From Anaerolineaceae bacterium (lineage in GTDB: Bacteria; Chloroflexota; Anaerolineae; Anaerolineales; Anaerolineaceae): DNA of 64,000 nt. The position numbers and the translations under genes are program-made. Below are positions 1 to 64,000 of this stretch, piece after piece (the stretch's first letter is position 1; each line of letters opens with the position of its first letter). Below the pieces are notes generated by a model. It was not told the origin of the DNA, ran no database searches, and worked only from the letters and a program-made list of their open reading frames with translations. The DNA lies in assembly GCA_016841525.1 (NCBI GenBank), contig JAENYZ010000002.1, positions 454,078 through 518,077 of the forward strand, in the 5' to 3' direction.

Positions 1-1
1 G

Positions 2-565
2 CAGTTAGATTGGGACAATATCCACCTCTTCTGGGGAGATGAACGCTGTGTGCCGCCAAATCATCCGGATTCAAATTATCGCATGGTCAGAGAGGCCTTG
101 TTGGAGCATATTCGTATTCAGGAAGAGAATGTTCACCGTGTCCTAACAGAATTTGAGCCCCATATTTCAGCCCAATCTTATGAAGCGACGTTAAGAGATT
201 TCTTTAAAGGCGATTTCCCTCAGTTCGACCTTGTGTTTCTTGGGATGGGTGATGACGGGCACACAGCCTCGCTTTTCCCCCATTCTGCAGGATTGAAGGA
301 AGAAGATCGCTGGTTCATCGAAAATTATGCCCCGGCCATGGATACCTGGCGATTGACCCTCACTAAAAATGCGATCAATGCTGCCCGTCACATTGCTGTG
401 CTTGTGATTGGGGAGTCAAAGGCAGATATGCTGCTTGATGTGTTGGAAGGCGCCCATCAACCTGGTGATAAACCAATCCAATTAATTGACCCAAAAAACG
501 GGCAGATGGTGTGGTTCCTGGATCAGGCTGCAGCTAAAAAACTTTCTGGTCAAGAAGGAACGTAG
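2..565 (+). CDS. pgl: 6-phosphogluconolactonase, 5' end outside window
   Basis: Hydrolyses 6-phosphogluconolactone in the oxidative pentose phosphate pathway, in the cytoplasm. The frame is already open at base 2 and reads a WGDERCVPP segment, then the family signature LGMGDDGHTASLFPH, so the N-terminal part (roughly 60-70 residues by family length) lies upstream of the window. An internal ATG at 50 is not the start, because conserved sequence precedes it. The stop at 563-565 is 25 nt before the Crp-like gene on the same strand, so the two may be cotranscribed. The family call is secure; only the 5' end is missing. Confidence 0.93.
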   Translation, partial: QLDWDNIHLFWGDERCVPPNHPDSNYRMVREALLEHIRIQEENVHRVLTEFEPHISAQSYEATLRDFFKGDFPQFDLVFLGMGDDGHTASLFPHSAGLKEEDRWFIENYAPAMDTWRLTLTKNAINAARHIAVLVIGESKADMLLDVLEGAHQPGDKPIQLIDPKNGQMVWFLDQAAAKKLSGQEGT

Positions 566-590
566 AAATTTACATAAGGTATGTCTGATT

Positions 591-1271
591 ATGCCAAATA
601 AAATCCCCCTTGATACATTAAGAAAATTCTCGTTGTTTCAGGATTTTAAAAAAGAAGATCTTGCCAGTATCCAGAAGCTGATGCTTTATCGAGCAGTAGA
701 AAAAGATGAGATCATTCTTCTAGAAGGTGAACTTTCGGATCAGCTCATCTTTGTTGAAAAAGGCTGGTTTAAATCAGAAAAGACATCGAAAGAAGGCCGC
801 CAGCAGACCTTGCGTTTTATTGGGCCGATGGAAGTCATCAATGAATATTCTGTTTTCTCAGATGAACCCAATGCAGCCACAATAATGGCATTGGAAAAGG
901 CGGATATCTTTCAGCTTAATAAATCGGATGTTGAGATTTTTTTGAGCCAGTCTTCAGGGTTTGCAAGAGCAGTTATTGCCAGCTTGGCGAAAAGAATTCA
1001 GATTTTGCTAAATCATGTAGAAAATTTATCCCTGTATTCGGTAGAGCAGCGATTGGCACGTTACCTGCTTGATGAGGCGGAGGACAGCACCGTCAGACGG
1101 CAAACCTGGAAAACCCAGGCGGAAATTGCGGCTCATTTGGGGACAGTTGTGGATGTTGTCAACCGGATATTGCAAAAATTTCAAAGGCAAAGCTTGATTT
1201 CCATCAGCCGTAAGCAATTTAAAATCCTTGACAAAGATGGTCTTAAGGAAATTACTGAAAAATTTGAATGA
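591..1271 (+). CDS. Crp/Fnr family transcriptional regulator
   Basis: Cytoplasmic DNA-binding regulator of 226 aa. Residues about 10-120 form a cyclic-nucleotide-binding-like beta barrel (LFQDFKKEDLASI, then EGELSDQLIFVEKGW). Residues about 160-215 form the Crp-type winged helix (TQAEIAAHLGTVVDVVNRIL). No cysteine cluster of the Fnr type is visible, so an iron-sulfur sensor is unlikely and the ligand is unknown. The ATG at 591 is chosen because translation upstream in this frame runs inside pgl, and AAGGT lies 10 nt before it. A perfect-arm palindrome (1293-1308) lies between this gene and the CopD-like gene, a reasonable site for it to act on. Confidence 0.85.
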   Translation: MPNKIPLDTLRKFSLFQDFKKEDLASIQKLMLYRAVEKDEIILLEGELSDQLIFVEKGWFKSEKTSKEGRQQTLRFIGPMEVINEYSVFSDEPNAATIMALEKADIFQLNKSDVEIFLSQSSGFARAVIASLAKRIQILLNHVENLSLYSVEQRLARYLLDEAEDSTVRRQTWKTQAEIAAHLGTVVDVVNRILQKFQRQSLISISRKQFKILDKDGLKEITEKFE

Positions 1272-1292
1272 GCAGTGTATTTAAATTTGAAT

Positions 1293-1308
1293 TTCGACTT
1301 TAGTCGAA
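1293..1308. promoter_or_regulatory. 16-bp palindrome, candidate operator
   Basis: TTCGACTTTAGTCGAA has two perfect 7-nt arms around a central TT. It lies 22 nt after the Crp-like regulator and 60 nt before the CopD-like gene, and no T-run follows it. Its size and dyad suit a dimeric winged-helix protein, but the half-site is not the canonical TGTGA of E. coli CRP. Binding by the neighbouring regulator is inferred. Confidence 0.45.
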
Positions 1309-1368
1309 GATAATTCAGAAAAGAAAAGATATCATTAATGGAATTCTAATTAGAGAAAGGAATCAACT

Positions 1369-1842
1369 ATGCCATCACCGATTATATTTGGCGTTGTTCG
1401 GTCATTACATAATGTATTCACTGCAATGTGGGTTGGGGGTTTGCTGACAACGGCATTGATTTTTATGCCAATTTTTAAAGAAGCTAAAGAAAAATTTAAA
1501 GGCCTGGGTGAGGTTCTCATTGCCTATCAAAAACGACTGGGGATAGCTGCCCTGATCAGCATCATTGGCTTGTGGATTACCGGTTTACTGCTTGGCAAAC
1601 AATCCCAGGCTTATTCGGGATTTATGAGTTTTGCTAATACTTATAATGCTTTGATATCTATAAAGCATTTGCTGATCTTCGTGATGATCATTGTCGCAAT
1701 TTATCGTAGATTTGTCCTCGGTAAAAATATTAAGAGTTTCGATGCCAAGCAGCAAAAACTCTATGGTATGCTCTTGATGGCGAATGCAATACTTAGTGTG
1801 CTTGTATTGTTCTTGAGCGGAATCAGCACAGCCTTAGGCTAA
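1369..1842 (+). CDS. CopD-like four-helix membrane protein
   Basis: A 157-aa integral membrane protein with four predicted helices (about residues 5-30, 53-72, 90-110 and 130-153). The first carries the H-N-V-F-T-A-M-W-V-G-G segment typical of CopD/DUF-type membrane proteins, in which helix histidines can bind haem or copper. GAGAAAGGA precedes the ATG. It stands alone between the Crp-like regulator and a terminator, so control by that regulator is plausible. Substrate and exact family are not certain; a copper-related role is only family-level inference. Confidence 0.65.
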   Translation: MPSPIIFGVVRSLHNVFTAMWVGGLLTTALIFMPIFKEAKEKFKGLGEVLIAYQKRLGIAALISIIGLWITGLLLGKQSQAYSGFMSFANTYNALISIKHLLIFVMIIVAIYRRFVLGKNIKSFDAKQQKLYGMLLMANAILSVLVLFLSGISTALG

Positions 1843-1907
1843 GTCAACAGGAATTAGGGCAAAACCCGAAAATTTACCTCGAAATAATTTAATTAACTCA
1901 TGTATTA

Positions 1908-1942
1908 AACACCATGCAAATGTTTTTTGCACGGTGTTTTTG
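1908..1942 (+). terminator. Rho-independent terminator of CopD-like gene
   Basis: A 13-bp stem (AACACCATGCAAA with TTTGCACGGTGTT, one G-U pair) with a 5-nt T-rich loop is followed by TTTTTG. It lies 66 nt after the CopD-like stop and before the promoter of the TPR gene. Confidence 0.85.
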
Positions 1943-1986
1943 TAAAATTTCTGCATTTATTCAGGCTCTGCAAAGATTAGACATGC

Positions 1987-2016
1987 TTGACTGAAATTAT
2001 TTCGGGGTGCTATGAT
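1987..2016 (+). promoter_or_regulatory. Promoter TTGACT-18-TATGAT, leaderless layout
   Basis: The -35 TTGACT (1987-1992) and -10 TATGAT (2011-2016) are separated by 18 bp, with an extended TG (GGGGTGC before the -10). The ATG of the TPR protein begins 7 nt after the -10, about where transcription should begin, so the mRNA would have little or no leader. Almost the same GGGGTGCTAT(A/G)AT string stands before tilS. Confidence 0.75.
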
Positions 2017-2022
2017 ACTAAT

Positions 2023-3336
2023 ATGTACTTAAAAGGCAGTAAGTGGTCAATGAACAGGCGCAGAAAACCATCTAACCCATGGTTAATTGGGATTCTAGTA
2101 CTTGCTATTGGCTTTTTTGTGTATTTGAATATTTACGTTATCCCGACAATGCCGCCGCCTTTCTTGCCAACACCGACGCCCACACGCAGTCCGCAATCTT
2201 TCTCAGATGAAGCAGCAGCTTACCTGGCAGAGGGGAGGACGGGTCTGGCAATGGAAGCCTACCAGGCGGCAATTAAATCAGATCCTCAGGATATCTCAAA
2301 TTACATCACCCTTGCCAGGCTGCAAATTTACAATGCCAATTATGAAGGCGCTAAAGAAAACGCTGAAAATGCGCTCTTATTGGATAAGACACGCGTTGAG
2401 GCATATGCCTTGCTTGGTTGGGCGAAGGGTTTTCTCGGTGATTACCTTGAAGCTGAGGCTGATGTAAAGGCGGGTTTAGCGCTGAACCCCAATGATGCCT
2501 TATCACATGCGGTTTACGCTTATATCCTGGCATTGCAGTCATCCAATAATGTTGGCGGGCTTGGCACCCTTGATGCAGCCATTGAGGAATCACGCTTAGC
2601 CTTAGAGATCAACCCGCAGTTAATGGAAGCACGCTGGGCACGCGGCTTTGTTTTGGAAATTACCAGCAACTATGAAGAATCAATTCAGCAGCTTCAGGCG
2701 GCAATTGAACTGAACGAGTCTGTGGCTGACCTGCACATGGCGTTGGGCAGGAACTACCTGGCTGTAGAATCCTACGATCAGGCAGTCTTTGAGTTTACAA
2801 AGGCTTATTCCCTCGACCCAAGCAATCCGGACCCGAACTGGTATATCTCCCGGGTCTATGCTCGAATTGGCGAGTTTGCAAAAGCTGTGCAGTATGCCGA
2901 GCAAGCTGTGAACACTGACCAAAGCGACCCATATTTGCACGGAAACCTGGGGTCGATGTATTACCGGGATTTACAATATAATCGAGCTATTGAATCCCTT
3001 GAGCTGGCGGTCAGGGGCGGTGAAACAGAAGATGGGACTGTGGTTGAAGGCTTGCCCCTGGATTATTCGATGACGATTATGGAGTATTACAGCCGCTATG
3101 GACTGGCTTTAGCCCGGGTCAATCGCTGTAATGAAGCGGTGCAGGTGGCAAACGCTATGCTGCAAACTGTGCCTGACGATGAGACGGCGGTCTATAATGC
3201 TGAGGCGATTATTGAGATTTGCCAGGAATTTCAGGAAAATCCACCAACGCCGACACCAACGGAAATCGGTGAAGAGGGTGAACAGGCGCCAACGCCTGCA
3301 CCTACATCGACGCCCGAACAACAGGATGAAGGTTAA
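2023..3336 (+). CDS. Membrane-anchored TPR repeat protein (first paralogue)
   Basis: A 437-aa protein with a short basic N-terminus, one membrane helix (about residues 20-40: WLIGILVLAIGFFVYLNIYV), a PTPTPTR linker, then at least eight TPR units to about residue 400 and a second Pro-Thr-rich tail. It is probably anchored with the repeats outside, as a scaffold for other envelope proteins; no enzymatic motif is visible. The start at 2023 (MYLKG) is preferred over the ATG at 2050 because the downstream paralogue also begins MYLQG, and because the promoter sits directly before 2023. The open frame continues to 1987 only through the promoter. Confidence 0.75.
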   Translation: MYLKGSKWSMNRRRKPSNPWLIGILVLAIGFFVYLNIYVIPTMPPPFLPTPTPTRSPQSFSDEAAAYLAEGRTGLAMEAYQAAIKSDPQDISNYITLARLQIYNANYEGAKENAENALLLDKTRVEAYALLGWAKGFLGDYLEAEADVKAGLALNPNDALSHAVYAYILALQSSNNVGGLGTLDAAIEESRLALEINPQLMEARWARGFVLEITSNYEESIQQLQAAIELNESVADLHMALGRNYLAVESYDQAVFEFTKAYSLDPSNPDPNWYISRVYARIGEFAKAVQYAEQAVNTDQSDPYLHGNLGSMYYRDLQYNRAIESLELAVRGGETEDGTVVEGLPLDYSMTIMEYYSRYGLALARVNRCNEAVQVANAMLQTVPDDETAVYNAEAIIEICQEFQENPPTPTPTEIGEEGEQAPTPAPTSTPEQQDEG

Positions 3337-3361
3337 TTCGCCAATTAATTGAAACAAAGCT

Positions 3362-4726
3362 ATGTATTTACAGGGAAAAGAACCAACATTCAGAAATAAA
3401 CGCAAACAAAACAATCCCTATATGGTATTGGTATTGCTGGTGTTTATTGTTTTCTTTGGGACTGTGCTTACGGGGATTGCCAAAGGCGATGTTCAGCCGT
3501 TGTTTATGCCCACGCCTACCCCAACCCGGACGACCAATTCCTTTGTGATTGAAGGACAGACCCATTTCGAAGCCGGAAATCTTAACGCGGCGATTGCAGC
3601 TTATAAGAGAGCTATAGAGATGGATCCCAATGATCCTGATTTGTATGTTCAGTTAGCGCGCATACAAACATATTCTTCTGCTCTGGTGACAACGAATGCT
3701 GATCAAGTGGCGCGACTGCAAGAAGCTTTAGATTCGATCAATCGTGCCAAGGAATTAGCACCTAACAACAGCGAAGTTTTGGCTGTGAGAGCATTTGTTC
3801 TTGACTGGAATTCCAACCCGATTCTGGTTGAGGATGATGTCTCTGAAGATTTATTGAATGAGGCGGAATCCGAGGCTGTTCTTGCACTTCAGATTGACAA
3901 TACCAATACATCTGCACTTGCCTATTATGCAGAAATTCTGGTTGACCAGAAAAAATGGAACCAGGCACAGCAGTACATCGGGCAGGCGGTGGAAAGAAAT
4001 CCAGAGTTGATGGATGTTCACCGCATCCAGGCTTATACTTACGAAACTTTAGGTGAATACAACCTTGCTATCCAGGAATATAAAAAAGCCATTGAGATCA
4101 TGCCCAACTACACCTATCTGTACATTGCAGTAGGGCGAATATATCGACACCTTCAACTCTATGAACAGGCGTTAGATAATTTTGCGACAGCGGCTAACCT
4201 GAATGAGCAGCTTGGTATTGTTGATCCCATCCCTTATTTGGCGATTGCCAATACTTATGCCCAGGATGGCGAATTTTTTGCTGCGGCATTGAATGTTAAT
4301 CGAGCGCTTGAGTTTACACCTGCCAGCCCCGATGTCTATGGACAGCTAGGGGTGGTTTACCACAAATCACGCAATTACGAGGGGGCGATCCCTGCCTTTG
4401 AATGTGCCATTGAAGGCTGTGATGCGGCTCAAAGTTGTGAGATTCGAGATTGCGACCCGGATGTCGACCCCATGGTCTCTGTAGAAGGCTTACCCTTAAC
4501 CGACAGCACGATAGTCTATTATTTCACCTATGGTTCTGTCCTTTCGGGTTTGCATCGTGAAGGTGATGATAAGTGTGAGAAAGCAATGGGTATTTTTGAT
4601 CAGCTTCGATCACGGTATGCGGACGATCCTTCAATTATGAGCATCGTCAGGGCGGGTGAAGAAGTCTGCACCTATGCCGAGATGGTGCCGGAAGCGACGC
4701 CTACATCGGAGGAATCAACGCCGTAA
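3362..4726 (+). CDS. Membrane-anchored TPR repeat protein (second paralogue)
   Basis: A 454-aa paralogue of the preceding gene with the same plan: MYLQG start, helix at about residues 20-40 (YMVLVLLVFIVFFGTVLTGI), FMPTPTPTR linker, TPR array to about residue 400 (for example LNAAIAAYKRAIEMDPNDPDL), short Thr/Pro tail. A Cys-rich insertion (CAIEGCDAAQSCEIRDCD) in the last third is absent from the first copy. The gap to the first gene is 25 nt without a good Shine-Dalgarno sequence or terminator, so they are probably one transcript and arose by tandem duplication. Role is unknown beyond protein binding at the membrane. Confidence 0.75.
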   Translation: MYLQGKEPTFRNKRKQNNPYMVLVLLVFIVFFGTVLTGIAKGDVQPLFMPTPTPTRTTNSFVIEGQTHFEAGNLNAAIAAYKRAIEMDPNDPDLYVQLARIQTYSSALVTTNADQVARLQEALDSINRAKELAPNNSEVLAVRAFVLDWNSNPILVEDDVSEDLLNEAESEAVLALQIDNTNTSALAYYAEILVDQKKWNQAQQYIGQAVERNPELMDVHRIQAYTYETLGEYNLAIQEYKKAIEIMPNYTYLYIAVGRIYRHLQLYEQALDNFATAANLNEQLGIVDPIPYLAIANTYAQDGEFFAAALNVNRALEFTPASPDVYGQLGVVYHKSRNYEGAIPAFECAIEGCDAAQSCEIRDCDPDVDPMVSVEGLPLTDSTIVYYFTYGSVLSGLHREGDDKCEKAMGIFDQLRSRYADDPSIMSIVRAGEEVCTYAEMVPEATPTSEESTP

Positions 4727-4776
4727 ACATTTGATGGGGGAATGTAAAAAATTTGTAAGAATCACCCAAAACTCCC

Positions 4777-4805
4777 TTGACGCCATTTTTGAACAAAGGT
4801 AAGAT
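4777..4805 (+). promoter_or_regulatory. groESL promoter TTGACG-17-TAAGAT
   Basis: A sigma-A-type promoter: -35 TTGACG at 4777-4782, 17-bp spacer, -10 TAAGAT at 4800-4805. It lies immediately upstream of the CIRCE operator, so repressor binding would cover the transcription start. Confidence 0.85.
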
Positions 4806-4812
4806 AGAGTTG

Positions 4813-4839
4813 TTAGCACTCTCAGTATAAGAGTGCTAA
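4813..4839 (+). promoter_or_regulatory. CIRCE operator (HrcA binding site)
   Basis: TTAGCACTC, 9-nt spacer, GAGTGCTAA: a perfect match to the CIRCE consensus. HrcA binds this site and represses groESL until heat or misfolded protein titrates GroEL. No hrcA gene is in the window. The site is 49 nt upstream of the groES start. Confidence 0.97.
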
Positions 4840-4888
4840 AATGATGAATAAAATAATTTTTAATCACTAATTTTAAATGGAGGAACGA

Positions 4889-5185
4889 ATGGCAATCTCA
4901 ATAAAACCTTTGGGAAACAGGCTTGTAGTACAACCCATTGAGGAAGAAGAAATCACCGCTGGAGGCATTGTGCTTCCCGAAACAGCCAAGGAAAAACCCC
5001 AGAAGGGTACCGTCCTTGCAGTAGGTCCAGGCGAGCGCAACGATGACGGTGAACATATGGCGCTTGAGGTAAAAGAAGGCGACACAGTCTTGTTTGCAAA
5101 ATATGCTGGCACTGAGATCAAGTACGAAGGCAAAAAATTATTAATCATGCGAGAAAGTGACATTCTCGCCAAGCTGAACGAGTAA
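4889..5185 (+). CDS. groES: Co-chaperonin GroES
   Basis: The 98-aa lid of the GroEL folding chamber, cytoplasmic. It starts [16 protein letters not shown] and has the mobile loop region [19 protein letters not shown] and the C-terminal [16 protein letters not shown]. The ATG at 4889 is preferred over 4877 because GGAGG (4879-4883) lies at proper spacing and the family starts at this point. It is the first gene of the CIRCE-controlled operon, 27 nt before groEL. Confidence 0.97.
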
Positions 5186-5212
5186 TCGACAAGAACCAAG
5201 GAGTAATAAGAA

Positions 5213-6868
5213 ATGGCAAAACAACTTAAGTTTTCTGAAGACGCCCGACGATCTTTAAAAGCGGGTATTGATGTCGTCGTCAAATCTGTGGCGACCACAC
5301 TTGGCCCAAAAGGCCGTAATGTTGCAATTGACCGGAAATTCGGTTCCCCCACAATCACACACGATGGTGTGACCGTAGCAAAAGAAATCGAACTGGAAGA
5401 TCCCTTTGAGAATATGGGTGCCCAGCTCTTAAAAGAAGCAGCCACGAAGACCAATGACATTGCTGGCGATGGCACAACCACTTCCACTGTTCTGGCACAT
5501 GCCATTGTTACTGAAGGTCTCAAGAACCTGGCTGCTGGTGCAAACCCAATGCTCCTCAAACGCGGTATTGAAGCTGCAGCAAAAGCTGTTTCAGATTCAA
5601 TCCTTGAGCAGGCAATTGACATAACCACAAAAGAGGAAATTGCAAACGTAGCCACCATTTCAGCACAGGAACGAGAAATCGGCGAATTGATTGCAGAAGT
5701 GATGGATAAAGTCGGTAAAGACGGCGTGATCACCGTTGAAGAATCGCGCGGCCTTGAATTTGAGACCGAATATGTTGAAGGTATGCAATTTGATCGTGGT
5801 TATATTTCACCTTACTTCGTCACTGATGCAGAAAATATGGAAGCTGTGATTGAGGATGCACATGTTCTTGTCTATGACAAGAAGGTTTCAGCCGCAGCAG
5901 ATATTGTTCCGCTGCTCGAGAAACTTGTGCAGGTTGGCAAACGTGAATTAGTGATTGTTGCTGAAGATATCGACGGTGAAGCATTGGCAACACTGGTCCT
6001 CAATAAATTACGCGGTATGCTGAATGTTATAGCCATCAAGGCACCAGGTTTTGGTGACCGCCGCAAGGCAATGCTGCAGGATATTGCCACATTGACCGGC
6101 GCAACCGTCATTTCAGAAGAAACCGGGCGCAAACTTGAGACCGTGACAATCCAGGATCTGGGTCAGGCTGAGAAAGTTGCCAGCACCAAAGACGATACAA
6201 CCATCGTTGGCGGCAAAGGTGATGCTGATGCCATCAAGGGTCGCATTGAGCAAATCCGTGTTGAAATTGAAAATTCAACCAGCGATTATGACCGCGAGAA
6301 ACTGCAAGAACGATTAGCCAAACTCTCTGGCGGTGTTGCCATCATCCGTGTTGGCGCAGCGACCGAGACCGAGCTTAAAGAAAAGAAACACCGTGTTGAA
6401 GACGCTCTCTCCGCAACCCGCGCAGCGGTTGAGGAAGGGATTGTTTCCGGCGGCGGTGTCGCATTGATCAATGCCATCAAAGCACTCGATGGTCTCCAAA
6501 TGGAAAGCACCGATGCACAAATTGGTGTCAACGTTGTCCGAAATTCCCTTGAGATCCCCATGCGCAAGATTGCTGCTAACGCCGGCCAGGATGGCTCGGT
6601 TGTGGTAGAGAATGTCCGCAGGGCTCAAGAAAAAGAAAACAATAAACACATCGGATATAATGTTCTGACTGAACAATATGTTGACATGATTGAAGATGGT
6701 GTGATTGATCCTGCCAAGGTGACCCGTGGTGCCCTGGAAAATGCAGCATCCATTGCTGCCATGATCCTGACAACGGAAGCTTTGATCACAGATATTCCTG
6801 AAGAAGAACCCTCAATGCCCGGCGGCGCTGGCGGCATGGGCGGTATGGGTGGGATGGGCGGTTTCTAA
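5213..6868 (+). CDS. groEL: Chaperonin GroEL
   Basis: A 551-aa ATP-dependent chaperonin subunit, usual length. The N-terminus is [23 protein letters not shown]-binding segments [11 protein letters not shown] and the catalytic [11 protein letters not shown] are intact, the apical domain carries [14 protein letters not shown], and the C-terminus is the GGM-repeat tail. AAGGAG precedes the start. It forms an operon with groES and is followed by a strong terminator. Ordinary and intact. Confidence 0.98.
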
Positions 6869-6892
6869 TTCCAACCCAACGATAGAAACTTC

Positions 6893-6932
6893 AAAAGCTG
6901 CTTCAAATTTGAGGCAGCTTTTTTGTTTTTAA
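6893..6932 (+). terminator. Terminator of groESL
   Basis: An almost perfect 15-bp inverted repeat (AAAAGCTGCTTCAAA against TTTGAGGCAGCTTTT, one G-U pair), folding with a short loop at the AAATTT centre and followed by a T-rich run. It lies 24 nt after groEL. Confidence 0.9.
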
Positions 6933-6993
6933 ATTAGTAGTTAGTTGAGAAAGTTGACTTGAGGTTCCAGATGGATTGATTTTTTGTCACCGC

Positions 6994-7002
6994 TGGTATA
7001 AT
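6994..7002 (+). promoter_or_regulatory. Extended -10 promoter, leaderless layout
   Basis: TGGTATAAT (-10 TATAAT at 6997-7002 with extended TG). No good -35 is visible at 17 bp. The lipoprotein ATG starts 8 nt after the hexamer, so the predicted start of transcription falls at or one base before the start codon. Confidence 0.65.
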
Positions 7003-7009
7003 GTGAGGC

Positions 7010-7909
7010 ATGCATACATTGAAGAATTTTATTTTTTCCCTGGTTTTAAGTCTGTTATTATTGGTCCTATTATCATCCTGTACAAGCCGGACGCCTGAAT
7101 CGACGCAAACAAACACGCCTGAGGTGGAAGCCCCAACACAGACACCTGACCAACCAAGCCCAACCCCAATTCCTGCTGCAGCAGTTGTGAATGGTGAAAG
7201 ACTGCCGTTGAGCTGGTTTGAGAATGAACTGGCACAATATCTCATAGCCCAGGAAGCTGCTGGGCAGCCTTTGGAAGACGTCGCTGCGGCAAGGACTTTT
7301 GTCCTTGACGATCTGATTGACCAATTTTTGTTTGCCCAGGCAGCCCAGAACGCCGGCATCTCTGTTGAGGATGAAGAAGTGCAGGACAGGATTGATAAGC
7401 TTAGAGTAGAGCTTGACCTGGATTCATGGATGCAAGAATGGGGCTACACAAATGAAAGCCTGGCGCAATCCCTCAAGTGGCAGATGCTTGCCATCAAACA
7501 ACGCGATGAGATTATCAAGCTGGTCCCGGAGCGTGCTTTGCAGGTTGAACTGCGGCAGATATTTGCCTACACAGAAACCGGCGCTCGAAATGCCGTAGGT
7601 AGCCTGAATGCCGGGACACCTTTTGATGAGGTTGCCTTTGTTTATGACCCGGCAGCAGGGGGTTACCTGGGATGGGTGCCGGAAGGGTATTTGTTGATCC
7701 CTGCACTTGAAGAGGCTGCCTTTAGTTTGCCAGTGGGTGAGTATTCAGGGATTATTGAATCTGAAATTGGCTATCATATTGTGAAGGTCTTGGCACGTGA
7801 AGAACGCCCTTTAAGCCATGATGCTCTGCTAAGCTTGCAGCGTCAGGCGCTTCACGATTGGCTGGCTGATAAACGGGAAAGCAGTACTATTGAGATGTTG
7901 ATCGACTGA
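7010..7909 (+). CDS. Parvulin-type peptidyl-prolyl isomerase lipoprotein (SurA/PrsA-like)
   Basis: A 299-aa exported foldase. The signal peptide ends in a lipobox (LLLVLLSSC) with the lipidated Cys near residue 24, then a Pro/Thr-rich tether. Residues about 55-170 resemble the SurA N-terminal chaperone domain. Residues about 180-265 form a PpiC-like rotamase domain (RQIFAYTETGARNAVGSL, GGYLGWVPEG, GYHIVKVLAREE). It is likely anchored outside the cytoplasmic membrane and helps fold secreted proteins. The stop is 2 nt from the next start, so translation of the two is probably coupled. Confidence 0.85.
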   Translation: MHTLKNFIFSLVLSLLLLVLLSSCTSRTPESTQTNTPEVEAPTQTPDQPSPTPIPAAAVVNGERLPLSWFENELAQYLIAQEAAGQPLEDVAAARTFVLDDLIDQFLFAQAAQNAGISVEDEEVQDRIDKLRVELDLDSWMQEWGYTNESLAQSLKWQMLAIKQRDEIIKLVPERALQVELRQIFAYTETGARNAVGSLNAGTPFDEVAFVYDPAAGGYLGWVPEGYLLIPALEEAAFSLPVGEYSGIIESEIGYHIVKVLAREERPLSHDALLSLQRQALHDWLADKRESSTIEMLID

Positions 7910-7911
7910 TT

Positions 7912-8649
7912 ATGAGCCAACGACCGCCTCGAAGAAATTCATCGAACAAGAGCTCCTATTCCAGCCGCGGCGGCATACCCAGCATGGCGACCCCTCGCAG
8001 GCCTGAACCCCCAAAGAAGATGGGTTTTATGGGATTTGTTTTCCTTCTTGGGATCATCGCCGGGGTGGTTTGGCTTGGTATGGTGATTTTTCAGTTGGGT
8101 CCCTACCATTCTGAGGAGGTGCCTGTGATGACGACACCCACAAATCCTCTGCCTCTCTTGCCCACCCATACTCCTAGATTATGGATGACAGAAGAGCCTG
8201 ACCTCCCGACAAGCACCATGACACAAACCCTGATACCCACTGTTACGGTTACGCCAACACCTGAGATTTTGCCATTCATTTTGTTCGGGGAACCCGAAAC
8301 AATGAGCAGCGCGTTGATTCGACCACAGCTTGATTGCGGTTGGCTTGTGATTGCTGGGCAGGTTTGGGACTTGCAAGGTGAAGCGGTGACGGATTCGGTT
8401 TCGGTGCATTTATTTGGAGAATTGAAAGGTTTTGCCGTGGATGAATTCCGCCAGCCAGGAACGGAGAAGGCTTATGGGGAATCTGGCTATGAGTTTGCCC
8501 TGGAAGGTTTTGTTGTGGACAGCGAAGATTCTCTTTACATTCAGCTTGTGGATTCGAATAATATCCCGCTTTCAAATCCTTATCTTTTGCAAACCTTTGA
8601 TGACTGCCAGATGAACCTGATCCTCGTGAATTTTAAGCAGGTAAGATAG
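7912..8649 (+). CDS. Unrecognised single-pass membrane protein with extracellular domain
   Basis: 245 aa with a basic Ser-rich cytoplasmic start, one helix at about residues 38-62 (MGFMGFVFLLGIIAGVVWLG), a Thr/Pro-rich linker, then a beta-rich domain of about 120 aa (IRPQLDCGWLVIAGQVWDLQ through DDCQMNLILVNF). The linker-plus-domain plan suggests display on the outer face. Two cysteines in the domain could form a disulfide. I do not recognise the family. It is translationally linked to the foldase lipoprotein, so it may be a client or partner. Confidence 0.65.
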   Translation: MSQRPPRRNSSNKSSYSSRGGIPSMATPRRPEPPKKMGFMGFVFLLGIIAGVVWLGMVIFQLGPYHSEEVPVMTTPTNPLPLLPTHTPRLWMTEEPDLPTSTMTQTLIPTVTVTPTPEILPFILFGEPETMSSALIRPQLDCGWLVIAGQVWDLQGEAVTDSVSVHLFGELKGFAVDEFRQPGTEKAYGESGYEFALEGFVVDSEDSLYIQLVDSNNIPLSNPYLLQTFDDCQMNLILVNFKQVR

Positions 8650-8675
8650 TCCATCGAATAATCCATGAATATAAT

Positions 8676-8704
8676 AGTGTGCCAATTCCGAGCACACTTT
8701 TTTA
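8676..8704 (+). terminator. Terminator after foldase/membrane-protein pair
   Basis: The 7-bp stem AGTGTGC/GCACACT with a 9-nt loop is followed by TTTTTTT. It lies 26 nt after the stop of the membrane protein. Confidence 0.8.
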
Positions 8705-8717
8705 TATAAGTTGGCGC

Positions 8718-8746
8718 TTGACATCTGATTTCTAAGGGGGTAAATT
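8718..8746 (+). promoter_or_regulatory. Promoter TTGACA-17-TAAATT of ArsR-type gene
   Basis: Consensus -35 TTGACA (8718-8723), 17-bp spacer and -10 TAAATT (8741-8746). It directly abuts the 24-bp palindrome that spans the expected transcription start. Confidence 0.75.
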
Positions 8747-8769
8747 TATTTCGATAGATATCAAAATAA
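8746..8769. promoter_or_regulatory. 24-bp palindromic operator candidate
   Basis: TTATTTCGATAG followed by ATATCAAAATAA; 10 of 12 positions are complementary. It begins at the -10 element and ends 4 nt before the Shine-Dalgarno sequence, the usual place for an autoregulatory ArsR-family operator. Autoregulation is inferred. Confidence 0.6.
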
Positions 8770-8785
8770 AACCAAGGAGATGATT

Positions 8786-9361
8786 ATGAAAGAAACATTT
8801 GATGAATTGTTAGCCTTTTTTAAAGCCCTTTCAGATGCAACCCGGCTCAGGTTGGTTGGGCTGCTGGCACAGAAAGAATCGAGCGTTGAAGAACTGGCAG
8901 CAATGCTGGATGTTAGCCCCTCTACGGTATCCCACCATTTGAGCAAGCTGTCAGAGATCGGGTTGGTGTCTGCACGCGCTGAGGGTTATTACAACATTTA
9001 TTCATTGAACACAGGTGTTCTTCAGGATATGTCACAGCGCATGTTATCGAAAGATACCCTGCCAGACGTCGCACGTGACCTTGATCGTGAAGCCTATGAT
9101 CGAAAGGTGTTGAAAGACTACCTTTCAGAGGATGGCAAGATTGCTCAGCTTCCCACAAATCGCAGGAAACTGGATGTGATCTTGCGTTACCTGGTTGACC
9201 AATTTGATTTCGACCGGCATTATGCCGAGAAAGAGGTCAACGAGATCATTGGCGCCTACAATGAGGACATATCAGGTTTGCGTCGGGATTTAATTTCCGT
9301 CGGTTTTCTTGACCGCGAAAGGGATGGGTCTGCCTATTGGCGGGTACGGCAGGAAGTTTAA
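8786..9361 (+). CDS. ArsR-type winged-helix regulator with DUF2087 domain
   Basis: 191 aa. Residues about 8-75 form an ArsR-type winged helix (FKALSDATRLRLVGLLA, VSPSTVSHHLSKLSEIGLV). The C-terminal half contains a DUF2087 domain (LDVILRYLVDQFDFDRHYAEK, RRDLISVGFLDRERDG). No metal-binding ELCVCDL motif is present, so metal sensing is not supported. The ATG at 8786 is chosen over 8780 because AAGGAG (8774-8779) would have no spacing to the latter. It is monocistronic, with its own promoter and palindrome. The signal sensed is unknown. Confidence 0.82.
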   Translation: MKETFDELLAFFKALSDATRLRLVGLLAQKESSVEELAAMLDVSPSTVSHHLSKLSEIGLVSARAEGYYNIYSLNTGVLQDMSQRMLSKDTLPDVARDLDREAYDRKVLKDYLSEDGKIAQLPTNRRKLDVILRYLVDQFDFDRHYAEKEVNEIIGAYNEDISGLRRDLISVGFLDRERDGSAYWRVRQEV

Positions 9362-9448
9362 TTGTCTCAAATAGGGGCTCGGAATTGTCTTCGTTTTTTC
9401 TTAAATTGTTTGTGTTTATGGGTAGACAATCATTATTGTATATTACGC

Positions 9449-9499
9449 GTAGGGGCTCGGCACGAAGCGTCGAGGAATCGAAGACGGCCGAGCCCCTAC
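9449..9499. repeat. 51-bp palindromic repeat, copy 1
   Basis: GTAGGGGCTCGG at the left end and CCGAGCCCCTAC at the right end form a perfect 12-nt terminal inverted repeat around a 27-nt centre. It matches 44195-44245 at all but one position. A shorter relative is at 43870-43895. Confidence 0.9.
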
Positions 9500-9523
9500 C
9501 TTTAGGAAAAAACAGATAAATAC

Positions 9524-9620
9524 CGGAGCGCAGGCTTTAGCCTGCAAAAATTTAAAATCTTGCAAATTTTTTCCTACAAGATAGTTGAAAAAAAAAAGCG
9601 GACTGAAGTCCGCACTCCGA
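9524..9620. repeat. Inverted doublet of REP-like hairpins (BIME-like)
   Basis: The left unit CGGAGCGCAGGCTTTAGCCT folds as CGGAGCGC plus a hairpin. The right unit 9598-9620 is the inverted form (hairpin GCGGACTGAAGTCCGC, then ACTCCGA). The right unit is the exact reverse complement of 28501-28523. Such head-to-head pairs are typical of REP elements mobilised by RAYT transposases; none is encoded here. Confidence 0.8.
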
Positions 9621-9695
9621 AAGAATTAAGATCTTAATTTATCTATACTCTTTTTTGCTGGGAAGTCTTTGTTCGTGTAATGAATCAATCATATA

Positions 9696-10916
9696 TTATT
9701 TTCTCAAATTGATTCTTGGTGCAATTGATATTTCTTCATCCCCAGCCAGTAAGCCCATCAGGGGTTTGGCGGGTAAAGCCAGCACTTTGCTATTGGCGAA
9801 ATATTCGAAATCAAAACCGGTATCATCCCCTGCATTCAATCCGGGAATTGGCATCAGGCGTGCTGTTAAGGGCTTATCCAGCCGCAAGGATAGGGCTGCC
9901 AGGTCCAATAGAACCGCCTGTAGGGCATCCACGCTCGTGTCTCCGGGCAGGGGGATGGTATCCAAACCGGTGCCGCAAACTGCAGAATACATTAGCAAAT
10001 CGGTAACGCTCAACACACCCTCTCCGCCGCGCTGTGCCAGGGTTGAATCTTCAAGCAGGGGCATCATCAATCCGTTGAATCCTGTGCGCTTGAAATTCGC
10101 CTGATCGAGGGTATCCGTCAGGAAGGCGGCGGCTGCCAGGCTGCCGTATAGACCTAATGCCGGGACGCCCAGGCATTCAAGCGCATGACCGAGGGAGATC
10201 GCCTGCGTAGGGAAGGGGGCTAAGGTAAAATCGATCCCTTTGAATTCAAAGCCATACATTGTAGCTAAATGCTCACCGATGTCTTCTAAATTTTTTGCAT
10301 GGGTTTCAATGGCATCGATCAAATCTGTCCTTGCGTCTTTCAAGCTGTTTGCTGAAGAAAATGCCTCAACAGCTAAATCGGCAGCTTCAAGCGCCAGGGC
10401 AAAACCCGGTTTTTTACCCTCACCATAAGCTGCTGGGAAGAAAGGTGCAAAGGGCGGGACGTTTGCCAGGGCTGCAAAACGTAAGTTTGCAAAGCCGTGC
10501 TTTTCGAGGGGTGCTGCTTTGTGCATCACCTCAGCGCAGGCACGGACCGCTGGCAAGCTGACCTTGCCATCAGGCGTGGTTAAGTGCCCGCTGAAAAACA
10601 GGTTGCCGGAATTCTTCAGCATATTGGGAATCGCCCCATAGGAATTGATGTCTTCGGTGATTGTCGGACCAAGCGAAACATAATCAAAACCTTCGCTGTG
10701 CGCTAGAACTTCGATCTGGGTGATTGCTTTCGCATAGTCTTCTTTCTCCAGATAGCTTGTGAATGAAGGGGTTGCCATGCGCACAGTTTGAACAGGATAA
10801 CCAGCGGATTCAAAGACATTTTTAGAATCCCTCGAAAAGATCCCTGCTTTTTGCAGGGCAAGCTGGTTAATCGGCCAGCGGGGATGGATAAAGTGAGTGA
10901 TGGATCGTATGCGCAT
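9696..10916 (-). CDS. DUF711 (UPF0210) family protein
   Basis: A 406-aa cytoplasmic protein of the DUF711 family, recognised from the RSITHFIHP start, the FAALANVPPFAPFFPAAYGE segment and the C-terminal GTGLDTIPLPGDTSVDAL region. No biochemical function is established for the family as far as I know, although its fold is reported to relate to formate-lyase-like barrels. Length is usual or slightly short. AAAGGA precedes the ATG. It lies 10 nt downstream of the TrmH-type gene and is probably cotranscribed with it and the phosphoesterase. Confidence 0.82.
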   Translation of the reverse strand: MRIRSITHFIHPRWPINQLALQKAGIFSRDSKNVFESAGYPVQTVRMATPSFTSYLEKEDYAKAITQIEVLAHSEGFDYVSLGPTITEDINSYGAIPNMLKNSGNLFFSGHLTTPDGKVSLPAVRACAEVMHKAAPLEKHGFANLRFAALANVPPFAPFFPAAYGEGKKPGFALALEAADLAVEAFSSANSLKDARTDLIDAIETHAKNLEDIGEHLATMYGFEFKGIDFTLAPFPTQAISLGHALECLGVPALGLYGSLAAAAFLTDTLDQANFKRTGFNGLMMPLLEDSTLAQRGGEGVLSVTDLLMYSAVCGTGLDTIPLPGDTSVDALQAVLLDLAALSLRLDKPLTARLMPIPGLNAGDDTGFDFEYFANSKVLALPAKPLMGLLAGDEEISIAPRINLRK

Positions 10917-10926
10917 ATTTTTTCCT

Positions 10927-11712
10927 TTATTTTTGATATCGCTGCCGCAGGACTTCCGCTATCAGGATGGCAGCAGCAACAGCGGCGTTCAGTGATTCGG
11001 CGCGCCCCCTCATTGGGATGGTAATTTTTTGCGTCGCCCTGGATTCTCCTTCCGGGCTGGCGCCAAAGGCTTCACCGCCAATTAGCAAGGCACAACCTTC
11101 AGCTAAATCAGCTTCCCACAGGGGAATGCCGCCCTCAGACTCCGCAAGAAATACAGGGATCGAGCCCAGGTATGAGTCGATTTCATCCCAGTCTTTGTGC
11201 TGGATCGCCAAATGGAAGTGCGCACCCATGCCAGATCGGACGACTTTGGGCGAAAACGCATCAACCGTTCCTGGCGTTAGGATAACAGCATCACCTCCGG
11301 CTGCTTCTGTCGTCCGCAGGAGGGTGCCCATATTGCCCGGGTCCCTGATTTGATCAGCGATCACAACAAAGCTTGGAGAGTCAGGCAGGGGTATTGCTTC
11401 CCTTTTCAGAACAGCCAGGATGCCCTGGGGCGTCTCCGTGTCGCTGATTTCTGCCATCAACGCAGGGCTAATTTCTGAGATATCTGCATCATGTTTCCTT
11501 CGCAAGGACTTTATCAATGCCAGTCCGCGCTCAGAAAGACTTTCATCGTATAGAAGAAATTGTAGCGGCCAATTTACAGAAATGGCTTCCTCGACCAATC
11601 GGATCCCTTCTGCAACAAAGGCTGATTCAGCCTTGCGGTTTTTGCTGGAAACCTGCAAGCTCCTGACGAGTTTAATCTTGCTGTTGCTGGAAGAGGTGAT
11701 CATTTCCGACAT
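10927..11712 (-). CDS. TrmH/SpoU family RNA 2'-O-methyltransferase
   Basis: A 261-aa SPOUT methyltransferase. The N-terminal substrate-binding domain (SSNSKIKLVRSLQVSSKNRK) is of the TsnR/RlmB type. The knotted catalytic domain shows motif 1 DQIRDPGNMGTLLRTTEAAG, motif 2 LLIGGEAFGAS and motif 3 ESLNAAVAAAILIAE. It would transfer a methyl group from SAM to a ribose 2'-OH of rRNA or tRNA; the exact nucleotide cannot be read from sequence. AAGGA precedes the ATG. It is a divergent paralogue of the rlmB-like gene at 22268. Confidence 0.9.
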   Translation of the reverse strand: MSEMITSSSNSKIKLVRSLQVSSKNRKAESAFVAEGIRLVEEAISVNWPLQFLLYDESLSERGLALIKSLRRKHDADISEISPALMAEISDTETPQGILAVLKREAIPLPDSPSFVVIADQIRDPGNMGTLLRTTEAAGGDAVILTPGTVDAFSPKVVRSGMGAHFHLAIQHKDWDEIDSYLGSIPVFLAESEGGIPLWEADLAEGCALLIGGEAFGASPEGESRATQKITIPMRGRAESLNAAVAAAILIAEVLRQRYQK

Positions 11713-11760
11713 ATTTTTCCTTCCCTACTTATAAAATCAAGTGCACTGCTTCAAACTGAA

Positions 11761-12375
11761 TTATATTTCATTTGAAGGCATCAGGCCTTTCATCTTGTCA
11801 CGGATGACATTCTTGGGTCCGAAAAACTGCGTTCGGATCAAGCCCTCAGGAGTGATGCTCAGCATCCCGTATTGTGCCTTGAAATTATTATAACGGCAGG
11901 GATAGGCGACACCGGGATTGAACAATAGCTGCCCATCGACCCACCTGGCGGTTTGGTGATGGGTGTGACCAAAAACGATGATGTCTGCATCGGGATAGTC
12001 CTGATGCAATTGCCTGTAATAACGATCAAAGAGGTAACCCTCCCGGATATAGGAAAATTTGTCGATGAGATAATGCAGCAAAGAACGGTGCCCGTGGGCA
12101 AGGACGATTTTCAGGTTGTTGACAATCAGGGTTTGATGTTTTGGCAGATGCATCCCAAATAAAATATCCCGGTTGCCCTGGACGATGGTTACAGGGGTGA
12201 TTTCCTCAAGCTTTCGAACGACCTTCCAGCTGGAGGAATCCCCGGCATGCAGGATGTGATCGACAGCGTGTATTTTGAACGCTTCCAAAATTTCAGGCCG
12301 CAGATCCCTGGCGCGATCGGGAACATGTGTGTCTGCAAGCACCCCGAAGGTGATTGTTTTGGATTCACCGGACAT
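11761..12375 (-). CDS. YfcE/MJ0936-type metallophosphoesterase
   Basis: A 204-aa calcineurin-like phosphoesterase with all metal-binding motifs visible: D-T-H (GVLADTHVPD), GD (HAGDSSS), GNRD (VQGNRDILF), GH (LAHGHRS) and GHTH (VFGHTHHQT). It would hydrolyse phosphodiesters with a two-metal centre; the physiological substrate is unknown. Its start overlaps the end of the MFS gene by 11 nt, so it follows that gene in one transcript. Confidence 0.9.
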   Translation of the reverse strand: MSGESKTITFGVLADTHVPDRARDLRPEILEAFKIHAVDHILHAGDSSSWKVVRKLEEITPVTIVQGNRDILFGMHLPKHQTLIVNNLKIVLAHGHRSLLHYLIDKFSYIREGYLFDRYYRQLHQDYPDADIIVFGHTHHQTARWVDGQLLFNPGVAYPCRYNNFKAQYGMLSITPEGLIRTQFFGPKNVIRDKMKGLMPSNEI

Positions 12376-13591
12376 CGTTCATCTCTTTTTCTTTTGGTCT
12401 GAAGTAAACCCAGGTCAGAAATGTGCTGAGTGTGTAGAGCAAGCCGGTTGTGATAAAAAGTGGCGAAAAGCCCAGCCGTGTTTGGACGAAACCTGAAATA
12501 AAGATACCCACTGCCTGACCTGTTTGCCAGCCCATACCCCGAACGCTGGCGATGGTTGCTTGTTCTTCCGGTTCACTGACTAACATGGCAAAGTTTTCGA
12601 TCAATGGGGATGACATCTGCATGAGAACATTTCGCAGCAAAAGGCTGGCGGCAGCTAGCCACAGGAATGGTGAAAAGCCTAATGTAAACAGGAAAAATAT
12701 GCTCGTTGCTTGTGTCGCAACGGTTGGTATGATGCGGCTGTGCGTGATTTTTACCAGCCAGGGGGTGGACATTGAACCCAGGAAGACCATCAACGAAGCA
12801 AGGCTGAAGATGACACCGAGGAGGTTGTCGCTGATATCAAATTTTCCCCGCAAAAAAACATTAAGATAGGGGATCAGGATTGCCGCGCCAAAGCCTGTGA
12901 TCAGGTTGATCAATGCAAGCTGCCTTACTACCGGTCGATTGGCTAATTTCTTGAGAAGCTTTCTTGGAAAAATCGGTATTCGTGCATTGGCCCTTTTTTC
13001 TTTGTGCTCTTTAATTAGAAAGGTTGGTATTAAGGCGCTGCTGGCAAAGATGATGCCTGCGGTAATTACACAGCGATAAGACGCTGCACTGCTTTGTGAA
13101 TACCCGAGCCAGGTTTCTAAGAGTCCGGGTATTTGTCCTGCCGTCAAATTTCCGATCATGTTCGCGAGCGTCAATAAACCAAAACTGAGGCTGAAGATCA
13201 TGGCTTGATTTTCAGTTTTGCTGGCTGCCATAATAAAAGGCGGACGTGAAACTGTAAAGAGCATAATGCCTGCACCCTGAACCAATCCGAAAAGGAAGAT
13301 GAAAACTGGATCGACCAGGCGGATCTGCATGAACATCCCAATAAACCCAATACTCAGCCCAATCAACATGCTGACCCTTCGGCCGATTCGGTCAGAGAGC
13401 AAGCCGAGGGGTAAACCAAAAACTAAGGCTGATAATGGAGTGGCTGATCGGATCAAACCGAGCATATCATTATTGAAGCCAAGGGAAAGGATGTAGAGAT
13501 TAAAGAACAGATCCCAAACGCTGAATGAAAAACCATAAAGCAGGGTTGCGAGTAAGAAAAGTTTGGTATCACGATTAAATTGAAGGCGCAT
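12365..13591 (-). CDS. MFS transporter
   Basis: A 408-aa integral membrane protein with 12 predicted helices. The loop 2-3 MFS signature is clear (GLPLGLLSDRIGRRVSMLIG). The central loop is basic (IKEHKEKRANARIPIFPRK). It probably exports a small molecule by proton antiport; substrate is unknown. It overlaps the downstream phosphoesterase start by 11 nt and is separated from the upstream GNAT gene by a terminator, so it belongs to a separate transcript. No clear Shine-Dalgarno sequence is visible; an extended -10-like TGGTAAAAT lies about 40 nt upstream. Confidence 0.88.
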   Translation of the reverse strand: MRLQFNRDTKLFLLATLLYGFSFSVWDLFFNLYILSLGFNNDMLGLIRSATPLSALVFGLPLGLLSDRIGRRVSMLIGLSIGFIGMFMQIRLVDPVFIFLFGLVQGAGIMLFTVSRPPFIMAASKTENQAMIFSLSFGLLTLANMIGNLTAGQIPGLLETWLGYSQSSAASYRCVITAGIIFASSALIPTFLIKEHKEKRANARIPIFPRKLLKKLANRPVVRQLALINLITGFGAAILIPYLNVFLRGKFDISDNLLGVIFSLASLMVFLGSMSTPWLVKITHSRIIPTVATQATSIFFLFTLGFSPFLWLAAASLLLRNVLMQMSSPLIENFAMLVSEPEEQATIASVRGMGWQTGQAVGIFISGFVQTRLGFSPLFITTGLLYTLSTFLTWVYFRPKEKEMNDVR

Positions 13592-13721
13592 GAGGTCAAT
13601 GAATCCTGAATAAAATTGCGGGTTGATTTTACCATGAGAGGCGATTAATTAGGATGAATTCTTTAAGAAAAACTCAAAATTTCATGACCCAGGAGTCAAT
13701 AATCCATACCCCGTTCTAAAA

Positions 13722-13770
13722 TCAAAAACACTTTTCGGTCCCCTCTTATCGAAGGTGAAAAGTGTTTTTT
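13722..13770 (-). terminator. Terminator of GNAT-MFS-GNAT cluster
   Basis: A 13-bp perfect stem (AAAAACACTTTTC with GAAAAGTGTTTTT) with a 20-nt loop. It follows the stop of the second GNAT gene on the minus strand, and the U-rich 3' arm continues into GATTTTA. It separates that gene from the MFS gene at 12365-13591. Confidence 0.75.
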
Positions 13771-13797
13771 GAATACGGGTGGGTTTGTGTTTACAGA

Positions 13798-14811
13798 TCA
13801 AGAATTGGTAAATTCTTTTCTGTAAGTCATCATGGTTTTATCTTTGTGATAGCCCAAACTTGTGTAAAGCTTCAAGGCACCTGTTGGATTGTTCGTGTCC
13901 ACACCCAGTGCGACTTCTTTCATCCCAAGGGCTTTGTGCGTATGCATACTGCGAATGATGAGCGCCCTGGCAATCCCTTTACGACGCCAGTCACGATGGG
14001 TGGTAATTTCCTCTGTCCAGCCGCGTTTTTTATTAAATTTTTTGTTGTAATCACGATCGATAAAATTCAAAACGCTGCCGACAACTTCATCGCCATGCCA
14101 AGCAACCTGCCAGAGATAGGGTTGAAAATATTTTGATTCTTTGTAGCCTTTAAAGCTCTCTTCACCAGGGTCTGTGAATCCCCAGTGGTCGCGAAAAGCT
14201 TCGATGGACGCATCCCATATCTTCCGAACATCTTTTGATTTCACAGGGCGTGTTTCGACACTTTCAGGCAGTTCTGATGATGGGATATCCTTCAGGGATC
14301 GTGACATTTCAATGAAGTACCGCACTGGTTGATAATCTTTTCTTTCAATGATTTGATTTAACCAGGGTTTCAATTCATTGCTGTAGGTCTGGAAAAACTG
14401 CTTGTGTCCAGTTGGATGCGCCTTTGATATTTCACGTAAGCGATTTTCACACCAATCGATCATGAATTCTTCGATGCCCAGGTTTCGCCACTCAGGTCGG
14501 ATATGAACAAAATGCGAGTAGATAAAGTCTTCAGAGGCTTCTTCTAAACTCCAATCGACACGAGAATAGGCAACTAGCTTTCCGTTCACCTCCGCAAAGC
14601 ACATATCATTTTGAGGATTGGAATTTTTCAAGTGCTTGTAATCGTTTTTAATGTCGAACACTGTCATTGATTGTTCGTCGTGATCAGCGCGAGCAGCCGC
14701 CTCAATGACATCCAGCATTAAGGGGAAATCGGATTCACCCTGAAAACCCCGAAATTCAAGGCCATCGATCGCTGGTATTCTTTCTAATAAATTATTGATT
14801 CTTACTTTCAT
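13798..14811 (-). CDS. Double-GNAT acetyltransferase, second copy
   Basis: 337 aa with two GNAT-like halves. The N-terminal half (about 1-165) is degenerate. The C-terminal half (about 180-335) keeps the acetyl-CoA pyrophosphate loop (HRDWRRKGIARALI) and the following NNPTGALKLYTSLGY. It shares EAFRDHWGF with the homologue at 16322-17338. Tandem GNAT architecture occurs in mycothiol synthase and antibiotic acetyltransferases; substrate is unknown here. ACGGAG precedes the ATG. It lies 186 nt downstream of the MFS gene, with a possible structured leader between. Confidence 0.85.
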   Translation of the reverse strand: MKVRINNLLERIPAIDGLEFRGFQGESDFPLMLDVIEAAARADHDEQSMTVFDIKNDYKHLKNSNPQNDMCFAEVNGKLVAYSRVDWSLEEASEDFIYSHFVHIRPEWRNLGIEEFMIDWCENRLREISKAHPTGHKQFFQTYSNELKPWLNQIIERKDYQPVRYFIEMSRSLKDIPSSELPESVETRPVKSKDVRKIWDASIEAFRDHWGFTDPGEESFKGYKESKYFQPYLWQVAWHGDEVVGSVLNFIDRDYNKKFNKKRGWTEEITTHRDWRRKGIARALIIRSMHTHKALGMKEVALGVDTNNPTGALKLYTSLGYHKDKTMMTYRKEFTNS

Positions 14812-14997
14812 TTTCTTACTCCGTTAATTTTTGCAAATGAATTGTGCTGCACGGGTGATTTTTTCCCCGACAGGCATGAAAACATGTGATCTTGAAACAG
14901 TCGAAGCAAACCTCACTTTGCATATCAAAAAACTTTCGACGCTCCTTTATCGACCTGCTTTCACCTTTTTCACCCTTCAACTGCAGCGCAATTGCTT
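14812..14997 (-). other. Structured spacer before second GNAT gene
   Basis: On the minus strand GTCGAA and TTCGAC enclose a GCAAA/TTTGC hairpin, followed by a 35-codon Cys-rich frame (MQSEVCFDCFKITCFHAC and on) that stops 4 nt before the GNAT ATG. The frame has no well-placed Shine-Dalgarno sequence. It may be an RNA structure or a leader ORF; evidence is weak. Confidence 0.3.
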
Positions 14998-16290
14998 TTA
15001 TTCTTTTGTATTTTCGTGCTTGCCATTCGCTTCAGCTGCCCGTTCTAAATCTCGCTTGTTCAGCTTGAATTTGAACCATGCTGGCAGAACGGTAAGCAGT
15101 GCGAAGATGGCTGTAATATAAAATGGTGCTTGAGGGTTGATCGTCTTCCACAGCAAGGACCCAATGGCTGGGGCAGGCAGTGAGAAGATGCCCAGGCTGG
15201 CATGGATCAGGCCAAAGCCTGTTCCCCGAATGCGCTCAGGTAAAACTTTGCTGAGCAGTGATTGGTATGCCGGCGAAAGTAAACCCACACCGACGCCAAA
15301 TAAAGCCCATACGCCTGCGAATCCCATAAAAGTCTCAACCTTGATCAGCGTCAGCATCGCCACGAATTCTAAGAAGAATCCCAGGGCGATAGCCGCGCGC
15401 TCGCTGAATTTATCCGCAAACCAGCCGGCGGGGATGGTGGTGATCATCATGGCAATGCCGAAGAATGAATTGAGCCAACCGATTTGCTGAAGGCTCATCC
15501 CGCCAATCTCTTCAAGATAAAGCGGCATCAAACGGAATGACATCGAAAAGGCGATATCACGTACGCCATCCGTCAGCAGCAGCCACGTAAGTACACCGCC
15601 TGCCAGCGCAAGACCCAGAATGGTTTTCATGTTCATTTTCAACGACTTAAACGAAAACTCACCGTTGGCGTTTTGCTCTCGACTTTTACCGGCTTTTTTC
15701 GCCAGAAAGAGGCGGATCGTTGTTGCTATCAAGTAAATCCCTGCGGCGACTGCCAGCATGACCCTGAATCCGTAGACATCTGCTAGCCAACCCGCCAGAG
15801 GTGGACCAACGACGGTCACCACGGTATAGATCGTGTCTGTAATACCGTATACCTTTCCCCTGTGCTCCTCATCGGTCTCCTCGGCAATAAATGCACCAAA
15901 GCTGGGTCCGATCAGGGAGCGGGTAACCGAGTTCAAGCCTTCAGAAAGGTAGAGCCACTGCCAGGTGGGTACAAAAATTGGACTGACAAAAGCACCAACG
16001 CCGATCAGGCTGCCAATGGCGATGCTTTTTAGCCGACCGATGGTATCCGAGACCCAGCCGCCCAAAACCTGCAGTACCAGGGGGATGATTTGCGAAATCG
16101 TGAAAAATAAACCGATCTGCATCACATCCGCCCCAAGGTGTTTGAGGTAAAGGGGCAGCATTGTGGCGTACATTTCCGAGGCTATATTGGCAAACACCAT
16201 CGCCACCATGAACACGATCAGGGTATTAGAAAGCATTCGGGTTCTGGTGTTTGTTTTTGTTAACATTTCTTTTGTTTCCAGTATTTCCAT
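14998..16290 (-). CDS. MFS transporter of GNAT cluster
   Basis: A 430-aa, 12-helix major facilitator. Loop motif A is present (LGGWVSDTIGRLKSIAIGSL) and repeated in degenerate form in the second half (PAGWFADKFSERAAIALGF). A 30-residue basic linker splits the halves. It is likely a drug or metabolite exporter by family; substrate is unknown. It lies 31 nt after the first GNAT gene and 186 nt before the second, so the three are probably one transcription unit behind the attenuator-like leader. GAAAG is a weak ribosome site. Confidence 0.88.
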   Translation of the reverse strand: MEILETKEMLTKTNTRTRMLSNTLIVFMVAMVFANIASEMYATMLPLYLKHLGADVMQIGLFFTISQIIPLVLQVLGGWVSDTIGRLKSIAIGSLIGVGAFVSPIFVPTWQWLYLSEGLNSVTRSLIGPSFGAFIAEETDEEHRGKVYGITDTIYTVVTVVGPPLAGWLADVYGFRVMLAVAAGIYLIATTIRLFLAKKAGKSREQNANGEFSFKSLKMNMKTILGLALAGGVLTWLLLTDGVRDIAFSMSFRLMPLYLEEIGGMSLQQIGWLNSFFGIAMMITTIPAGWFADKFSERAAIALGFFLEFVAMLTLIKVETFMGFAGVWALFGVGVGLLSPAYQSLLSKVLPERIRGTGFGLIHASLGIFSLPAPAIGSLLWKTINPQAPFYITAIFALLTVLPAWFKFKLNKRDLERAAEANGKHENTKE

Positions 16291-16321
16291 AATAAATCTT
16301 CTTTCAAAAAAATGTCTCGAA

Positions 16322-17338
16322 CTAAGATGTTGAAATTTCTTTCGTCATTAAATCCTTACCAGGTCGCAGTTCGAGCTCGTAAGTATCATATTTTTGTGTG
16401 ACGTGCATCCCGGCTTTTTCGTAAAGCCTGGTCGCATTGGTCAGGCTGGTGGCATCCACACCCAGGCCAGCCCGCTTTTTACCTCGTCGATAAAATTCGT
16501 TGAAGGCGGTCAGCAGCATTGCCATGCCCAGTCCTCTTTTACGCCAGGGTTTTGAGACACATAACTGGTTGACCCATGCCATATTGGGGTCTTCGGTCAT
16601 TTTGCTTGAGTTTCGGCAAATCCCTGCGATTTGATCCCCGTCCTTGGCAAGGAACCAAAGCGTGGGGTCAAAATCCTTATTGTTCTGAATGTAGTGCTCC
16701 CACTGCACCATAAGATCTTCAATGGGTTGTTCAACAAAACCCCAGTGATCGCGAAAACCGTTTTCCATTGCAATGATTGCGTCTTTGAGTTCATTTTTAA
16801 GGTCAATGCTTACAATCTGCAAACCTTCAGGGATGACTGGCTGCTGCGGCGGATGGTCAAATTCAATCATCATCCGGTAATAATTTCGGACGAGGTGGTA
16901 CCCATATAGGCGCAAGGCAGCATTTCGCAGAAAATCTTTGCTGGGAGTGCCATGATTGATGACTACCCTGGTGGCTTTTGGTGCCAGAGTCACCCGCTTA
17001 CGGGCACAATCCTCAGCCCACGCCAGCATATCATTGTAGAGGCTGTCATCCCAATGCTCCGGGTGCAGGATACCCCAAACATACTTGGTGACATGCGGTT
17101 CCGAGAGATCATAGACGTCAATATAGCCAATAATGTTCCCCTGGCTGTCTTCAACAACCCTGGTAATTTCTTCCAGGTCAACGCCAGGCGCTGTCCAATC
17201 GTTTATCATTTCATCCAGATTGGAATCCTTCCAGCCGTAAATGTGCTGCGAGTAAGCATTGAAAAGATCGACAACCGCCTGACCATCATCCAGGTCAAAG
17301 GGGCGGATTTTTGTTTTTGTATTTGTTGTGTAAAGCAT
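16322..17338 (-). CDS. Double-GNAT acetyltransferase, first copy
   Basis: 338 aa with two GNAT-like halves. The C-terminal acetyl-CoA loop is KPWRKRGLGMAMLLTAF, followed by TSLTNATRLYEKAGMHV; the N-terminal half has the weaker form. It shares ENGFRDHWGF with the gene at 13798, so the two are paralogues. AAGGAGA is well placed before the ATG. It is the first protein gene after a 340-nt leader with a small ORF and two terminators, so its expression is probably controlled by premature termination. The acceptor substrate is unknown; antibiotic or thiol acetylation are both possible. Confidence 0.85.
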   Translation of the reverse strand: MLYTTNTKTKIRPFDLDDGQAVVDLFNAYSQHIYGWKDSNLDEMINDWTAPGVDLEEITRVVEDSQGNIIGYIDVYDLSEPHVTKYVWGILHPEHWDDSLYNDMLAWAEDCARKRVTLAPKATRVVINHGTPSKDFLRNAALRLYGYHLVRNYYRMMIEFDHPPQQPVIPEGLQIVSIDLKNELKDAIIAMENGFRDHWGFVEQPIEDLMVQWEHYIQNNKDFDPTLWFLAKDGDQIAGICRNSSKMTEDPNMAWVNQLCVSKPWRKRGLGMAMLLTAFNEFYRRGKKRAGLGVDATSLTNATRLYEKAGMHVTQKYDTYELELRPGKDLMTKEISTS

Positions 17339-17400
17339 TTTTTCTTCTCCTTCTTACATTTCACTTCTTGTTTCATTGCTATCCCGTAAGCGTATTAATC

Positions 17401-17435
17401 AAAAAAACCACGGGTTTTGGCATTCCCGTGGTTTT
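17401..17435 (-). terminator. Leader terminator 2, upstream of GNAT gene
   Basis: On the minus strand AAAACCACGGG pairs perfectly with CCCGTGGTTTT (11 bp, 10-nt loop), followed by further T residues. It lies 63 nt before the GNAT start, so full-length mRNA requires read-through or antitermination. Confidence 0.85.
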
Positions 17436-17461
17436 CAGGCGATTAAGCGTATTCTGGAAAT

Positions 17462-17493
17462 AAAAAAACCACGGGATTGGAGTTTGCCCATGG
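17462..17493 (-). terminator. Leader terminator 1, upstream of GNAT gene
   Basis: On the minus strand CCATGGG pairs with CCCGTGG (one G-U pair), followed by TTTTTTT. Its 3' arm is identical to that of terminator 2 and can also pair with the 5' arm of terminator 2, giving mutually exclusive structures. AATACGCTTA follows each terminator, so the unit appears duplicated. Confidence 0.7.
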
Positions 17494-17504
17494 CCGTTGT
17501 GGTG

Positions 17505-17524
17505 AATTTAGGTTAAGCTAAATT
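17505..17524 (-). promoter_or_regulatory. Hairpin over leader-ORF stop codon
   Basis: On the minus strand AATTTAG, loop CTTAAC, CTAAATT: a perfect 7-bp stem whose 5' arm contains the TAG stop of the leader ORF. A ribosome that terminates there would melt it; one that stalls earlier would not. Confidence 0.5.
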
Positions 17525-17616
17525 AATTCAGGCAGACTCCGCGCAGGTAAATTAACGCCGATAAGATCGGTGGATTTGCTGCGTAGCATTGTGTATGTGT
17601 AAAATGCATTGCTCAT
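17518..17616 (-). CDS. Putative 32-aa leader peptide
   Basis: ATG to TAG frame of 33 codons beginning MSNAFYTYTMLRSKSTDLIG and ending LPELI. AAAGG lies 11 nt upstream. It is in a transcribed leader: a TTGACA-18-TAGACT promoter lies 70 nt upstream, and a stop-codon hairpin and two terminators lie downstream. It contains R-S-K, an Arg/Lys-X-Arg/Lys pattern known from drug-dependent stalling in Erm leader peptides; relevance here is inferred. Not recognised as a known leader. Confidence 0.5.
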   Translation of the reverse strand: MSNAFYTYTMLRSKSTDLIGVNLPARSLPELI

Positions 17617-17654
17617 GCGCGTACTGCCTTTCTTGTAAGTTTCCAAATTTAACT

Positions 17655-17670
17655 CGCCTGAATTCAGGCG
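17655..17670. promoter_or_regulatory. 16-bp perfect palindrome near leader start
   Basis: CGCCTGAATTCAGGCG, directly followed on the plus strand by TTTTTT. On the minus strand it falls about 10 nt into the leader transcript, so it could be a repressor operator or an RNA hairpin. It could also terminate plus-strand transcription, but no plus-strand gene is near. Confidence 0.5.
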
Positions 17671-17686
17671 TTTTTTGATCATTACG

Positions 17687-17716
17687 AGTCTATCATAAAA
17701 AGCGAACTTTTGTCAA
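17687..17716 (-). promoter_or_regulatory. Promoter TTGACA-18-TAGACT of GNAT cluster leader
   Basis: Minus-strand -35 TTGACA (17716-17711), 18-bp spacer, -10 TAGACT (17692-17687) with an extended TGA. It lies in the gap after the CAP-LysM gene and would start a leader of about 340 nt. Confidence 0.7.
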
Positions 17717-17732
17717 GAGGAAATTTGAAAAT

Positions 17733-18698
17733 TCAGGACTTCTTTATAAACAACTGGTAAACCACAAACGCTAAACCTGCTCCGCAAAGAATGATCAGTC
17801 CGATGCCAAGGGATTTGCCATCACTCAAGGTTCTTTGAAAGATTGATGGCGGTTCTGTAGGCGTTCGGGTTGGTGCTGGCGTCCGGGTGGGAGCAGGTGT
17901 TAGTGTCGGGCGCGGCTGCGTGGCTGTCGGTGTTGGGGGAATCTCGGTGGGAGTGGGTGAAACGGTGGGGGTGGCAGTTATTGCTGTTTGAATGATCAAC
18001 TGCTGCCCTTCAAATAATTCTGTGGTTGATTGGGGCAGTCCGCTGTTGGTCAGGATCCTGTCAATCGGTACACCGTAAGCTTCCGCAATGGTCCACAGAG
18101 TTTCACCGTATTGAACGATATGGGTGATGATGCTATCCTCGCCCGGCGTGCTTGTGATGACCTGCTGAATATACATGATGTTCTCATACTGTGATACAGA
18201 AGCATTTATTGATTCAGTGTTATTTTCATCTTCAACATTTTCCACATAAGTGCTTTCCCCGGGCAGAACGTTCAGGGTGTAGTAAACATTGCCATTCAAA
18301 AGGGTCACGCCGGCGCCGACTGAGCCGGTAGCATAGCCCATCATCGTTTCCCAGTGAACGGCATCCGACCAAACCGCGTTGACGCAGTAAGAGACGGACA
18401 TATTCGTTCCCATGGCGACATTTTCTTTGATCCCATAGTCAAAAGCGGTGGACCCATCCGCCCGGGTGTGGGTCCAGGTGCCCAGGGACGCCATGTAGTC
18501 GCTTTGCGTTTGGGCAAAACCCATCAGGAAGGAATCAACCGTGTAAGGTGCCAGTCCCTGACTCTGGCGCAGGCTGTTGACTGCATTGATCAACTCTGAA
18601 GCGCTGCCTGCCTGGGCAGATACGGGGGAATGGGTCAGGATTGAAGACAAAATCACAACCAGAAAGGTTATGATTGATAATTTTACAATTTGTCGCAT
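17733..18698 (-). CDS. Secreted CAP-domain protein with LysM and C-terminal membrane anchor
   Basis: A 321-aa exported protein: signal peptide to about residue 29 (VSAQA), CAP/SCP domain about 33-150 (LRQSQGLAPYTV, WTHTRADGSTAFDYGIKENV), LysM about 192-240 (HIVQYGETLWTIAEAYGVP), a Pro-Thr linker with PTPT and PAPTRTP repeats, and a membrane helix at about 297-316 followed by KKS. LysM suggests peptidoglycan binding while the C-terminal helix keeps it at the membrane. Bacterial CAP domains have no firmly known enzymatic activity. A TATAAT lies 9 nt before the ATG and no ribosome site is visible. Confidence 0.85.
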   Translation of the reverse strand: MRQIVKLSIITFLVVILSSILTHSPVSAQAGSASELINAVNSLRQSQGLAPYTVDSFLMGFAQTQSDYMASLGTWTHTRADGSTAFDYGIKENVAMGTNMSVSYCVNAVWSDAVHWETMMGYATGSVGAGVTLLNGNVYYTLNVLPGESTYVENVEDENNTESINASVSQYENIMYIQQVITSTPGEDSIITHIVQYGETLWTIAEAYGVPIDRILTNSGLPQSTTELFEGQQLIIQTAITATPTVSPTPTEIPPTPTATQPRPTLTPAPTRTPAPTRTPTEPPSIFQRTLSDGKSLGIGLIILCGAGLAFVVYQLFIKKS

Positions 18699-18707
18699 AA
18701 TGGCATT

Positions 18708-18713
18708 ATTATA
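18708..18713 (-). promoter_or_regulatory. -10 element 9 nt before CAP-LysM start
   Basis: TATAAT on the minus strand (18713-18708); ATG at 18698. Predicted transcription start is 2-3 nt upstream of the start codon. No good -35 is visible. Confidence 0.5.
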
Positions 18714-18823
18714 GCGTGTTTGGATGAAAATGGCACCTACCTAGAATGCAGCGATGTAATGCTTTGTCAATTGGCATCAGGTGTGCTTTGATTGATAAAT
18801 TATTGATGGTTGGATTTTATTTA

Positions 18824-19807
18824 TCAGGGTGAATTGTCTTTTTTGTGTTTTCTCTCAAATGACCATATGACCAATTTACGATACCCATAGGTTGAAAGCA
18901 CTGAACTGAAAGCGATTGTGCCCAATTTTCCCCCGGCACCCCCCAATTGGGGTGTGCTGTAGACAAATATAATGCCAGTCAGAATGCCTGTGACCAGGAA
19001 ATTCCAGAAGACAGGGTAGCGAGTCTGACTGGTCATGCCAGTGAAACTGGCGCAGATAGTAACAATAGCCAGTGTGTTGCCTAGATTGGGGAATAATGAC
19101 GGCAAGAGTATTGCTCCAAGAATGCCAACCACAGCCGATGCCAGCACAGGCCCCTGGTTTCTGTGGTTATTAAAATAATAGGTTAAGCCTGCAGCGATAG
19201 CTGCCACCAGGATGATTAAAAGATTGGTGTGAAAATCAGCAATTGAGAAGGTTAAGAAATCCCTGTTCAGGCTGTGAGAGGTGACTGCTGTGCCAATCAG
19301 AGCGATGGTGCCTAATTTCCCACCAAACCCGTTGAAGACATCCCTTGTAATTATAAAGACGAGGGCGGCGACCAGGCTTGCCAGAGCAACCTCACCATAG
19401 TTGTAAAATAGTAGGTTAGACGTCATCCCGACAAAAGATCCACAATAAGCTGGCACGCTGAATTTTGGCATGATCATATGCGCCAACAAGGCGATCACAC
19501 TGGTTGCGATCACGGGTCCTAATCCCAAATCATGGGAAACTGCAAAGGTGACGAGTCCTCCGCCAAAAACTACTAAACCTTGCAGGAATTGGTCGGCTGA
19601 TTTCCATTTGGAAGCATCGATGACTGAAAGTTGTCTTGCTTCAGTCACAATGGCAATCAGGGCGCCTATCAGAAGAATCAGGCTGATGATGCCCCCAATG
19701 GCGTGAAACAACCACGCTTCATACAGGCTTAATCCTAACAGGGATAAGACGGCGATGGATAAGATGGTGAATCCGATAAATGTCAGCCAAGTATAAATTT
19801 TGATCAT
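18824..19807 (-). CDS. Unrecognised polytopic membrane protein with two internal repeats
   Basis: 327 aa with about 9-10 predicted helices. Two halves are homologous: GSFVGMTSNLLF then GGKLGTIALIGT in the first, ASFTGMTSQTR then GGKLGTIAFSS in the second. Such inverted or direct duplications are typical of channels and secondary transporters. A basic tail (FERKHKKDNSP) ends it. I do not recognise the family. The ATG at 19807 is used because the TTG 6 nt upstream has no better ribosome site. Confidence 0.7.
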   Translation of the reverse strand: MIKIYTWLTFIGFTILSIAVLSLLGLSLYEAWLFHAIGGIISLILLIGALIAIVTEARQLSVIDASKWKSADQFLQGLVVFGGGLVTFAVSHDLGLGPVIATSVIALLAHMIMPKFSVPAYCGSFVGMTSNLLFYNYGEVALASLVAALVFIITRDVFNGFGGKLGTIALIGTAVTSHSLNRDFLTFSIADFHTNLLIILVAAIAAGLTYYFNNHRNQGPVLASAVVGILGAILLPSLFPNLGNTLAIVTICASFTGMTSQTRYPVFWNFLVTGILTGIIFVYSTPQLGGAGGKLGTIAFSSVLSTYGYRKLVIWSFERKHKKDNSP

Positions 19808-20197
19808 GAACAATAGCTCTTAATTCATCTGTTTTTGTGGGCATTATATTTGATTTTCAGATTATATCGTATGATTGGCGTTTGCGACTTCTTTGGAATT
19901 TCATTAATGATAGGGATGATTTCATCTCGGTATTTTATTTATCCTTTAGTTGAAATGGTCGGTATGGAATTTGCCGTTGTTACACCCTCACCTCATGATT
20001 TGAATTGGTTTAAAGATGGATGTGATATTTGGATTAGCGTTAAGAACTCTCTCCCTTCGAAAAGGGTGAGGGTAAGGTTAAGCCTCCAGAGCTTGAGTAA
20101 TAAACGCCAATGCAATTGGGAGGTTTGGCACTTGTATTTAAGGTAAAATTAAGTGATTATAAAAAGTAATTTAAACACGAAATGAAGGAAGAATATC
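19808..20197. other. Divergent intergenic region with palindromic repeat
   Basis: Between divergent genes. TATAAT-like boxes for the minus gene are at 19843-19848 and 19861-19866. CTCTCCCTTCGAAAAGGGTGAGGG near 20048 is a relative of the doublet at 56954-57090. A 103-codon open frame across it is judged non-coding. The serS start has a GAAGGA ribosome site. Confidence 0.6.
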
Positions 20198-21472
20198 ATG
20201 CTTGATATCAATTTAATTCGCGAGGAACCGGATCTTGTTCGTAAGGCTTTAGTGAAAAGGCAGCTATCCCCTTCGTCGGTAGATCAAATCCTTGTACTGG
20301 ATGAACAACGCCGCTCTTTAATTCAAGATGTTGAAACCATGCGCTCGGAACGCAACAGCGTCTCCAAGGAAATTGGCCGTATGAAGGATAAGGAAGCTCG
20401 CCAGGAAAAAATTGATGCAATGCGGGTATTGGGCGAAAAAATCGATGCTGTTGACTCAGAATTGAATAAAGTTGAAGCTGATTTACAAGCATTGCTGGCT
20501 GAAATTCCCAATATTCCGGATCCTGAAGTGCCCGTTGGTGTCGATGACAGCGATAACGTGGTCTTGCGTACCGTTGGGGAAATCCCAAGCTTTGATTTTG
20601 AAACAAAGCCTCACTGGGATTTGGGACCCGAACTGGGCATCATCGATTTTGAGCGCGGCACAAGACTTGCCGGTTCCCGTTTCTATGTTTTGAGCGGACC
20701 CGGTGCACTCTTACAGCGTGCACTGATCTTCTGGATGGTTGGTTTGCACACCCGACAGGGGTACCTTGAGAAATATCCGCCTTTTATGGTACGGGAAGAA
20801 ATTCTCTACGGCTCTGGCCAACTGCCAAAGTTCAGGGATAACCTCTACCGGGATGTAGAAGAGGACTTATGGATGGTGCCCACAGCAGAAGTTCCATTGA
20901 CCGGCCTGCACATGGGAGAGATCCTTGAGGAAGCCCAGCTCCCCATACACTACACAGCCTACACTGCCTGTTTTCGCCGGGAAAAGATGAGCGCTGGACG
21001 GGATGTGCGGGGCATTAAGCGCGGCCATCAATTTGATAAGGTTGAGATGTACACTTATTGCAAGCCCGAAAATTCCGCAGATGAGCATGAGAAAATGCTT
21101 CATGATGCGGAAGAGACGGTTGCTTCACTAGGTTTAACCTATCGTGTTTTACTGCAGTCGACAGGCGATCTTGGCTTTGGTTCGCATAAGACCTATGATG
21201 TTGAGGTCTGGGCACCGGGATGCGGTGAATGGCTGGAGATTTCTTCGATTTCAAATGATGGTGAATTTCAGGCGCGCCGTGCTGGGATTCGCTATCGTCC
21301 ATCAGAGGGGAAAGGCACCCAGTTTCTCCATACACTAAACGGCTCTGGCCTGGGCATGCCGCGAACCCTGATCGCTGTTCTGGAAAATTACCAGCAGGCG
21401 GATGGCTCGGTGGTGATCCCTGAAGTGCTGCGCCCATTGATGCAGGGTATCGAGGTTATTCGACCAATCTAA
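20198..21472 (+). CDS. serS: Seryl-tRNA synthetase
   Basis: A 424-aa class II aminoacyl-tRNA synthetase, usual length. The N-terminal coiled-coil arm (about 30-100) binds tRNA-Ser. The catalytic core has motif 2 [20 protein letters not shown] and motif 3 near [20 protein letters not shown]. It charges tRNA-Ser and supplies the Ser-tRNA used for selenocysteine where present. The stop overlaps the start of the next gene as TAATG, which indicates coupled translation. Confidence 0.97.
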
Positions 21473-21996
21473 TGTCTTTATGGGCAGAGATCCCACTGCT
21501 TTTTGTTATCATCCTGGGAATGCTGATCGGCTTTTTTGGGCTGTTCCTTGTTTTCTTTCCGGGATTGACAGTGATTTGGGCGTCAATCCTTTTATGGGGT
21601 ATTTCAACGTCCTTTAATTATGATGTGGGACCGTGGACCTTTGCATTAACCATCGCAACCTTTGTTTTGATAACAGTGTTAATGCTTTTTGGAAATGTTC
21701 TGGATAATATCTTTATGGCAGGTGGCGCGAGGACCAAGGGTGCCAGCTGGTGGTCGATTGCCTTGAGCTGGGTGGCAATGATCCTTGGTGGCATTTTCCT
21801 TTCTCCCATTGGCGGTTTGGGGCTGGCATTACTGGCGCTTTTTGTCGGTGAGATACTGCGAATAAAGGATTATCGCGCTGCCTTTCAATCGACATCCAGC
21901 ATGGCGATGGGATGCGGCTGGGCGGTCGCTGCCAGAGCGTTAATTGCCCTTGTGATGATCACCTTGTTTGGGGTTTGGTATTTCTTGCTTTACTAA
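21472..21996 (+). CDS. DUF456 family membrane protein
   Basis: 174 aa, about five or six hydrophobic helices with two Gly-rich parts, matching the DUF456 pattern (FFPGLTVIWASILLWGI, GASWWSIALSWVAMILGGIFLSPIGGLGLALLA). Function of the family is unknown. The ATG overlaps the serS stop by one base (TAATG), so it depends on serS translation. Ordinary length. Confidence 0.78.
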   Translation: MSLWAEIPLLFVIILGMLIGFFGLFLVFFPGLTVIWASILLWGISTSFNYDVGPWTFALTIATFVLITVLMLFGNVLDNIFMAGGARTKGASWWSIALSWVAMILGGIFLSPIGGLGLALLALFVGEILRIKDYRAAFQSTSSMAMGCGWAVAARALIALVMITLFGVWYFLLY

Positions 21997-22040
21997 GGAT
22001 TAAGAAAATCTATCTACAGCTGCTCGTTAGGGATTTATTA

Positions 22041-22215
22041 TTGGAGTGAGGGGCTCATGTCCTGAGCCCAAAGGGCGTGAGGATTAGCCCGATAGAATTC
22101 AATTTTCGATTCACTTTAGTAATCAGTTAGAGTATATATAAACTAATTATTTTTGTTTTCTAATTTGAATCATTAATTTGACGTTCATTCTATCGGCCTG
22201 AAGGCCTCACTCCAA
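22041..22215. repeat. 175-bp inverted-repeat element with two hairpins
   Basis: Ends TTGGAGTGAGG and CCTCACTCCAA are perfect 11-nt inverted repeats. Inside the left end is the hairpin GGGCTCATGTCCTGAGCCC (22051-22069), inside the right end GGCCTGAAGGCC (22195-22206). GATAGAAT/ATTCTATC form a second inverted pair. It resembles an inverted REP doublet or a MITE and lies in the gap between convergent genes. Confidence 0.75.
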
Positions 22216-22267
22216 AAAATTATTGTTTAGAAAATCTTGAAACTGAAGAATTATAACTGAGGTTCAA

Positions 22268-23005
22268 TTACTTAGATGTTCTCGCCTGGCGGGTGAGAAA
22301 GAGTGCGATCGAACCTGCAACAGCTGCATTAAGTGAATCAATTTGACCCTGCATGGGCAAACGCATCAAGAGATCACATTTCTCCCGAACAAGCCGCCGC
22401 AATCCCTGGCCTTCGCTGCCAACCACCAATCCAATCCCCCCTTTGAGGTTTAGCTTTTGCGGTTCCTGGGCTTCAGGGCTGTCTTCCAGACCAACCATCC
22501 ACCCACCGACCTCTTTGAATCGGTCCATAGCTTGCGCAATGTTATGCTGTGCAATGTTGAGCCATTCCGTGGCACCTGATGAAGCATTGACAACAGCCGG
22601 CGTGACCGATGCTGACCGGGCTGAAGGCAAAATGATCCCGTGAACGCCGAAGGCTTCTGCAGATCGCAGCAGGGTTCCAAGGTTTTGCGGATCCTGGATT
22701 TGGTCAAGGAGCAATACGAAGATGGGTTCGCCCTGGTCCTGAGCAGTTTGGATTATTTTTTCAAGGTCACTGTAAGGGTAAGCACCGACGCTGAGTGCAA
22801 CAGCCTGGTGATGGGGGTCAATGCCATCCAGATCTGAGCGTTTTACAAATTTTATTGGGATATTTCGGTTTTTTGCGAGAAGGATGATTTCTTCCAGCCG
22901 ACCTTGCTGGCTGGCACCCTGTGCTACCCAAAGGTGATGCAGCAGCCTGCGGTTTGACCTCAAGACTTCATAAACAGGGTTTCGGCCTGTGATCCACTCA
23001 CTCAA
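22268..23005 (-). CDS. rlmB: 23S rRNA (guanosine-2'-O-)-methyltransferase RlmB-like
   Basis: A 245-aa SPOUT methyltransferase. The N-terminal L30e-like domain starts WITGRNPVYEVLRSNRRL. Motifs: DQIQDPQNLGTLLRSAEAFG, VVGSEGQGLRRL and IDSLNAAVAGSIALF. Members methylate G2251 in the 23S peptidyl-transferase loop. It starts with TTG (no in-frame ATG or GTG near), with GGAG 7 nt upstream inside the end of cysS. The cysS-rlmB order is conserved in many bacteria, which supports the name. Confidence 0.9.
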   Translation of the reverse strand: MSEWITGRNPVYEVLRSNRRLLHHLWVAQGASQQGRLEEIILLAKNRNIPIKFVKRSDLDGIDPHHQAVALSVGAYPYSDLEKIIQTAQDQGEPIFVLLLDQIQDPQNLGTLLRSAEAFGVHGIILPSARSASVTPAVVNASSGATEWLNIAQHNIAQAMDRFKEVGGWMVGLEDSPEAQEPQKLNLKGGIGLVVGSEGQGLRRLVREKCDLLMRLPMQGQIDSLNAAVAGSIALFLTRQARTSK

Positions 23006-23008
23006 GGC

Positions 23009-24409
23009 TTACTCCCAATGCCAGGTGGAACCCTGGGGGGTATCTTCGATAATGACATTCATTTCAGCCAGCTCGTCTCGAATTCGGTCGGAGAGCTGGT
23101 ATTCTTTCTTTGCCCTAAGTTCCTGGCGCAAGTCGAGAAGAAGGTCGATAAAAGCATCCGCACTGGAAGCAGCTTTTTCACTTGTCTCGAGCTTAAGACC
23201 AAGGACCCCCGTCAGTTCCTTGAAAAGGTCCTGGGCATTTACTAATTCTTTTGCAGTCGCACCTTCTGACCGTGCCTGGTTGATCATCCTTGCCAGGTCG
23301 AAAAGATATCCTAAAGCACCTGCGGTATTGAAATCCTCATCCATGGAGTCATGGAATCCCTTTCGGGTGATTTCAACTTGTTCTTCCAATTTTTGAGTGA
23401 TTTCAGCAGGGGCACCTGAGGCACCTTCCATGGCGGGTTTGATTGCCGAGAGCAAGCGCTCAAGAGCGCGCTCGTTGGCCTCGATGACCTCATCGTTGAA
23501 GGTCAGGGGGCTGCGGTAGTGTGAGCTGATGACCATTAATCGCATCACATCGCCGCTGTGATCTTCGAGAAATTCATTGATAGGAATCAGGTTGCCGGTG
23601 GATTTGGACATTTTCTCACCCTTGAGCTGAAGCATGCCGTTGTGCATCCAGTAGCGTGCAAAGGGTTTTCCAGTAATTGCTTCTGATTGTGCAATCTCGT
23701 TTTCGTGGTGAGGGAAGATCAGATCGTTGCCGCCGCCGTGGATATCAATTTGATCGCCAAGGTGCTGGAGGTTCATTGCGGAGCATTCGATATGCCATCC
23801 CGGTCTGCCAGGTCCCCAGGGGCTGTCCCAGGCAGGTTCGCCTTTTTTGGCAGCTTTCCAAACGGCAAAATCCATGGGGTTTTCCTTGCGGATATCCACA
23901 CGGATACGGCTGCCGGCATTCATTTCTTCGAGCTTGCGGCCGGAAAGTTTGCCGTAATCTTTCGCTTTCTCAACCCTGAAGTAAACATCACCGTCAACCT
24001 CATAGGCAGCACCTTTGTCAATTAAACGTTCAACCATTTTTATGATGGCGTCAATCTCGTTTGTTGCTCTGGGGTGCTCCGTTGGCGGAAGGATATTTAA
24101 GTCCTCCAGGTTTTTCTTGTATTCCTCAATATATTTTTCCGCCAATTCAATGGGATCCACACCCAAACGTTTGGCTCGATCGATGATCTTATCATCGACG
24201 TCTGTAAAATTCATGACGTAATGAACATCATATCCAAGATATATCAAATATCGGCGGACAACATCAAATACCATGGCAGACATGGCATGCCCAACGTGTG
24301 CACTATCGTAAACAGTAGGGCCGCAGACATACATGCGGACTTTCCCCTCTTCAATGGGTGAAAAGTCTGATTTTTCACGGGTGAGGGTGTTATAGACTCT
24401 TAAGGACAT
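23009..24409 (-). CDS. cysS: Cysteinyl-tRNA synthetase
   Basis: About 466 aa, class I synthetase of usual length. The HIGH motif is HVGH ([14 protein letters not shown]), the KMSKS motif is EKMSKSTGN, and zinc ligands lie in CGPTVYD, HIECSAM and HHENE. It charges tRNA-Cys. An ATG 9 nt upstream (24418) touches the GGAGG directly, so the ATG at 24409 with 9-nt spacing is preferred (MSLRVYNTL); both are in frame. The stop is 3 nt before the rlmB start. Confidence 0.96.
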
Positions 24410-24447
24410 TTCTGCCATCCTCCAAATTTTACTGAATTTTTAAGGGA

Positions 24448-25533
24448 TCAATCGTTTTCAGGTTTTGCAAATATCATTCGACCGGCAGCAGTTTGCAAGA
24501 CTTTGGTCACGGTGATATCAATGCTCTTGCCAATGTATCTATGCCCGTCTTCAACAACAACCATTGTGCCGTCTTCCATATACCCGACGCCCTGACCGTA
24601 TTCCTTGCCTTCCTGGATGATTTTCATTTCCAGGGTTTCGCCAGGAAGCAGGATTGCTTTAACAGCGTTGGCTAATTCGTTGATATTAAGGACGGTGACG
24701 CCTTGCAATTCGGCGACACGATTTAGGTTGTAATCGTTGGTCAGGATCGGGCAGCTTAACTGCCTTGCAAGCACTACCAGCCTTTCGTCAACTTCGCGGA
24801 CGCCTTCGACATCGATATCGGTGATGGTGACCGGAACAGCAGTCTCTTTTTGCAGTTCCGCCAACACTTCCATCCCGCGTCTGCCTCGCTGCCGACGGAG
24901 GTTATCCGCAGAATCGCTGACATACTGCAGTTCATTGAGAACAAATCGGGGAATCAATAATCGGCCGGGAATGAAACCCGTTTTAGCGATATCGGCAATG
25001 CGTCCGTCAATAATGGCACTGGTGTCAACTAGGATTCGTCGTGTGTCCTGCAAACCTGTGGTATCTATTCTGTCATCTGCGTCTGCCCCGCCCTTTGAGA
25101 AAGAGCGAAATACTTTCTGCAAGTCCTTCTCCCTGGAGACGAAGAGCACAATGCCCAGGTATCCAAATAATAATACAGCGATAAATGGGACGATGCTGCC
25201 AAAGGGTGACGGCAGTAATGAGATTGGATAAGCCAGGAGTGCTGCAGTGATCAAACCAAAGATCAACCCAATTAAACCATAAAAGAGCGAATGAGCTGAT
25301 AATTTGCTCAATTGCTTTCGAATAGCATTAACAGGTTTAATGGAAATCCATGGCGCAATAAGAAAACCTAAAATCCCCATCACAGCGGCTGCAATAATTT
25401 GATAAATGATCGTGGAAAGGGGGCTTGCTTTCCAAATTTCGTTGATTATTGAGCCTAGGGGTTCCCCTAAAAATGCGCCTGCAATAACAAAAAGAATGAA
25501 CCCGATAATTCGGGAGATAAGTTCAATAGACAT
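24448..25533 (-). CDS. PIN/TRAM domain membrane protein, YacL-like
   Basis: 361 aa: four N-terminal helices (about 5-125), a PIN nuclease-like domain (about 165-280; VDTSAIIDGRIADI, later DYNLNRVAEL with conserved Asp residues) and a C-terminal TRAM domain (about 290-350; LEMKIIQEGKEYGQGVGYM). PIN domains are Mg-dependent RNases; TRAM binds RNA. The YacL family is often beside cysS, as here. AAAAGGAG precedes the ATG and a strong promoter lies upstream. Confidence 0.92.
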   Translation of the reverse strand: MSIELISRIIGFILFVIAGAFLGEPLGSIINEIWKASPLSTIIYQIIAAAVMGILGFLIAPWISIKPVNAIRKQLSKLSAHSLFYGLIGLIFGLITAALLAYPISLLPSPFGSIVPFIAVLLFGYLGIVLFVSREKDLQKVFRSFSKGGADADDRIDTTGLQDTRRILVDTSAIIDGRIADIAKTGFIPGRLLIPRFVLNELQYVSDSADNLRRQRGRRGMEVLAELQKETAVPVTITDIDVEGVREVDERLVVLARQLSCPILTNDYNLNRVAELQGVTVLNINELANAVKAILLPGETLEMKIIQEGKEYGQGVGYMEDGTMVVVEDGHRYIGKSIDITVTKVLQTAAGRMIFAKPEND

Positions 25534-25582
25534 TATGAAAGACTCCTTTTAAGGTGCAAAAAAAATGATAAATCCTCTTAAA

Positions 25583-25611
25583 ATCATAGCACGGCTACTA
25601 TAATTAGTCAA
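25583..25611 (-). promoter_or_regulatory. Promoter TTGACT-17-TATGAT before YacL-like gene
   Basis: Minus-strand -35 TTGACT (25611-25606), 17-bp spacer, -10 TATGAT (25588-25583) with extended TGC. It probably drives YacL-like, cysS and rlmB together. Confidence 0.8.
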
Positions 25612-25779
25612 TTTTTTGAGGTGCAGGAAAATATTAAATCAGGATGAATTGCAAGGGGAAATTAAAAAATAAATGTGATTGGTGAGTGGTGATTTGTAAT
25701 TGGTATTCAGGCATATAAACAATGTTTACAAGCTTGTATTAAAAACTAAGGAAAATCAATTTTTTTGACAAATATATTA

Positions 25780-25821
25780 AATTAAAAATTTAGCCCCGAC
25801 CTAATAATTAAGGATCGGGGC
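25780..25821 (-). terminator. Terminator of zinc-finger gene
   Basis: On the minus strand GCCCCGA pairs with TCGGGGC around a 15-nt loop, followed by TAAATTTTTAATTT. It lies 27 nt after the zinc-finger protein stop. Confidence 0.75.
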
Positions 25822-25847
25822 ATGTCTTTGATTTTTTATAGATCAGC

Positions 25848-26141
25848 TTATGCTGGGGGAGGTGTGTTGGCTGACGGTTTTTTCCCGGCTGGTTTCACGG
25901 GCGTATGAATTGGGGTGCCAGCGTCCGGGTTGAGCATCAGGCTCAATTGGGCTAAAGCCTGTGTGTCATAATTGCGGTGACCGCAAATATCGCAAATCCA
26001 GGCTGGGAAATTTGGGACTGTGATCAAGTCATCCCCAAGCCAGGTCATTAGCGTGGCAGTTTTCAGCCTTTTTCTCCCGCCCTGGCAATGCATGCATGGC
26101 TGGATCGTTTGGGGTTCGGTCGAGGAAATATTTTCAGTCAT
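25848..26141 (-). CDS. YgiT-type zinc-finger protein
   Basis: 97 aa with two C-x2-C pairs (CMHCQGG near residue 17 and CDICGHRN near 50) and the VPNFPAWICDICG segment typical of the YgiT/MqsA N-terminal zinc domain. The MqsA-type HTH domain is absent; instead there is a Pro/Lys-rich tail. Usual partners (MqsR-type or DUF4258 toxins) are not adjacent, so a toxin-antitoxin role is not supported. It follows lepB on the same strand by 68 nt. Confidence 0.75.
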   Translation of the reverse strand: MTENISSTEPQTIQPCMHCQGGRKRLKTATLMTWLGDDLITVPNFPAWICDICGHRNYDTQALAQLSLMLNPDAGTPIHTPVKPAGKKPSANTPPPA

Positions 26142-26209
26142 ATTGTTTTTGAGATTTATTGTACAGCCTCTTTTAGATATTTCAAGCTTTATTTTATCAC
26201 TATTGATGA

Positions 26210-26818
26210 TTAATTTTGTACGGCCTGAACAATGTCCCGACCGGTTAATAAACCTGCTTCCTGTAAGGGCCAGTAAATTAACAAAGCCCGACCCACAACA
26301 TCCTCATATGGGACAAAACCCCACATGTGGGAGTCGCTTGAGTTATTGCGATTGTCGCCGAGAACAAAAAGCTGTCCAGGGGGAACATCCCACTCGCCGC
26401 TGTACCTTGGGGGATCTGAGATATAAGGTTCGTAAAGCGGCTGGTCGTTCACGTAAACCACACCGTCCCCAATTTTCACATGATCACCAGGCAGACCAAC
26501 GACACGTTTGATGTAATCTAAATCGCTGGCGCCAGGCGCATGAAAGACTATGATATCACCGATGGCAGGTTCGCCGATTTTGTAAGCTACACGGTTGACC
26601 AGGAGAAATTCTCCAGGCTGAAGGGTCGGTTTCATGCTGATGTTCTCAACGCGAACACGTGCCGATAGGGCGTTAATCACCAGGAACAGGATTAATGCAA
26701 GCAGAATCGTTTCAACCGTATCAACCACAAAGCCAAAACAGCTTGACCGTTTTGATTTTTTGTTATTTATTGGTTGGGTATTGTCGATATCTTGTTCTGT
26801 TTGGTATCTATCTAACAT
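26210..26818 (-). CDS. lepB: Signal peptidase I
   Basis: A 202-aa membrane-anchored serine protease that cleaves signal peptides of exported proteins. One N-terminal helix (about 32-52), then the nucleophile Ser in SMKPTLQPGEF, the general base Lys in YIKRVVGLPGD and the box GQLFVLGDNRNNSSDSHMWG. All catalytic residues are present. A single-helix Gram-positive-like form. It serves the many signal-peptide proteins of the window. Confidence 0.95.
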   Translation of the reverse strand: MLDRYQTEQDIDNTQPINNKKSKRSSCFGFVVDTVETILLALILFLVINALSARVRVENISMKPTLQPGEFLLVNRVAYKIGEPAIGDIIVFHAPGASDLDYIKRVVGLPGDHVKIGDGVVYVNDQPLYEPYISDPPRYSGEWDVPPGQLFVLGDNRNNSSDSHMWGFVPYEDVVGRALLIYWPLQEAGLLTGRDIVQAVQN

Positions 26819-26901
26819 ATTTTCCGCTCATGAACCTTATTGAGTTATAACCATCCTGGTTTGACTTAATCATTATAATCCAGGCCCCTTAATAGTAAAG
26901 C

Positions 26902-28272
26902 CTAATCTCGACGCTTTTTCAGCACCAATCGAACAGGCGTACCTACGAAAGGATAATCCTTTCGGATCTGATTTTCAAGGTAACGCAGATAAGTAAAATG
27001 TGCAAGAGCAGGGTCGTTAACATAGAGCATAAAAGTTGGAGGATCGCTTCGAACCTGTGTCCCATAGTAGATTCTCAAGGCTTTCCCTGTTTTCGAAGGT
27101 GCCGGATGCATGTCCTGTGCACGCTGGATTATTTTATTGATTTGGGAGGTCGTCAGACGAACCAGTCTTTCTTCCTGAACCTGCAGTGCAAGGGGCAGCA
27201 CCTGGTCAACGCGCTTCCCGGTCAGGGCTGAAATGAAGATCATTGGCACGTAGTCCATGAAATTCAGTTCCTCGCGAATGTGGCTGGTGTAATCATTGAT
27301 GGTGTAGGTGTCTTTCTCAACAAGGTCCCACTTGTTGACCGCAACCACCGCGCTTTTCCAGGCATCTTTGATGTAACCAGCAATATGGGTATCCTGTACA
27401 GTAATGCTGGTGGTTGCATCGATGACCAGGATAGCAACATCAGCTCGCTCAATCGCCTTCATACTGCGGACAACGCTGAATTTTTCAACCCCCGGCGAAA
27501 CTTTACCGCGCCGGCGAATGCCAGCTGTATCGATCAATGTCACCGGGATATTATTGTAAACGAGGGTTGTGTCAACCGCGTCCCGGGTTGTGCCCGGTAT
27601 GTCGCTGACAATGGCACGTTCTCGTCCCACAATTTTATTGAGCAAACTGGACTTGCCAACATTGGGCTTTCCGACGATGGCAATTTTAGCGGAATTGTCC
27701 TCTTCAGTATCCTCATCGATAGCTTCTATGTGTTTGACGACTTCATCGAGCAGATCACCAGTGCCTGTGCCATGGAGAGCGGAAACAGCAAAAGGTTCGC
27801 CCATACCAAGCTCATAGAACTCAGCCACCAATTGGCGAATCTTAGCACTTTCGCCTTTATTAACAACAAGGATAATGGGCGGCTTGAATTGGCCGTCCAC
27901 TTTCTTTTGCATTTTTCGTAATATCTCAGCAATTTCGTGGTCTGCAGGAGTAACGCCGGTTTGTCCATCGACGACAAACAGGATCACGTCAGATTCCTGG
28001 ATTGCTAATTCGGCCTGGTCACGAATTTGATCGATGAAATCATGTGAGCCGATGGACAGCGGTTTTTGCCCCTTTGTCTTGGTGGGGTCTATACCGCCGG
28101 TATCCATGACATAGAAGAAATAACCGCTCCAATCCGCTTCAGCCAAAAGGCGGTCACGGGTGGTGCCGGGAATCTCGTCAACAATCGCCAGACGTTCTCC
28201 CGTCAAGCGGTTGAAGAGAGTGCTTTTTCCAACATTGGGTCTGCCCACAAGGGCAATTACAGGTTTAGCCAT
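26902..28272 (-). CDS. der: Ribosome biogenesis GTPase Der (EngA)
   Basis: 456 aa with two tandem G domains and a KH-like domain (last 85 aa). G1 motifs: GRPNVGKSTLFN and GKPNVGKSSLLN; G3: DTGG and DTAG; G4: NKGE in the first domain (usual NKAD) and NKWD in the second. It acts in 50S subunit assembly. TATAAT lies 8 nt before the ATG with no ribosome site, so a leaderless mRNA is likely. Confidence 0.96.
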   Translation of the reverse strand: MAKPVIALVGRPNVGKSTLFNRLTGERLAIVDEIPGTTRDRLLAEADWSGYFFYVMDTGGIDPTKTKGQKPLSIGSHDFIDQIRDQAELAIQESDVILFVVDGQTGVTPADHEIAEILRKMQKKVDGQFKPPIILVVNKGESAKIRQLVAEFYELGMGEPFAVSALHGTGTGDLLDEVVKHIEAIDEDTEEDNSAKIAIVGKPNVGKSSLLNKIVGRERAIVSDIPGTTRDAVDTTLVYNNIPVTLIDTAGIRRRGKVSPGVEKFSVVRSMKAIERADVAILVIDATTSITVQDTHIAGYIKDAWKSAVVAVNKWDLVEKDTYTINDYTSHIREELNFMDYVPMIFISALTGKRVDQVLPLALQVQEERLVRLTTSQINKIIQRAQDMHPAPSKTGKALRIYYGTQVRSDPPTFMLYVNDPALAHFTYLRYLENQIRKDYPFVGTPVRLVLKKRRD

Positions 28273-28280
28273 AGGAAGTG

Positions 28281-28286
28281 ATTATA
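28281..28286 (-). promoter_or_regulatory. -10 element 8 nt before der start
   Basis: TATAAT on the minus strand (28286-28281), ATG at 28272. Predicted transcription start 1-2 nt before the start codon. The -35 region is weak. Confidence 0.55.
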
Positions 28287-28395
28287 CCCGATTGGATAGG
28301 GATTAATCTGCTATCGATGGAAAAAAGGGTTTTCTAGGGAAAAACATTCAAGAAGAAAAATTGCTCGCTGAATTTTCCAATAGAAAAACAAATAA

Positions 28396-28691
28396 GGGCT
28401 GTCCCAAAAAGGTAACTCTTTGGCGCAAATTTCATTTTTTTCTATAGTCATTTTGAAAAATCAATCTTGTACAGTTGATCTTAAATATTTATTTCTAATA
28501 TCGGAGTGCGGACTTCAGTCCGCAATTTTATCCTGATAATAATATTACTATTAGGACAAAATAATGTTGGATAGTTTTTTCAAAGCGGGTTGAAACCCGC
28601 GCTGCGGATGATTAATGTATCTGATATTATCGATATGTTTGAATAATGGTTTCTATTCAAAATCACTATCTAAAACTTTTGAGACAGTCCC
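28396..28691. mobile_element. MITE-like element with IS-type terminal inverted repeats
   Basis: The left end GGGCTGTCCCAAAAAG is nearly complementary to the right end CTTTTGAGACAGTCCC (about 14 of 16 with one indel). These ends resemble those of several IS families. No transposase frame is inside; instead the element carries two facing REP-like hairpins. No clear target duplication is visible (AATAA left, GTTAG right). Confidence 0.65.
28501..28608. repeat. Inverted doublet of REP-like hairpins, second copy
   Basis: Left unit CGGAGTGCGGACTTCAGTCC continuing GC (hairpin 28507-28524). Right unit, inverted: hairpin GCGGGTTGAAACCCGC (28585-28600) then GCTGCGG. The left unit is the exact reverse complement of 9598-9620; heads CGGAGYGC or CCGCAGCGC are common to all units. 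Confidence 0.8.
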
Positions 28692-28739
28692 GTTAGGTAG
28701 TAAGTTGGCATTTGTATTTCCCAGAGCATAGGAACATAA

Positions 28740-28773
28740 AAAAGATTCTGAAAAAATTTTCAGAATCTTTTTA
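28740..28773 (-). terminator. Terminator of cdaA-cdaR operon
   Basis: AAAAGATTCTGAAAA pairs perfectly with TTTTCAGAATCTTTT (15 bp, 2-nt centre that opens to a small loop), with T residues at both ends. It lies 41 nt after the cdaR-like stop. Confidence 0.8.
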
Positions 28774-28814
28774 GAAGTCGATTTTTAAATTGAGTCTTTC
28801 TTACTTCAAGAATT

Positions 28815-30038
28815 TTAGTTGGATATGGTTACCTCAATGGTGTTTGGCAGGATGGCATCCACGTTAATATCTCCATTTTCTAACTGGATTTCAGGTGCCA
28901 GGGTATAGGTGCCAGGATCTCTGTCTTCGAGGTTGATGATCACAACCAGGTTTTCCAAACTGAGATCATCAAGCACGTCAATCGGTCCAGAAAGGAAGAC
29001 ATCGACATTTTCTGGAGAAACCGTTGCATTCAATCCGACTGCCAACCCCTCAATTTGCACAGGGATATTAGTAAAGCTGACGCTGCTTTCGATTGGATCG
29101 ATCCCAATCTGTACGGTGATGTTCTGACTGCCGACCACATTAATCCCCTCAGGCAGGTTCAGGGATACCCGTATTTCCATATCCTGGTTTGCCCCATTGA
29201 GGTTAATAGGTGTTGTCTCGACAAACCCGGGGATGCTTTCCACGAGCTGAGGATTTGAAGAATAGATGGTGACCGTGGGCGGGTTAGAGAAAATATTTGT
29301 CAACCGGTAGCCGGATTCGATTTGGCCGCTGGTGACGATCTTCACGACCACGGTACGATAGCCGCCGCGCTGGGTGACCGGGATGCTTACCTGGACGCTG
29401 CTCGGTGTCATGCTGAGCCCTTCAATTTGGTTTCCCTGGGCATCGAGTGCAACCAGGTCCACTGTTCGTTGGATATCCTCTGAGACATCCACAATGCTTA
29501 CCTCGGTTATGACCTTATTTATGGAACTGACAACCGATTCTGGCCCGGAGATTATGACGGTGTCCTGGGCTAAGGCTGGTGTTTCCACATCAAAACCAAT
29601 GGCAGGATTACCAAGCATATTTACCTGGATCGGGAATTGTTTGGTGATGATTGAATCGAGTTCGACAAACACTGTCGCAGGGTTCAAACGAACCACCTCG
29701 GTAGGCGAAAGGCTGATGTTGACCTGGGGTGTCAGGGTATGGACGCCAGCTTCAAGGCCGGAGAGATCCAGCGTTACATCGATCATGTTTCGGTCGATTT
29801 GAAGCTGACTTAATACCGATGAAGGCGCACGAATTGTCAGGCTGACCTGCCGTGAGATGTCGTTGACAATGGTCAAAGATGGATCCAACCCGATAACCTC
29901 AATTTCTATAGGTTGGGGATAAGTTTGTGTGACCGTCGGGTCTGCCTGGGTAACCGCAAAAACCCACACACCCACCGCAAATACGAGGGCTGTGAGTAAT
30001 GTGGGCAGATTGCTAATGAGCTTTCGTGTTTGCTTCAT
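28815..30038 (-). CDS. cdaR: YbbR-domain protein, CdaR-like regulator of diadenylate cyclase
   Basis: 407 aa: one N-terminal helix (about 13-32: LPTLLTALVFAVGVWVFAVT), then about four YbbR repeats outside the membrane (for example YPQPIEIEVIGLDPSL, FTNIPVQIEGLAVGLN). In Firmicutes CdaR binds and modulates CdaA. The start is the ATG at 30038 that overlaps the cdaA stop as ATGA; the open frame extends upstream only inside cdaA. Order cdaA-cdaR matches the known operon, but glmM is not next. Confidence 0.88.
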   Translation of the reverse strand: MKQTRKLISNLPTLLTALVFAVGVWVFAVTQADPTVTQTYPQPIEIEVIGLDPSLTIVNDISRQVSLTIRAPSSVLSQLQIDRNMIDVTLDLSGLEAGVHTLTPQVNISLSPTEVVRLNPATVFVELDSIITKQFPIQVNMLGNPAIGFDVETPALAQDTVIISGPESVVSSINKVITEVSIVDVSEDIQRTVDLVALDAQGNQIEGLSMTPSSVQVSIPVTQRGGYRTVVVKIVTSGQIESGYRLTNIFSNPPTVTIYSSNPQLVESIPGFVETTPINLNGANQDMEIRVSLNLPEGINVVGSQNITVQIGIDPIESSVSFTNIPVQIEGLAVGLNATVSPENVDVFLSGPIDVLDDLSLENLVVIINLEDRDPGTYTLAPEIQLENGDINVDAILPNTIEVTISN

Positions 30039-30931
30039 GACTGCCCCCCATGTTTTTCTTTTGGCTCTTTGATGTTGATGAGAGCTAATAAACGAGCCCA
30101 CAAGCTCTTTCCAGCTTCAAATTCCGTCGGCTGGAAGAAAGCATGCAGTGTGTTTTGTAATCTTTCCATGTTCAATCGTCGAATCATTTTTCCATTATGA
30201 GCAATTGAGATGCTGCCTGTCTCCTCTGAAACGACAACAGCAATGGCGTCACTGACCTCTGAAATACCCAGGGCAGCGCGGTGCCGTAAGCCCATTGTCC
30301 GTTCAGGTGAGCGGTTTAATACACCGCTGGCTGAGAGGGGCATAACGCAGGATGCTGCCCGGACTTCGTTATTAACAATAATGACTGCGCCGTCATGTAA
30401 AGGTGTATTTGGATAAAAGATTTGTAATAATAATTCAGGTGTGACAACGGCATGCATTGGAACACCTGTCTCGGCATATTCAACCAGACCTTGCATGCGC
30501 TGGATCACAATTAATGCACCATGATGACGCTCAGAAAGTCGTCCGGACGCTTGAATGATAGCGTTGAGGGTTTCTATGAATTGTTCCTCAGATATCATTC
30601 TTGACCTTGCAAGAAAGCTCACATTGCCAGCCCTGCCAACGCGCTCAAGTGCACGCCGAATTTCTGGAGCGAAAATAACAGGGATTGCAAAAACAAGGGC
30701 AGGCAATACAGCACTGATCAACCATGAGAAAGCAGGCAGGTCAACCAGGCTGGTAAACAACACCAGCAGGATGATAATAAAGAATACACCGCGTAAAAGG
30801 ACAAGGGCTTCTGTATCCCGCAGTAGCAGCAAGAGAATGTAGAAGACTGCTGTTACAAGAATAATATCCAGGAGATCGGTCCATCGAAATCGCTGAATCA
30901 AGAAAGAGATGTCGTTAAGAATTTGTGTCAT
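30035..30931 (-). CDS. cdaA: Diadenylate cyclase CdaA
   Basis: A 298-aa membrane-bound DAC enzyme that makes c-di-AMP from two ATP. Three N-terminal helices (about 20-95), then the DAC domain with the catalytic DGA (PNTPLHDGAVII) and RHR (MGLRHRAALGISE) motifs. c-di-AMP controls potassium and osmolyte transport and cell-wall stability in other bacteria. Its stop overlaps the cdaR ATG; its start is 22 nt after the coaE fusion, so the three form one operon. Confidence 0.96.
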   Translation of the reverse strand: MTQILNDISFLIQRFRWTDLLDIILVTAVFYILLLLLRDTEALVLLRGVFFIIILLVLFTSLVDLPAFSWLISAVLPALVFAIPVIFAPEIRRALERVGRAGNVSFLARSRMISEEQFIETLNAIIQASGRLSERHHGALIVIQRMQGLVEYAETGVPMHAVVTPELLLQIFYPNTPLHDGAVIIVNNEVRAASCVMPLSASGVLNRSPERTMGLRHRAALGISEVSDAIAVVVSEETGSISIAHNGKMIRRLNMERLQNTLHAFFQPTEFEAGKSLWARLLALINIKEPKEKHGGQS

Positions 30932-30953
30932 ACTTTTGCCGCTTTAAGGTTTT

Positions 30954-32057
30954 TCACTTATCAATAATTTCTACAGGCTCTTTTAATAATTTTATCCAAA
31001 TTTCTTCATCATCATCAACAATCTTTGATGCTGCCTCCTGCCATGCAGGATAAGGCAATTCATCAGGCATAAACTTTCTAAATCCAATTTTAGCAGGAAA
31101 TAAGGAATTTTTTAGTGCTTTGTCTATTGTAATAAGAATTACTTCACATTCCTGCTGTTCAATTTGATAATAAAATGCATTAAGAATTGGTTTTTCTGAA
31201 AGCCTTTGCTGATCATTTGCAATCCAACGGTCAAAAGCTGCAGAAAAATTCCAGTTATCCCACAAAAGGAGACCTTTAAGTCGATCTTCTTTTAGCGCAG
31301 GCAGAACAATTCTTGAACCTAAGATGGTATACCAATCCGATAGATTGTTTTCCGGTCGGGATTGCAAGAACATTTCGATATCATCTTGATGAATGGCATT
31401 CACATCCGGGAAATACCAATCACCAGATCTGAATGGCACGGATCTTATTGGGCTTTCATTGCCAATCATTGTACCCGCAAGCGTGTCCTGGACTTGCTGC
31501 CATGTTTGTTTGAAACTGCCTTCAGTATAAATAACAACATCGGCTCGATTTAGTTTCTCAGATTGCGGAGGCTGCGCCTGAATCCTGTCATTGGCATCAT
31601 TTTTACTCAGATTCCTGCTCTTCAGGAGACGTTCCATTTGATGTGAAATGGAAGCATGACTGACCCAAAGCACATCACAAATTTCAAAAAGATCAGATTC
31701 AAGGAGCTTAATGGCTTCAATGACCACAAAGGATTGGGACGTCTCTTCGATGCGTGTCTTGATGGATTTTGTGACTTCGGGATGGACAATCTTTTCGAGT
31801 TTTTCAAGTTGTTTGGGGTCCGAAAATACAAGTTTTCCTAATTTCTTTCGCGAAATTCTGCCGTTTTTTGTTAATATCCCGTCCCCAAAAGCCTCAATAA
31901 CAGGTCGAAAGGTAGGCGCACCAGGATAAAGCATGCGATTGGCAACGACATCAGCATCGATTTCAAGACCGCCAGAATTTGCCAGCATTTGACCCACCAC
32001 ACTTTTTCCGGTGGCAATATTTCCTGTCAAACCGATGATTTTTGGTAAATTCGTCAT
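30954..32057 (-). CDS. coaE: Dephospho-CoA kinase fused to an unrecognised C-terminal domain
   Basis: 367 aa; usual CoaE is about 200. Residues 1-200 are CoaE: Walker A GLTGNIATGKS, the DAD motif (LEIDADVVANRML) and the lid region with SRNLSKNDANDRI. It phosphorylates dephospho-CoA in the last step of CoA synthesis. Usual lid arginines are partly replaced (R-x2-Q of the consensus reads RIQAQ here). Residues about 205-367 (VPFRSGDWYFPDVNAIHQDD onward) are not part of the family; the end (KIGFRKF) faintly resembles the last strand of a GNAT fold. It is the first gene of the cdaA operon. Confidence 0.85.
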   Translation of the reverse strand: MTNLPKIIGLTGNIATGKSVVGQMLANSGGLEIDADVVANRMLYPGAPTFRPVIEAFGDGILTKNGRISRKKLGKLVFSDPKQLEKLEKIVHPEVTKSIKTRIEETSQSFVVIEAIKLLESDLFEICDVLWVSHASISHQMERLLKSRNLSKNDANDRIQAQPPQSEKLNRADVVIYTEGSFKQTWQQVQDTLAGTMIGNESPIRSVPFRSGDWYFPDVNAIHQDDIEMFLQSRPENNLSDWYTILGSRIVLPALKEDRLKGLLLWDNWNFSAAFDRWIANDQQRLSEKPILNAFYYQIEQQECEVILITIDKALKNSLFPAKIGFRKFMPDELPYPAWQEAASKIVDDDEEIWIKLLKEPVEIIDK

Positions 32058-32115
32058 TTATTTTTAATCTCTCTGTGAAGTATACCCCAATTCACCTTCT
32101 CGTTTCCCGGGGTGC

Positions 32116-32121
32116 TATAAT
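32116..32121 (+). promoter_or_regulatory. Extended -10 of tilS, leaderless layout
   Basis: GGGGTGCTATAAT: TATAAT with extended TGC. The tilS ATG follows after 6 nt. The same string, apart from one base, precedes the TPR gene at 2023. It lies in the 70-bp divergent gap with coaE, whose own -10-like TATACT is at 32084-32079 on the minus strand. Confidence 0.65.
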
Positions 32122-32127
32122 TTGAAT

Positions 32128-33570
32128 ATGTTTTTGGATGATCTAAAATATGCGGCGATAGAAAAATGCGGGTTAGTACCTGAAAAACCGATTCTGGTGG
32201 GCGTGTCTGGCGGCGTAGACAGCCTGGCTTTGATGTTTGGGCTGGAGGTTCTGGGTTTTCAACTCAAGATTGCACACCTTGATCACAGTTTGCGCGCAGC
32301 GTCCAGAGAGGATGCGGAATTCATTGAAGATTTGGCTGCTTCACGCGGATTGGCATTTGTTCGCAAACGCGTGGATGTGGGGAAGGCGGCTGAGTTGCGG
32401 GGTCAGACCATCGAAGAGGCTGCCCGGCATGTGCGTTATATATTTTTATTTGAAGAAGCGAGGAAAATTGGCGCACAAGCTGTTGCAGTCGGGCATCATG
32501 CGGATGACCAGGTTGAAACGGTCCTGATGCATTTTCTGAGGGGGTCAGCCTTGCCGGGTCTGACAGGCATGGTATATAAAAATTTCATTTCCCTGTGGGA
32601 CTCCAGCATTCCACTCGTCCGCCCGCTGCTTGGGATATGGCGAATTGAGATTGAGACCTTCCTTGATGAATTGGGCGTTGAGGTGCGGGTTGATCATACC
32701 AACCAGGATGTGACCTATTTTCGAAATAGGCTGCGCCATGAATTGATCCCTGAGTTGGAAAAATACAATCCCCAGATCAGAAATGTTATTTGGCGAATGT
32801 CGGATGTTCTGCGAGAAGAAGACCGGTTTTTAGATGAACAAGCGCAAACCGCCTGGAAAGATTGCCTGGTAAATCAAAATCAAGCCCGCATTATCCTTAA
32901 CATTGCCGTGGTGACCAAGCATCCGACAGCACTTCAGCGAAGGTTGTTAAGATTTGCTATTTCCTTGCTTCGCCCGGATTTACGGGATGTTGGTTATGAC
33001 GCTGTAGAAAGAGGATTGGCTTTTGTGAATGATCCTTCACAAAATGGCGAAATAGATTTTATTGCCCGGTTGAATCTTGCAAAAATTGATGATACTTTGA
33101 TCATCAAATCCTGGGGGAGTGATTTACCAGACTGGGATTTGCCCTTGCTGCGAAATGCGGATTCAGAGTTTACTTTAAATCTTCAAAAGCCCGTACTCTT
33201 AAGGCATGGATGGTCACTGCAAGCAAAGTTGATTACCGAAGTCAAATCTGGTGACTTTGATAAGGCAAGCACCCTGGATCCAAACGAAGCCTGGCTGGAT
33301 TTTGATTTGTTAGAAATGCCACTGATGGTGCGGGGACGTCAGCCTGGAGACCGGTGGCAGCCGTTGGGGATGCCTGGTCACACCAAAAAACTTAAGGATT
33401 TTTTCATTAATGAAAAGATCCCGGAACATGTTCGGGATCTTTGGCCGTTAGTGTATTCGGGAGATGAAATTGTCTGGGTGGCGGGCTTAAGGCCTTCTGA
33501 AGCTTTCAAGATCACAACAAACACACAAAAAATTTTACACTTGAAGCTAGTGCGCAAGATCACCCAGTAA
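32128..33570 (+). CDS. tilS: tRNA(Ile)-lysidine synthase
   Basis: 480 aa. PP-loop ATPase with GVSGGVDSLAL near the N-terminus, then HLDHSLR, GHHADDQVETVLMHFLRG and the C-terminal TilS domain (GRQPGDRWQPLGMPGHTKKLKDFF). It converts C34 of the AUA-reading tRNA-Ile to lysidine. The start is the ATG at 32128 (MFLDDLKY); the TTG six bases upstream lies within the expected promoter-start region. No Shine-Dalgarno sequence is visible. Confidence 0.95.
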   Translation: MFLDDLKYAAIEKCGLVPEKPILVGVSGGVDSLALMFGLEVLGFQLKIAHLDHSLRAASREDAEFIEDLAASRGLAFVRKRVDVGKAAELRGQTIEEAARHVRYIFLFEEARKIGAQAVAVGHHADDQVETVLMHFLRGSALPGLTGMVYKNFISLWDSSIPLVRPLLGIWRIEIETFLDELGVEVRVDHTNQDVTYFRNRLRHELIPELEKYNPQIRNVIWRMSDVLREEDRFLDEQAQTAWKDCLVNQNQARIILNIAVVTKHPTALQRRLLRFAISLLRPDLRDVGYDAVERGLAFVNDPSQNGEIDFIARLNLAKIDDTLIIKSWGSDLPDWDLPLLRNADSEFTLNLQKPVLLRHGWSLQAKLITEVKSGDFDKASTLDPNEAWLDFDLLEMPLMVRGRQPGDRWQPLGMPGHTKKLKDFFINEKIPEHVRDLWPLVYSGDEIVWVAGLRPSEAFKITTNTQKILHLKLVRKITQ

Positions 33571-33609
33571 TAAATCCTGATATCGCACTATAAAAATTCG
33601 AACGCTGGT

Positions 33610-34551
33610 TTAAGTTTCACCAGGCTCTTCGGTAAGGTAAAAGCCCTGCTGCAAGGCTAATTTTCGCAATTTTTGGTGAATTTCTCGAAATTGAATTTTT
33701 GAAACACCTAATTTTTGCCTGATCTTGTCGGATTCGACTCCGTCAATCAAATCCTGTAATACACTGGTCCATCGGCACATGTCAAATGAGATGCGTTTTT
33801 CAAGGCCGGCAGCTTCCGTGATGTCTTCTAAAATGTATTCCAGGCGTCGTGGAGTCCATGGGAAAAGGCGTTCTTCCGGTTCGTATTGATTTACATATTC
33901 GTTGAAGGATTCAACCCAATCCTTTGTAAGGGGGATTTTTCTTTCCTTGTATCGATAGCGGGGATTGGTATAACGAATAAAAACGAAGGCTTTTTCAGGG
34001 TCTTCAAGGGAAAGATGTTTCAGGGCAATGCTCTGGCATTCCCCTTTTTTGATGGCTGTTTCAAGCAGCAATTTAAATAAAGTATATGGACGGGCATCGG
34101 GCTGCTCCCCGTACCGAAAATCCCTCGCAGTCGCTAAGGCTTTTTCGATTTCTTCCGGTGATAGGATATCGGGCAGGGGGCTGGTCACCGAGCGCTGGAC
34201 AAGTTTGTCTGCGGGGTCGACCAGTAAGACTGCGCTATTTTGCAGCCATCGGAAGAAGCTTTTTAGCGATGTGATGCGTCGTGAAAGGCTTTTGGGGCTG
34301 CAGGGAACACCCCGATCATTTTCGAGCCAGTCCGTAAAGTTCTCGAGGTCCTTGAGAGAAATTTCTCCCAGGGTTTGGTCTGGCGGTAGAAAATCGTCGA
34401 GTAAGTTAAGATCAGCAATGAACGCTTTAACGGTATGCGGAGAACGCCCCTGGTCATTTAAATAAAACCTCCAGGCCTGGATAGCAGGCTGGAGGAGAGA
34501 ATTCTCTGTTAGATGTGCAGGCGTACCTTTTTCTGTCGTTTGATTAGTCAT
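33610..34551 (-). CDS. Tyrosine-recombinase-fold protein lacking catalytic residues
   Basis: 313 aa with a SAM-like core-binding domain (about 25-115; LNDQGRSPHTVKAFIADLNLL) and an integrase-like C-domain (about 130-300). Catalytic positions are changed: the first Arg (usually TGLRISE) reads TAIKKGE, the H-x-x-R box reads FDMCRWT (Arg kept, His lost), LGHS reads LGVS, and the nucleophile Tyr region reads REIHQKL with His. It probably binds DNA but cannot cleave it. No att site or mobile gene is next to it. AGAGGTG precedes the ATG. Confidence 0.8.
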   Translation of the reverse strand: MTNQTTEKGTPAHLTENSLLQPAIQAWRFYLNDQGRSPHTVKAFIADLNLLDDFLPPDQTLGEISLKDLENFTDWLENDRGVPCSPKSLSRRITSLKSFFRWLQNSAVLLVDPADKLVQRSVTSPLPDILSPEEIEKALATARDFRYGEQPDARPYTLFKLLLETAIKKGECQSIALKHLSLEDPEKAFVFIRYTNPRYRYKERKIPLTKDWVESFNEYVNQYEPEERLFPWTPRRLEYILEDITEAAGLEKRISFDMCRWTSVLQDLIDGVESDKIRQKLGVSKIQFREIHQKLRKLALQQGFYLTEEPGET

Positions 34552-34627
34552 GACACCTCTTTGTTTTTATTCGTGTAGTCGTGAATAATCTTAGTTTAAA
34601 CCAAACGACAATCCTTGTCAATAAGCT

Positions 34628-35722
34628 TTATTGCAATTGAAAGGCTTCAATCATCACATCCCTGATTTTATCGTAATCCGGGACAAGCACCTGGGCGCCT
34701 TGCATTGTCAACCAATCATAGGCATGGTCATAGCCAATGACATAGGATCGGATATCACCATTCTTGTTGATCTCGTTGGCTAACGGCAAAAGGCCAAGAA
34801 CATCGGTTAATTTGATGTCGGTATCAACATAGTCGATATAAGCATTGTAAAGGTCGGGTGTTTTGACAATAATGTCTAAACTCATCAAGCGGTTGAATAT
34901 CGCTTTAATTACTTCCTGGGAACGCCTTGCACGATCAATATCATTGGTAGAATAACGCGACCTGGCGTACCACAATGCTAATTCACCATTCATATGTACG
35001 GAACCGGGGCCAACACTGCACCACCCACTTGGATTGATCCATTTGGCGCAGGAATCACTTAAGCCCTTTTCAGTTTGGACGGTAATTCCCCCAAGATTGT
35101 TGATCACTGATTTGAATCCATTGAAATCAACCAGCAGGTAATGATCCGGTCGAATGCCGAAATTTTCCTCGAAGGTATCTGCCAAGAGATCAAATCCGCC
35201 GCGTGGAAAAGCCACGTTGATCCGGTTTTCACCATATCCCGGGATATACACATATAAATCCCTGGGGAAGGAGACTGCACTGACAAAACCATCTTTAGGA
35301 TTAAGAGATACCCACACGATGATGTCCGTTCGGAAACCGCCTTCGTCAGGCCTGGCGTCAGAACCCAGCAAGAGGATATTCACCTGGCCTTCTGGCTTTT
35401 GTAATGCCCTCAATGTTGATGTCGGCGATGTCTCAGGGCTGCCGCCTGGTTCTGGTGTTCCGATCGGGTCTGATCCGCCTTCTGTTTCATCCGAAATTGG
35501 TTGAAATGGTGTTGGGGTGATCTGGGCTTGTTCCATTGCCTGTTTGGTTTGCATTGCGTAAGTATAGGCTAAGCCCGGGCTTTTATTTGCAGATATTCCT
35601 GACACCAGGATAAAACCCAGCACGCCAATCAATGTCACAAATATAAGTACGGAAAAGATCTCAAGGATCTTAGGCGGACGATTTTTTCTTTGCTTTCTAA
35701 TTTCATTTCTTCTCGAACTCAT
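34628..35722 (-). CDS. LytR-CpsA-Psr (LCP) family glycopolymer ligase
   Basis: 364 aa: one N-terminal helix (about 20-45), a Thr/Pro/Gly-rich spacer, then the LCP domain (about 115-300) with NILLLGSDARPDEGGFRTD, SFPRDLYVYIPGYGENRINVA and the acidic and Arg residues that bind polyprenyl phosphate. Members attach wall glycopolymers or glycans to the cell wall outside the membrane. Anaerolineae are monoderm-like, so the acceptor is uncertain. ATAGGTGA precedes the ATG. Confidence 0.92.
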   Translation of the reverse strand: MSSRRNEIRKQRKNRPPKILEIFSVLIFVTLIGVLGFILVSGISANKSPGLAYTYAMQTKQAMEQAQITPTPFQPISDETEGGSDPIGTPEPGGSPETSPTSTLRALQKPEGQVNILLLGSDARPDEGGFRTDIIVWVSLNPKDGFVSAVSFPRDLYVYIPGYGENRINVAFPRGGFDLLADTFEENFGIRPDHYLLVDFNGFKSVINNLGGITVQTEKGLSDSCAKWINPSGWCSVGPGSVHMNGELALWYARSRYSTNDIDRARRSQEVIKAIFNRLMSLDIIVKTPDLYNAYIDYVDTDIKLTDVLGLLPLANEINKNGDIRSYVIGYDHAYDWLTMQGAQVLVPDYDKIRDVMIEAFQLQ

Positions 35723-35796
35723 AATTCACCTATTCTGACAGCAATGTTTTTTATTGTATTCTTAATCTAATCAATTATAACTTATTGTTGTTTATT

Positions 35797-37875
35797 TTAA
35801 TCAATAATTCTCACGGGCAACTGCACGCGGAAGGTCGTAAACTCACCTTTCTTGCTTTTGAGCCAGATCTTGCCATTGAGAACCCGAATTGCTCGTATGG
35901 CTTCCCGAATGGAATGGATGCTGCCGATGCCCGGGTTCATCTCTGGCTCAGCGCTGAAAAGGGATTTTTGCTCCTCAGGCGTTAAGCCTTCGCCATAATC
36001 CGTGACCTGAATTATTAGCATGCCAGTCTCCAGGGACAAATTCTGGCTGACCTGGACTTTTCCACCTGGGCTTGAAGCTTTAATTGCGTTATCAAGCAGC
36101 CCAAATAAGGTTGCCTGGGTCAGTTCCGGGTCCACTTTGATCATTTGATGCCCGTCAGGATTCACAATTTCAAGATCGATACTTAAAGCTGCCAGTTGAG
36201 ATGCGATTTTCAGCCTGACGTTCGCAAGGATAGAATCCAGGCTGACAACTTGCGTCTCCATCGACAGGCGAATTGGACCGGTTTGCCCTTTTTCGATATT
36301 TAAGGTGTTAATCAGGGCTTCCGCTTTTGCTAATTCTTTCTTGAGCTGATCCCTTTCACTGTTTAATTGACGAATTTTCTCTGCCATTTGTTCCAGCTTT
36401 GAGGAAATATCACTGTGATCCTCAGGTTGGGCAGAGAACTGGTCAATTTGCTCCTGTAATTTTTCAATGCGATTGACGGACTCAAGCTTTTCGATCTGGA
36501 ATCTTGCCTTCCATTGCTTCAGTGCAGATTCCAGGTTTTCGATCGTGAATTCTTTTTCTAAAAGGTCTGCCTGCAGGGCATCTTTTTTAATGATGAGTTG
36601 CTGGATTTTTTCTTCAGCTTTTGTGAGCTCGATCTGTAATTGTTCATAATCATCGGGTGAAAAAAGAACACTGCCCAGTGTTGGTCTAATTTGGTCAAAT
36701 AAGGATGTTGTACCACGTTGCCAGGTTCTCTCTGTATAGGGTGTTAACAAAATCACCCCACCAGCTAATGGCTCTTCATCTGAGGGTAGGGGGTAGGCAA
36801 ACATGTTCCCAAGACGAGGATAATTGATCAATGAAGTTAAGGTCTCAAAATCTCGTCCTTCAGTGAAGGATTGCGATAGTTTTAATATTCGATTTTCCTG
36901 CCAGGTCTTAAGAATATGGGGCAGGGAGTCGGTTGGAAAAACAGCCCGGTCTAAGAAAACTTCCCTTATCAGGTCATAACCTGCGATTATCTCAAATGTA
37001 TCATTTTCTTTGTTCAATTTAAATAAACAGCAAATATCTGCGAGTGACCCCAGGCTGAGAGCCCGAGCAACAGCCTTGTATTTACCCTGCTGCGTTTCTT
37101 GCAAAGGCACACTTAAAAGATATTCAATTAATGTGGGTTTGGTATCCACTCGCTGTTCTTCAGACGGCATTTTTGGTGTCTCGTGGGTTTCGACTTTATT
37201 AGATTGGCTCTTTGAGAAACGCTGTACGATGACGATTGTCCATGGCAGACTTAATATCTGCGCCAGGCGAACGGCACCTAACTTGAGTGCCAACGAGTCT
37301 ATCAGAATAATCTCAAGGGCATGGCCTAAGGCAAGCACAAGCATAATACAAACAGCGATGACCCACTGGGACGGGCGCTTTATGAAAGTCAGAACCAACC
37401 CGAGGGCGATTAGCAAAATAGCGCCAAGCTGCCATGAAATAATGACCATGTCAGGGTCAAAATTACCTTGAGCATCACTAAGGTTTGTCATGATCAAAAT
37501 TACGGTTGAAATGATGAAAAAAGCCAGGGTCAGGAAAATGTTCACCCCTGTCAGGAAGAAGTTCGGGTCATCTTCGTGGAAAATCCAAAACAGCCAGATG
37601 ATCATTAAAGTACTTGCAAGGGATTCAAGCAGTGAAAAGGTGAAAGGGGTCAAGCCCTGAACCAGACTGGCTGAAAATAAAACGATGTGGATCAATAAAA
37701 TGGTGCTGCAGCCGACAAGTATATGTCGGGCACGGTCTTCGTTATTCTCGAGGTTAAGTCCGGGAATTGCCAGTCCAGCAATCAAAACCAGGGAAAGACT
37801 GATCACCAGGTGATAAAGTAAATTACCTGGAGGGCTTATGAGAATATTGGTGAGATAGGATAAATCAATTTCCAC
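35797..37875 (-). CDS. Histidine-kinase-like membrane protein without a visible phospho-accepting His
   Basis: 692 aa: about seven or eight helices (1-230), a GAF-like region (about 265-405), a long coiled coil (about 410-535: EKIQQLIIKKDALQADLLEK and on) and a C-terminal HATPase (about 560-690) with N box LLDNAIKASS, G1 TDYGEGLTPEE and the G2 region NPGIGSIHSIREA. The segment that should carry the H box reads RLSMETQVVSLDSILA with no histidine. Starts with GTG. No response regulator gene is adjacent. It may signal by binding, or use a partner for phosphotransfer. Confidence 0.75.
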   Translation of the reverse strand: MEIDLSYLTNILISPPGNLLYHLVISLSLVLIAGLAIPGLNLENNEDRARHILVGCSTILLIHIVLFSASLVQGLTPFTFSLLESLASTLMIIWLFWIFHEDDPNFFLTGVNIFLTLAFFIISTVILIMTNLSDAQGNFDPDMVIISWQLGAILLIALGLVLTFIKRPSQWVIAVCIMLVLALGHALEIILIDSLALKLGAVRLAQILSLPWTIVIVQRFSKSQSNKVETHETPKMPSEEQRVDTKPTLIEYLLSVPLQETQQGKYKAVARALSLGSLADICCLFKLNKENDTFEIIAGYDLIREVFLDRAVFPTDSLPHILKTWQENRILKLSQSFTEGRDFETLTSLINYPRLGNMFAYPLPSDEEPLAGGVILLTPYTERTWQRGTTSLFDQIRPTLGSVLFSPDDYEQLQIELTKAEEKIQQLIIKKDALQADLLEKEFTIENLESALKQWKARFQIEKLESVNRIEKLQEQIDQFSAQPEDHSDISSKLEQMAEKIRQLNSERDQLKKELAKAEALINTLNIEKGQTGPIRLSMETQVVSLDSILANVRLKIASQLAALSIDLEIVNPDGHQMIKVDPELTQATLFGLLDNAIKASSPGGKVQVSQNLSLETGMLIIQVTDYGEGLTPEEQKSLFSAEPEMNPGIGSIHSIREAIRAIRVLNGKIWLKSKKGEFTTFRVQLPVRIID

Positions 37876-38060
37876 GGATTATTTTTTCTTCCCAAGAAAA
37901 TAATGTTTCAGTTCAACATTCACTCTTGCAAGTTATGTTCCAGTATGAAAATTTTCATTCATTGTTAATTTATTGAAAAGCAAAACAGCGCCGCATAACC
38001 TGAGAGGGATAGCGGCTGAGATTAAAATTTCCTGTAATAAATTTTAACAGAATAATTGGA

Positions 38061-39632
38061 CTATCTTACGATTTCCACCACAACACCGGATTCCGCCCAG
38101 GTGTACAAATCTTCAGCTGCTGCCAGATCTAAAATAATGCAGCCGTAGGATGCAGGTGAACCCAAGGTGCTTGCCCACAAGCGCTGACCGCTGGAAAGGA
38201 GGGGTAAGCCGTGTATGCCGTTCATAAAACCGGGCCATGCCTCATAAATGCCCATGAAATGCGGCATGTACAAATCCCAATTGGAGGCATAGGCGTTCAG
38301 CTCGTGGGTTTGAACCTGGAATATGCCTGCCATTGTGGGTGAATTTGAGACGCCGGTGCTGACGATGTAGGTGTTCCGAATTTCCCCATTTTCATAGACC
38401 GTCATGCGTTGTTCGCTGATGTCAACTTCAATACGTTTGTTTTCCACAACAGGCAAGGGAAGCAGGATATTCTTTGAAGGGATGTTCAATACCATCCCAC
38501 TCTTGATGTTGTTGGTCGTCAGTCCTTCATTTGCTGCCATGATGTGATACATGGGCATGCCTAATTTGAGCGAGATTGACCATAAGCTCTCGCCCGGGCT
38601 AACGGTGTAGCTAGTGGGATTATGCCTGAGCATCAGGTGGGGTGATTGTCCTTCTTCCCAGCCTTTGATGACATTCTCTTCCTGCAAACCGTCAAATGAG
38701 CGCCCCTCACCAAGCTCTTTTTCCCATGTTTTGATTAAATCTTTTACTTCCTCCTGGTTGTACGTAATGCTCACAGAATAATCCTCAGGATTAACGGACA
38801 CCCAGCTTTGTTTAATTTCTACAGGCACTGACCATTTGAAGCTTTCATTCTGTATCGGATCATAAGCAGTCAGGCTGAGGTCCTGTGAGATAACAGCCTC
38901 AATTTCATCTACAACCGGGGATAAATCAAAGACGGCGGGGGATTGGGGCTTGAGATCTAAAAAATGTGTCCCGGTCAACAAAATGTTGAAGGCGTCTTCA
39001 ACCAGGCTCTGGATAGTGCTGTCGATATCAAGTTTTTGCCCTTCGGCACTTTCATGGGCAAGCCACTGTCCATCTTTGTATTCGATTTGGGCATCGATCG
39101 GTGCGATGTCAATGGATTTCGCAAATTTTGCCAGTGTTTCTCTTGCGATGGTTTCGTCAAAATAAAGGACAGGGAAAATGACTTCAGGCTTACCCTGTAT
39201 GGAGGTGCGAATGTCTTTCAATGGCGCCTTGCTTCGTCCAACAGCATAAGCAGCATCAGCAGTATCCTGGGGATCAACCCATAAGCCCAGTTCTGCCGGC
39301 GAAACCCAGTAAGAAATTTCAGGGTCAGCATTTGATGTGAGATTGATTCGACGGTTCTTATTCCAGGTGAGATCTATCAAGTCGGAAGTTTCCTGTATGC
39401 TCATCATGCCCACCGGCTTATCGTAAACGAACACGCCGGGTAAATTCAATTGTCGAACCTGGAAGTAAATGATCACTCCACTGCAGACCAGGACTGGCAG
39501 AAGTATGAGGAGGGCACAAAGGCTGACCCATAAAGTGGGCGAGCCAAATCGCCCGTGGTGTTTTTTCTCTGCACGATTGATCTTGCGATTGAAGCGAGTT
39601 GAAGATTTTTCAATAGGTTGCAAACTTGCCAT
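38061..39632 (-). CDS. L,D-transpeptidase with LysM domain
   Basis: 523 aa: N-terminal helix (about 30-55), two PG-binding/VanW-type repeats (about 75-330), LysM (about 345-395; SYTVSPGESLWSISLKLGMP), then a YkuD domain (about 400-523). The active site has HG (NGIHGLPLL) and the nucleophile Cys in SPASYGCIILDL. The common SHGCVR box is altered (Tyr for His, Ile for Arg). It would cross-link peptidoglycan stems or attach proteins. AAGGA precedes the ATG. Confidence 0.88.
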   Translation of the reverse strand: MASLQPIEKSSTRFNRKINRAEKKHHGRFGSPTLWVSLCALLILLPVLVCSGVIIYFQVRQLNLPGVFVYDKPVGMMSIQETSDLIDLTWNKNRRINLTSNADPEISYWVSPAELGLWVDPQDTADAAYAVGRSKAPLKDIRTSIQGKPEVIFPVLYFDETIARETLAKFAKSIDIAPIDAQIEYKDGQWLAHESAEGQKLDIDSTIQSLVEDAFNILLTGTHFLDLKPQSPAVFDLSPVVDEIEAVISQDLSLTAYDPIQNESFKWSVPVEIKQSWVSVNPEDYSVSITYNQEEVKDLIKTWEKELGEGRSFDGLQEENVIKGWEEGQSPHLMLRHNPTSYTVSPGESLWSISLKLGMPMYHIMAANEGLTTNNIKSGMVLNIPSKNILLPLPVVENKRIEVDISEQRMTVYENGEIRNTYIVSTGVSNSPTMAGIFQVQTHELNAYASNWDLYMPHFMGIYEAWPGFMNGIHGLPLLSSGQRLWASTLGSPASYGCIILDLAAAEDLYTWAESGVVVEIVR

Positions 39633-39839
39633 AATATTTCCTTAAAACGAGCAGGCCAATATAATTATAAACGTATCGAATAGGTATTTTGTTCCAGAAA
39701 GAGATCACTAAAATGACAATATGTTTGAAAATCTTAGCAGGCAGAGTTTGACAGGTGCTTTTGGTTATAATAGGAATAGCATGAAAACAAGTAATGGCAA
39801 TTTACATGCCAATATCAATGAATATATCAAGGAACCCTA

Positions 39840-42263
39840 ATGATCATTTCTGTCTTGTCCTGGGTCATACTCAGCCTTATTTTGGGTTGGCTCACATTTC
39901 CACTCGCATTTCGCCTGTTTTCCAAACTCTCTGATCGTGGGTATGTTTTCAGCCGCATCCTTGGGTTGCTGTTGTGGGGGTTTGGCTTCTGGTTTTTGAC
40001 ATCATTCAATTTATTGCAACACCAACCCGGCGGCATTCTGTTTTCCCTGGTCATTCTGCTTGGGATCAGTATTTGGTCAGGATGGGGAAAGCGTCACGAA
40101 ATTTGGGATTGGATCAAGTCCCATTGGCGTTTAATCCTTGTCACCGAAATTGTTTTTATAACGGCTTTTCTATTTATGATCCTGGTGCGAGCTTCGAACC
40201 CTGAAGCAACCGGCACAGAAAAACCTATGGAACTGGCATTTATCAATGCCATCCTCAACTCGGAATCGTTTCCACCAATGGATCCCTGGTTATCCGGATA
40301 TTCAATTTCTTATTACCATTTCGGGTATATCCTTGCAGGGATGATCGCAAAGTTGACCGGCACCAGCGGTGGTGCAGCTTTTAATTTAATGCTGGCGCTG
40401 GTCTTTGGCATGAGTGCTGTGGGCGCCTACGGCATCCTCTACAACCTGCTTGTTTTGTTGGGTCGTCAAATCAAGAAAGTAATTGAGGCGATATCCTGGG
40501 CGCTATTGGGTCCTGTATTTTTGTTGTTTGTCAGCAACCTTGAGGTGATCCTCGAAATGCTCCATCAGCGCGGCATTGGCTGGGATTTGAGCACAGGGAC
40601 ATCCCAGTTTTGGCGGTGGATCAATATTGAGAGCCTCAATCAGCCGCCGAGCCCACCGCTGACCCTGATACCACAGCGGTTTTGGTGGTGGTGGCAGGCT
40701 TCCCGTGTGATCCAGGATATTGATTTGCTTGGCAATGTCAGCAGCCTTTCGCCAATAGATGAATTCCCGGCTTTTTCCTTCGTTTTGGGTGATTTGCACC
40801 CCCACGTACTGGTGATGCCCTTTGTGATGCTGGTGATTGGATTGTCATTAAATATTTTCCTTGGTGGGATGAGCGGCAGGACGAAAATACTTGGTTTTGT
40901 TCCGCCATACCGGTTGGACCAATTTTTTCTCAGTGCGGTTATATTGGGTGGGATTGCTTTTCTTAACACCTGGGACCTCCCCGTCTATTTTGCCTTATTG
41001 ACCGGGTCTTTTGTTTTGAACCGTGTCTTCCAAAAGGGTTGGTCGTGGCAGCGGTTTGGTGAATTCTTGCTGCTGGCACTCCCCTTGGGGATTTTCTCCT
41101 TAGGCCTTTATGCACCATTTTTAATCAGTTTCCAGTCCCAGGCCGGTGGGATTTTACCAAATATCTACTATCCAACCCGTGGGCTTTATATCTGGTTGAT
41201 GTTTGGAGCGCTTTTTATCCCCTTGTTTTTGTTTTTTGGCTATATGCTGCGTAAAAGAGAAAAGGCGAATTGGCGGAGAGGAGCTGTACTTGCACTGGTT
41301 CTGATCGTGGTTCTATACATGGTTTCGATACTTTTGGGGATAGTGATTGCCAACATGGATATTGGTCAGCAAATGATCGCAGCCCAGGGGCAGACGAGCC
41401 TGGGCGGCATCCTTCTGTCAGCCCTCAAACATCGCCTGAGCCATGGCTTTGGATTGTTGACTTTAGCACTTTTGTTGGGCCTCGGACTGGCATATCTCCT
41501 GGGCACGGCTGTAAAGCAGGATTTGGGTGATGATAAACCTTCTCCTTTTCCCTTCGTTTTATTAATGATTGTTTTGGGAGCCGTCATGGTGATTGCGCCG
41601 GAATTTGTTTACCTGCGGGATAGCTTTGGCGCCCGGATGAATACGATTTTTAAGTTTTACTATCAGGCGTGGATGCTGTGGTCCCTGGCTGCGGCATTTG
41701 GTGCAGTGTTGATCATCAAAGACGGCAAGCTTATCTCAAGAATTTTGATCGTTATTTCCCTTCTACTGGGTCTGATTTACCCGGCACTGGCTTATGAAGA
41801 AAAAACGAACGGTTTTCAGGCATCTCAGGGATTTACCCTGGATGCAGGCGCTTATTATGTGCAATATCAACCAGATGAGGCAGCTGCGATTGACTGGCTG
41901 TCAAAGGCGCCGGATGGCGTTGTCGCAGAGGCGATCGGTGGGCAATATTCGGGTTATGCACGGGTTTCCACCTTAAGCGGTCAGCCTGCTGTTCTGGGTT
42001 GGCCTGGACACGAAGGACAGTGGCGGGGTGGCTATGAGGAAGTTGGCAGCCGCGAACCGGATATCCGAACTTTATATGAAACGCCAGATTGGTTAGCAGC
42101 TCTGGAAATTATCCAGCGCTATCAAATCAATTATATTTTTGTGGGCAGCCTTGAAATGAGCACATATGCCCTCAATTTGGATAAATTTGAGGAGAACTTA
42201 TCACCGGGCTTCCAGCAAGGCTTTGCAACGGTTTTTGTCATTCCCCAAACTTTGCTAGATTGA
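39840..42263 (+). CDS. DUF2298 (YYY) membrane protein
   Basis: An 807-aa polytopic membrane protein with about 15 helices, of a family described mainly from Chloroflexota and archaea. Signature parts are SYYHFGYILAGMIAKLTG, DEFPAFSFVLGDLHPHVLVM and NTWDLPVYFAL. The overall plan resembles glycosyltransferase-C-type proteins with an early acidic loop, so transfer of sugars from lipid donors is a hypothesis only. AAGGA lies before the ATG. TATAAT lies at 39766, but the spacing to TTGACA (12 bp) is too short for a clear promoter. Confidence 0.85.
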   Translation: MIISVLSWVILSLILGWLTFPLAFRLFSKLSDRGYVFSRILGLLLWGFGFWFLTSFNLLQHQPGGILFSLVILLGISIWSGWGKRHEIWDWIKSHWRLILVTEIVFITAFLFMILVRASNPEATGTEKPMELAFINAILNSESFPPMDPWLSGYSISYYHFGYILAGMIAKLTGTSGGAAFNLMLALVFGMSAVGAYGILYNLLVLLGRQIKKVIEAISWALLGPVFLLFVSNLEVILEMLHQRGIGWDLSTGTSQFWRWINIESLNQPPSPPLTLIPQRFWWWWQASRVIQDIDLLGNVSSLSPIDEFPAFSFVLGDLHPHVLVMPFVMLVIGLSLNIFLGGMSGRTKILGFVPPYRLDQFFLSAVILGGIAFLNTWDLPVYFALLTGSFVLNRVFQKGWSWQRFGEFLLLALPLGIFSLGLYAPFLISFQSQAGGILPNIYYPTRGLYIWLMFGALFIPLFLFFGYMLRKREKANWRRGAVLALVLIVVLYMVSILLGIVIANMDIGQQMIAAQGQTSLGGILLSALKHRLSHGFGLLTLALLLGLGLAYLLGTAVKQDLGDDKPSPFPFVLLMIVLGAVMVIAPEFVYLRDSFGARMNTIFKFYYQAWMLWSLAAAFGAVLIIKDGKLISRILIVISLLLGLIYPALAYEEKTNGFQASQGFTLDAGAYYVQYQPDEAAAIDWLSKAPDGVVAEAIGGQYSGYARVSTLSGQPAVLGWPGHEGQWRGGYEEVGSREPDIRTLYETPDWLAALEIIQRYQINYIFVGSLEMSTYALNLDKFEENLSPGFQQGFATVFVIPQTLLD

Positions 42264-42391
42264 TCCGGGTTTTCACTCATGAATAGCCACTGCACCCAGG
42301 GGTAGGCGTCAATATCAACGAACAATCAGCAGTCTTTTGTGGTAGGATTTTTTTGGACAGATAATAAAAAATAATGAAAGGTCACCGAAAG

Positions 42392-43816
42392 ATGGTACGA
42401 ACAAGATTTGCCCCCAGCCCAACCGGATACATGCATATTGGCAATTTGCGAACAGCGCTTTATGCTTACCTGACCGCCCGACGCAATGACGGTGTGTTCA
42501 TTTTGCGCATTGAGGATACAGACCAGGAACGAAATGTGCCTGAAGCCCTGGCTGCGATATACAGCGGTCTTGCGCTGGCAGGCTTGGTTTATGATGAAGG
42601 TCCGGGGAAGGATGGCGGTTACGGTCCTTATGTCCAATCTGAACGCTTACCGATTTACAAAAAGTATGCCGATATCATAATCGAAAAAGGTGCAGCTTAT
42701 CGTTGTTTTTGTAAAAAAGAGGCTCAAACGGTTGAAGATGAAGGCCCCGTCCGAAGAGATCCCTGCCGACTGCTGACACAAGAAGAAATTGAACAAAAAT
42801 TATCTGCAGGCGAAAGCTTTGTGGTTCGCCAGCGTATTCCTGACGAGGGGAGCACCACATTTGTAGACCATGTTTACGGCGAAATCACCGTTGAAAATTC
42901 ACAGCTTGATGACCAGGTTTTGCTGAAGTCGGATGGTTTTCCAACCTATAATTTTGCCAATGTTGTTGATGATCATTTGATGGCGATCACCCATGTGATG
43001 CGCGGCCAGGAATACCTGTCTTCGACACCGAAATATAACTTGCTTTATGAGAGCTTTGGTTGGGATATTCCGGAGTATGTCCATTTGCCGCTGATCATTA
43101 AAGAGGACGGCAGCAAGTTCAGCAAGCGATTGGGTGATCCCTCTTTTGAGGACCTTGTGAAAATGGGTTATTTGCCGGAAGCAATCGTCAATTACATCGT
43201 GCTGTTGGGTTGGAATCCCGGAACCGATCAGGAATATTTCACACTAACCGATTTGGGAGGGATTTTCAGTGTGGATCGGATCAATAAATCCAGCGCAGCA
43301 TTTTCCTTTGATAAGCTGAACTGGTTGAATGGGGAACATATCCGTGCCCTGTCATTGGATGAATTCCATGCTTTAGCTGAGCCGTATTATCCAAAAGCGC
43401 TTGCCAGTTTCAACACCCGCAAAATCAGTGAATTATTGCAGGTGCGGACTGAAAAGCTGTCCGAAATTGCTGAAAAAATTGGCTTTTTTATCGCTGTGCC
43501 GGAATATGACATTGATATGTACCGTCATGAGAAATCCAAATGTGACCCGGAGGTCAGCCTTGAAATTCTCAAGTTGGTTACCCCGGTTTTGGAATCGTTG
43601 CAAACCTGGGATAATGACAATCTTTATCTGACTTTGAAGGATTTTGGCAAGGAACATGGTTATAAAACCGGGACAGTTATGTGGCCAATTCGCACAGCCC
43701 TTTCAGGGGTTGCCGTGACCCCGGGCGGTGCGACGGCTTTGGCGGAGATATTGGGTAAAGAAGAAAGCCTGAAGCGCATCCAGGCGGGGATTGAGAAGTT
43801 AGAGAAAGCTATTTAA
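42392..43816 (+). CDS. gltX: Glutamyl-tRNA synthetase
   Basis: 474 aa, class I. The HIGH motif is HIGN (FAPSPTGYMHIGNLRTALY), the KMSKS motif is SKFSKRLGD. The Cys residues of a zinc-binding form appear near CFCKKEA. It charges tRNA-Glu and feeds tetrapyrrole synthesis. The ATG at 42392 (MVRTRFAPSPTG) is used rather than 42374, as AAAGGT stands 9 nt before it and the family starts there. Only one gltX is in the window; whether it is discriminating is unknown. Confidence 0.95.
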   Translation: MVRTRFAPSPTGYMHIGNLRTALYAYLTARRNDGVFILRIEDTDQERNVPEALAAIYSGLALAGLVYDEGPGKDGGYGPYVQSERLPIYKKYADIIIEKGAAYRCFCKKEAQTVEDEGPVRRDPCRLLTQEEIEQKLSAGESFVVRQRIPDEGSTTFVDHVYGEITVENSQLDDQVLLKSDGFPTYNFANVVDDHLMAITHVMRGQEYLSSTPKYNLLYESFGWDIPEYVHLPLIIKEDGSKFSKRLGDPSFEDLVKMGYLPEAIVNYIVLLGWNPGTDQEYFTLTDLGGIFSVDRINKSSAAFSFDKLNWLNGEHIRALSLDEFHALAEPYYPKALASFNTRKISELLQVRTEKLSEIAEKIGFFIAVPEYDIDMYRHEKSKCDPEVSLEILKLVTPVLESLQTWDNDNLYLTLKDFGKEHGYKTGTVMWPIRTALSGVAVTPGGATALAEILGKEESLKRIQAGIEKLEKAI

Positions 43817-43869
43817 TAATATTTGAAACTTCATGATGGCAAGTTTAATTTGAGACATAAAAAGTTTTA

Positions 43870-43895
43870 GTAGGGGCTCGGCGTGCCGAGCCCTA
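43870..43895. repeat. Short palindrome of GGGGCTCGG family
   Basis: GTAGGGGCTCGGC then GTGCCGAGCCCTA: an almost complete inverted repeat with a GT centre. It has the ends of the 51-bp repeat without the middle, so it is a deletion form or an ancestral form. Confidence 0.8.
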
Positions 43896-44194
43896 ATGAT
43901 AGGCATCCCAATTTTGTGGTCTTGTTTGATATTTTTGGCAGCATTTAATCAGGTATTTTTTTGTGGGTCAAGTTTTCAACGCGATAAAACATTGGATTTA
44001 GAATCTTATTAACTATTGTAAAGTAATTGTCACATAGGTTGACCTGTCCCCGAAGCGAAGGATAGTGGGATGAGGGCAACCATACGTGACCTGCGAGTGC
44101 AAATGAGTGTTGCTACTGTGGGTTTTATTTTTAATTAGGCTATTCATTGCTTCTAAAAAACAATTCAACCACATTTAATGATTTGTGATTATTC

Positions 44195-44245
44195 GTAGGG
44201 GCTCGGCACGAAGCGTCGAGGAATCGAAGACGGCCAAGCCCCTAC
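44195..44245. repeat. 51-bp palindromic repeat, copy 2
   Basis: Identical to 9449-9499 except one base near the right end (CCAAGCC for CCGAGCC). It overlaps the last bases before the stop of the nucleoside hydrolase on the minus strand. Confidence 0.9.
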
Positions 44246-44248
44246 TTT

Positions 44249-45121
44249 TCATAGCGGATATCTTTTCGCTGAATCGCGCCACGCTTTATTAAGATAATCA
44301 TAAAAAGCTTGTTGATCTTTGATTCCCTTTGCAAGTTTTATTACAGGGTTTTTTGATGAATCCCCTTCGATCAGCATACCAGATTGAAGATCTTTGATTG
44401 ATGACCCGATGATGAAATCTTTGATGTTGAATAATTCAGGTTTTGTGAGATAAACCGCTGGCAGTAAATCCCATAAATAGAAAATAAATTCCCCCGTGAA
44501 GAGACCAAAGGCGAACAACCACTTATACATGACCCACTTAAGCCTGGCAGGCCAATAATCAGCATTGCGGATATCCTTGAAACGATAGGGTGCATCCAAA
44601 CATGCCTGGGCACTGAAAACAATCACCGGGCAGGGCGCATTTAAAACGCTATGGGCGGCAATTGGGTCGGCGGAAAAGTTCAGTTCCTGAAGATTGCGAT
44701 AACCTAGCTTGACCGGTTTTAGATAACCACCCATCAGGTGGATTGCTTTGAGCTTATGAAAGAAATCGGGGTCTAATTGCGAAGCAGAATGTAAATTTCC
44801 CAGCGGCCCGGTTGCAAGCAATATGATCTCACCCGGGTATTGGTTGGCGGCTTCGATCAGGAAACGCGCTGCCGATGTGTCTGGTGATTGACCTGGCTGC
44901 CCTTCGCCCTTGAGAACGGGAATATCCACAACAAGCTGCTTAGCAAGCTTTAATGTTTGGGCGTAAACCTGGTCGATGCGACCATTGCCGAAGGTGGTCG
45001 TGATGCCCAACAGGTCCAGTTCCGGTACCCCCAGGAGGTAGAGCAGCGTCAGTCCGTCATCGACTTCTTTTAATGGGATGCCGAGGGTGTTATCGCAGTC
45101 GAAGATGATTTTTTGAGTCAT
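44249..45121 (-). CDS. Inosine-uridine-preferring nucleoside hydrolase family protein
   Basis: 290 aa. The N-terminal Ca-binding motif appears as FDCDNTLGIPLKEVDDGLTL, an expanded form of the usual DTDPGxDDALAL, followed by GITTTFGN and the LATGPLGNL segment. Members cleave N-glycosidic bonds of nucleosides for salvage. The usual C-terminal HD(P/A) motif is not obvious, so substrate range is open. TAAAAT lies 6 nt before the ATG, and no ribosome site is seen. Confidence 0.82.
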   Translation of the reverse strand: MTQKIIFDCDNTLGIPLKEVDDGLTLLYLLGVPELDLLGITTTFGNGRIDQVYAQTLKLAKQLVVDIPVLKGEGQPGQSPDTSAARFLIEAANQYPGEIILLATGPLGNLHSASQLDPDFFHKLKAIHLMGGYLKPVKLGYRNLQELNFSADPIAAHSVLNAPCPVIVFSAQACLDAPYRFKDIRNADYWPARLKWVMYKWLFAFGLFTGEFIFYLWDLLPAVYLTKPELFNIKDFIIGSSIKDLQSGMLIEGDSSKNPVIKLAKGIKDQQAFYDYLNKAWRDSAKRYPL

Positions 45122-45127
45122 GCATGG

Positions 45128-45133
45128 ATTTTA
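45128..45133 (-). promoter_or_regulatory. -10 element 6 nt before nucleoside hydrolase start
   Basis: Minus-strand TGATAAAAT (-10 TAAAAT at 45133-45128 with extended TGA). TTAGCA stands 18 bp upstream as a weak -35. The ATG at 45121 begins 7 nt after the hexamer, so a leaderless mRNA is predicted. Confidence 0.5.
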
Positions 45134-45265
45134 TCATCCATTGAGAACTCTTGCTAATTGACGATGGTTTTTTAGTTTACTGGTGGGTACACCAGCACGC
45201 AATAGGATTACACAGTTATTGATTTAGAATGGTTTTGTATCAAGGGTTATTCCCAAGCTGCGTTC

Positions 45266-45664
45266 TTATATATCCAGAATGTATGGCAGATCCAGTTTTC
45301 TATTCGAAGCCTCTTCAGAAAAATTGTGAAAATATTCTGGAGGTGAATTTTTACCTTTAAGCTTAAGCACCAAGATATCATTTTGATAGGACCATATATA
45401 AGTTGCCACCTTGGGATTAATGGAATCATTGACTTGATCTGTTTCAATGATGAATTCATTGCCATGTGTTGAATATGTGCCTGATGATACAACCATGGTA
45501 TCCATGTAGTAAGTCCATGTACCGTCCGGATTTATCTCGAAGAAAAACCCTCGAATTACCTCATGCTCAAACAGACCTGTGGGGAAATGATTTCCAATAC
45601 AAGCGCCCAGGGGAAAAGTCAACAGTAGAAGGCTTACGAGTAAATAGGTGATTGTCTTTTTCAT
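45266..45664 (-). CDS. Small secreted lipoprotein, paralogue of 49982-50341
   Basis: 132 aa with a lipoprotein signal (MKKTITYLLVSLLLLTFPLG, then AC as lipobox). The mature part shares FPTG, a DGTW segment, SSGTYSTHGNEF and an IWSY-type strand with the lipoprotein at 49982. It looks like a beta-rich small domain of the lipocalin or copper-resistance-like size class; function unknown. GGAGAAA precedes the ATG. It lies head to head with the giant regulator (280-bp gap), so that protein might control it. Confidence 0.7.
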   Translation of the reverse strand: MKKTITYLLVSLLLLTFPLGACIGNHFPTGLFEHEVIRGFFFEINPDGTWTYYMDTMVVSSGTYSTHGNEFIIETDQVNDSINPKVATYIWSYQNDILVLKLKGKNSPPEYFHNFSEEASNRKLDLPYILDI

Positions 45665-45868
45665 GATTTTCTCCTTTTCATCAGGTAAAAGTTAGGTTAC
45701 AAAATTGAAAGAATATCAATTTAGATTGGGTTATTTTTTACTATGGCGTGGAACCTGGAGAGCTTACTGGTTATTTGTGAAGCTTACAGATATCTTTCGT
45801 TTTGGTGTCTAAACAATAACAAATGAGCGTTAGGAAAACGTGGGGAAATCGTATCCAATCGATCAAAA

Positions 45869-45897
45869 TTGACCTTTAGAGTTTGAGTTTGTATAAT
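45869..45897 (+). promoter_or_regulatory. Promoter TTGACC-17-TATAAT of giant regulator
   Basis: -35 TTGACC (45869-45874), 17-bp spacer, -10 TATAAT (45892-45897), giving a leader of about 40 nt before the ATG at 45944. Confidence 0.8.
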
Positions 45898-45943
45898 GGA
45901 AACAGGTATTGATATATGATATGGCATTTTAATTGAGAAAGCC

Positions 45944-48900
45944 ATGACACACCTCCACATTCACCTTCTGGGACCATTTGAAGCATCTCTTAATAGTGAA
46001 CCGGTTACCGGATTTCATTCTGACAAAGTGCGGGCTCTGCTTGCCTATCTATGTGTTGAGACAGAAGGTGCGCACCGCAGGGAGAAATTGGCTGGTTTTT
46101 TATGGCCGGATTTTCCTGAAAGCGTTGCTCGGACAAACCTTCGTTCGGCGCTGTCTAATCTCCGCAAGGTGATAGGCGATCGTCCGCAATCAGGAAATGC
46201 ACAATCATTAGCAAATTTCCTGTGTATCACCCGTCAGACGATCCAATTCAACCCGGACAGCGAAGCCTGGGTGGATGCCCACACATTCGTAAAAAACCTG
46301 GAAGCAGTACATCCCTCTATTGCGGAACTTGAAGCAGGAGTGGCATGTTATCGAGGTGAGTTCATGGCGGGGTTTTCGGTACCTGATACTACTATCTTTG
46401 AGGAATGGCTGCTGTTTCAACGGGAGCTTTTTGAACGGCTTATTCTGAAAGCCCTGCACACGCTGGCTGATATATACACCACTCAGGGTGAGTATGAGCG
46501 AGCTTTATCCCACGCTTGGCGGCAGGTTAAGTTGGATCCGATGCGCGAAAAAGCACAGCGGCAGTTAATACGTCTCCTGGCTTACAATGGGCAGGTTAGT
46601 GAAGCATTGATCCAATATGAGACCCTCCGTCGTTTACTGGACGATGAAATTGGTGTTGAACCCTCGCTGGAGACGACAAAGTTGTATGAGCAAATAAAGG
46701 ATGGCACGTTAATTATCCCTGGATCAACTTCCACAAGTTTACCGGCTTTCCTTTTCGAAGAGGAGCTGGAAAGGGCTGCTCAGCCAGTTTTTGTCGCTCG
46801 CGAGGGTGAAATGGCTCGATTGGAACAGCTGTTCAAACGAGCACTTGCTGGCAAGGGGCAAGTGGTATTTATCATCGGCGAGTCAGGCAGCGGAAAGAGC
46901 GTACTGGCGGATGAATTTGTCCGCCACGCGATGGCGGCACACCCGAAATTATTGGTTTTAAAAGGGAGATGCAATGCCTATACGGGCATTGGGGACCCCT
47001 ATTTACCCTTCCGAGAGATGATCGGGATGCTCACCGGTGACATCGAGACAAGATGGGCGGGTGGTGAAATCAGTGGTCAACATGCCCGGCGCTTGTGGCG
47101 TGGACTGCCTGCCGTTTTACAAGCCATCCTGGAGAATGGAACCGATTTAATTGACCGTCTTATCCCAGGCGCTTCATTATTGGCGCGTGCTCAAGTTGGC
47201 ACGCCTTCACAAGCAGCGCGATTGAAGATGATACTTGAAGGAAGGAAGTTCTACAGGTCTGTAAAAGACAACCTGCATCAAGCGGATTTGTTCGAGCAAA
47301 CCACCAAGGTTTTACAGGTGCTCTCTCATAAATATCCTTTGGTACTGATGGTGGACGACCTTCAATGGGCAGATCCCGGTTCGATCGGCTTGCTCTTTCA
47401 TCTTGGGCGCCGATTGAGGGGCAGCCAAATTCTGCTGATTGGTGCCTACCGTCCGGAGGAGGTTGTAATGGGACGCCCTTCGGCTGATTCGGGCTTGGAA
47501 CGGCATCCATTGGAAACCGTCATTCATGAATTCCAACGTGATTTTGGGGATATCATTATTGACCTTGATGAGACGGAAGGTCATAAATTTGTAGAAGCCT
47601 TCCTTGATTCAGAGCCAAATTGTTTAGACATTAACTTTAGACAGGTGTTTTATCAACATACCGGCGGGCATCCGCTGTTCGCCGTTGAATTATTGCGTGG
47701 TCTGCAGTCATGTGGTGATTTGATCAAAGATGGGTTGGGACGCTGGATTGCGAGACCTGATTTGAACTGGAATACTCTTCCACCGCGTGTGGAGGCGGTG
47801 ATTGATGAACGGATCAAACAGTTACCGGAGGTTTGGAGGTCTATCCTTGCTGCTGCCAGCGTCGAAGGTGAAGTATTTACAGCTGAAGCAGTTGCTCGGG
47901 TTATAGAAATGGATGAAGATCAGGTTCTGGGATGTTTAAGTGGTCCTTTGACTCACAAGCACCACCTGGTCCAGGCGCAAGACCTTGAGTGGTTGGGTGA
48001 CCAGCATCTGTCGCATTACCGCTTTCGCCACTTCCTCTTTCAAAGATACCTTTATGATCAATTTGACCCGGTGCAGCAGGCACGTTACCATCAAAGTTTG
48101 GGAAGTGTGCTTGAGAACCTTTATGGGGATCAGATAGGAGAATTGGTTGTATCCTTAGCATGGCACTTTGAGGCGGCTGGGATGAAATTGAAAGCAGCAG
48201 AGTACTTGCTCAAGGCAGGAAACCAGGCTGTTCAGTTGTTTGCTCTTGAGGAAGCTATCGCTCACTTCAGGCATGGCCTTGAGTTAGTTGAGACACTACC
48301 CGAAACACAACAGCGTGACCAGATGGAAATGTCCTTACAACTTTCCCTGGCCATTCCCCTGGGAAAAATCCGGGCAGCATCAGATGTCGAACTTGAAAAA
48401 ATCTATGGGCGGGTGAGACAACTGACGCAAAACGTTGAACCTTCCATGGAATTGTTCCAGGCTTTAGCAGGATTAAAGTGGCATTTTGATACGCGTCTTG
48501 AGCTTCAAAAGGCACTAGAGCTGGGTCAGGAGATGATCAACCTTGCTGAATATCTTAACATGCCAGAGTTATCAGTGTTAGCTCATACAGCTACTGGAAC
48601 CACACTTCTGTTTTTAGGTCGAGCTGATGAATTTCTACAGGAGCAGCAGCGGATGTTAGCCCTCTATAATGATGAACGTGACAATGTACTGGTTCGGAAG
48701 TTTGGATATGACGTTCTCCAAGAAACATATAACAACACTGGGTGGGCTTTATGGTTCCTGGGTTACTATGATCAATCCGAGGAGAGTAACAAAAAGGCTT
48801 TAAACTTGGCCAGAGAAGCGGCACATCCTCTTGATCAAGGATATGCTTTTATGAATGCCGCATTTCATTATATTGACATGCGTGAAGTAGCGAGTGCCCG

Positions 48901-49477
48901 TGAAATGGCTGCTAAAGCAATCGCTTTATCGAGTGAGTATGGATACTCGTTTTGTATGGGGGCTAGTCTGGGAACAATGGGTTGGGTGTTGGGAGAGGAG
49001 GGTCAATTGGAGGAAGGGATTAACATGATCCATCACGGGCTGGCGATTGTAAAAGAAATCGGGTCATGGATTCTTTATCAACAAGAACTCTCTCTACTCG
49101 CCGATACCTATCGTAAAGCAAAAAAAATCTCAGAAGGATTGGCTACCGTCGAAGAGGCTCTGGCGATGGTTCACGAGAAGGGATTTCGGCTTGAAGAACC
49201 CGGATTATTCAGACTGAAAGGGATGCTGCTGCTTTTGGGAGGGGAAGCAAATAGTGAGGCAGAGGTTTGCTTCCAGCGTGCGATTGAGGTCGCTCGTCAG
49301 CTCAAGGCTAAGACCTGGGAGTTACGTGCTACTATGAGCCTGTGTCGCTTGTGGCAAAAGCAGGGTCAGCGGGAAAGGGCACGAAAGATGCTGGGGGAGA
49401 TTTATGCCTGGTTCACAGAGGGATTCGAGACCCGCGATTTGAAAGAGGCGAAAGCTTTGTTAGAAGTGTTATCATAA
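45944..49477 (+). CDS. SARP/BTAD-type transcriptional activator with AAA ATPase and TPR domains
   Basis: 1177 aa. Residues about 1-95 form an OmpR-like DNA-binding domain (LHIHLLGPFEASLNSEPVTG, RREKLAGFLWPD, NLRSALSNLRKVIGD). About 100-250 form the BTAD helical domain (YTTQGEYERALSHAWRQVKL). About 285-600 form an AAA/STAND NTPase with Walker A IIGESGSGKS and Walker B LVLMVDDLQWAD. The rest is TPR-like (GWALWFLGYYDQSEESNKKA). Such proteins activate genes when a ligand binds the repeats. Target and signal are unknown; small lipoprotein genes on both sides are candidates. Confidence 0.9.
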   Translation: MTHLHIHLLGPFEASLNSEPVTGFHSDKVRALLAYLCVETEGAHRREKLAGFLWPDFPESVARTNLRSALSNLRKVIGDRPQSGNAQSLANFLCITRQTIQFNPDSEAWVDAHTFVKNLEAVHPSIAELEAGVACYRGEFMAGFSVPDTTIFEEWLLFQRELFERLILKALHTLADIYTTQGEYERALSHAWRQVKLDPMREKAQRQLIRLLAYNGQVSEALIQYETLRRLLDDEIGVEPSLETTKLYEQIKDGTLIIPGSTSTSLPAFLFEEELERAAQPVFVAREGEMARLEQLFKRALAGKGQVVFIIGESGSGKSVLADEFVRHAMAAHPKLLVLKGRCNAYTGIGDPYLPFREMIGMLTGDIETRWAGGEISGQHARRLWRGLPAVLQAILENGTDLIDRLIPGASLLARAQVGTPSQAARLKMILEGRKFYRSVKDNLHQADLFEQTTKVLQVLSHKYPLVLMVDDLQWADPGSIGLLFHLGRRLRGSQILLIGAYRPEEVVMGRPSADSGLERHPLETVIHEFQRDFGDIIIDLDETEGHKFVEAFLDSEPNCLDINFRQVFYQHTGGHPLFAVELLRGLQSCGDLIKDGLGRWIARPDLNWNTLPPRVEAVIDERIKQLPEVWRSILAAASVEGEVFTAEAVARVIEMDEDQVLGCLSGPLTHKHHLVQAQDLEWLGDQHLSHYRFRHFLFQRYLYDQFDPVQQARYHQSLGSVLENLYGDQIGELVVSLAWHFEAAGMKLKAAEYLLKAGNQAVQLFALEEAIAHFRHGLELVETLPETQQRDQMEMSLQLSLAIPLGKIRAASDVELEKIYGRVRQLTQNVEPSMELFQALAGLKWHFDTRLELQKALELGQEMINLAEYLNMPELSVLAHTATGTTLLFLGRADEFLQEQQRMLALYNDERDNVLVRKFGYDVLQETYNNTGWALWFLGYYDQSEESNKKALNLAREAAHPLDQGYAFMNAAFHYIDMREVASAREMAAKAIALSSEYGYSFCMGASLGTMGWVLGEEGQLEEGINMIHHGLAIVKEIGSWILYQQELSLLADTYRKAKKISEGLATVEEALAMVHEKGFRLEEPGLFRLKGMLLLLGGEANSEAEVCFQRAIEVARQLKAKTWELRATMSLCRLWQKQGQRERARKMLGEIYAWFTEGFETRDLKEAKALLEVLS

Positions 49478-49487
49478 GCCCCTTATA

Positions 49488-49697
49488 TTACTTTTGGAAT
49501 ATACCGAATGGATGAGTCCACTTAAGAAACATCTTGCTAAAAACCACTCCCTCAGTTTCTGGATCTTGCTCTCTATCACCTGCTGGGGATGAGGCGCCGG
49601 TGAGTTTATTGTCCTGGTTGCAAGCGCACAGGATTAATATCAGGAACAAAATACCTGAAATGTCTAGAAGCTTCTTCTTTTTATTTTTTTCCTCCAG
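49488..49697 (-). pseudogene. Lipoprotein-like frame without a normal start codon
   Basis: Frame of 69 codons plus stop that reads a signal peptide and lipobox (KKLLDISGILFLILILCAC) and an acidic tail ending HPFGIFQK. GGAGG stands upstream on the minus strand, but the codons after it are AAA, AAT, AAA and AAG; no ATG, GTG or TTG is present before the signal peptide. Only CTG is found, directly at the GGAGG. It could be a gene with its start lost, or one using an unusual start. It follows the 78-aa gene on the same strand by about 10 nt. Confidence 0.5.
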
Positions 49698-49707
49698 TTA
49701 ACAGATC

Positions 49708-49944
49708 CTATTCATGATTTTGATCATCATTGGCTTGAGGGTCCAGACCAACCTGGATTTGCAGGAAGTGATACAGTTCATCCAGGCTGGCAAACATAAG
49801 TCGGTTATTGCTGTGCGTACTCTGCAGGGAAGCCCGCCAAAATCCGCCCTCACTAGTGGAACACACCCCGTTATTACACTCTCGCCATAGGCGAAGCATG
49901 TAGGCAAAATAATCTTTTTGATTGGCTCCCTTCAGGTTGGGCAT
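49708..49944 (-). CDS. Small protein of 78 aa, unrecognised but conserved-looking
   Basis: MPNLKGANQKDYFAYMLRLW, then a WRASLQSTHSNNRLMFASLD segment and an acidic end. The pattern of MLRLWRE, WRASL and FASLDELYHFL looks like small proteins that I associate with Chloroflexota and that lack an assigned function. An open frame continues upstream into the lipoprotein gene, but the ATG at 49944 fits the start of the conserved part. It lies 37 nt after the lipoprotein stop, so it is probably cotranscribed with it. Confidence 0.6.
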   Translation of the reverse strand: MPNLKGANQKDYFAYMLRLWRECNNGVCSTSEGGFWRASLQSTHSNNRLMFASLDELYHFLQIQVGLDPQANDDQNHE

Positions 49945-49981
49945 GGGTATCTTTAGTGTTTTTTGACAATTTAACGAAGAT

Positions 49982-50341
49982 TTATTGGGGTCCGATCCAG
50001 GACCAAGATGTAGTATCACGACGTCCATCACAAAGATCTTCACCTATGACTTCAAAACTTAACCTTCCATCTTCATGAGTCCAAGTATATGTGGCGCTAC
50101 CACCATTATGTTCATCGCAATAGGTGTCGTGGAGAAAATGAATCTCATTATTCTCTACGGAATAAGTTCCAGTGGTCGTAACGCTGTCACCAAACCACAA
50201 AGTCATAGTCCCGTCGTCTCTGTATTCCATTTTGCTCTTTCCATATGTGTAAGTCCCAGTGGGGAAGGCCTTATTGCTGCAAGCGCTTAATGTTACAGCC
50301 AAGATCAAGATACAAGTGATCGTCCATATATTTTTTTTCAT
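49982..50341 (-). CDS. Small secreted lipoprotein, paralogue of 45266-45664
   Basis: 119 aa: lipoprotein signal MKKNIWTITCILILAVTLSA followed by Cys, then FPTGTYTYG, DGTMTLWFGDS, TTTGTYSVENNEI and ATYTWTHEDG. It shares pattern and spacing with the lipoprotein on the other side of the giant regulator. AAGGAGAAA precedes the ATG. First gene of a likely three-gene unit (lipoprotein, 78-aa protein, lipoprotein remnant). Function unknown. Confidence 0.7.
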   Translation of the reverse strand: MKKNIWTITCILILAVTLSACSNKAFPTGTYTYGKSKMEYRDDGTMTLWFGDSVTTTGTYSVENNEIHFLHDTYCDEHNGGSATYTWTHEDGRLSFEVIGEDLCDGRRDTTSWSWIGPQ

Positions 50342-50742
50342 CTTTTCTCCTTATTTATTTGTTTCGATTGAATTATTTTATTTTTTTTCCAAACATGGAC
50401 CGTTTTATCTGAAACACAGGACAAGAAACAAATCATTTCTTTTCAAATAACCTCCTCTCCAGGGGATCAATGACAGTTTTACTGAACATTTCAATCCATA
50501 ATTGCTCCTGTGCACAGCGGAGGTTCTGATTTCTCCCAGTTAGACTCAATGCACAGGTTTTTTAAGTCATTCGAAGAGTCCAATGGGATAAAGAGATGTT
50601 TGAATTTCTCCAATTCTCCGCACAGTCTTTCGCCTTCTTGATTAGAGGATAGCAAAGAAGCGTAACGAGAACGTAACGCTAATATGATGAAAGAATTCTC
50701 AGAGGAAATGTGAATTTAAGCGGGTGAATTATTGTAGCAAAT
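50342..50742. other. Region holding only a gene remnant
   Basis: Between the small lipoprotein and the APH-like gene, both on the minus strand. Apart from the start-less frame at 50491-50715 it shows no hairpin terminator or repeat that I can support. Confidence 0.6.
50491..50715 (-). pseudogene. Possible gene remnant, no start codon
   Basis: A 74-codon open frame that opens directly after a TAA, with no ATG, GTG or TTG upstream of SFIILALRSRYASLLSSNQ. It continues LCGELEKFKHLFIPLDSSN and ends GAIMD. Composition is protein-like (charged helices, no low complexity). It lies 27 nt after the APH-like stop on the same strand and may be the 3' part of an older gene. I do not recognise the family. 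Confidence 0.35.
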
Positions 50743-51792
50743 TCAGAAAGTATTTTCTTTGATGAAGGGATCAAACAAGCTCCGGACAAAATCAATATCC
50801 ACATACATGGACAATTTCCGGTAGGTATCCGGGTTTTTCAGCAGGTGATCGCCGCGCTGGTACTGCACCCATGCCATGGCGCACCAGGAGACACCCCGCA
50901 AGCAATTGAAAGGATCACGCAGTCGTGTGCGTTCCTCGATGGTGTCCCGCAGGTGCGGATCACGGATGGAATCCTTGTAGGCATCCATCATCGCCTTTTT
51001 GTCTGCTTCGGACATGCGGTAGTCGGTTTTCCACAGGGTGGTGGTGGGGACACGGAAGTGAGAAAGGTCCTGGGATGGGTCGCCCCACAAGGGTTTTTCC
51101 CAATCGACAAGATGCAGGGTGCCTGCCTGGCGGTTGAGAATCCAGTTGGTGTTGTTAACCTCTGTGTTGATGATGCAGTTCCAGGGGTCCTGTTGATAGT
51201 AAATTTCACGATGGCGAGCTTCCCCTGCCCATTCACGCACCTCGATTAAGTAATCTCGAAAGTTTGGGTTAGCCAGGTCGGACTCAAGATAAACAGCCAT
51301 CATTCTCAGGCAGCGTTGATAGGTCAGTGTCAGCGGCTGTTCTTCACGGATTAAATGATTTTCTTCAACAGACACGTCTATTTGATGGTAACGCGCCATC
51401 AAACGCGCTGCTTTTTCGTTGTCACGTGTGTAATTGAGCTTTTCACCGGGCAGGTAGGACATGCCAAGAACACCATAGGGTAGAAATTTAAGAGAATTAT
51501 CAAGGAAGTAGGGGATTGGGGCAACGCCTGAAGGCGAGAGTAATTTCAAGGTTTTGTATTCATAAGCGATTTGCTCTGGCAATGAGACACCTATTTGGGA
51601 CCCGGTATTAACACGCAGCACCCAGGCTGTTTGTCCCTGCTGAAGGAGGAAGTTCATGTTGTATTCGCCCTGGCCCAGGGCGTCCACAGTGAATTTTTTC
51701 TTTGGATCCCAATTTGGCACATCCACGAATTTAGCTTCGTATAGATATGCTTTGGCTTCTGGCAGGAAACTGTGAATTGACAGGTCGGGCAT
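50743..51792 (-). CDS. Aminoglycoside phosphotransferase (APH)/choline kinase family protein
   Basis: 349 aa with a protein-kinase-like fold: nucleotide loop region (ALGQGEYNMNFLLQ), WVLRVNTGSQ with the beta-strand residues, IAYEYKTLKLLSPSGV, then a catalytic loop that reads CIINTEVNNTNWILN in place of the usual HGDLHxGN, and the metal-binding VDWEKPLWGDPSQDLSHF. Asp of the HGD motif is not obvious, so the catalytic activity is uncertain. Substrate unknown; antibiotic resistance is not implied. AGGAG precedes the ATG. Confidence 0.8.
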   Translation of the reverse strand: MPDLSIHSFLPEAKAYLYEAKFVDVPNWDPKKKFTVDALGQGEYNMNFLLQQGQTAWVLRVNTGSQIGVSLPEQIAYEYKTLKLLSPSGVAPIPYFLDNSLKFLPYGVLGMSYLPGEKLNYTRDNEKAARLMARYHQIDVSVEENHLIREEQPLTLTYQRCLRMMAVYLESDLANPNFRDYLIEVREWAGEARHREIYYQQDPWNCIINTEVNNTNWILNRQAGTLHLVDWEKPLWGDPSQDLSHFRVPTTTLWKTDYRMSEADKKAMMDAYKDSIRDPHLRDTIEERTRLRDPFNCLRGVSWCAMAWVQYQRGDHLLKNPDTYRKLSMYVDIDFVRSLFDPFIKENTF

Positions 51793-51873
51793 GGGGCTCC
51801 TGGTAATTTGGTGATTGGTAGGAAGTGGATGGTGACTTGTGAAAATGCATTACATAAATTTTGTGTCGTGAGA

Positions 51874-52212
51874 TTACTTCATGTGACGTAAGCTGTCGAT
51901 ACCGTGCATTATTGTTAAGTAGGGGTGGCGGAAGAGCATCCTTGGGCCGGCATAACGCATAACATTCCTGATTTGTTCTCCCTGGTCTGGCTTATAGCAA
52001 TGAACTGGGCAGCGAGCACAGGTTGGCTTTCGCCAGCTAAATGGGCAGCGGTCGATGCGTTTCGACGCGTAATCAAACAGGGATTGGCAATCCGGACACA
52101 ATTCACCTTTGGGCGAGTGATGCATACTTTTGCAGTAGATCAGGATCATCTTCTGGACGGTTTTCCGCTCACGTTCCAAGCGTTTGCTTTTTTGTTTTGC
52201 CTGGGTTGTCAT
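51874..52212 (-). CDS. YgbA-like (nitrous oxide-stimulated promoter) family protein
   Basis: 112 aa, Cys-rich: MIYCKSMHH-type segment, CPDCQSLFDYASKR, CPFSWRKPTCARCPVHCYKP, then PGRMLFRHP-like end (GPRMLFRHPYLTIMHGID). It matches the YgbA_NO family; in enterobacteria ygbA is induced by nitric oxide through NsrR. Conserved cysteines suggest a metal or iron-sulfur site. The ATG at 52212 overlaps the stop of the methyltransferase as ATGA, so the two are translated together. Confidence 0.88.
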   Translation of the reverse strand: MTTQAKQKSKRLERERKTVQKMILIYCKSMHHSPKGELCPDCQSLFDYASKRIDRCPFSWRKPTCARCPVHCYKPDQGEQIRNVMRYAGPRMLFRHPYLTIMHGIDSLRHMK

Positions 52213-52856
52213 GAAAGTTTGCATTTAAGAAAGATTAAATTGTCAGCTTCAATTTCAAGATGAAGATTATCTCGATCGGCTAAATATTGAAAGGTGTGTC
52301 GGCTGAAGAAGCTGACGTGAGTCCTATCGTTAATATAATGCATCCTTGGGAAATCCTGTGGGTCTTCCACAAGCTGAGTCATGATCCCCAGCCAGGCTCC
52401 TGGCTTGAGAAGGCTGAGCAATAAGCCCCAATCTTTGTCCGGGTTGTTGAAATGTTCTATTGTTTCAGTGCAGGTTACAAAATCATAAGAGTTATCGAGA
52501 ACAGCTGGGTCCGGTGAATAATAGGGATCGTAAAGCGACATCTTAAATCCCTGTTTTTCCAGAATCAGCCCCAGCACAGGACCTGGTCCGCTTCCAAAGT
52601 CCAGACCATGTTGGGGTGGGTAACCAATCCACTTGAGTAAGGGTTGGACAAATTGGTTCAAGAATTGATGATACCCTTCATCTTCAGGATTATTCTGATG
52701 CAGGTCATAGCGCGCCTTTTCTTGATCTGGGGGGAGCAAGTCGCCGCGCGATACAAATATAAGTGCACAATTCATACAGCGGAAGTAAGTGCGGTATCGA
52801 TCGCGGTAAAAAAAAGAAGTTTTTATTGCTTTACAAAGCGGGCAGGTTTCGTTCAT
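52209..52856 (-). CDS. Zinc-ribbon class I SAM methyltransferase
   Basis: 215 aa. N-terminal CPLCKAIK and CMNCALIF form a two-pair zinc ribbon. Then a Methyltransf-23-like domain: glycine-rich loop as LDFGSGPGPVLGLI, SLYDPYYSPD for the acidic SAM ribose ligand, and FVTCTETIEHFNNP for motif post-I. Similar proteins modify sugars, lipids or small molecules; substrate unknown. It is coupled to the YgbA-like gene by a 4-nt overlap. Confidence 0.85.
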   Translation of the reverse strand: MNETCPLCKAIKTSFFYRDRYRTYFRCMNCALIFVSRGDLLPPDQEKARYDLHQNNPEDEGYHQFLNQFVQPLLKWIGYPPQHGLDFGSGPGPVLGLILEKQGFKMSLYDPYYSPDPAVLDNSYDFVTCTETIEHFNNPDKDWGLLLSLLKPGAWLGIMTQLVEDPQDFPRMHYINDRTHVSFFSRHTFQYLADRDNLHLEIEADNLIFLKCKLS

Positions 52857-53156
52857 TTTTAATCGCCAGTGTTTCTCCTTAAATATCAGGCTTTATTTTA
52901 CCGGAAAGGGGAATTTGCTGAAATGTTCGCCTTTTTTTTTCTATGGAAAAGCAAACCATGAAAAATTTGCACTTCGTTTTGAGATGATCAATTTCTAGAA
53001 TGCATGTCTCCAATTTTTTTCAAGCATCTCAATGGGCAGTGTGATATCATTATTGAAACATGGAAATTATCATTATGATTTGTAAATTGACCAATCACTA
53101 CTCACCATTCACCACTCACGCCACACCAATCTCTTTCCAGTAAAAATGAGGAAGCC
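52857..53156. other. Divergent intergenic region
   Basis: Between the methyltransferase (minus) and nucleotidyltransferase (plus). It contains the inverted relative of the GTGAGTGGTGA string seen at 25678 (here ACTCACCATTCACCACTCAC near 53101). Nothing else is recognised. Confidence 0.5.
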
Positions 53157-54020
53157 ATGACAGATCAGACTCACCCAAAATTCCCGGTCTTTGTAATGTG
53201 CGGACGCGATTTTCACCGCAGAAGATTGATGAAAACCATTGATCCAGAGGGACATTACAAAACTAAAGCCTTACTCCCTTTTTTGGGAAAGCGCCTGATT
53301 GACTGGCAGTTAGAAGAATTAAAGAAATCCCCGTATGTTGAAGGCTTGTATTTGATTGGCTTGAGTGAGGATGATGCAAGATTTGATTATCCAATTCATT
53401 ACGTACCTGGGGAAACCGTTTCTGATTTTGGTGATAAATTGTCGTGGGGATTGGATTACCTGGACAAGCTTGGGAAAACCTCCAATATTGTCATCGTAAG
53501 CTCATGTGATGCGCCTGGCATTCGCGTCAAGGAAATTGACGAATTTTTCAAAGCGATGGGAGAGGATCCTGGTAAAGACGCCTATATTTCATTGGTTCCT
53601 GAGGATGTCGCCGAAGTCGTATTTCCAAAATCAGGCCGCGTTGTGGCACGATTTCGGGATTTTGATGTATTTCCCGGTGAATTATTTGCCCTCAGCCCAC
53701 GTGCTATCAGGGTCCAGAAAAAGGTGATTGGTGAACTGGGCTTGCAGCGTCGAAAGATCAACCGCTCAAAAAACAAGATCAACTTGGGCCCGATGTTAAG
53801 TTACCTGGCACATAAACCGGGCACCTGGCCGTTAATTATTAAGTACATAAGAGGGAGAGCTTCCCTGGGTGATGGTGAACGTGTTTTGTCCCGGGTCTTT
53901 GGCTGCGATATTAAAGGCGTTATCATTCCCGAAGCAGGATTTGGCATGGATATGGATCTTCCTGAGGATTACGCACGCCTGGAAGATTATGTTAAACGAA
54001 CGAAATTGAATCAAGAATAA
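53157..54020 (+). CDS. MobA-like nucleotidyltransferase family protein
   Basis: 287 aa with an N-terminal NTP-transferase-like fold: CGRDFHRRRLMKTIDPEG as an atypical start, KALLPFLGKRLIDWQLEEL as the signature of MobA/IspD-type enzymes, IVIVSSCDAPGIRVKEIDEF with the metal-binding Asp. The usual GGxSxRMG loop is not typical, so the substrate could be a nucleotide sugar or cofactor. GAGGAAG precedes the ATG. No molybdopterin gene is near. Confidence 0.75.
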   Translation: MTDQTHPKFPVFVMCGRDFHRRRLMKTIDPEGHYKTKALLPFLGKRLIDWQLEELKKSPYVEGLYLIGLSEDDARFDYPIHYVPGETVSDFGDKLSWGLDYLDKLGKTSNIVIVSSCDAPGIRVKEIDEFFKAMGEDPGKDAYISLVPEDVAEVVFPKSGRVVARFRDFDVFPGELFALSPRAIRVQKKVIGELGLQRRKINRSKNKINLGPMLSYLAHKPGTWPLIIKYIRGRASLGDGERVLSRVFGCDIKGVIIPEAGFGMDMDLPEDYARLEDYVKRTKLNQE

Positions 54021-54111
54021 TTTTTTCAGACCGGAGATAATTGAATAAAAAATAAGGTGGGTTCTACTACGAGCAAATTTGATTTTATTCTTCTAGAATT
54101 AATACTTATAT

Positions 54112-55419
54112 TTAGAGCTCTTGATCAAAGACTTGTTTTTTGGGTTTCTTAACGGTCAGACTAAAAAGTGCCAACAGCAAACAGAGCCCAATAAAAAATA
54201 GTAAAACTGGTCGGTAGCTGCCGATCCAATCAAAGGCGTAACCGAAGGGTAGGGGACCAAGTGATGCACCGATGATGGACATGGCTGATGTAAAGCCGTA
54301 AATGCTTCCCAGGTGAAGTCTTCCAAAATAGGACGGCCAGGCAACGGTACTGATTGTACGTATAAACCCATTTGCGCTTCCTAAAACGATCCCAAAGGCT
54401 AAGACAGACCCTGTACCCTGGAGCATCAGAACCAGAGCCAGTGAACCCCCCAGCAAAAGCAAACCAAACGCGAGAAGGTAGCGTAGTGGTAGATGGTCAC
54501 TGAGATAGCCCACGAGGAGATTAACCAGGGCTCCAGTAATTGAAACCGGAAGAAAAATCCCGGCAGCTGTTGCAGCATCCAATCCCTGGGATTGAAAGAT
54601 GCTGACCAGGTGAAAAGTTAAGCCGGTGATCAACAAGGTGAAAAGGGATACCCCTAATCCAAAGGTCCAAAACGCCTTTGTTTTCATGGCTTCTTTGAGC
54701 GTCCAATTTTCTTCTACCTGGATGGGCTTTTCTTCTAGAGCATTCTCAGATAAGGGCTCTGTTTTCCGTCCGTCAGGCTTGAGCCCATGCTCTTCCGGAT
54801 GATTCCTGATGAATAAATACCCCATGGGTGCCATGAAGATCAACAGGCTAATACCTAAAATAATATAAGTCAACCGCCATTCAAAGACGGTGATTAATCT
54901 ATAGACAAGGTTTGGGAAAACTCCCATCCCCAGCAAGGACATGATCAGTCCTGAAATACCCATGATCATGCCGCGCTTTTGTACCCACCAGTGATTGATC
55001 GCTGTTTGACTCACCAATCCCAAACTGCCCTGACCCAACATGCGAATGAAGATAAAACCCAGTCCGACCATCAGTGCATTTTGGACAAAGCCCATAAAGA
55101 CGAGGGATAATCCAAACAATAAAGACACAATTGTGACCATCCACCGTGTGCCTTTTCGATCAATTTGCTTACCCCAAAGCGGCAAAGAAAACCCACCCAC
55201 CATGGTGCCAAAGGAATAAAGGCTGCTAATCATTGATCGGCTGAGATTGAGGTCCTCAATCAGGTACTCAATAAAGATCGATTCGGTATATGTCTGACCG
55301 GGGCTGGTCATGATCATGCCCAATGTCCCGACTGCCATGATCACCCAGCCGTAAAAAAAGGGGGTCTTTGTAACAAGGCTTTCAGTGCCTGGTTTTGCGG
55401 GTGTGATGGTTTTTGCCAT
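54112..55419 (-). CDS. MFS transporter, oxalate/formate antiporter-like
   Basis: A 435-aa, 12-helix protein. It starts with FYGWVIMAVGTLGMIMTSPG, common in the monocarboxylate and oxalate/formate groups. Motif A is PLWGKQIDRKGTRWM. A long charged loop (PDGRKTEPLSENALEEKPIQ) separates the halves. Substrate unknown. A -10-like TAAACT lies 8 nt before the ATG, without ribosome site; the case for leaderless start is weaker than in the other genes. Confidence 0.85.
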   Translation of the reverse strand: MAKTITPAKPGTESLVTKTPFFYGWVIMAVGTLGMIMTSPGQTYTESIFIEYLIEDLNLSRSMISSLYSFGTMVGGFSLPLWGKQIDRKGTRWMVTIVSLLFGLSLVFMGFVQNALMVGLGFIFIRMLGQGSLGLVSQTAINHWWVQKRGMIMGISGLIMSLLGMGVFPNLVYRLITVFEWRLTYIILGISLLIFMAPMGYLFIRNHPEEHGLKPDGRKTEPLSENALEEKPIQVEENWTLKEAMKTKAFWTFGLGVSLFTLLITGLTFHLVSIFQSQGLDAATAAGIFLPVSITGALVNLLVGYLSDHLPLRYLLAFGLLLLGGSLALVLMLQGTGSVLAFGIVLGSANGFIRTISTVAWPSYFGRLHLGSIYGFTSAMSIIGASLGPLPFGYAFDWIGSYRPVLLFFIGLCLLLALFSLTVKKPKKQVFDQEL

Positions 55420-55552
55420 AATTCAAAAGTTTATCTTGTAAATATGAATTAAATTTCAGAATCCAACTTTACCACAAGTCTTGTTCTCACAGCCAATCAG
55501 GATAAGTTTGATTGGAAATATTGGAGAAATATCTAAAGAGTATCTATTTTGA

Positions 55553-56215
55553 TTAGATTAAGGTTTCAGGGGCGTTGATGTTTTTACGGATTATGACCAG
55601 GGGATTTGGCCCCACCAGCGGCAGGGGAGAACGCCAGGCTTTTTGGAAATCTTCATCTCGCATCCAAAAAAGTTCTGATGTATTACTTCGCCAGGGATTG
55701 ATGAACCCCCAGGGGGTGCTGAATTGATGATCAGCCTGGTGCTGGGGATCATAGGCTGCCAATATCATCGTGTGCCCTGCAAGTTTGTTTAAAGAATTTT
55801 GGTTTCGGCTTGTGCTCCCCAGGTAAATTGGTGGGACAGATCGGCGAGACCAGAGCAATGTCACAAGCGGTACGGCATCGGGGTCAGCTAATATCCAGGG
55901 CAAGATATCAATATCACCATGTTGATAGCTGGCAGTAAGGGGCAGATGATGTTTCTTTGCTAAATAACGGACGATGCGCGCTTGCATGCGCGGTGTAACT
56001 GCCCAATTTGGGACGACTCGCATAATTCGCCCTCGCCACCATAAACGATTGATCTCATCAGAAAGCGCGATTGGGTCAATGTGATAGTCCAGCAATAAAC
56101 GGATTGCAACAGCAATGGCGTAAAAGCTGCAGGTATTGCCCTGCTGGCGTACCTGCAGGGCGGCTAACTCAGTCTCACTTTTTGTGTGCAGGGTCTTTCG
56201 TGTTTGATCACTCAT
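55553..56215 (-). CDS. C39-like (papain-fold) cysteine peptidase
   Basis: 220 aa. Papain-like triad visible: Cys in VRQQGNTCSFYAIAVAIRLL, His in LAGHTMILAAYDP and Asn in WGFINPWR. No signal peptide is found, so it may act in the cytoplasm. Its start lies within the end of the SUKH gene (8-nt overlap), a sign of coupling. Could cleave double-glycine leaders or other peptides; substrate unknown. Confidence 0.78.
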   Translation of the reverse strand: MSDQTRKTLHTKSETELAALQVRQQGNTCSFYAIAVAIRLLLDYHIDPIALSDEINRLWWRGRIMRVVPNWAVTPRMQARIVRYLAKKHHLPLTASYQHGDIDILPWILADPDAVPLVTLLWSRRSVPPIYLGSTSRNQNSLNKLAGHTMILAAYDPQHQADHQFSTPWGFINPWRSNTSELFWMRDEDFQKAWRSPLPLVGPNPLVIIRKNINAPETLI

Positions 56216-56843
56216 TTGCGATCAGAGTCCCATGGATGTCATCGAATAAATGCTTTCCCTCAAGGGCAGACCATAAGAAAGCTTCCCCGTTAAAGCCTTG
56301 TTCCGGGTCATAGTGATATAAACCAGATTCTAAATCTCTTAAAATCCGGTCAAACCAGGCTTCTAAGCTCCCTGCGATCAGCGGACGTTCTGATCGGTTT
56401 TGAAGAAATAATAGCACCTGACCATGTCGTTCTGGCTCCGACGGGTCTGTGTCCAGGCAGAAGTAATCACCGGTGTCGCTGGCGACGATCGGGATCCATG
56501 CGCTGTACCACCATGCCTTTCGAATGTAAGGTGTGTTTTTTGGCGCAAGATCTTTAAAAGCACCTTTTCCAGCAAGCTTGTGAAGCAAACCCCATGCCGC
56601 CTGGATTTCCTCAATTGCCATAAATCGCCAATTGCCAATCATCCCTGCAGATTTGCGCGTTTCGCCGTCCATGATGAAGAGAGCCTGTCGTAACCTTTCA
56701 GGTACATCAAGGCCGCTTTTGTGTTCGAAGTTGTCAACCGCCGTTGGCTTAGCAGGCGGGCGAAAAGTTACATCAGGGGCGTGCTGCCGCATCCATGTTT
56801 GGATGCGAGCGAGGGTTGTGGTAATGGGAGGGATTTGATTCAT
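56208..56843 (-). CDS. SMI1/KNR4 (SUKH) family protein
   Basis: 211 aa with the SUKH pattern: VDNFEHKSGLDVPERLRQAL (xLP-type helix), RFMAIEEIQAAWGLL, WWYSAWIPIVASDTGDYFCL (W-x-P-hydrophobic-D-x-x-G-D) and GQVLLFLQ. SUKH proteins serve as immunity proteins in bacterial toxin systems and as scaffolds elsewhere. It overlaps the C39-like peptidase by 8 nt. AAGG precedes the ATG. Whether the pair forms a toxin-immunity-like system is unknown. Confidence 0.8.
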   Translation of the reverse strand: MNQIPPITTTLARIQTWMRQHAPDVTFRPPAKPTAVDNFEHKSGLDVPERLRQALFIMDGETRKSAGMIGNWRFMAIEEIQAAWGLLHKLAGKGAFKDLAPKNTPYIRKAWWYSAWIPIVASDTGDYFCLDTDPSEPERHGQVLLFLQNRSERPLIAGSLEAWFDRILRDLESGLYHYDPEQGFNGEAFLWSALEGKHLFDDIHGTLIANE

Positions 56844-57232
56844 ATTTAAACCTTATTAAGATATATCAAAAAAATCTGTCTTATAGCGACGACCAATAAG
56901 ATCTGGAGATGCTCTTCCTGACATGATTAGCAAGAACTTTAGTTATTCTTCTTCCTCTCCCTCCCTGAGGGAGAGGATTGAGGTGAGGGTGGGAAAATCA
57001 GCATCCGACAGAAAAATTGAAAATAAGCAAAATATCTGGATTTTAGAAGGAACCCTCACCCTGCCCTCTCCCTTTGTCAAAGGGAGAGGGTCCTTAAAAC
57101 AATTTCAAAAATCAAACTGATACTTTTTCCGATTTTCCGAATTTACCGTAAGCTATTCCTAGCGGTTTTACTTTACATTTGTGGCAATCTCTGCAGCTTT
57201 TTTAACTTATGACACAATAATTATATTTGCTT
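56844..57232. other. Intergenic region with palindromic doublet
   Basis: Contains the inverted doublet at 56954-57090. The remainder is AT-rich, with no clear promoter or coding signal. A 65-codon frame across the repeat is judged spurious. Confidence 0.7.
56954..57090. repeat. Inverted doublet of CTCTCCCT hairpins
   Basis: Left hairpin CCTCTCCCTCCCTGAGGGAG then AGG, followed by TTGAGGTGAGGGTGGG. Right: AACCCTCACCCTGCC followed by the hairpin CTCTCCCTTTGTCAAAGGGA then GAGGG. The two units face each other like BIMEs. A single relative is near 20048. Confidence 0.85.
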
Positions 57233-58966
57233 TTATCCCCTTTTATTCCCTTTTCTTCGGCGGTGGGATTTGGGCGGGGGATTATGCCCGGTGATGATTT
57301 CCTTCTGGCGCTTTTTCGCGGCTGGATTCTTCTCAACATAAAGTTTTTCGCCGGTGAAGGGGTCCTTCTCAGTATAGTACATCACACTGGCATAGGTTGA
57401 GGGGGTGGGAGTGAAGACCTGTACCTGTTCGGGTAAGATGCCCAGCTCTTTTGAGGCAAAAGCTTTGAGCTTGTGCATATCGCCCAGGGTACACCCGGGA
57501 TAGGCGGCAATCAGGTAATAACTGAGGAATTGTTTTTTCCCAAGCCTCTTGTTCATGGCATCAAATTGATCTTTAAACTGGAGCAATTTGCCCACGTCAG
57601 GTTTTCGCATGCGTTCCAGCACTTCTGGTTGGGTGTGTTCTGGGGCGATTTTTAGCTGACCTGACACATGATGTTTAACCAATTCCTCAAGATAAGCCTG
57701 ACCATTTTCCTCATCCGAGAGAATTAAATCGTAGCGCAAGCCCGACCCGATAAAGACTTTTTTGACGCCGTCAACACGGCGTAGTTTTTGCAATAATTCC
57801 GTTTGTACCCGGTGGTCAATTGGCAATGCCGGGCAGACTTTGGGATAAATACATCCCTTATCCAGGCAGGCACCCTTGCGGAGTTTGACCGGGCATTCAA
57901 AGCCGTACATATTGGCAGTAGGTCCGCTCAAGTCGTAGATGTACCCCTGAAAATCAGGCATCCCGGCAATTATTTTTGCCTCATTAAGGATGGATTCCTG
58001 GCTGCGCCACTGCACGGTTCGTCCTTCGTGAACGGCAATCGCACAGAAATTACATTCGCCATAACAGCCGCGATGGGTTGGGATGGAATAGCGTATGGTT
58101 TCAAGGGCTTTGACTTTTCCTTCTTTCTCATAAAAAGGATGCTGCGCCCGTTCAAAATCCAGGGCGTAAACTTTATCCAGTTCCTTTTGAGAAAGGTTTG
58201 GAAAGGGCGGGTTCTGGATCAGGTATTGGTCCTGGTGTGCTTGTGCCAAACCCCTGGCATTGCGGGGGTCATTATTTCGATAGAAAGTATGAAACATTTC
58301 AATGAAGGCATTTTTATCTTCAACAACCTGCTCATAAGTCGGTAATTCCAGGTACTCATTTGGAATTTCTTTATCAATGTAACACAGACCGCGAATTTGC
58401 CTTGGATCCTCGTTTTTATCCAATGCTTCAGCCAATGCCAGCACCGTTCCCTCTGCCATACCATAAATCAAATAATTGGCTTTGGCATCAAAGAGAGCAG
58501 ATCGGCGAATCGAATCCTCCCAGAAATCGTAATGGGCAATTCGCCGCAAACTGGCTTCAATCCCACCGAGAATAATGGGGACTGTATTCTTGAAATAGCG
58601 TCGGATCAGGTTTGCATAAACCAGGGTTGCCCTATTGGGACGTTTGGTGTTGCGCCCACCCGGAGTGTAATCATCTGTACGGCGCGGGCGACCTGTGGCG
58701 GTATAGTTGGCAACCATTGAGTCGACGGCGCCAGCGCTGACGCCCCAAAACAACCGGGGTTCGCCCAATCGAGTGATGTCTTCAGGGGATTGAATGTCGG
58801 GCTGGGCAATCACCCCAACCTTGTAGCCGGCATCCAGCAAGACCTTGCCAATAACGCTGATGCCCATAAAAGGGCTGTCGATATAGCTGTCGCCGGAGAT
58901 GAGAACAACATCAAGCTGCTCCCAGCCGAGCTGTGTCAATTCACTTTTTGTAGTGGGTAAGAACAT
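57233..58966 (-). CDS. YgiQ family radical SAM protein
   Basis: 577 aa. N-terminal region with WEQLDVVLISGDSYIDSPFM, a B12-binding-like fold without obvious cobalamin His. Radical SAM cluster in RGCYGECNFCAIAVHEGR (C-x3-C form C-Y-G-E-C-N-F-C), then SGLRYDLIL and LKIAPEHTQPEVLERMRKP. A DUF3362-type basic tail ends it (HRRRKGNKRG). Function of YgiQ is unknown. AAAGG precedes the ATG. Confidence 0.93.
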   Translation of the reverse strand: MFLPTTKSELTQLGWEQLDVVLISGDSYIDSPFMGISVIGKVLLDAGYKVGVIAQPDIQSPEDITRLGEPRLFWGVSAGAVDSMVANYTATGRPRRTDDYTPGGRNTKRPNRATLVYANLIRRYFKNTVPIILGGIEASLRRIAHYDFWEDSIRRSALFDAKANYLIYGMAEGTVLALAEALDKNEDPRQIRGLCYIDKEIPNEYLELPTYEQVVEDKNAFIEMFHTFYRNNDPRNARGLAQAHQDQYLIQNPPFPNLSQKELDKVYALDFERAQHPFYEKEGKVKALETIRYSIPTHRGCYGECNFCAIAVHEGRTVQWRSQESILNEAKIIAGMPDFQGYIYDLSGPTANMYGFECPVKLRKGACLDKGCIYPKVCPALPIDHRVQTELLQKLRRVDGVKKVFIGSGLRYDLILSDEENGQAYLEELVKHHVSGQLKIAPEHTQPEVLERMRKPDVGKLLQFKDQFDAMNKRLGKKQFLSYYLIAAYPGCTLGDMHKLKAFASKELGILPEQVQVFTPTPSTYASVMYYTEKDPFTGEKLYVEKNPAAKKRQKEIITGHNPPPKSHRRRKGNKRG

Positions 58967-59278
58967 ATATTGCCTTTGTGATTGGAATTTCTGCTATGAT
59001 TTTACCTGATGGGCAGAAAATAAAGTGAAAGGAGAGTGGTGTCAGGTAGCAGGTAGAAGGTACCAGGTATCAGGTATCAGGTATCAGGTATCAGGTAGTA
59101 GGTATTGGGCATTAGTGACCAGTGACCCGTCCTGAAAGATGTTTACAGGATTTGTCAACTAATATACGGTGTATATAGGGCGTCAGGTGAGAGCTTTTTT
59201 TATCGATTAGTCAGAATGATATCTCGAAACATGATCTGATTAAAATTTATTGGCTTTTGTGTTCAAACAAATATTCGC
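58967..59278. other. Non-coding region with tandem heptamer repeat
   Basis: Apart from the repeat at 59043-59109 and low-complexity AT-rich sequence, nothing is recognised. Confidence 0.6.
59043..59109. repeat. Tandem heptamer repeat, AGGTATC type
   Basis: About nine units of CAGGTA(T/G)-C type; four central units are identical (CAGGTAT), the outer ones decay to AGGTAGC, AGGTAGA, AGGTACC and AGGTAGT. No spacers, so it is not a CRISPR array. Confidence 0.85.
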
Positions 59279-59365
59279 TTATCTTCCCAAAACGTTCAGC
59301 AGGATAACGACCAGGAACAACAAGGATATCGCTAAGTTTTGAATATCTTGCTTTGTTTTAGACAT
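59279..59365 (-). CDS. Putative 28-aa single-helix membrane peptide
   Basis: ATG to TAA: a short polar head (MSKTKQDIQN), one hydrophobic helix (LAISLLFLVVILLNVL), GR end. A strong GGAAAGG site lies 8 nt upstream on the minus strand. It stands in its own gap after the hemerythrin gene promoter region. Its size and site resemble known small membrane proteins; function unknown. It is too short for usual gene finders. Confidence 0.55.
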   Translation of the reverse strand: MSKTKQDIQNLAISLLFLVVILLNVLGR

Positions 59366-59568
59366 ATCGGCATCCTTTCCTTCTTTATTGATTTCTTTTT
59401 TTAAATTTTCTTTCTTTATATCTTAATGACGCCTAAATCCGTCTTTTTGTTCCAGTAGAAATTAAACAACCAGTACAATCTCGATATTTTTTGAGCCTGA
59501 CATTTTCGGATTTAATTGCTTTTGATGTTAGCATAATCTTATATCATTTAGTAAAGAGAGGAAACCCG

Positions 59569-60012
59569 ATGACACACCCCTATATTGAGCATTTGCTTAA
59601 AGATCATAAGAAGCAAAGAAAGCTTGAAAAGAAATTAATCAAAGCTGAGACCCGTGAGGATAAAGAAAAATATCGCCAGAAATTATATGATGCGCTTTAC
59701 CCGCATATTGAGGGAGAAAATGCTTCTATTTTTGATTTCCTGGTGAAAAAAGGTGATGAGGCAAAGGCTGGTGCGCTTGAGGCGATGCAGGAGCATCACG
59801 TCGACCGCGTTCTTCTGGACGAATTGATGGCTCTGGATGTAGATGATGAAGTTTTTATTGCCAAGGCAAAAGTATTACGTGAAGTCAACAATCATCACTT
59901 AAAAGAGGAAGAAAAAGAGCACTTTCCACGTTTGGAATCCCTTGCCAGCGAAGAAGAACTGGATGCCCTGTTTGAAGCCTATGAATCTGCCGAACATGAA
60001 GTAGAGGAATAA
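59569..60012 (+). CDS. Hemerythrin-like HHE domain protein
   Basis: 147 aa of helical bundle. Candidate metal ligands: HPYIEHLLKDHKK, YPHIEGENASIF, EHHVDRVLLDEL and NNHHLKEEEKEHFPRLE, in the order of hemerythrin ligands. It may bind a di-iron centre and react with oxygen or nitric oxide. The ATG at 59569 (MTHPYIEHLL) with AGAGAGG upstream is preferred over 59491, which would add 26 residues not typical of the family. A terminator follows. Confidence 0.85.
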   Translation: MTHPYIEHLLKDHKKQRKLEKKLIKAETREDKEKYRQKLYDALYPHIEGENASIFDFLVKKGDEAKAGALEAMQEHHVDRVLLDELMALDVDDEVFIAKAKVLREVNNHHLKEEEKEHFPRLESLASEEELDALFEAYESAEHEVEE

Positions 60013-60068
60013 GAGAATATTTTCGTTTATAAAATTCCCTTATGTTGTTTTGAAGATATTATTAAAAA

Positions 60069-60102
60069 ACGCCCGTGTATGCAGGGTTGCATATGCGGGC
60101 GT
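60069..60102. terminator. Bidirectional terminator between hemerythrin-like and YjbQ genes
   Basis: ACGCCCGTGTATGCA and TGCATATGCGGGCGT form a 15-bp stem with mismatches, GGGT loop, A-run before and T-rich sequence after. It serves both convergent genes. Confidence 0.85.
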
Positions 60103-60120
60103 GATCTATTTTATTGGTAC

Positions 60121-60540
60121 TTATTCTCCGATAACTTTTAACAACACCCGCTTTCGCCGTCTGCCGTCAAACTCACCGTAAAAGATTTGTTCCCAGGGTC
60201 CGAAATCTAAACGGCCCTTGGTAACGGCAACAACCACTTCTCGTCCCATCAACTGGCGTTTGAGATGGGCATCGGCATTGTCTTCACCAGTGCGGTTGTG
60301 CTGATATTGTGAAACCGGCGCATGGGGTGCCAGCCCTTCCAGCCATTCCTCATAGTCCTGGTGCAAGCCAGATTCATCATCGTTGATGAACACGGATGCG
60401 GTAATATGCATGGCATTCACCAGGCATAAGCCTTCCTGTATTTCACTTTCCCGGATCGCCTCCTGTACCTGGGGCGTGATGTTGATGAAGCCCCGGCGAG
60501 CAGGAATGTTAAACCACAGTTCTTTACGATATGAATTCAT
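60121..60540 (-). CDS. YjbQ/UPF0047 family protein
   Basis: 139 aa with the family signature: [40 protein letters not shown] and [18 protein letters not shown]. Conserved His residues suggest metal binding. Family members have low thiamine-phosphate synthase activity in vitro; the physiological role is unclear. GAAAGGA precedes the ATG. Confidence 0.92.
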
Positions 60541-60585
60541 CGTTTTCCTTTCTCATACTGAAACAGTTTTATTTAAGTATACCGG

Positions 60586-61506
60586 TCAGCGATTGATGAC
60601 GAATGAGGACATCATTGCATCCAGATCTTCCAGGTTGGGGAGGAAACTTTGTGGCGGTTGTTCTTCCAAAAATGTCAGGGTCTCGGCCAGATAGTTATCC
60701 CAATTTTCAATAAAACCTTCATAATCATCAAGCAGACTGGCACCATCATTAGGTAAACCTCCGTGTATGACAGGCAAAATCGCACTTATATAATATCGCC
60801 CGTCATCGGTGATGCCCTGAAAGGTGTAGAAAAGATTCATGTTATCAATGGGATAGATTGCCTGACCAAACATGGTCAGATATCGCAAACCAGAGCCATT
60901 TTGAAAGTCAATGTATTCAACATTTGCTGAAAACATTTGTGCAGCGTTCCACATGGGAAGAAATGGCAGGTTGCTCATAACGCCGCCGACCGGTTTATTG
61001 ATAAGTGTTTGTTGCAGCTCATCAATTATATTGGCAGCGCTGGGATTGATGATCCGATATTCTTCAACAGGGTAAACCCGAATTTTCGGATCATGAAAGT
61101 GGTCGCTGACGCCATAAGCTTCAAATGAAAATTCGGTGTAGCTTGGATAGGTATCACCGGGCAAATATTCTTCACCCAAATTTTGTCCTTGTATGATGGC
61201 TGGAACAACCGTGCGCGCAATCTTTTGATCGAAGGAAAAACGAACCCCTTCGAAGTCCACATCTGGCGTTGCTGCTGCAACCGTGAGTGTTGGTCCCGGG
61301 ACTTCGGTTGGTTCTTCTTCAGTGATGATTGGTTCTTGTTTTTCCAGGGCAGCCTGCGTCAATTGCAGAGCAACCATGGTTTGTTGTAGGGCAAGATCTT
61401 CATCTTCATTATTTCTTCCTAAATCAATACCGCAAGCCAGGGTTGAAAAGAGAAGGGTTAAAAAAACGCACAGCACAATCAATTTTGAGTGGAACTGAAT
61501 TTTCAT
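60586..61506 (-). CDS. Secreted lipoprotein of unknown function
   Basis: 306 aa with lipoprotein signal (IVLCVFLTLLFSTLACG) after MKIQFHSK. A Glu/Pro/Thr-rich linker (EEPTEVPGPTLTV) leads to a 200-aa domain (FDQKIARTVVPAIIQGQNLG to the end). I do not recognise the domain. The ATG at 61506 has GGAGG 7 nt upstream; the ATT-rich extension to 61536 is not needed. Monocistronic. Confidence 0.75.
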   Translation of the reverse strand: MKIQFHSKLIVLCVFLTLLFSTLACGIDLGRNNEDEDLALQQTMVALQLTQAALEKQEPIITEEEPTEVPGPTLTVAAATPDVDFEGVRFSFDQKIARTVVPAIIQGQNLGEEYLPGDTYPSYTEFSFEAYGVSDHFHDPKIRVYPVEEYRIINPSAANIIDELQQTLINKPVGGVMSNLPFLPMWNAAQMFSANVEYIDFQNGSGLRYLTMFGQAIYPIDNMNLFYTFQGITDDGRYYISAILPVIHGGLPNDGASLLDDYEGFIENWDNYLAETLTFLEEQPPQSFLPNLEDLDAMMSSFVINR

Positions 61507-61676
61507 GGATGCCTCCAAAATAAGGGAATTAATCAATACATAATTTTATAACATTTTCTAAATTATTTTGTGTCAAGTTTTTAATTTAGTCGGTCATTTT
61601 GCTAATTAAGGCTCAATCTTTGCTAAAATAAACATAGGAATTGTTCAGGTGATAATTCGGGCAAGAGGAGACACTT

Positions 61677-64000
61677 ATGGAAAAAGTTCACCTGGGACAG
61701 GGCAAATGGCGATTGAGAGAAGCAGGGACAGAGGCATGGTTCCCCGTTGAGGTGCCGGGCGAGGTCCACCTGGCTTTATTTGATGCTGGGAAAATCCCTG
61801 ATCCATTTGTGGGGGAGAAGGAATTGGAAGTCCAATGGGTTGCGGAGACGGATTGGGAGTTTGAAGGCATCATCAGTCTTCCGTATGGGTTGTTAAACCA
61901 GGGCAAAATCTGGCTCCATTTTGACGGGCTTGATACGCTGGCAGAAATCTGGTTGAATGGTTCTTTGGTGGGTGAGACACAAAACGCTTTTCGTTCTTAT
62001 GAGTGGGAGGTAAAAGACCTGATCACCGGTGAACAAAACCAGCTTCGAATCCTGTTCCATTCTCCTGTTAAGTATGTAGAAGAACGCCAAAAGAAAGCAC
62101 CGCTTTTGTCCCCGGACCAATCCATAGCGGGCGGTCCATATTTGCGGAAAGCCCCCTGCCAATGGGGATGGGATTGGGGTCCTAAACTGTCGCCAATAGG
62201 GATTTGGAAAGATGCTTACTTTATGGGTTGTAAGATAGCAAAGTTTGAGTCCATCCATGTCCGGCAAAAGCACTTATTTGACGGCAGTGTTGAGCTCAGT
62301 GCTGAGGCTCGAATCACACTTTGTAATGACGAGCATCTTCAGATGTGTATGACTCTGGAAGATCCTGGAGGGTATGTATTTGCGACGACATGTAAATTTT
62401 TGGATGGCTGCGCCCGAGCGATGATTGAAATTCCAGACCCTGTTCTATGGTGGCCCAGTGGTTATGGGGAACAGGCGCTTTATGACGTACGAATTTCCCT
62501 GGCTACCGAAGATGAAGTGCTCCTTGACAGGCAAAATTTTCAGATTGGCTTGCGGAGGGTGGAACTCAAGCAAGAACCGGATGAATTTGGAGAAAGTTTC
62601 ACTTTTATTGTCAATGATGTTCCAATTTTTGCTAAGGGATCAAACTGGATACCTGTAGATTCTTTTCCAACTCGAATTAGCCGAAAAGACATCGAGCGCC
62701 TGATTGGGGATGTTGCTCGGGCGAATCACAATATGATCCGGGTTTGGGGCGGCGGGTTTTATGAAAGCGAGGATTTCTATGATCTTTGTGACCAATTTGG
62801 TTTGCTTGTCTGGCAGGACTTCCCCTTCGCGTGCAGCATTTATCCACTTGATGATCCTGCGTTTTTAGAAAACCTTTACCAGGAAGTCATCGATAATGTC
62901 AGCCGGATTAGGCATCGAGCCAGCCTGGCATTGTGGTGTGGTAATAATGAAATGGATCAGGGTTGGGAGCAGTGGGGCTGGGAAACTGAAGAATTACAGA
63001 AATACCAGGAACCTTATAAGACTTTCTTCTACGAGACTTTACCTGGCTGGTTGAAAAAGCTTGACCCGGACACACCATACTGGTTCAGCTCACCTTCTTC
63101 TGGAACAGCCTTTGAAAACAGCAACAGCAATGAAGGTGGCGACGCACATTACTGGGACGTGTGGCATGGCAGTAAGCCGTTCAGTGCCTATCGAGAACAA
63201 TATCCGCGCTTTATGAGCGAATTCGGTTTCCAATCCCTGCCGCCGTTAAAAACCATCCAGACTTATGCTGATGAAAACCACTGGAACCTGACGGATTACC
63301 TGATTGAGCATCACCAACGCAGTCCTTATGCAAGCGCGATGTTTTTGGCACAAATGGCACTTCATTTTATGATGCCCGTGGATTTTCCATCGCTTGTTTA
63401 CCTGACGATGGTCTTACAGGCTGAAGGGATTCGTTACGGTGTGGAGCATTGGCGGCGCAATCGCCATCGGGTAAGTGGAACACTCTACTGGCAGTTGAAT
63501 GACTGCTGGCCGGTGGCATCCTGGTCAAGCCTGGATTATTTTGGCAGGTGGAAAGCACTGCATTATGCAAGCCGGCGATTTTATGCGCCATTGCTGCTGT
63601 CTATTGAAGATGACCTGGAAAATGCAAGAATGAAACTACATATCACCAATGATTTGCAAAATACCTGGGAGGGGCAGGTGGTTTGGCGCTTGATGTGTCT
63701 GGATGGTGAGGTTCTGGAATCAGGCGAGCTTGACATCTATACTGAACCCCTATCGTCTGCGATGATATTTGAAAAGGGTTTTGATGAGTTAACACTGCAG
63801 GAAAAACGTGAGACCTTATTTGTCGCCCAGCTTCTCAAGGAAGGCAAGTCGGAAGTAACACAGCTGGCAACCTTTGTCCCGAACAAACATCTGCAGCTTG
63901 TCAATCCGCAGCTTCAGGCATATTTACGACAGGCTGAGGATGAGACATGTGAAATTGAAGTCGAATCTAATTACCTGGCGCGATTTGTAGAGCTTTCCCT
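61677..64000 (+). CDS. Beta-mannosidase (glycoside hydrolase family 2), 3' end outside window
   Basis: Open frame of 774 codons to the window end without stop; family length is about 820-860, so most is present. N-terminal sugar-binding domain (VPGEVHLALFDAGKIPDPF), APCQWGWDWGPKLSP, immunoglobulin-like domain, then the TIM barrel with SNWIPVDSFPTRIS, MIRVWGGGFYE, the acid/base Glu in LWCGNNEMDQG and the nucleophile Glu in FMSEFGFQSLP. Cleaves terminal beta-mannose residues from glycans. No signal peptide, so oligosaccharides are probably imported. GAGGAG precedes the ATG. Confidence 0.95.
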   Translation, partial: MEKVHLGQGKWRLREAGTEAWFPVEVPGEVHLALFDAGKIPDPFVGEKELEVQWVAETDWEFEGIISLPYGLLNQGKIWLHFDGLDTLAEIWLNGSLVGETQNAFRSYEWEVKDLITGEQNQLRILFHSPVKYVEERQKKAPLLSPDQSIAGGPYLRKAPCQWGWDWGPKLSPIGIWKDAYFMGCKIAKFESIHVRQKHLFDGSVELSAEARITLCNDEHLQMCMTLEDPGGYVFATTCKFLDGCARAMIEIPDPVLWWPSGYGEQALYDVRISLATEDEVLLDRQNFQIGLRRVELKQEPDEFGESFTFIVNDVPIFAKGSNWIPVDSFPTRISRKDIERLIGDVARANHNMIRVWGGGFYESEDFYDLCDQFGLLVWQDFPFACSIYPLDDPAFLENLYQEVIDNVSRIRHRASLALWCGNNEMDQGWEQWGWETEELQKYQEPYKTFFYETLPGWLKKLDPDTPYWFSSPSSGTAFENSNSNEGGDAHYWDVWHGSKPFSAYREQYPRFMSEFGFQSLPPLKTIQTYADENHWNLTDYLIEHHQRSPYASAMFLAQMALHFMMPVDFPSLVYLTMVLQAEGIRYGVEHWRRNRHRVSGTLYWQLNDCWPVASWSSLDYFGRWKALHYASRRFYAPLLLSIEDDLENARMKLHITNDLQNTWEGQVVWRLMCLDGEVLESGELDIYTEPLSSAMIFEKGFDELTLQEKRETLFVAQLLKEGKSEVTQLATFVPNKHLQLVNPQLQAYLRQAEDETCEIEVESNYLARFVELS

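Follow-up and report, generated by a model that had tools for sequence, protein, structure and literature searches.

Tyrosine-recombinase-fold proteins that have lost recombination and work as regulators are so far known from a few phages. The described case is MrpR (YopR), the master repressor of the Bacillus prophage SPbeta. According to the excerpted text of PMC10516654, MrpR has lost its recombinase function together with most of its catalytic residues and binds DNA as a repressor at a 15-bp promoter element; the same excerpt holds that tyrosine recombinases have probably been recruited as transcription factors more widely than had been assumed. SroF of phage phi3T also has the tyrosine-recombinase fold, and the titles of its entries call it a repressor. 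The XerD protein of Bacillus subtilis is an intact recombinase that also acts as an unloader of SMC, a task that is not known to need catalysis. It provides a precedent for Xer proteins at DNA sites beyond recombination (PMC12322038, in excerpt). A QLxLF consensus is described in the excerpted text of PMC4549789 for transposases and replication proteins that bind the sliding clamp.

The protein considered here is encoded in a 64,000-nucleotide stretch of DNA from an Anaerolineaceae bacterium, called the window below. In contrast with MrpR and SroF, which are phage genes with phage targets, its gene is chromosomal and is kept across most of a bacterial class; its family also differs from the phage repressors in the residues substituted, in a half-site-like element at its own promoter and in a clamp motif carried by relatives. 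We consider it probable that the window protein is a vertically inherited member of the Xer/integrase fold that has lost cleavage and has been kept as a sequence-specific, autoregulated DNA binder. A job on the chromosome is a weaker part of this proposal, all of which is drawn from comparison of sequences and predicted structure.

The gene occupies positions 33610..34551 on the minus strand and is recognised as that of a dead tyrosine-recombinase-fold protein from the list of open reading frames, Pfam, alignments and an AlphaFold model. The initial annotation described a full-length gene, and so it is: the frame starts with ATG, runs for 313 amino acids with no internal stop, and is preceded by a GAGGTG ribosome-binding site read from the sequence (34554..34559, minus strand). 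Its convergent neighbour is tilS (32122..33570, plus strand), with PP-loop and TilS_C domains in Pfam. Upstream on the same strand lies a gene of the LytR-CpsA-Psr (LCP) family (34628..35722, minus strand; Pfam), and the two are separated by a promoter with a likely -35 box, TTGACA (34616..34621, minus strand), and, 17 bp from it, a likely -10 box, TAAACT (34593..34598, minus strand), both read from the sequence and an upstream alignment. This context is conserved. Among 146 loci with a neighbour set (six of 152 loci gave none), a TilS homologue is at most eight genes away in 92, directly downstream and convergent in 59; an LCP homologue is equally close in 69 and directly upstream in 49. The neighbourhood of the dead gene is a housekeeping one. 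A phage origin was considered and rejected: ten phage records match, the eight listed at 23-28% identity, and the chromosomal context with tilS is conserved.

The two-domain fold, with a SAM-like and a catalytic domain, is present in the window protein by Pfam, AlphaFold and structural matches. Phage_int_SAM_1 (40.3 bits) and Phage_integrase (31.2 bits) both score above their cut-offs. The AlphaFold model has a mean pLDDT of 91.0 and a pTM of 0.68. Its top structural match is XerA (Z 19.8) with an rmsd of 13.7, so the two domains must be placed differently in the model and in XerA; XerH follows at Z 18.6 and rmsd 5.0. Cre and lambda integrase are also among the matches, as are the dead repressors SroF (Z 14.4) and MrpR (Z 13.0). 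XerC, XerD and XerA share domain order, length and fold with the window protein and are among its best matches in sequence and structure, but the protein falls below all three NCBIfam cut-offs (XerD 80.7 bits against 329.6, XerC 79.1 against 335.15, XerA 69.8 against 220) and, unlike them, is without Arg I, both His residues and Tyr. One solved entry, PDB 9i5v, gives the name RaiA to its chain 14 of 401 residues, although residues 8-199 of that chain match the window tyrosine recombinase; the chain may be a fusion, or the name a matter of labelling.

The active set R-K-H-R-H/W-Y is thus missing Arg I, His II, His III and Tyr. In a profile alignment with the solved XerA, Lys168 falls on Arg I, Asp257 on the His of HxxR and Val283 on the third His; Arg II (260), the hairpin Lys (202) and Glu171 are still present. 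The Lys-like first arginine and the lost box histidine, both pointed out in the initial annotation, extend well beyond this copy. An alignment of 70 orthologues has Lys in 65 and Arg in 5 at column 168, and column 257 is D in 56, S in 6, A in 3, L in 2, E in 2 and N in 1, never H. Columns 260 and 261 are R and W, respectively, in 70 of 70, and R154, K169, E171, H179, R193, Y194, E203, R204, R235, E238, R260, R278, G282, Q287 and E290 are invariant. A wider set of 228 near-family loci, which includes clade B and some redundancy, gives K at column 168 in 223 and R in 5, no His at 257 or 283, and at most two of the five catalytic residues in any locus. The same losses recur in the relatives checked, none of which has an intact catalytic set. 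Five loci (L048, L049, L050, L051 and L071) have Arg at column 168, with the other lost catalytic residues still absent.

The place of the nucleophile is less simple. It had been read as carrying His, and what stands of this reading is that the window protein has no Tyr there, be the place His292, as spacing indicates, or Leu295, as comparison with clades B-D indicates. In this respect it differs from MrpR, which keeps its Tyr (PMC10516654, in excerpt). His292 itself is a local feature, found in 17 of 228 loci, where column 292 otherwise holds S (56), R (37), G (31), K (24), F (15), N (10), Y (10), A (10) and others. In clades B, C and D, the Tyr of a YRxLA motif (Phe in L229) aligns with Leu295 of the window protein, so the true tyrosine place may be 295. 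Tyr is found at 292 in 10 of the 228 loci, without the remaining catalytic residues, and at 295 in 20.

Purifying selection on the dead-recombinase gene is strong: compared with its two closest relatives, the gene has a dN/dS of 0.056 for one and 0.071 for the other (farther pairs are saturated). A match was found in 95 of 101 related genomes, a minority being weak matches to other recombinases, and in 290 of 296 genomes of the class, with E<1e-40 in 254 and only weakly in 36. The remaining six (G276, G294, G341, G347, G373 and G383, five of them in family f33) have no profile match, and the gene may have been lost there. The dead gene is usually present in one copy per genome. With a profile of all dead clades, matches of at least 241 bits were found in 37 of 121 genomes of the phylum, the next match scoring 152 bits; they cover all 16 genomes from the class and 21 of the 105 from elsewhere in the phylum. 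The counts of 254, 37, 16 and 21 were made by eye from match lists, in which 42 phylum genomes with no match are not listed by name. A contig scan gave 433 matches. Every title among the best 80 carries one of the names Brevefilum, Anaerolinea, Mesolinea, Anaerolineae, Anaerolineales, Anaerolineaceae, Chloroflexi and Chloroflexota, and the closest named entries of these 80 belong to an Anaerolineaceae bacterium and to Brevefilum. The gene is maintained, as had been proposed, and the same losses run through all the relatives examined. Decay into a pseudogene would account for the lost catalytic residues and for the split matches, of the kind that a frameshift or a faulty assembly leaves, in three of the 101 genomes (G007, G048 and G075), but it is ruled out by the low dN/dS and by the open frames of relatives at 40-96% identity; newly invariant residues, among them R154, K169, E171, R204, R235, R260 and G282, also speak against it, and we give it practically no weight.

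All the dead proteins used fall on one side of a branch with SH-aLRT support of 100 in two quick trees, one against 15 intact Xer proteins and one against 24 intact Xer proteins and integrases, both made without bootstrap; in the second, the branch of the intact Xer L258 is very long, probably because of a wrong frame, and L322 was left out, none of its frames having passed. The dead clade has divergent branches outside the class and stands apart from both the intact Xer proteins and the integrases, so an ancestor that was XerC/D in particular, as first suggested, finds no support. Clades A-D match genome groups, and descent therefore appears vertical.

The upstream regions of 15 loci, 14 from the genus and one from the family, share an invariant TTGACA and an element near CTAYRCGAA. 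In the window this element is GACTACACGAA (RRCTAYRCGMA; 34570..34580, minus strand), a candidate operator taken from motif counts across loci. A non-redundant set of 182 of the 228 loci, made by the last 120 residues, was used for counts of motifs and tails. CTAYRCGMA occurs near the gene start in 132 of the 182, against a background of 0.025 per 450 nt estimated from the same DNA, the 450-nt interval being anchored on the start of the open frame, from which the actual start codon may differ. A TTGAC..TANNNT promoter lies just upstream of the element in 124 of these 132 loci. The position relative to the -10 box is bimodal: in 31 of the 124 it is -2, the element starting two bases inside the end of the box, and in 93 it is +5 to +20, the element starting 5 to 20 bases past the box. 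The element overlaps the -10 box in 32 loci, and in 16 of these it is followed by a second direct copy, 13 bp on in 11 cases; such a copy is present in 3 of the other 100 motif-bearing loci. As a gapped direct repeat, the motif occurs once per genome, at the dead gene, in seven of eight f12 genomes (G254 has none); 13 other genomes gave a single hit, elsewhere in G011, and with the reversed control G011 had one hit and G034 two. Fifty of the 182 loci are without the element, among them the whole of clade B (20 loci) and many of the order's divergent members; it is also absent at ten intact Xer loci and at ten loci of clades C and D. When clade B promoters were searched for a motif of their own, only TATAAT-like words appeared, no better than in a coding control.

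The strand of the element is almost always sense (132 to 2 antisense; the 3' control around the stop codon gave 0 sense and 1 antisense of 182), as would suit a signal in an RNA leader, or the site of some other regulator, and the element would then be uninformative on the window protein. We think this unlikely: the distance from element to start codon varies widely (mostly 0 to 50), there is no enrichment elsewhere in the window's genome, and the element overlaps the predicted -10 box in 31 loci, so that it lies mostly upstream of the start of transcription. The candidate operator could perhaps be bound by another protein. Its place at the promoter of the dead gene itself suggests a protein that binds DNA and regulates its own production, in the manner of the dead phage repressor MrpR. 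In the mechanism that we favour, the window protein would bind the half-site-like element of 11 bp over the -10/+1 region of its gene and thereby repress its own transcription. The proposal that a recombinase was reused as a DNA-binding factor is thus sustained as to reuse, by selection, class-wide conservation and the single dead clade; for binding, the evidence is indirect and comes from the fold, the invariant Arg and Lys residues and the promoter element.

How far such regulation would reach was examined with the single motif. In the window's genome it has 17 hits, against 32 for the reversed control; 14 are inside open frames of more than 110 codons, and the others are the gene's own promoter and two intergenic places. 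Since single copies are not enriched genome-wide, a wider regulon is not seen, and this candidate was rejected. Four genomes of the genus gave 79 hits, from which 30 loci were made; of the 27 places then examined, 5 seemed non-coding in a test that must be rough, as it called the dead gene's own promoter in L298 coding. No recurrent second target was found among the 27 places except one that is common to two close genomes. There, GACTATACGAA stands between genes that we take, from the look of their sequences, to be manA-like and ROK-kinase-like (L271:301-311, and about position 1500 of the turned locus L293), with differing adjacent bases, and it is a possible second target. A purely local transcription regulator of the MrpR type, acting at its own promoter and a few others with no role in the chromosome or replication, would fit the element at its own gene, this shared manA-side site and the precedent of MrpR, which has likewise lost most catalytic residues and binds a promoter element (PMC10516654, in excerpt). 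Presence in most of the class suggests a core role instead, a recurrent target beyond the manA-side pair is wanting among the places examined, and a clamp motif in relatives is unexpected for a simple repressor; we therefore regard a purely local role as rather unlikely.

The reverse complement of the element, TKCGYRTAG, fits the inner nine bases of the XerC arm of Escherichia coli dif (sequence from PMC3025954) at eight of nine positions, a fit that by our rough estimate is expected by chance about once per hundred tries and is therefore suggestive only. This resemblance would be explained if the window protein were the dead partner of an active recombinase, joined with it in a mixed complex at a dif-like site, and several genomes with the dead gene do hold an Xer-like second match (those inspected, L230, L231 and L232, keep R..HxxRH). 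Such an arrangement is nevertheless improbable, for in the order an intact-Xer match of at least 240 bits, a cut-off of our choosing, is present in only 6 of 61 genomes (families f4, f5 and f11; three more score 182-197 bits). The window's own lineage falls in family f1, in or near the genus Brevefilum; no canonical Xer was found in the f1 genomes that were sampled, where the best match has 146 bits, and the XerD model has no match above its cut-off in the window's genome, the best being an integrase at 119.7 bits. Moreover, a paired dif-like pattern, guessed from the half-site with one mismatch allowed, occurs at 3 sites in the 16 genomes scanned, where its reversed control has 14. With this count, the role in chromosome segregation that the initial annotation had offered as an example gains no support.

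A further feature appears in the tails of relatives. The strict clamp motif Q[LPR][SDPE]LF is found in the N-terminal tails of 20 of 162 class A members, 6 of 20 in clade B, 1 of 7 in C, 3 of 3 in D and 0 of 10 intact Xer proteins; shuffled tails give 0.06, 0.03, 0.01, 0.00 and 0.00, respectively. With a wider QxxLF-type pattern, the counts are 22 of 37 for divergent class A members (profile score under 445), 18 of 20 for B, 4 of 7 for C, 3 of 3 for D and again 0 of 10 for intact Xer proteins, and the shuffles give 0.46, 0.26, 0.04 and 0.05 for the four dead groups. Because the strict hits were already in view when the pattern was widened, the strict version is the cleaner test; both sets of counts keep L177, whose open frame has no tail left. 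The wider pattern is absent from the N-terminal tails of all 125 near class A members, and no clamp-type QLxLF motif was found in the terminal tails of the window protein. The very C terminus carries such a motif in two of the near members, QLQLF in L044 and QLQMF in L053. Divergent relatives thus share in a terminal tail the consensus of clamp-bound transposases (PMC4549789, in excerpt), which the window protein is without. A literature search found no paper that joins tyrosine or Xer recombinases with sliding-clamp terms.

The motif in relatives points to an old link with replication that would not carry over directly to the window protein. The family might descend from a chromosome maintenance factor linked to the replication clamp, the link having been lost or replaced in near members. 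The tails of the divergent A, B, C and D proteins, well above shuffles, the C-terminal motifs of L044 and L053 and the agreement with the transposase consensus all suit such an ancestor, which we hold as a tentative possibility, given that the motif could be the relic of a mobile element, that the window protein lacks it and that the wider pattern was chosen after the fact. For the DNA binder that we prefer, the main job may lie on the chromosome, at first next to the clamp, a reading prompted by the clamp-binding motif in a flexible tail of divergent relatives; this is the weaker step of the mechanism. A fuller and doubtful scenario would have a domesticated dead family carried by the clamp along new DNA to half-dif-like sites for the upkeep of the chromosome, with the window lineage outliving both the clamp motif and canonical Xer to become an autoregulated stand-alone binder. 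A chromosomal dead family that selection has kept over most of a class, with members in other groups of the phylum, would, if true, make the reuse of dead recombinases old and central, and the motif in relatives, if it is a clamp motif, would connect the replication clamp with a protein of the tyrosine-recombinase fold. At clade B loci (L198, L204, L211 and others), the dead gene has neighbours on the opposite strand that, from the look of their sequences, presumably resemble ComEC and ComEA.
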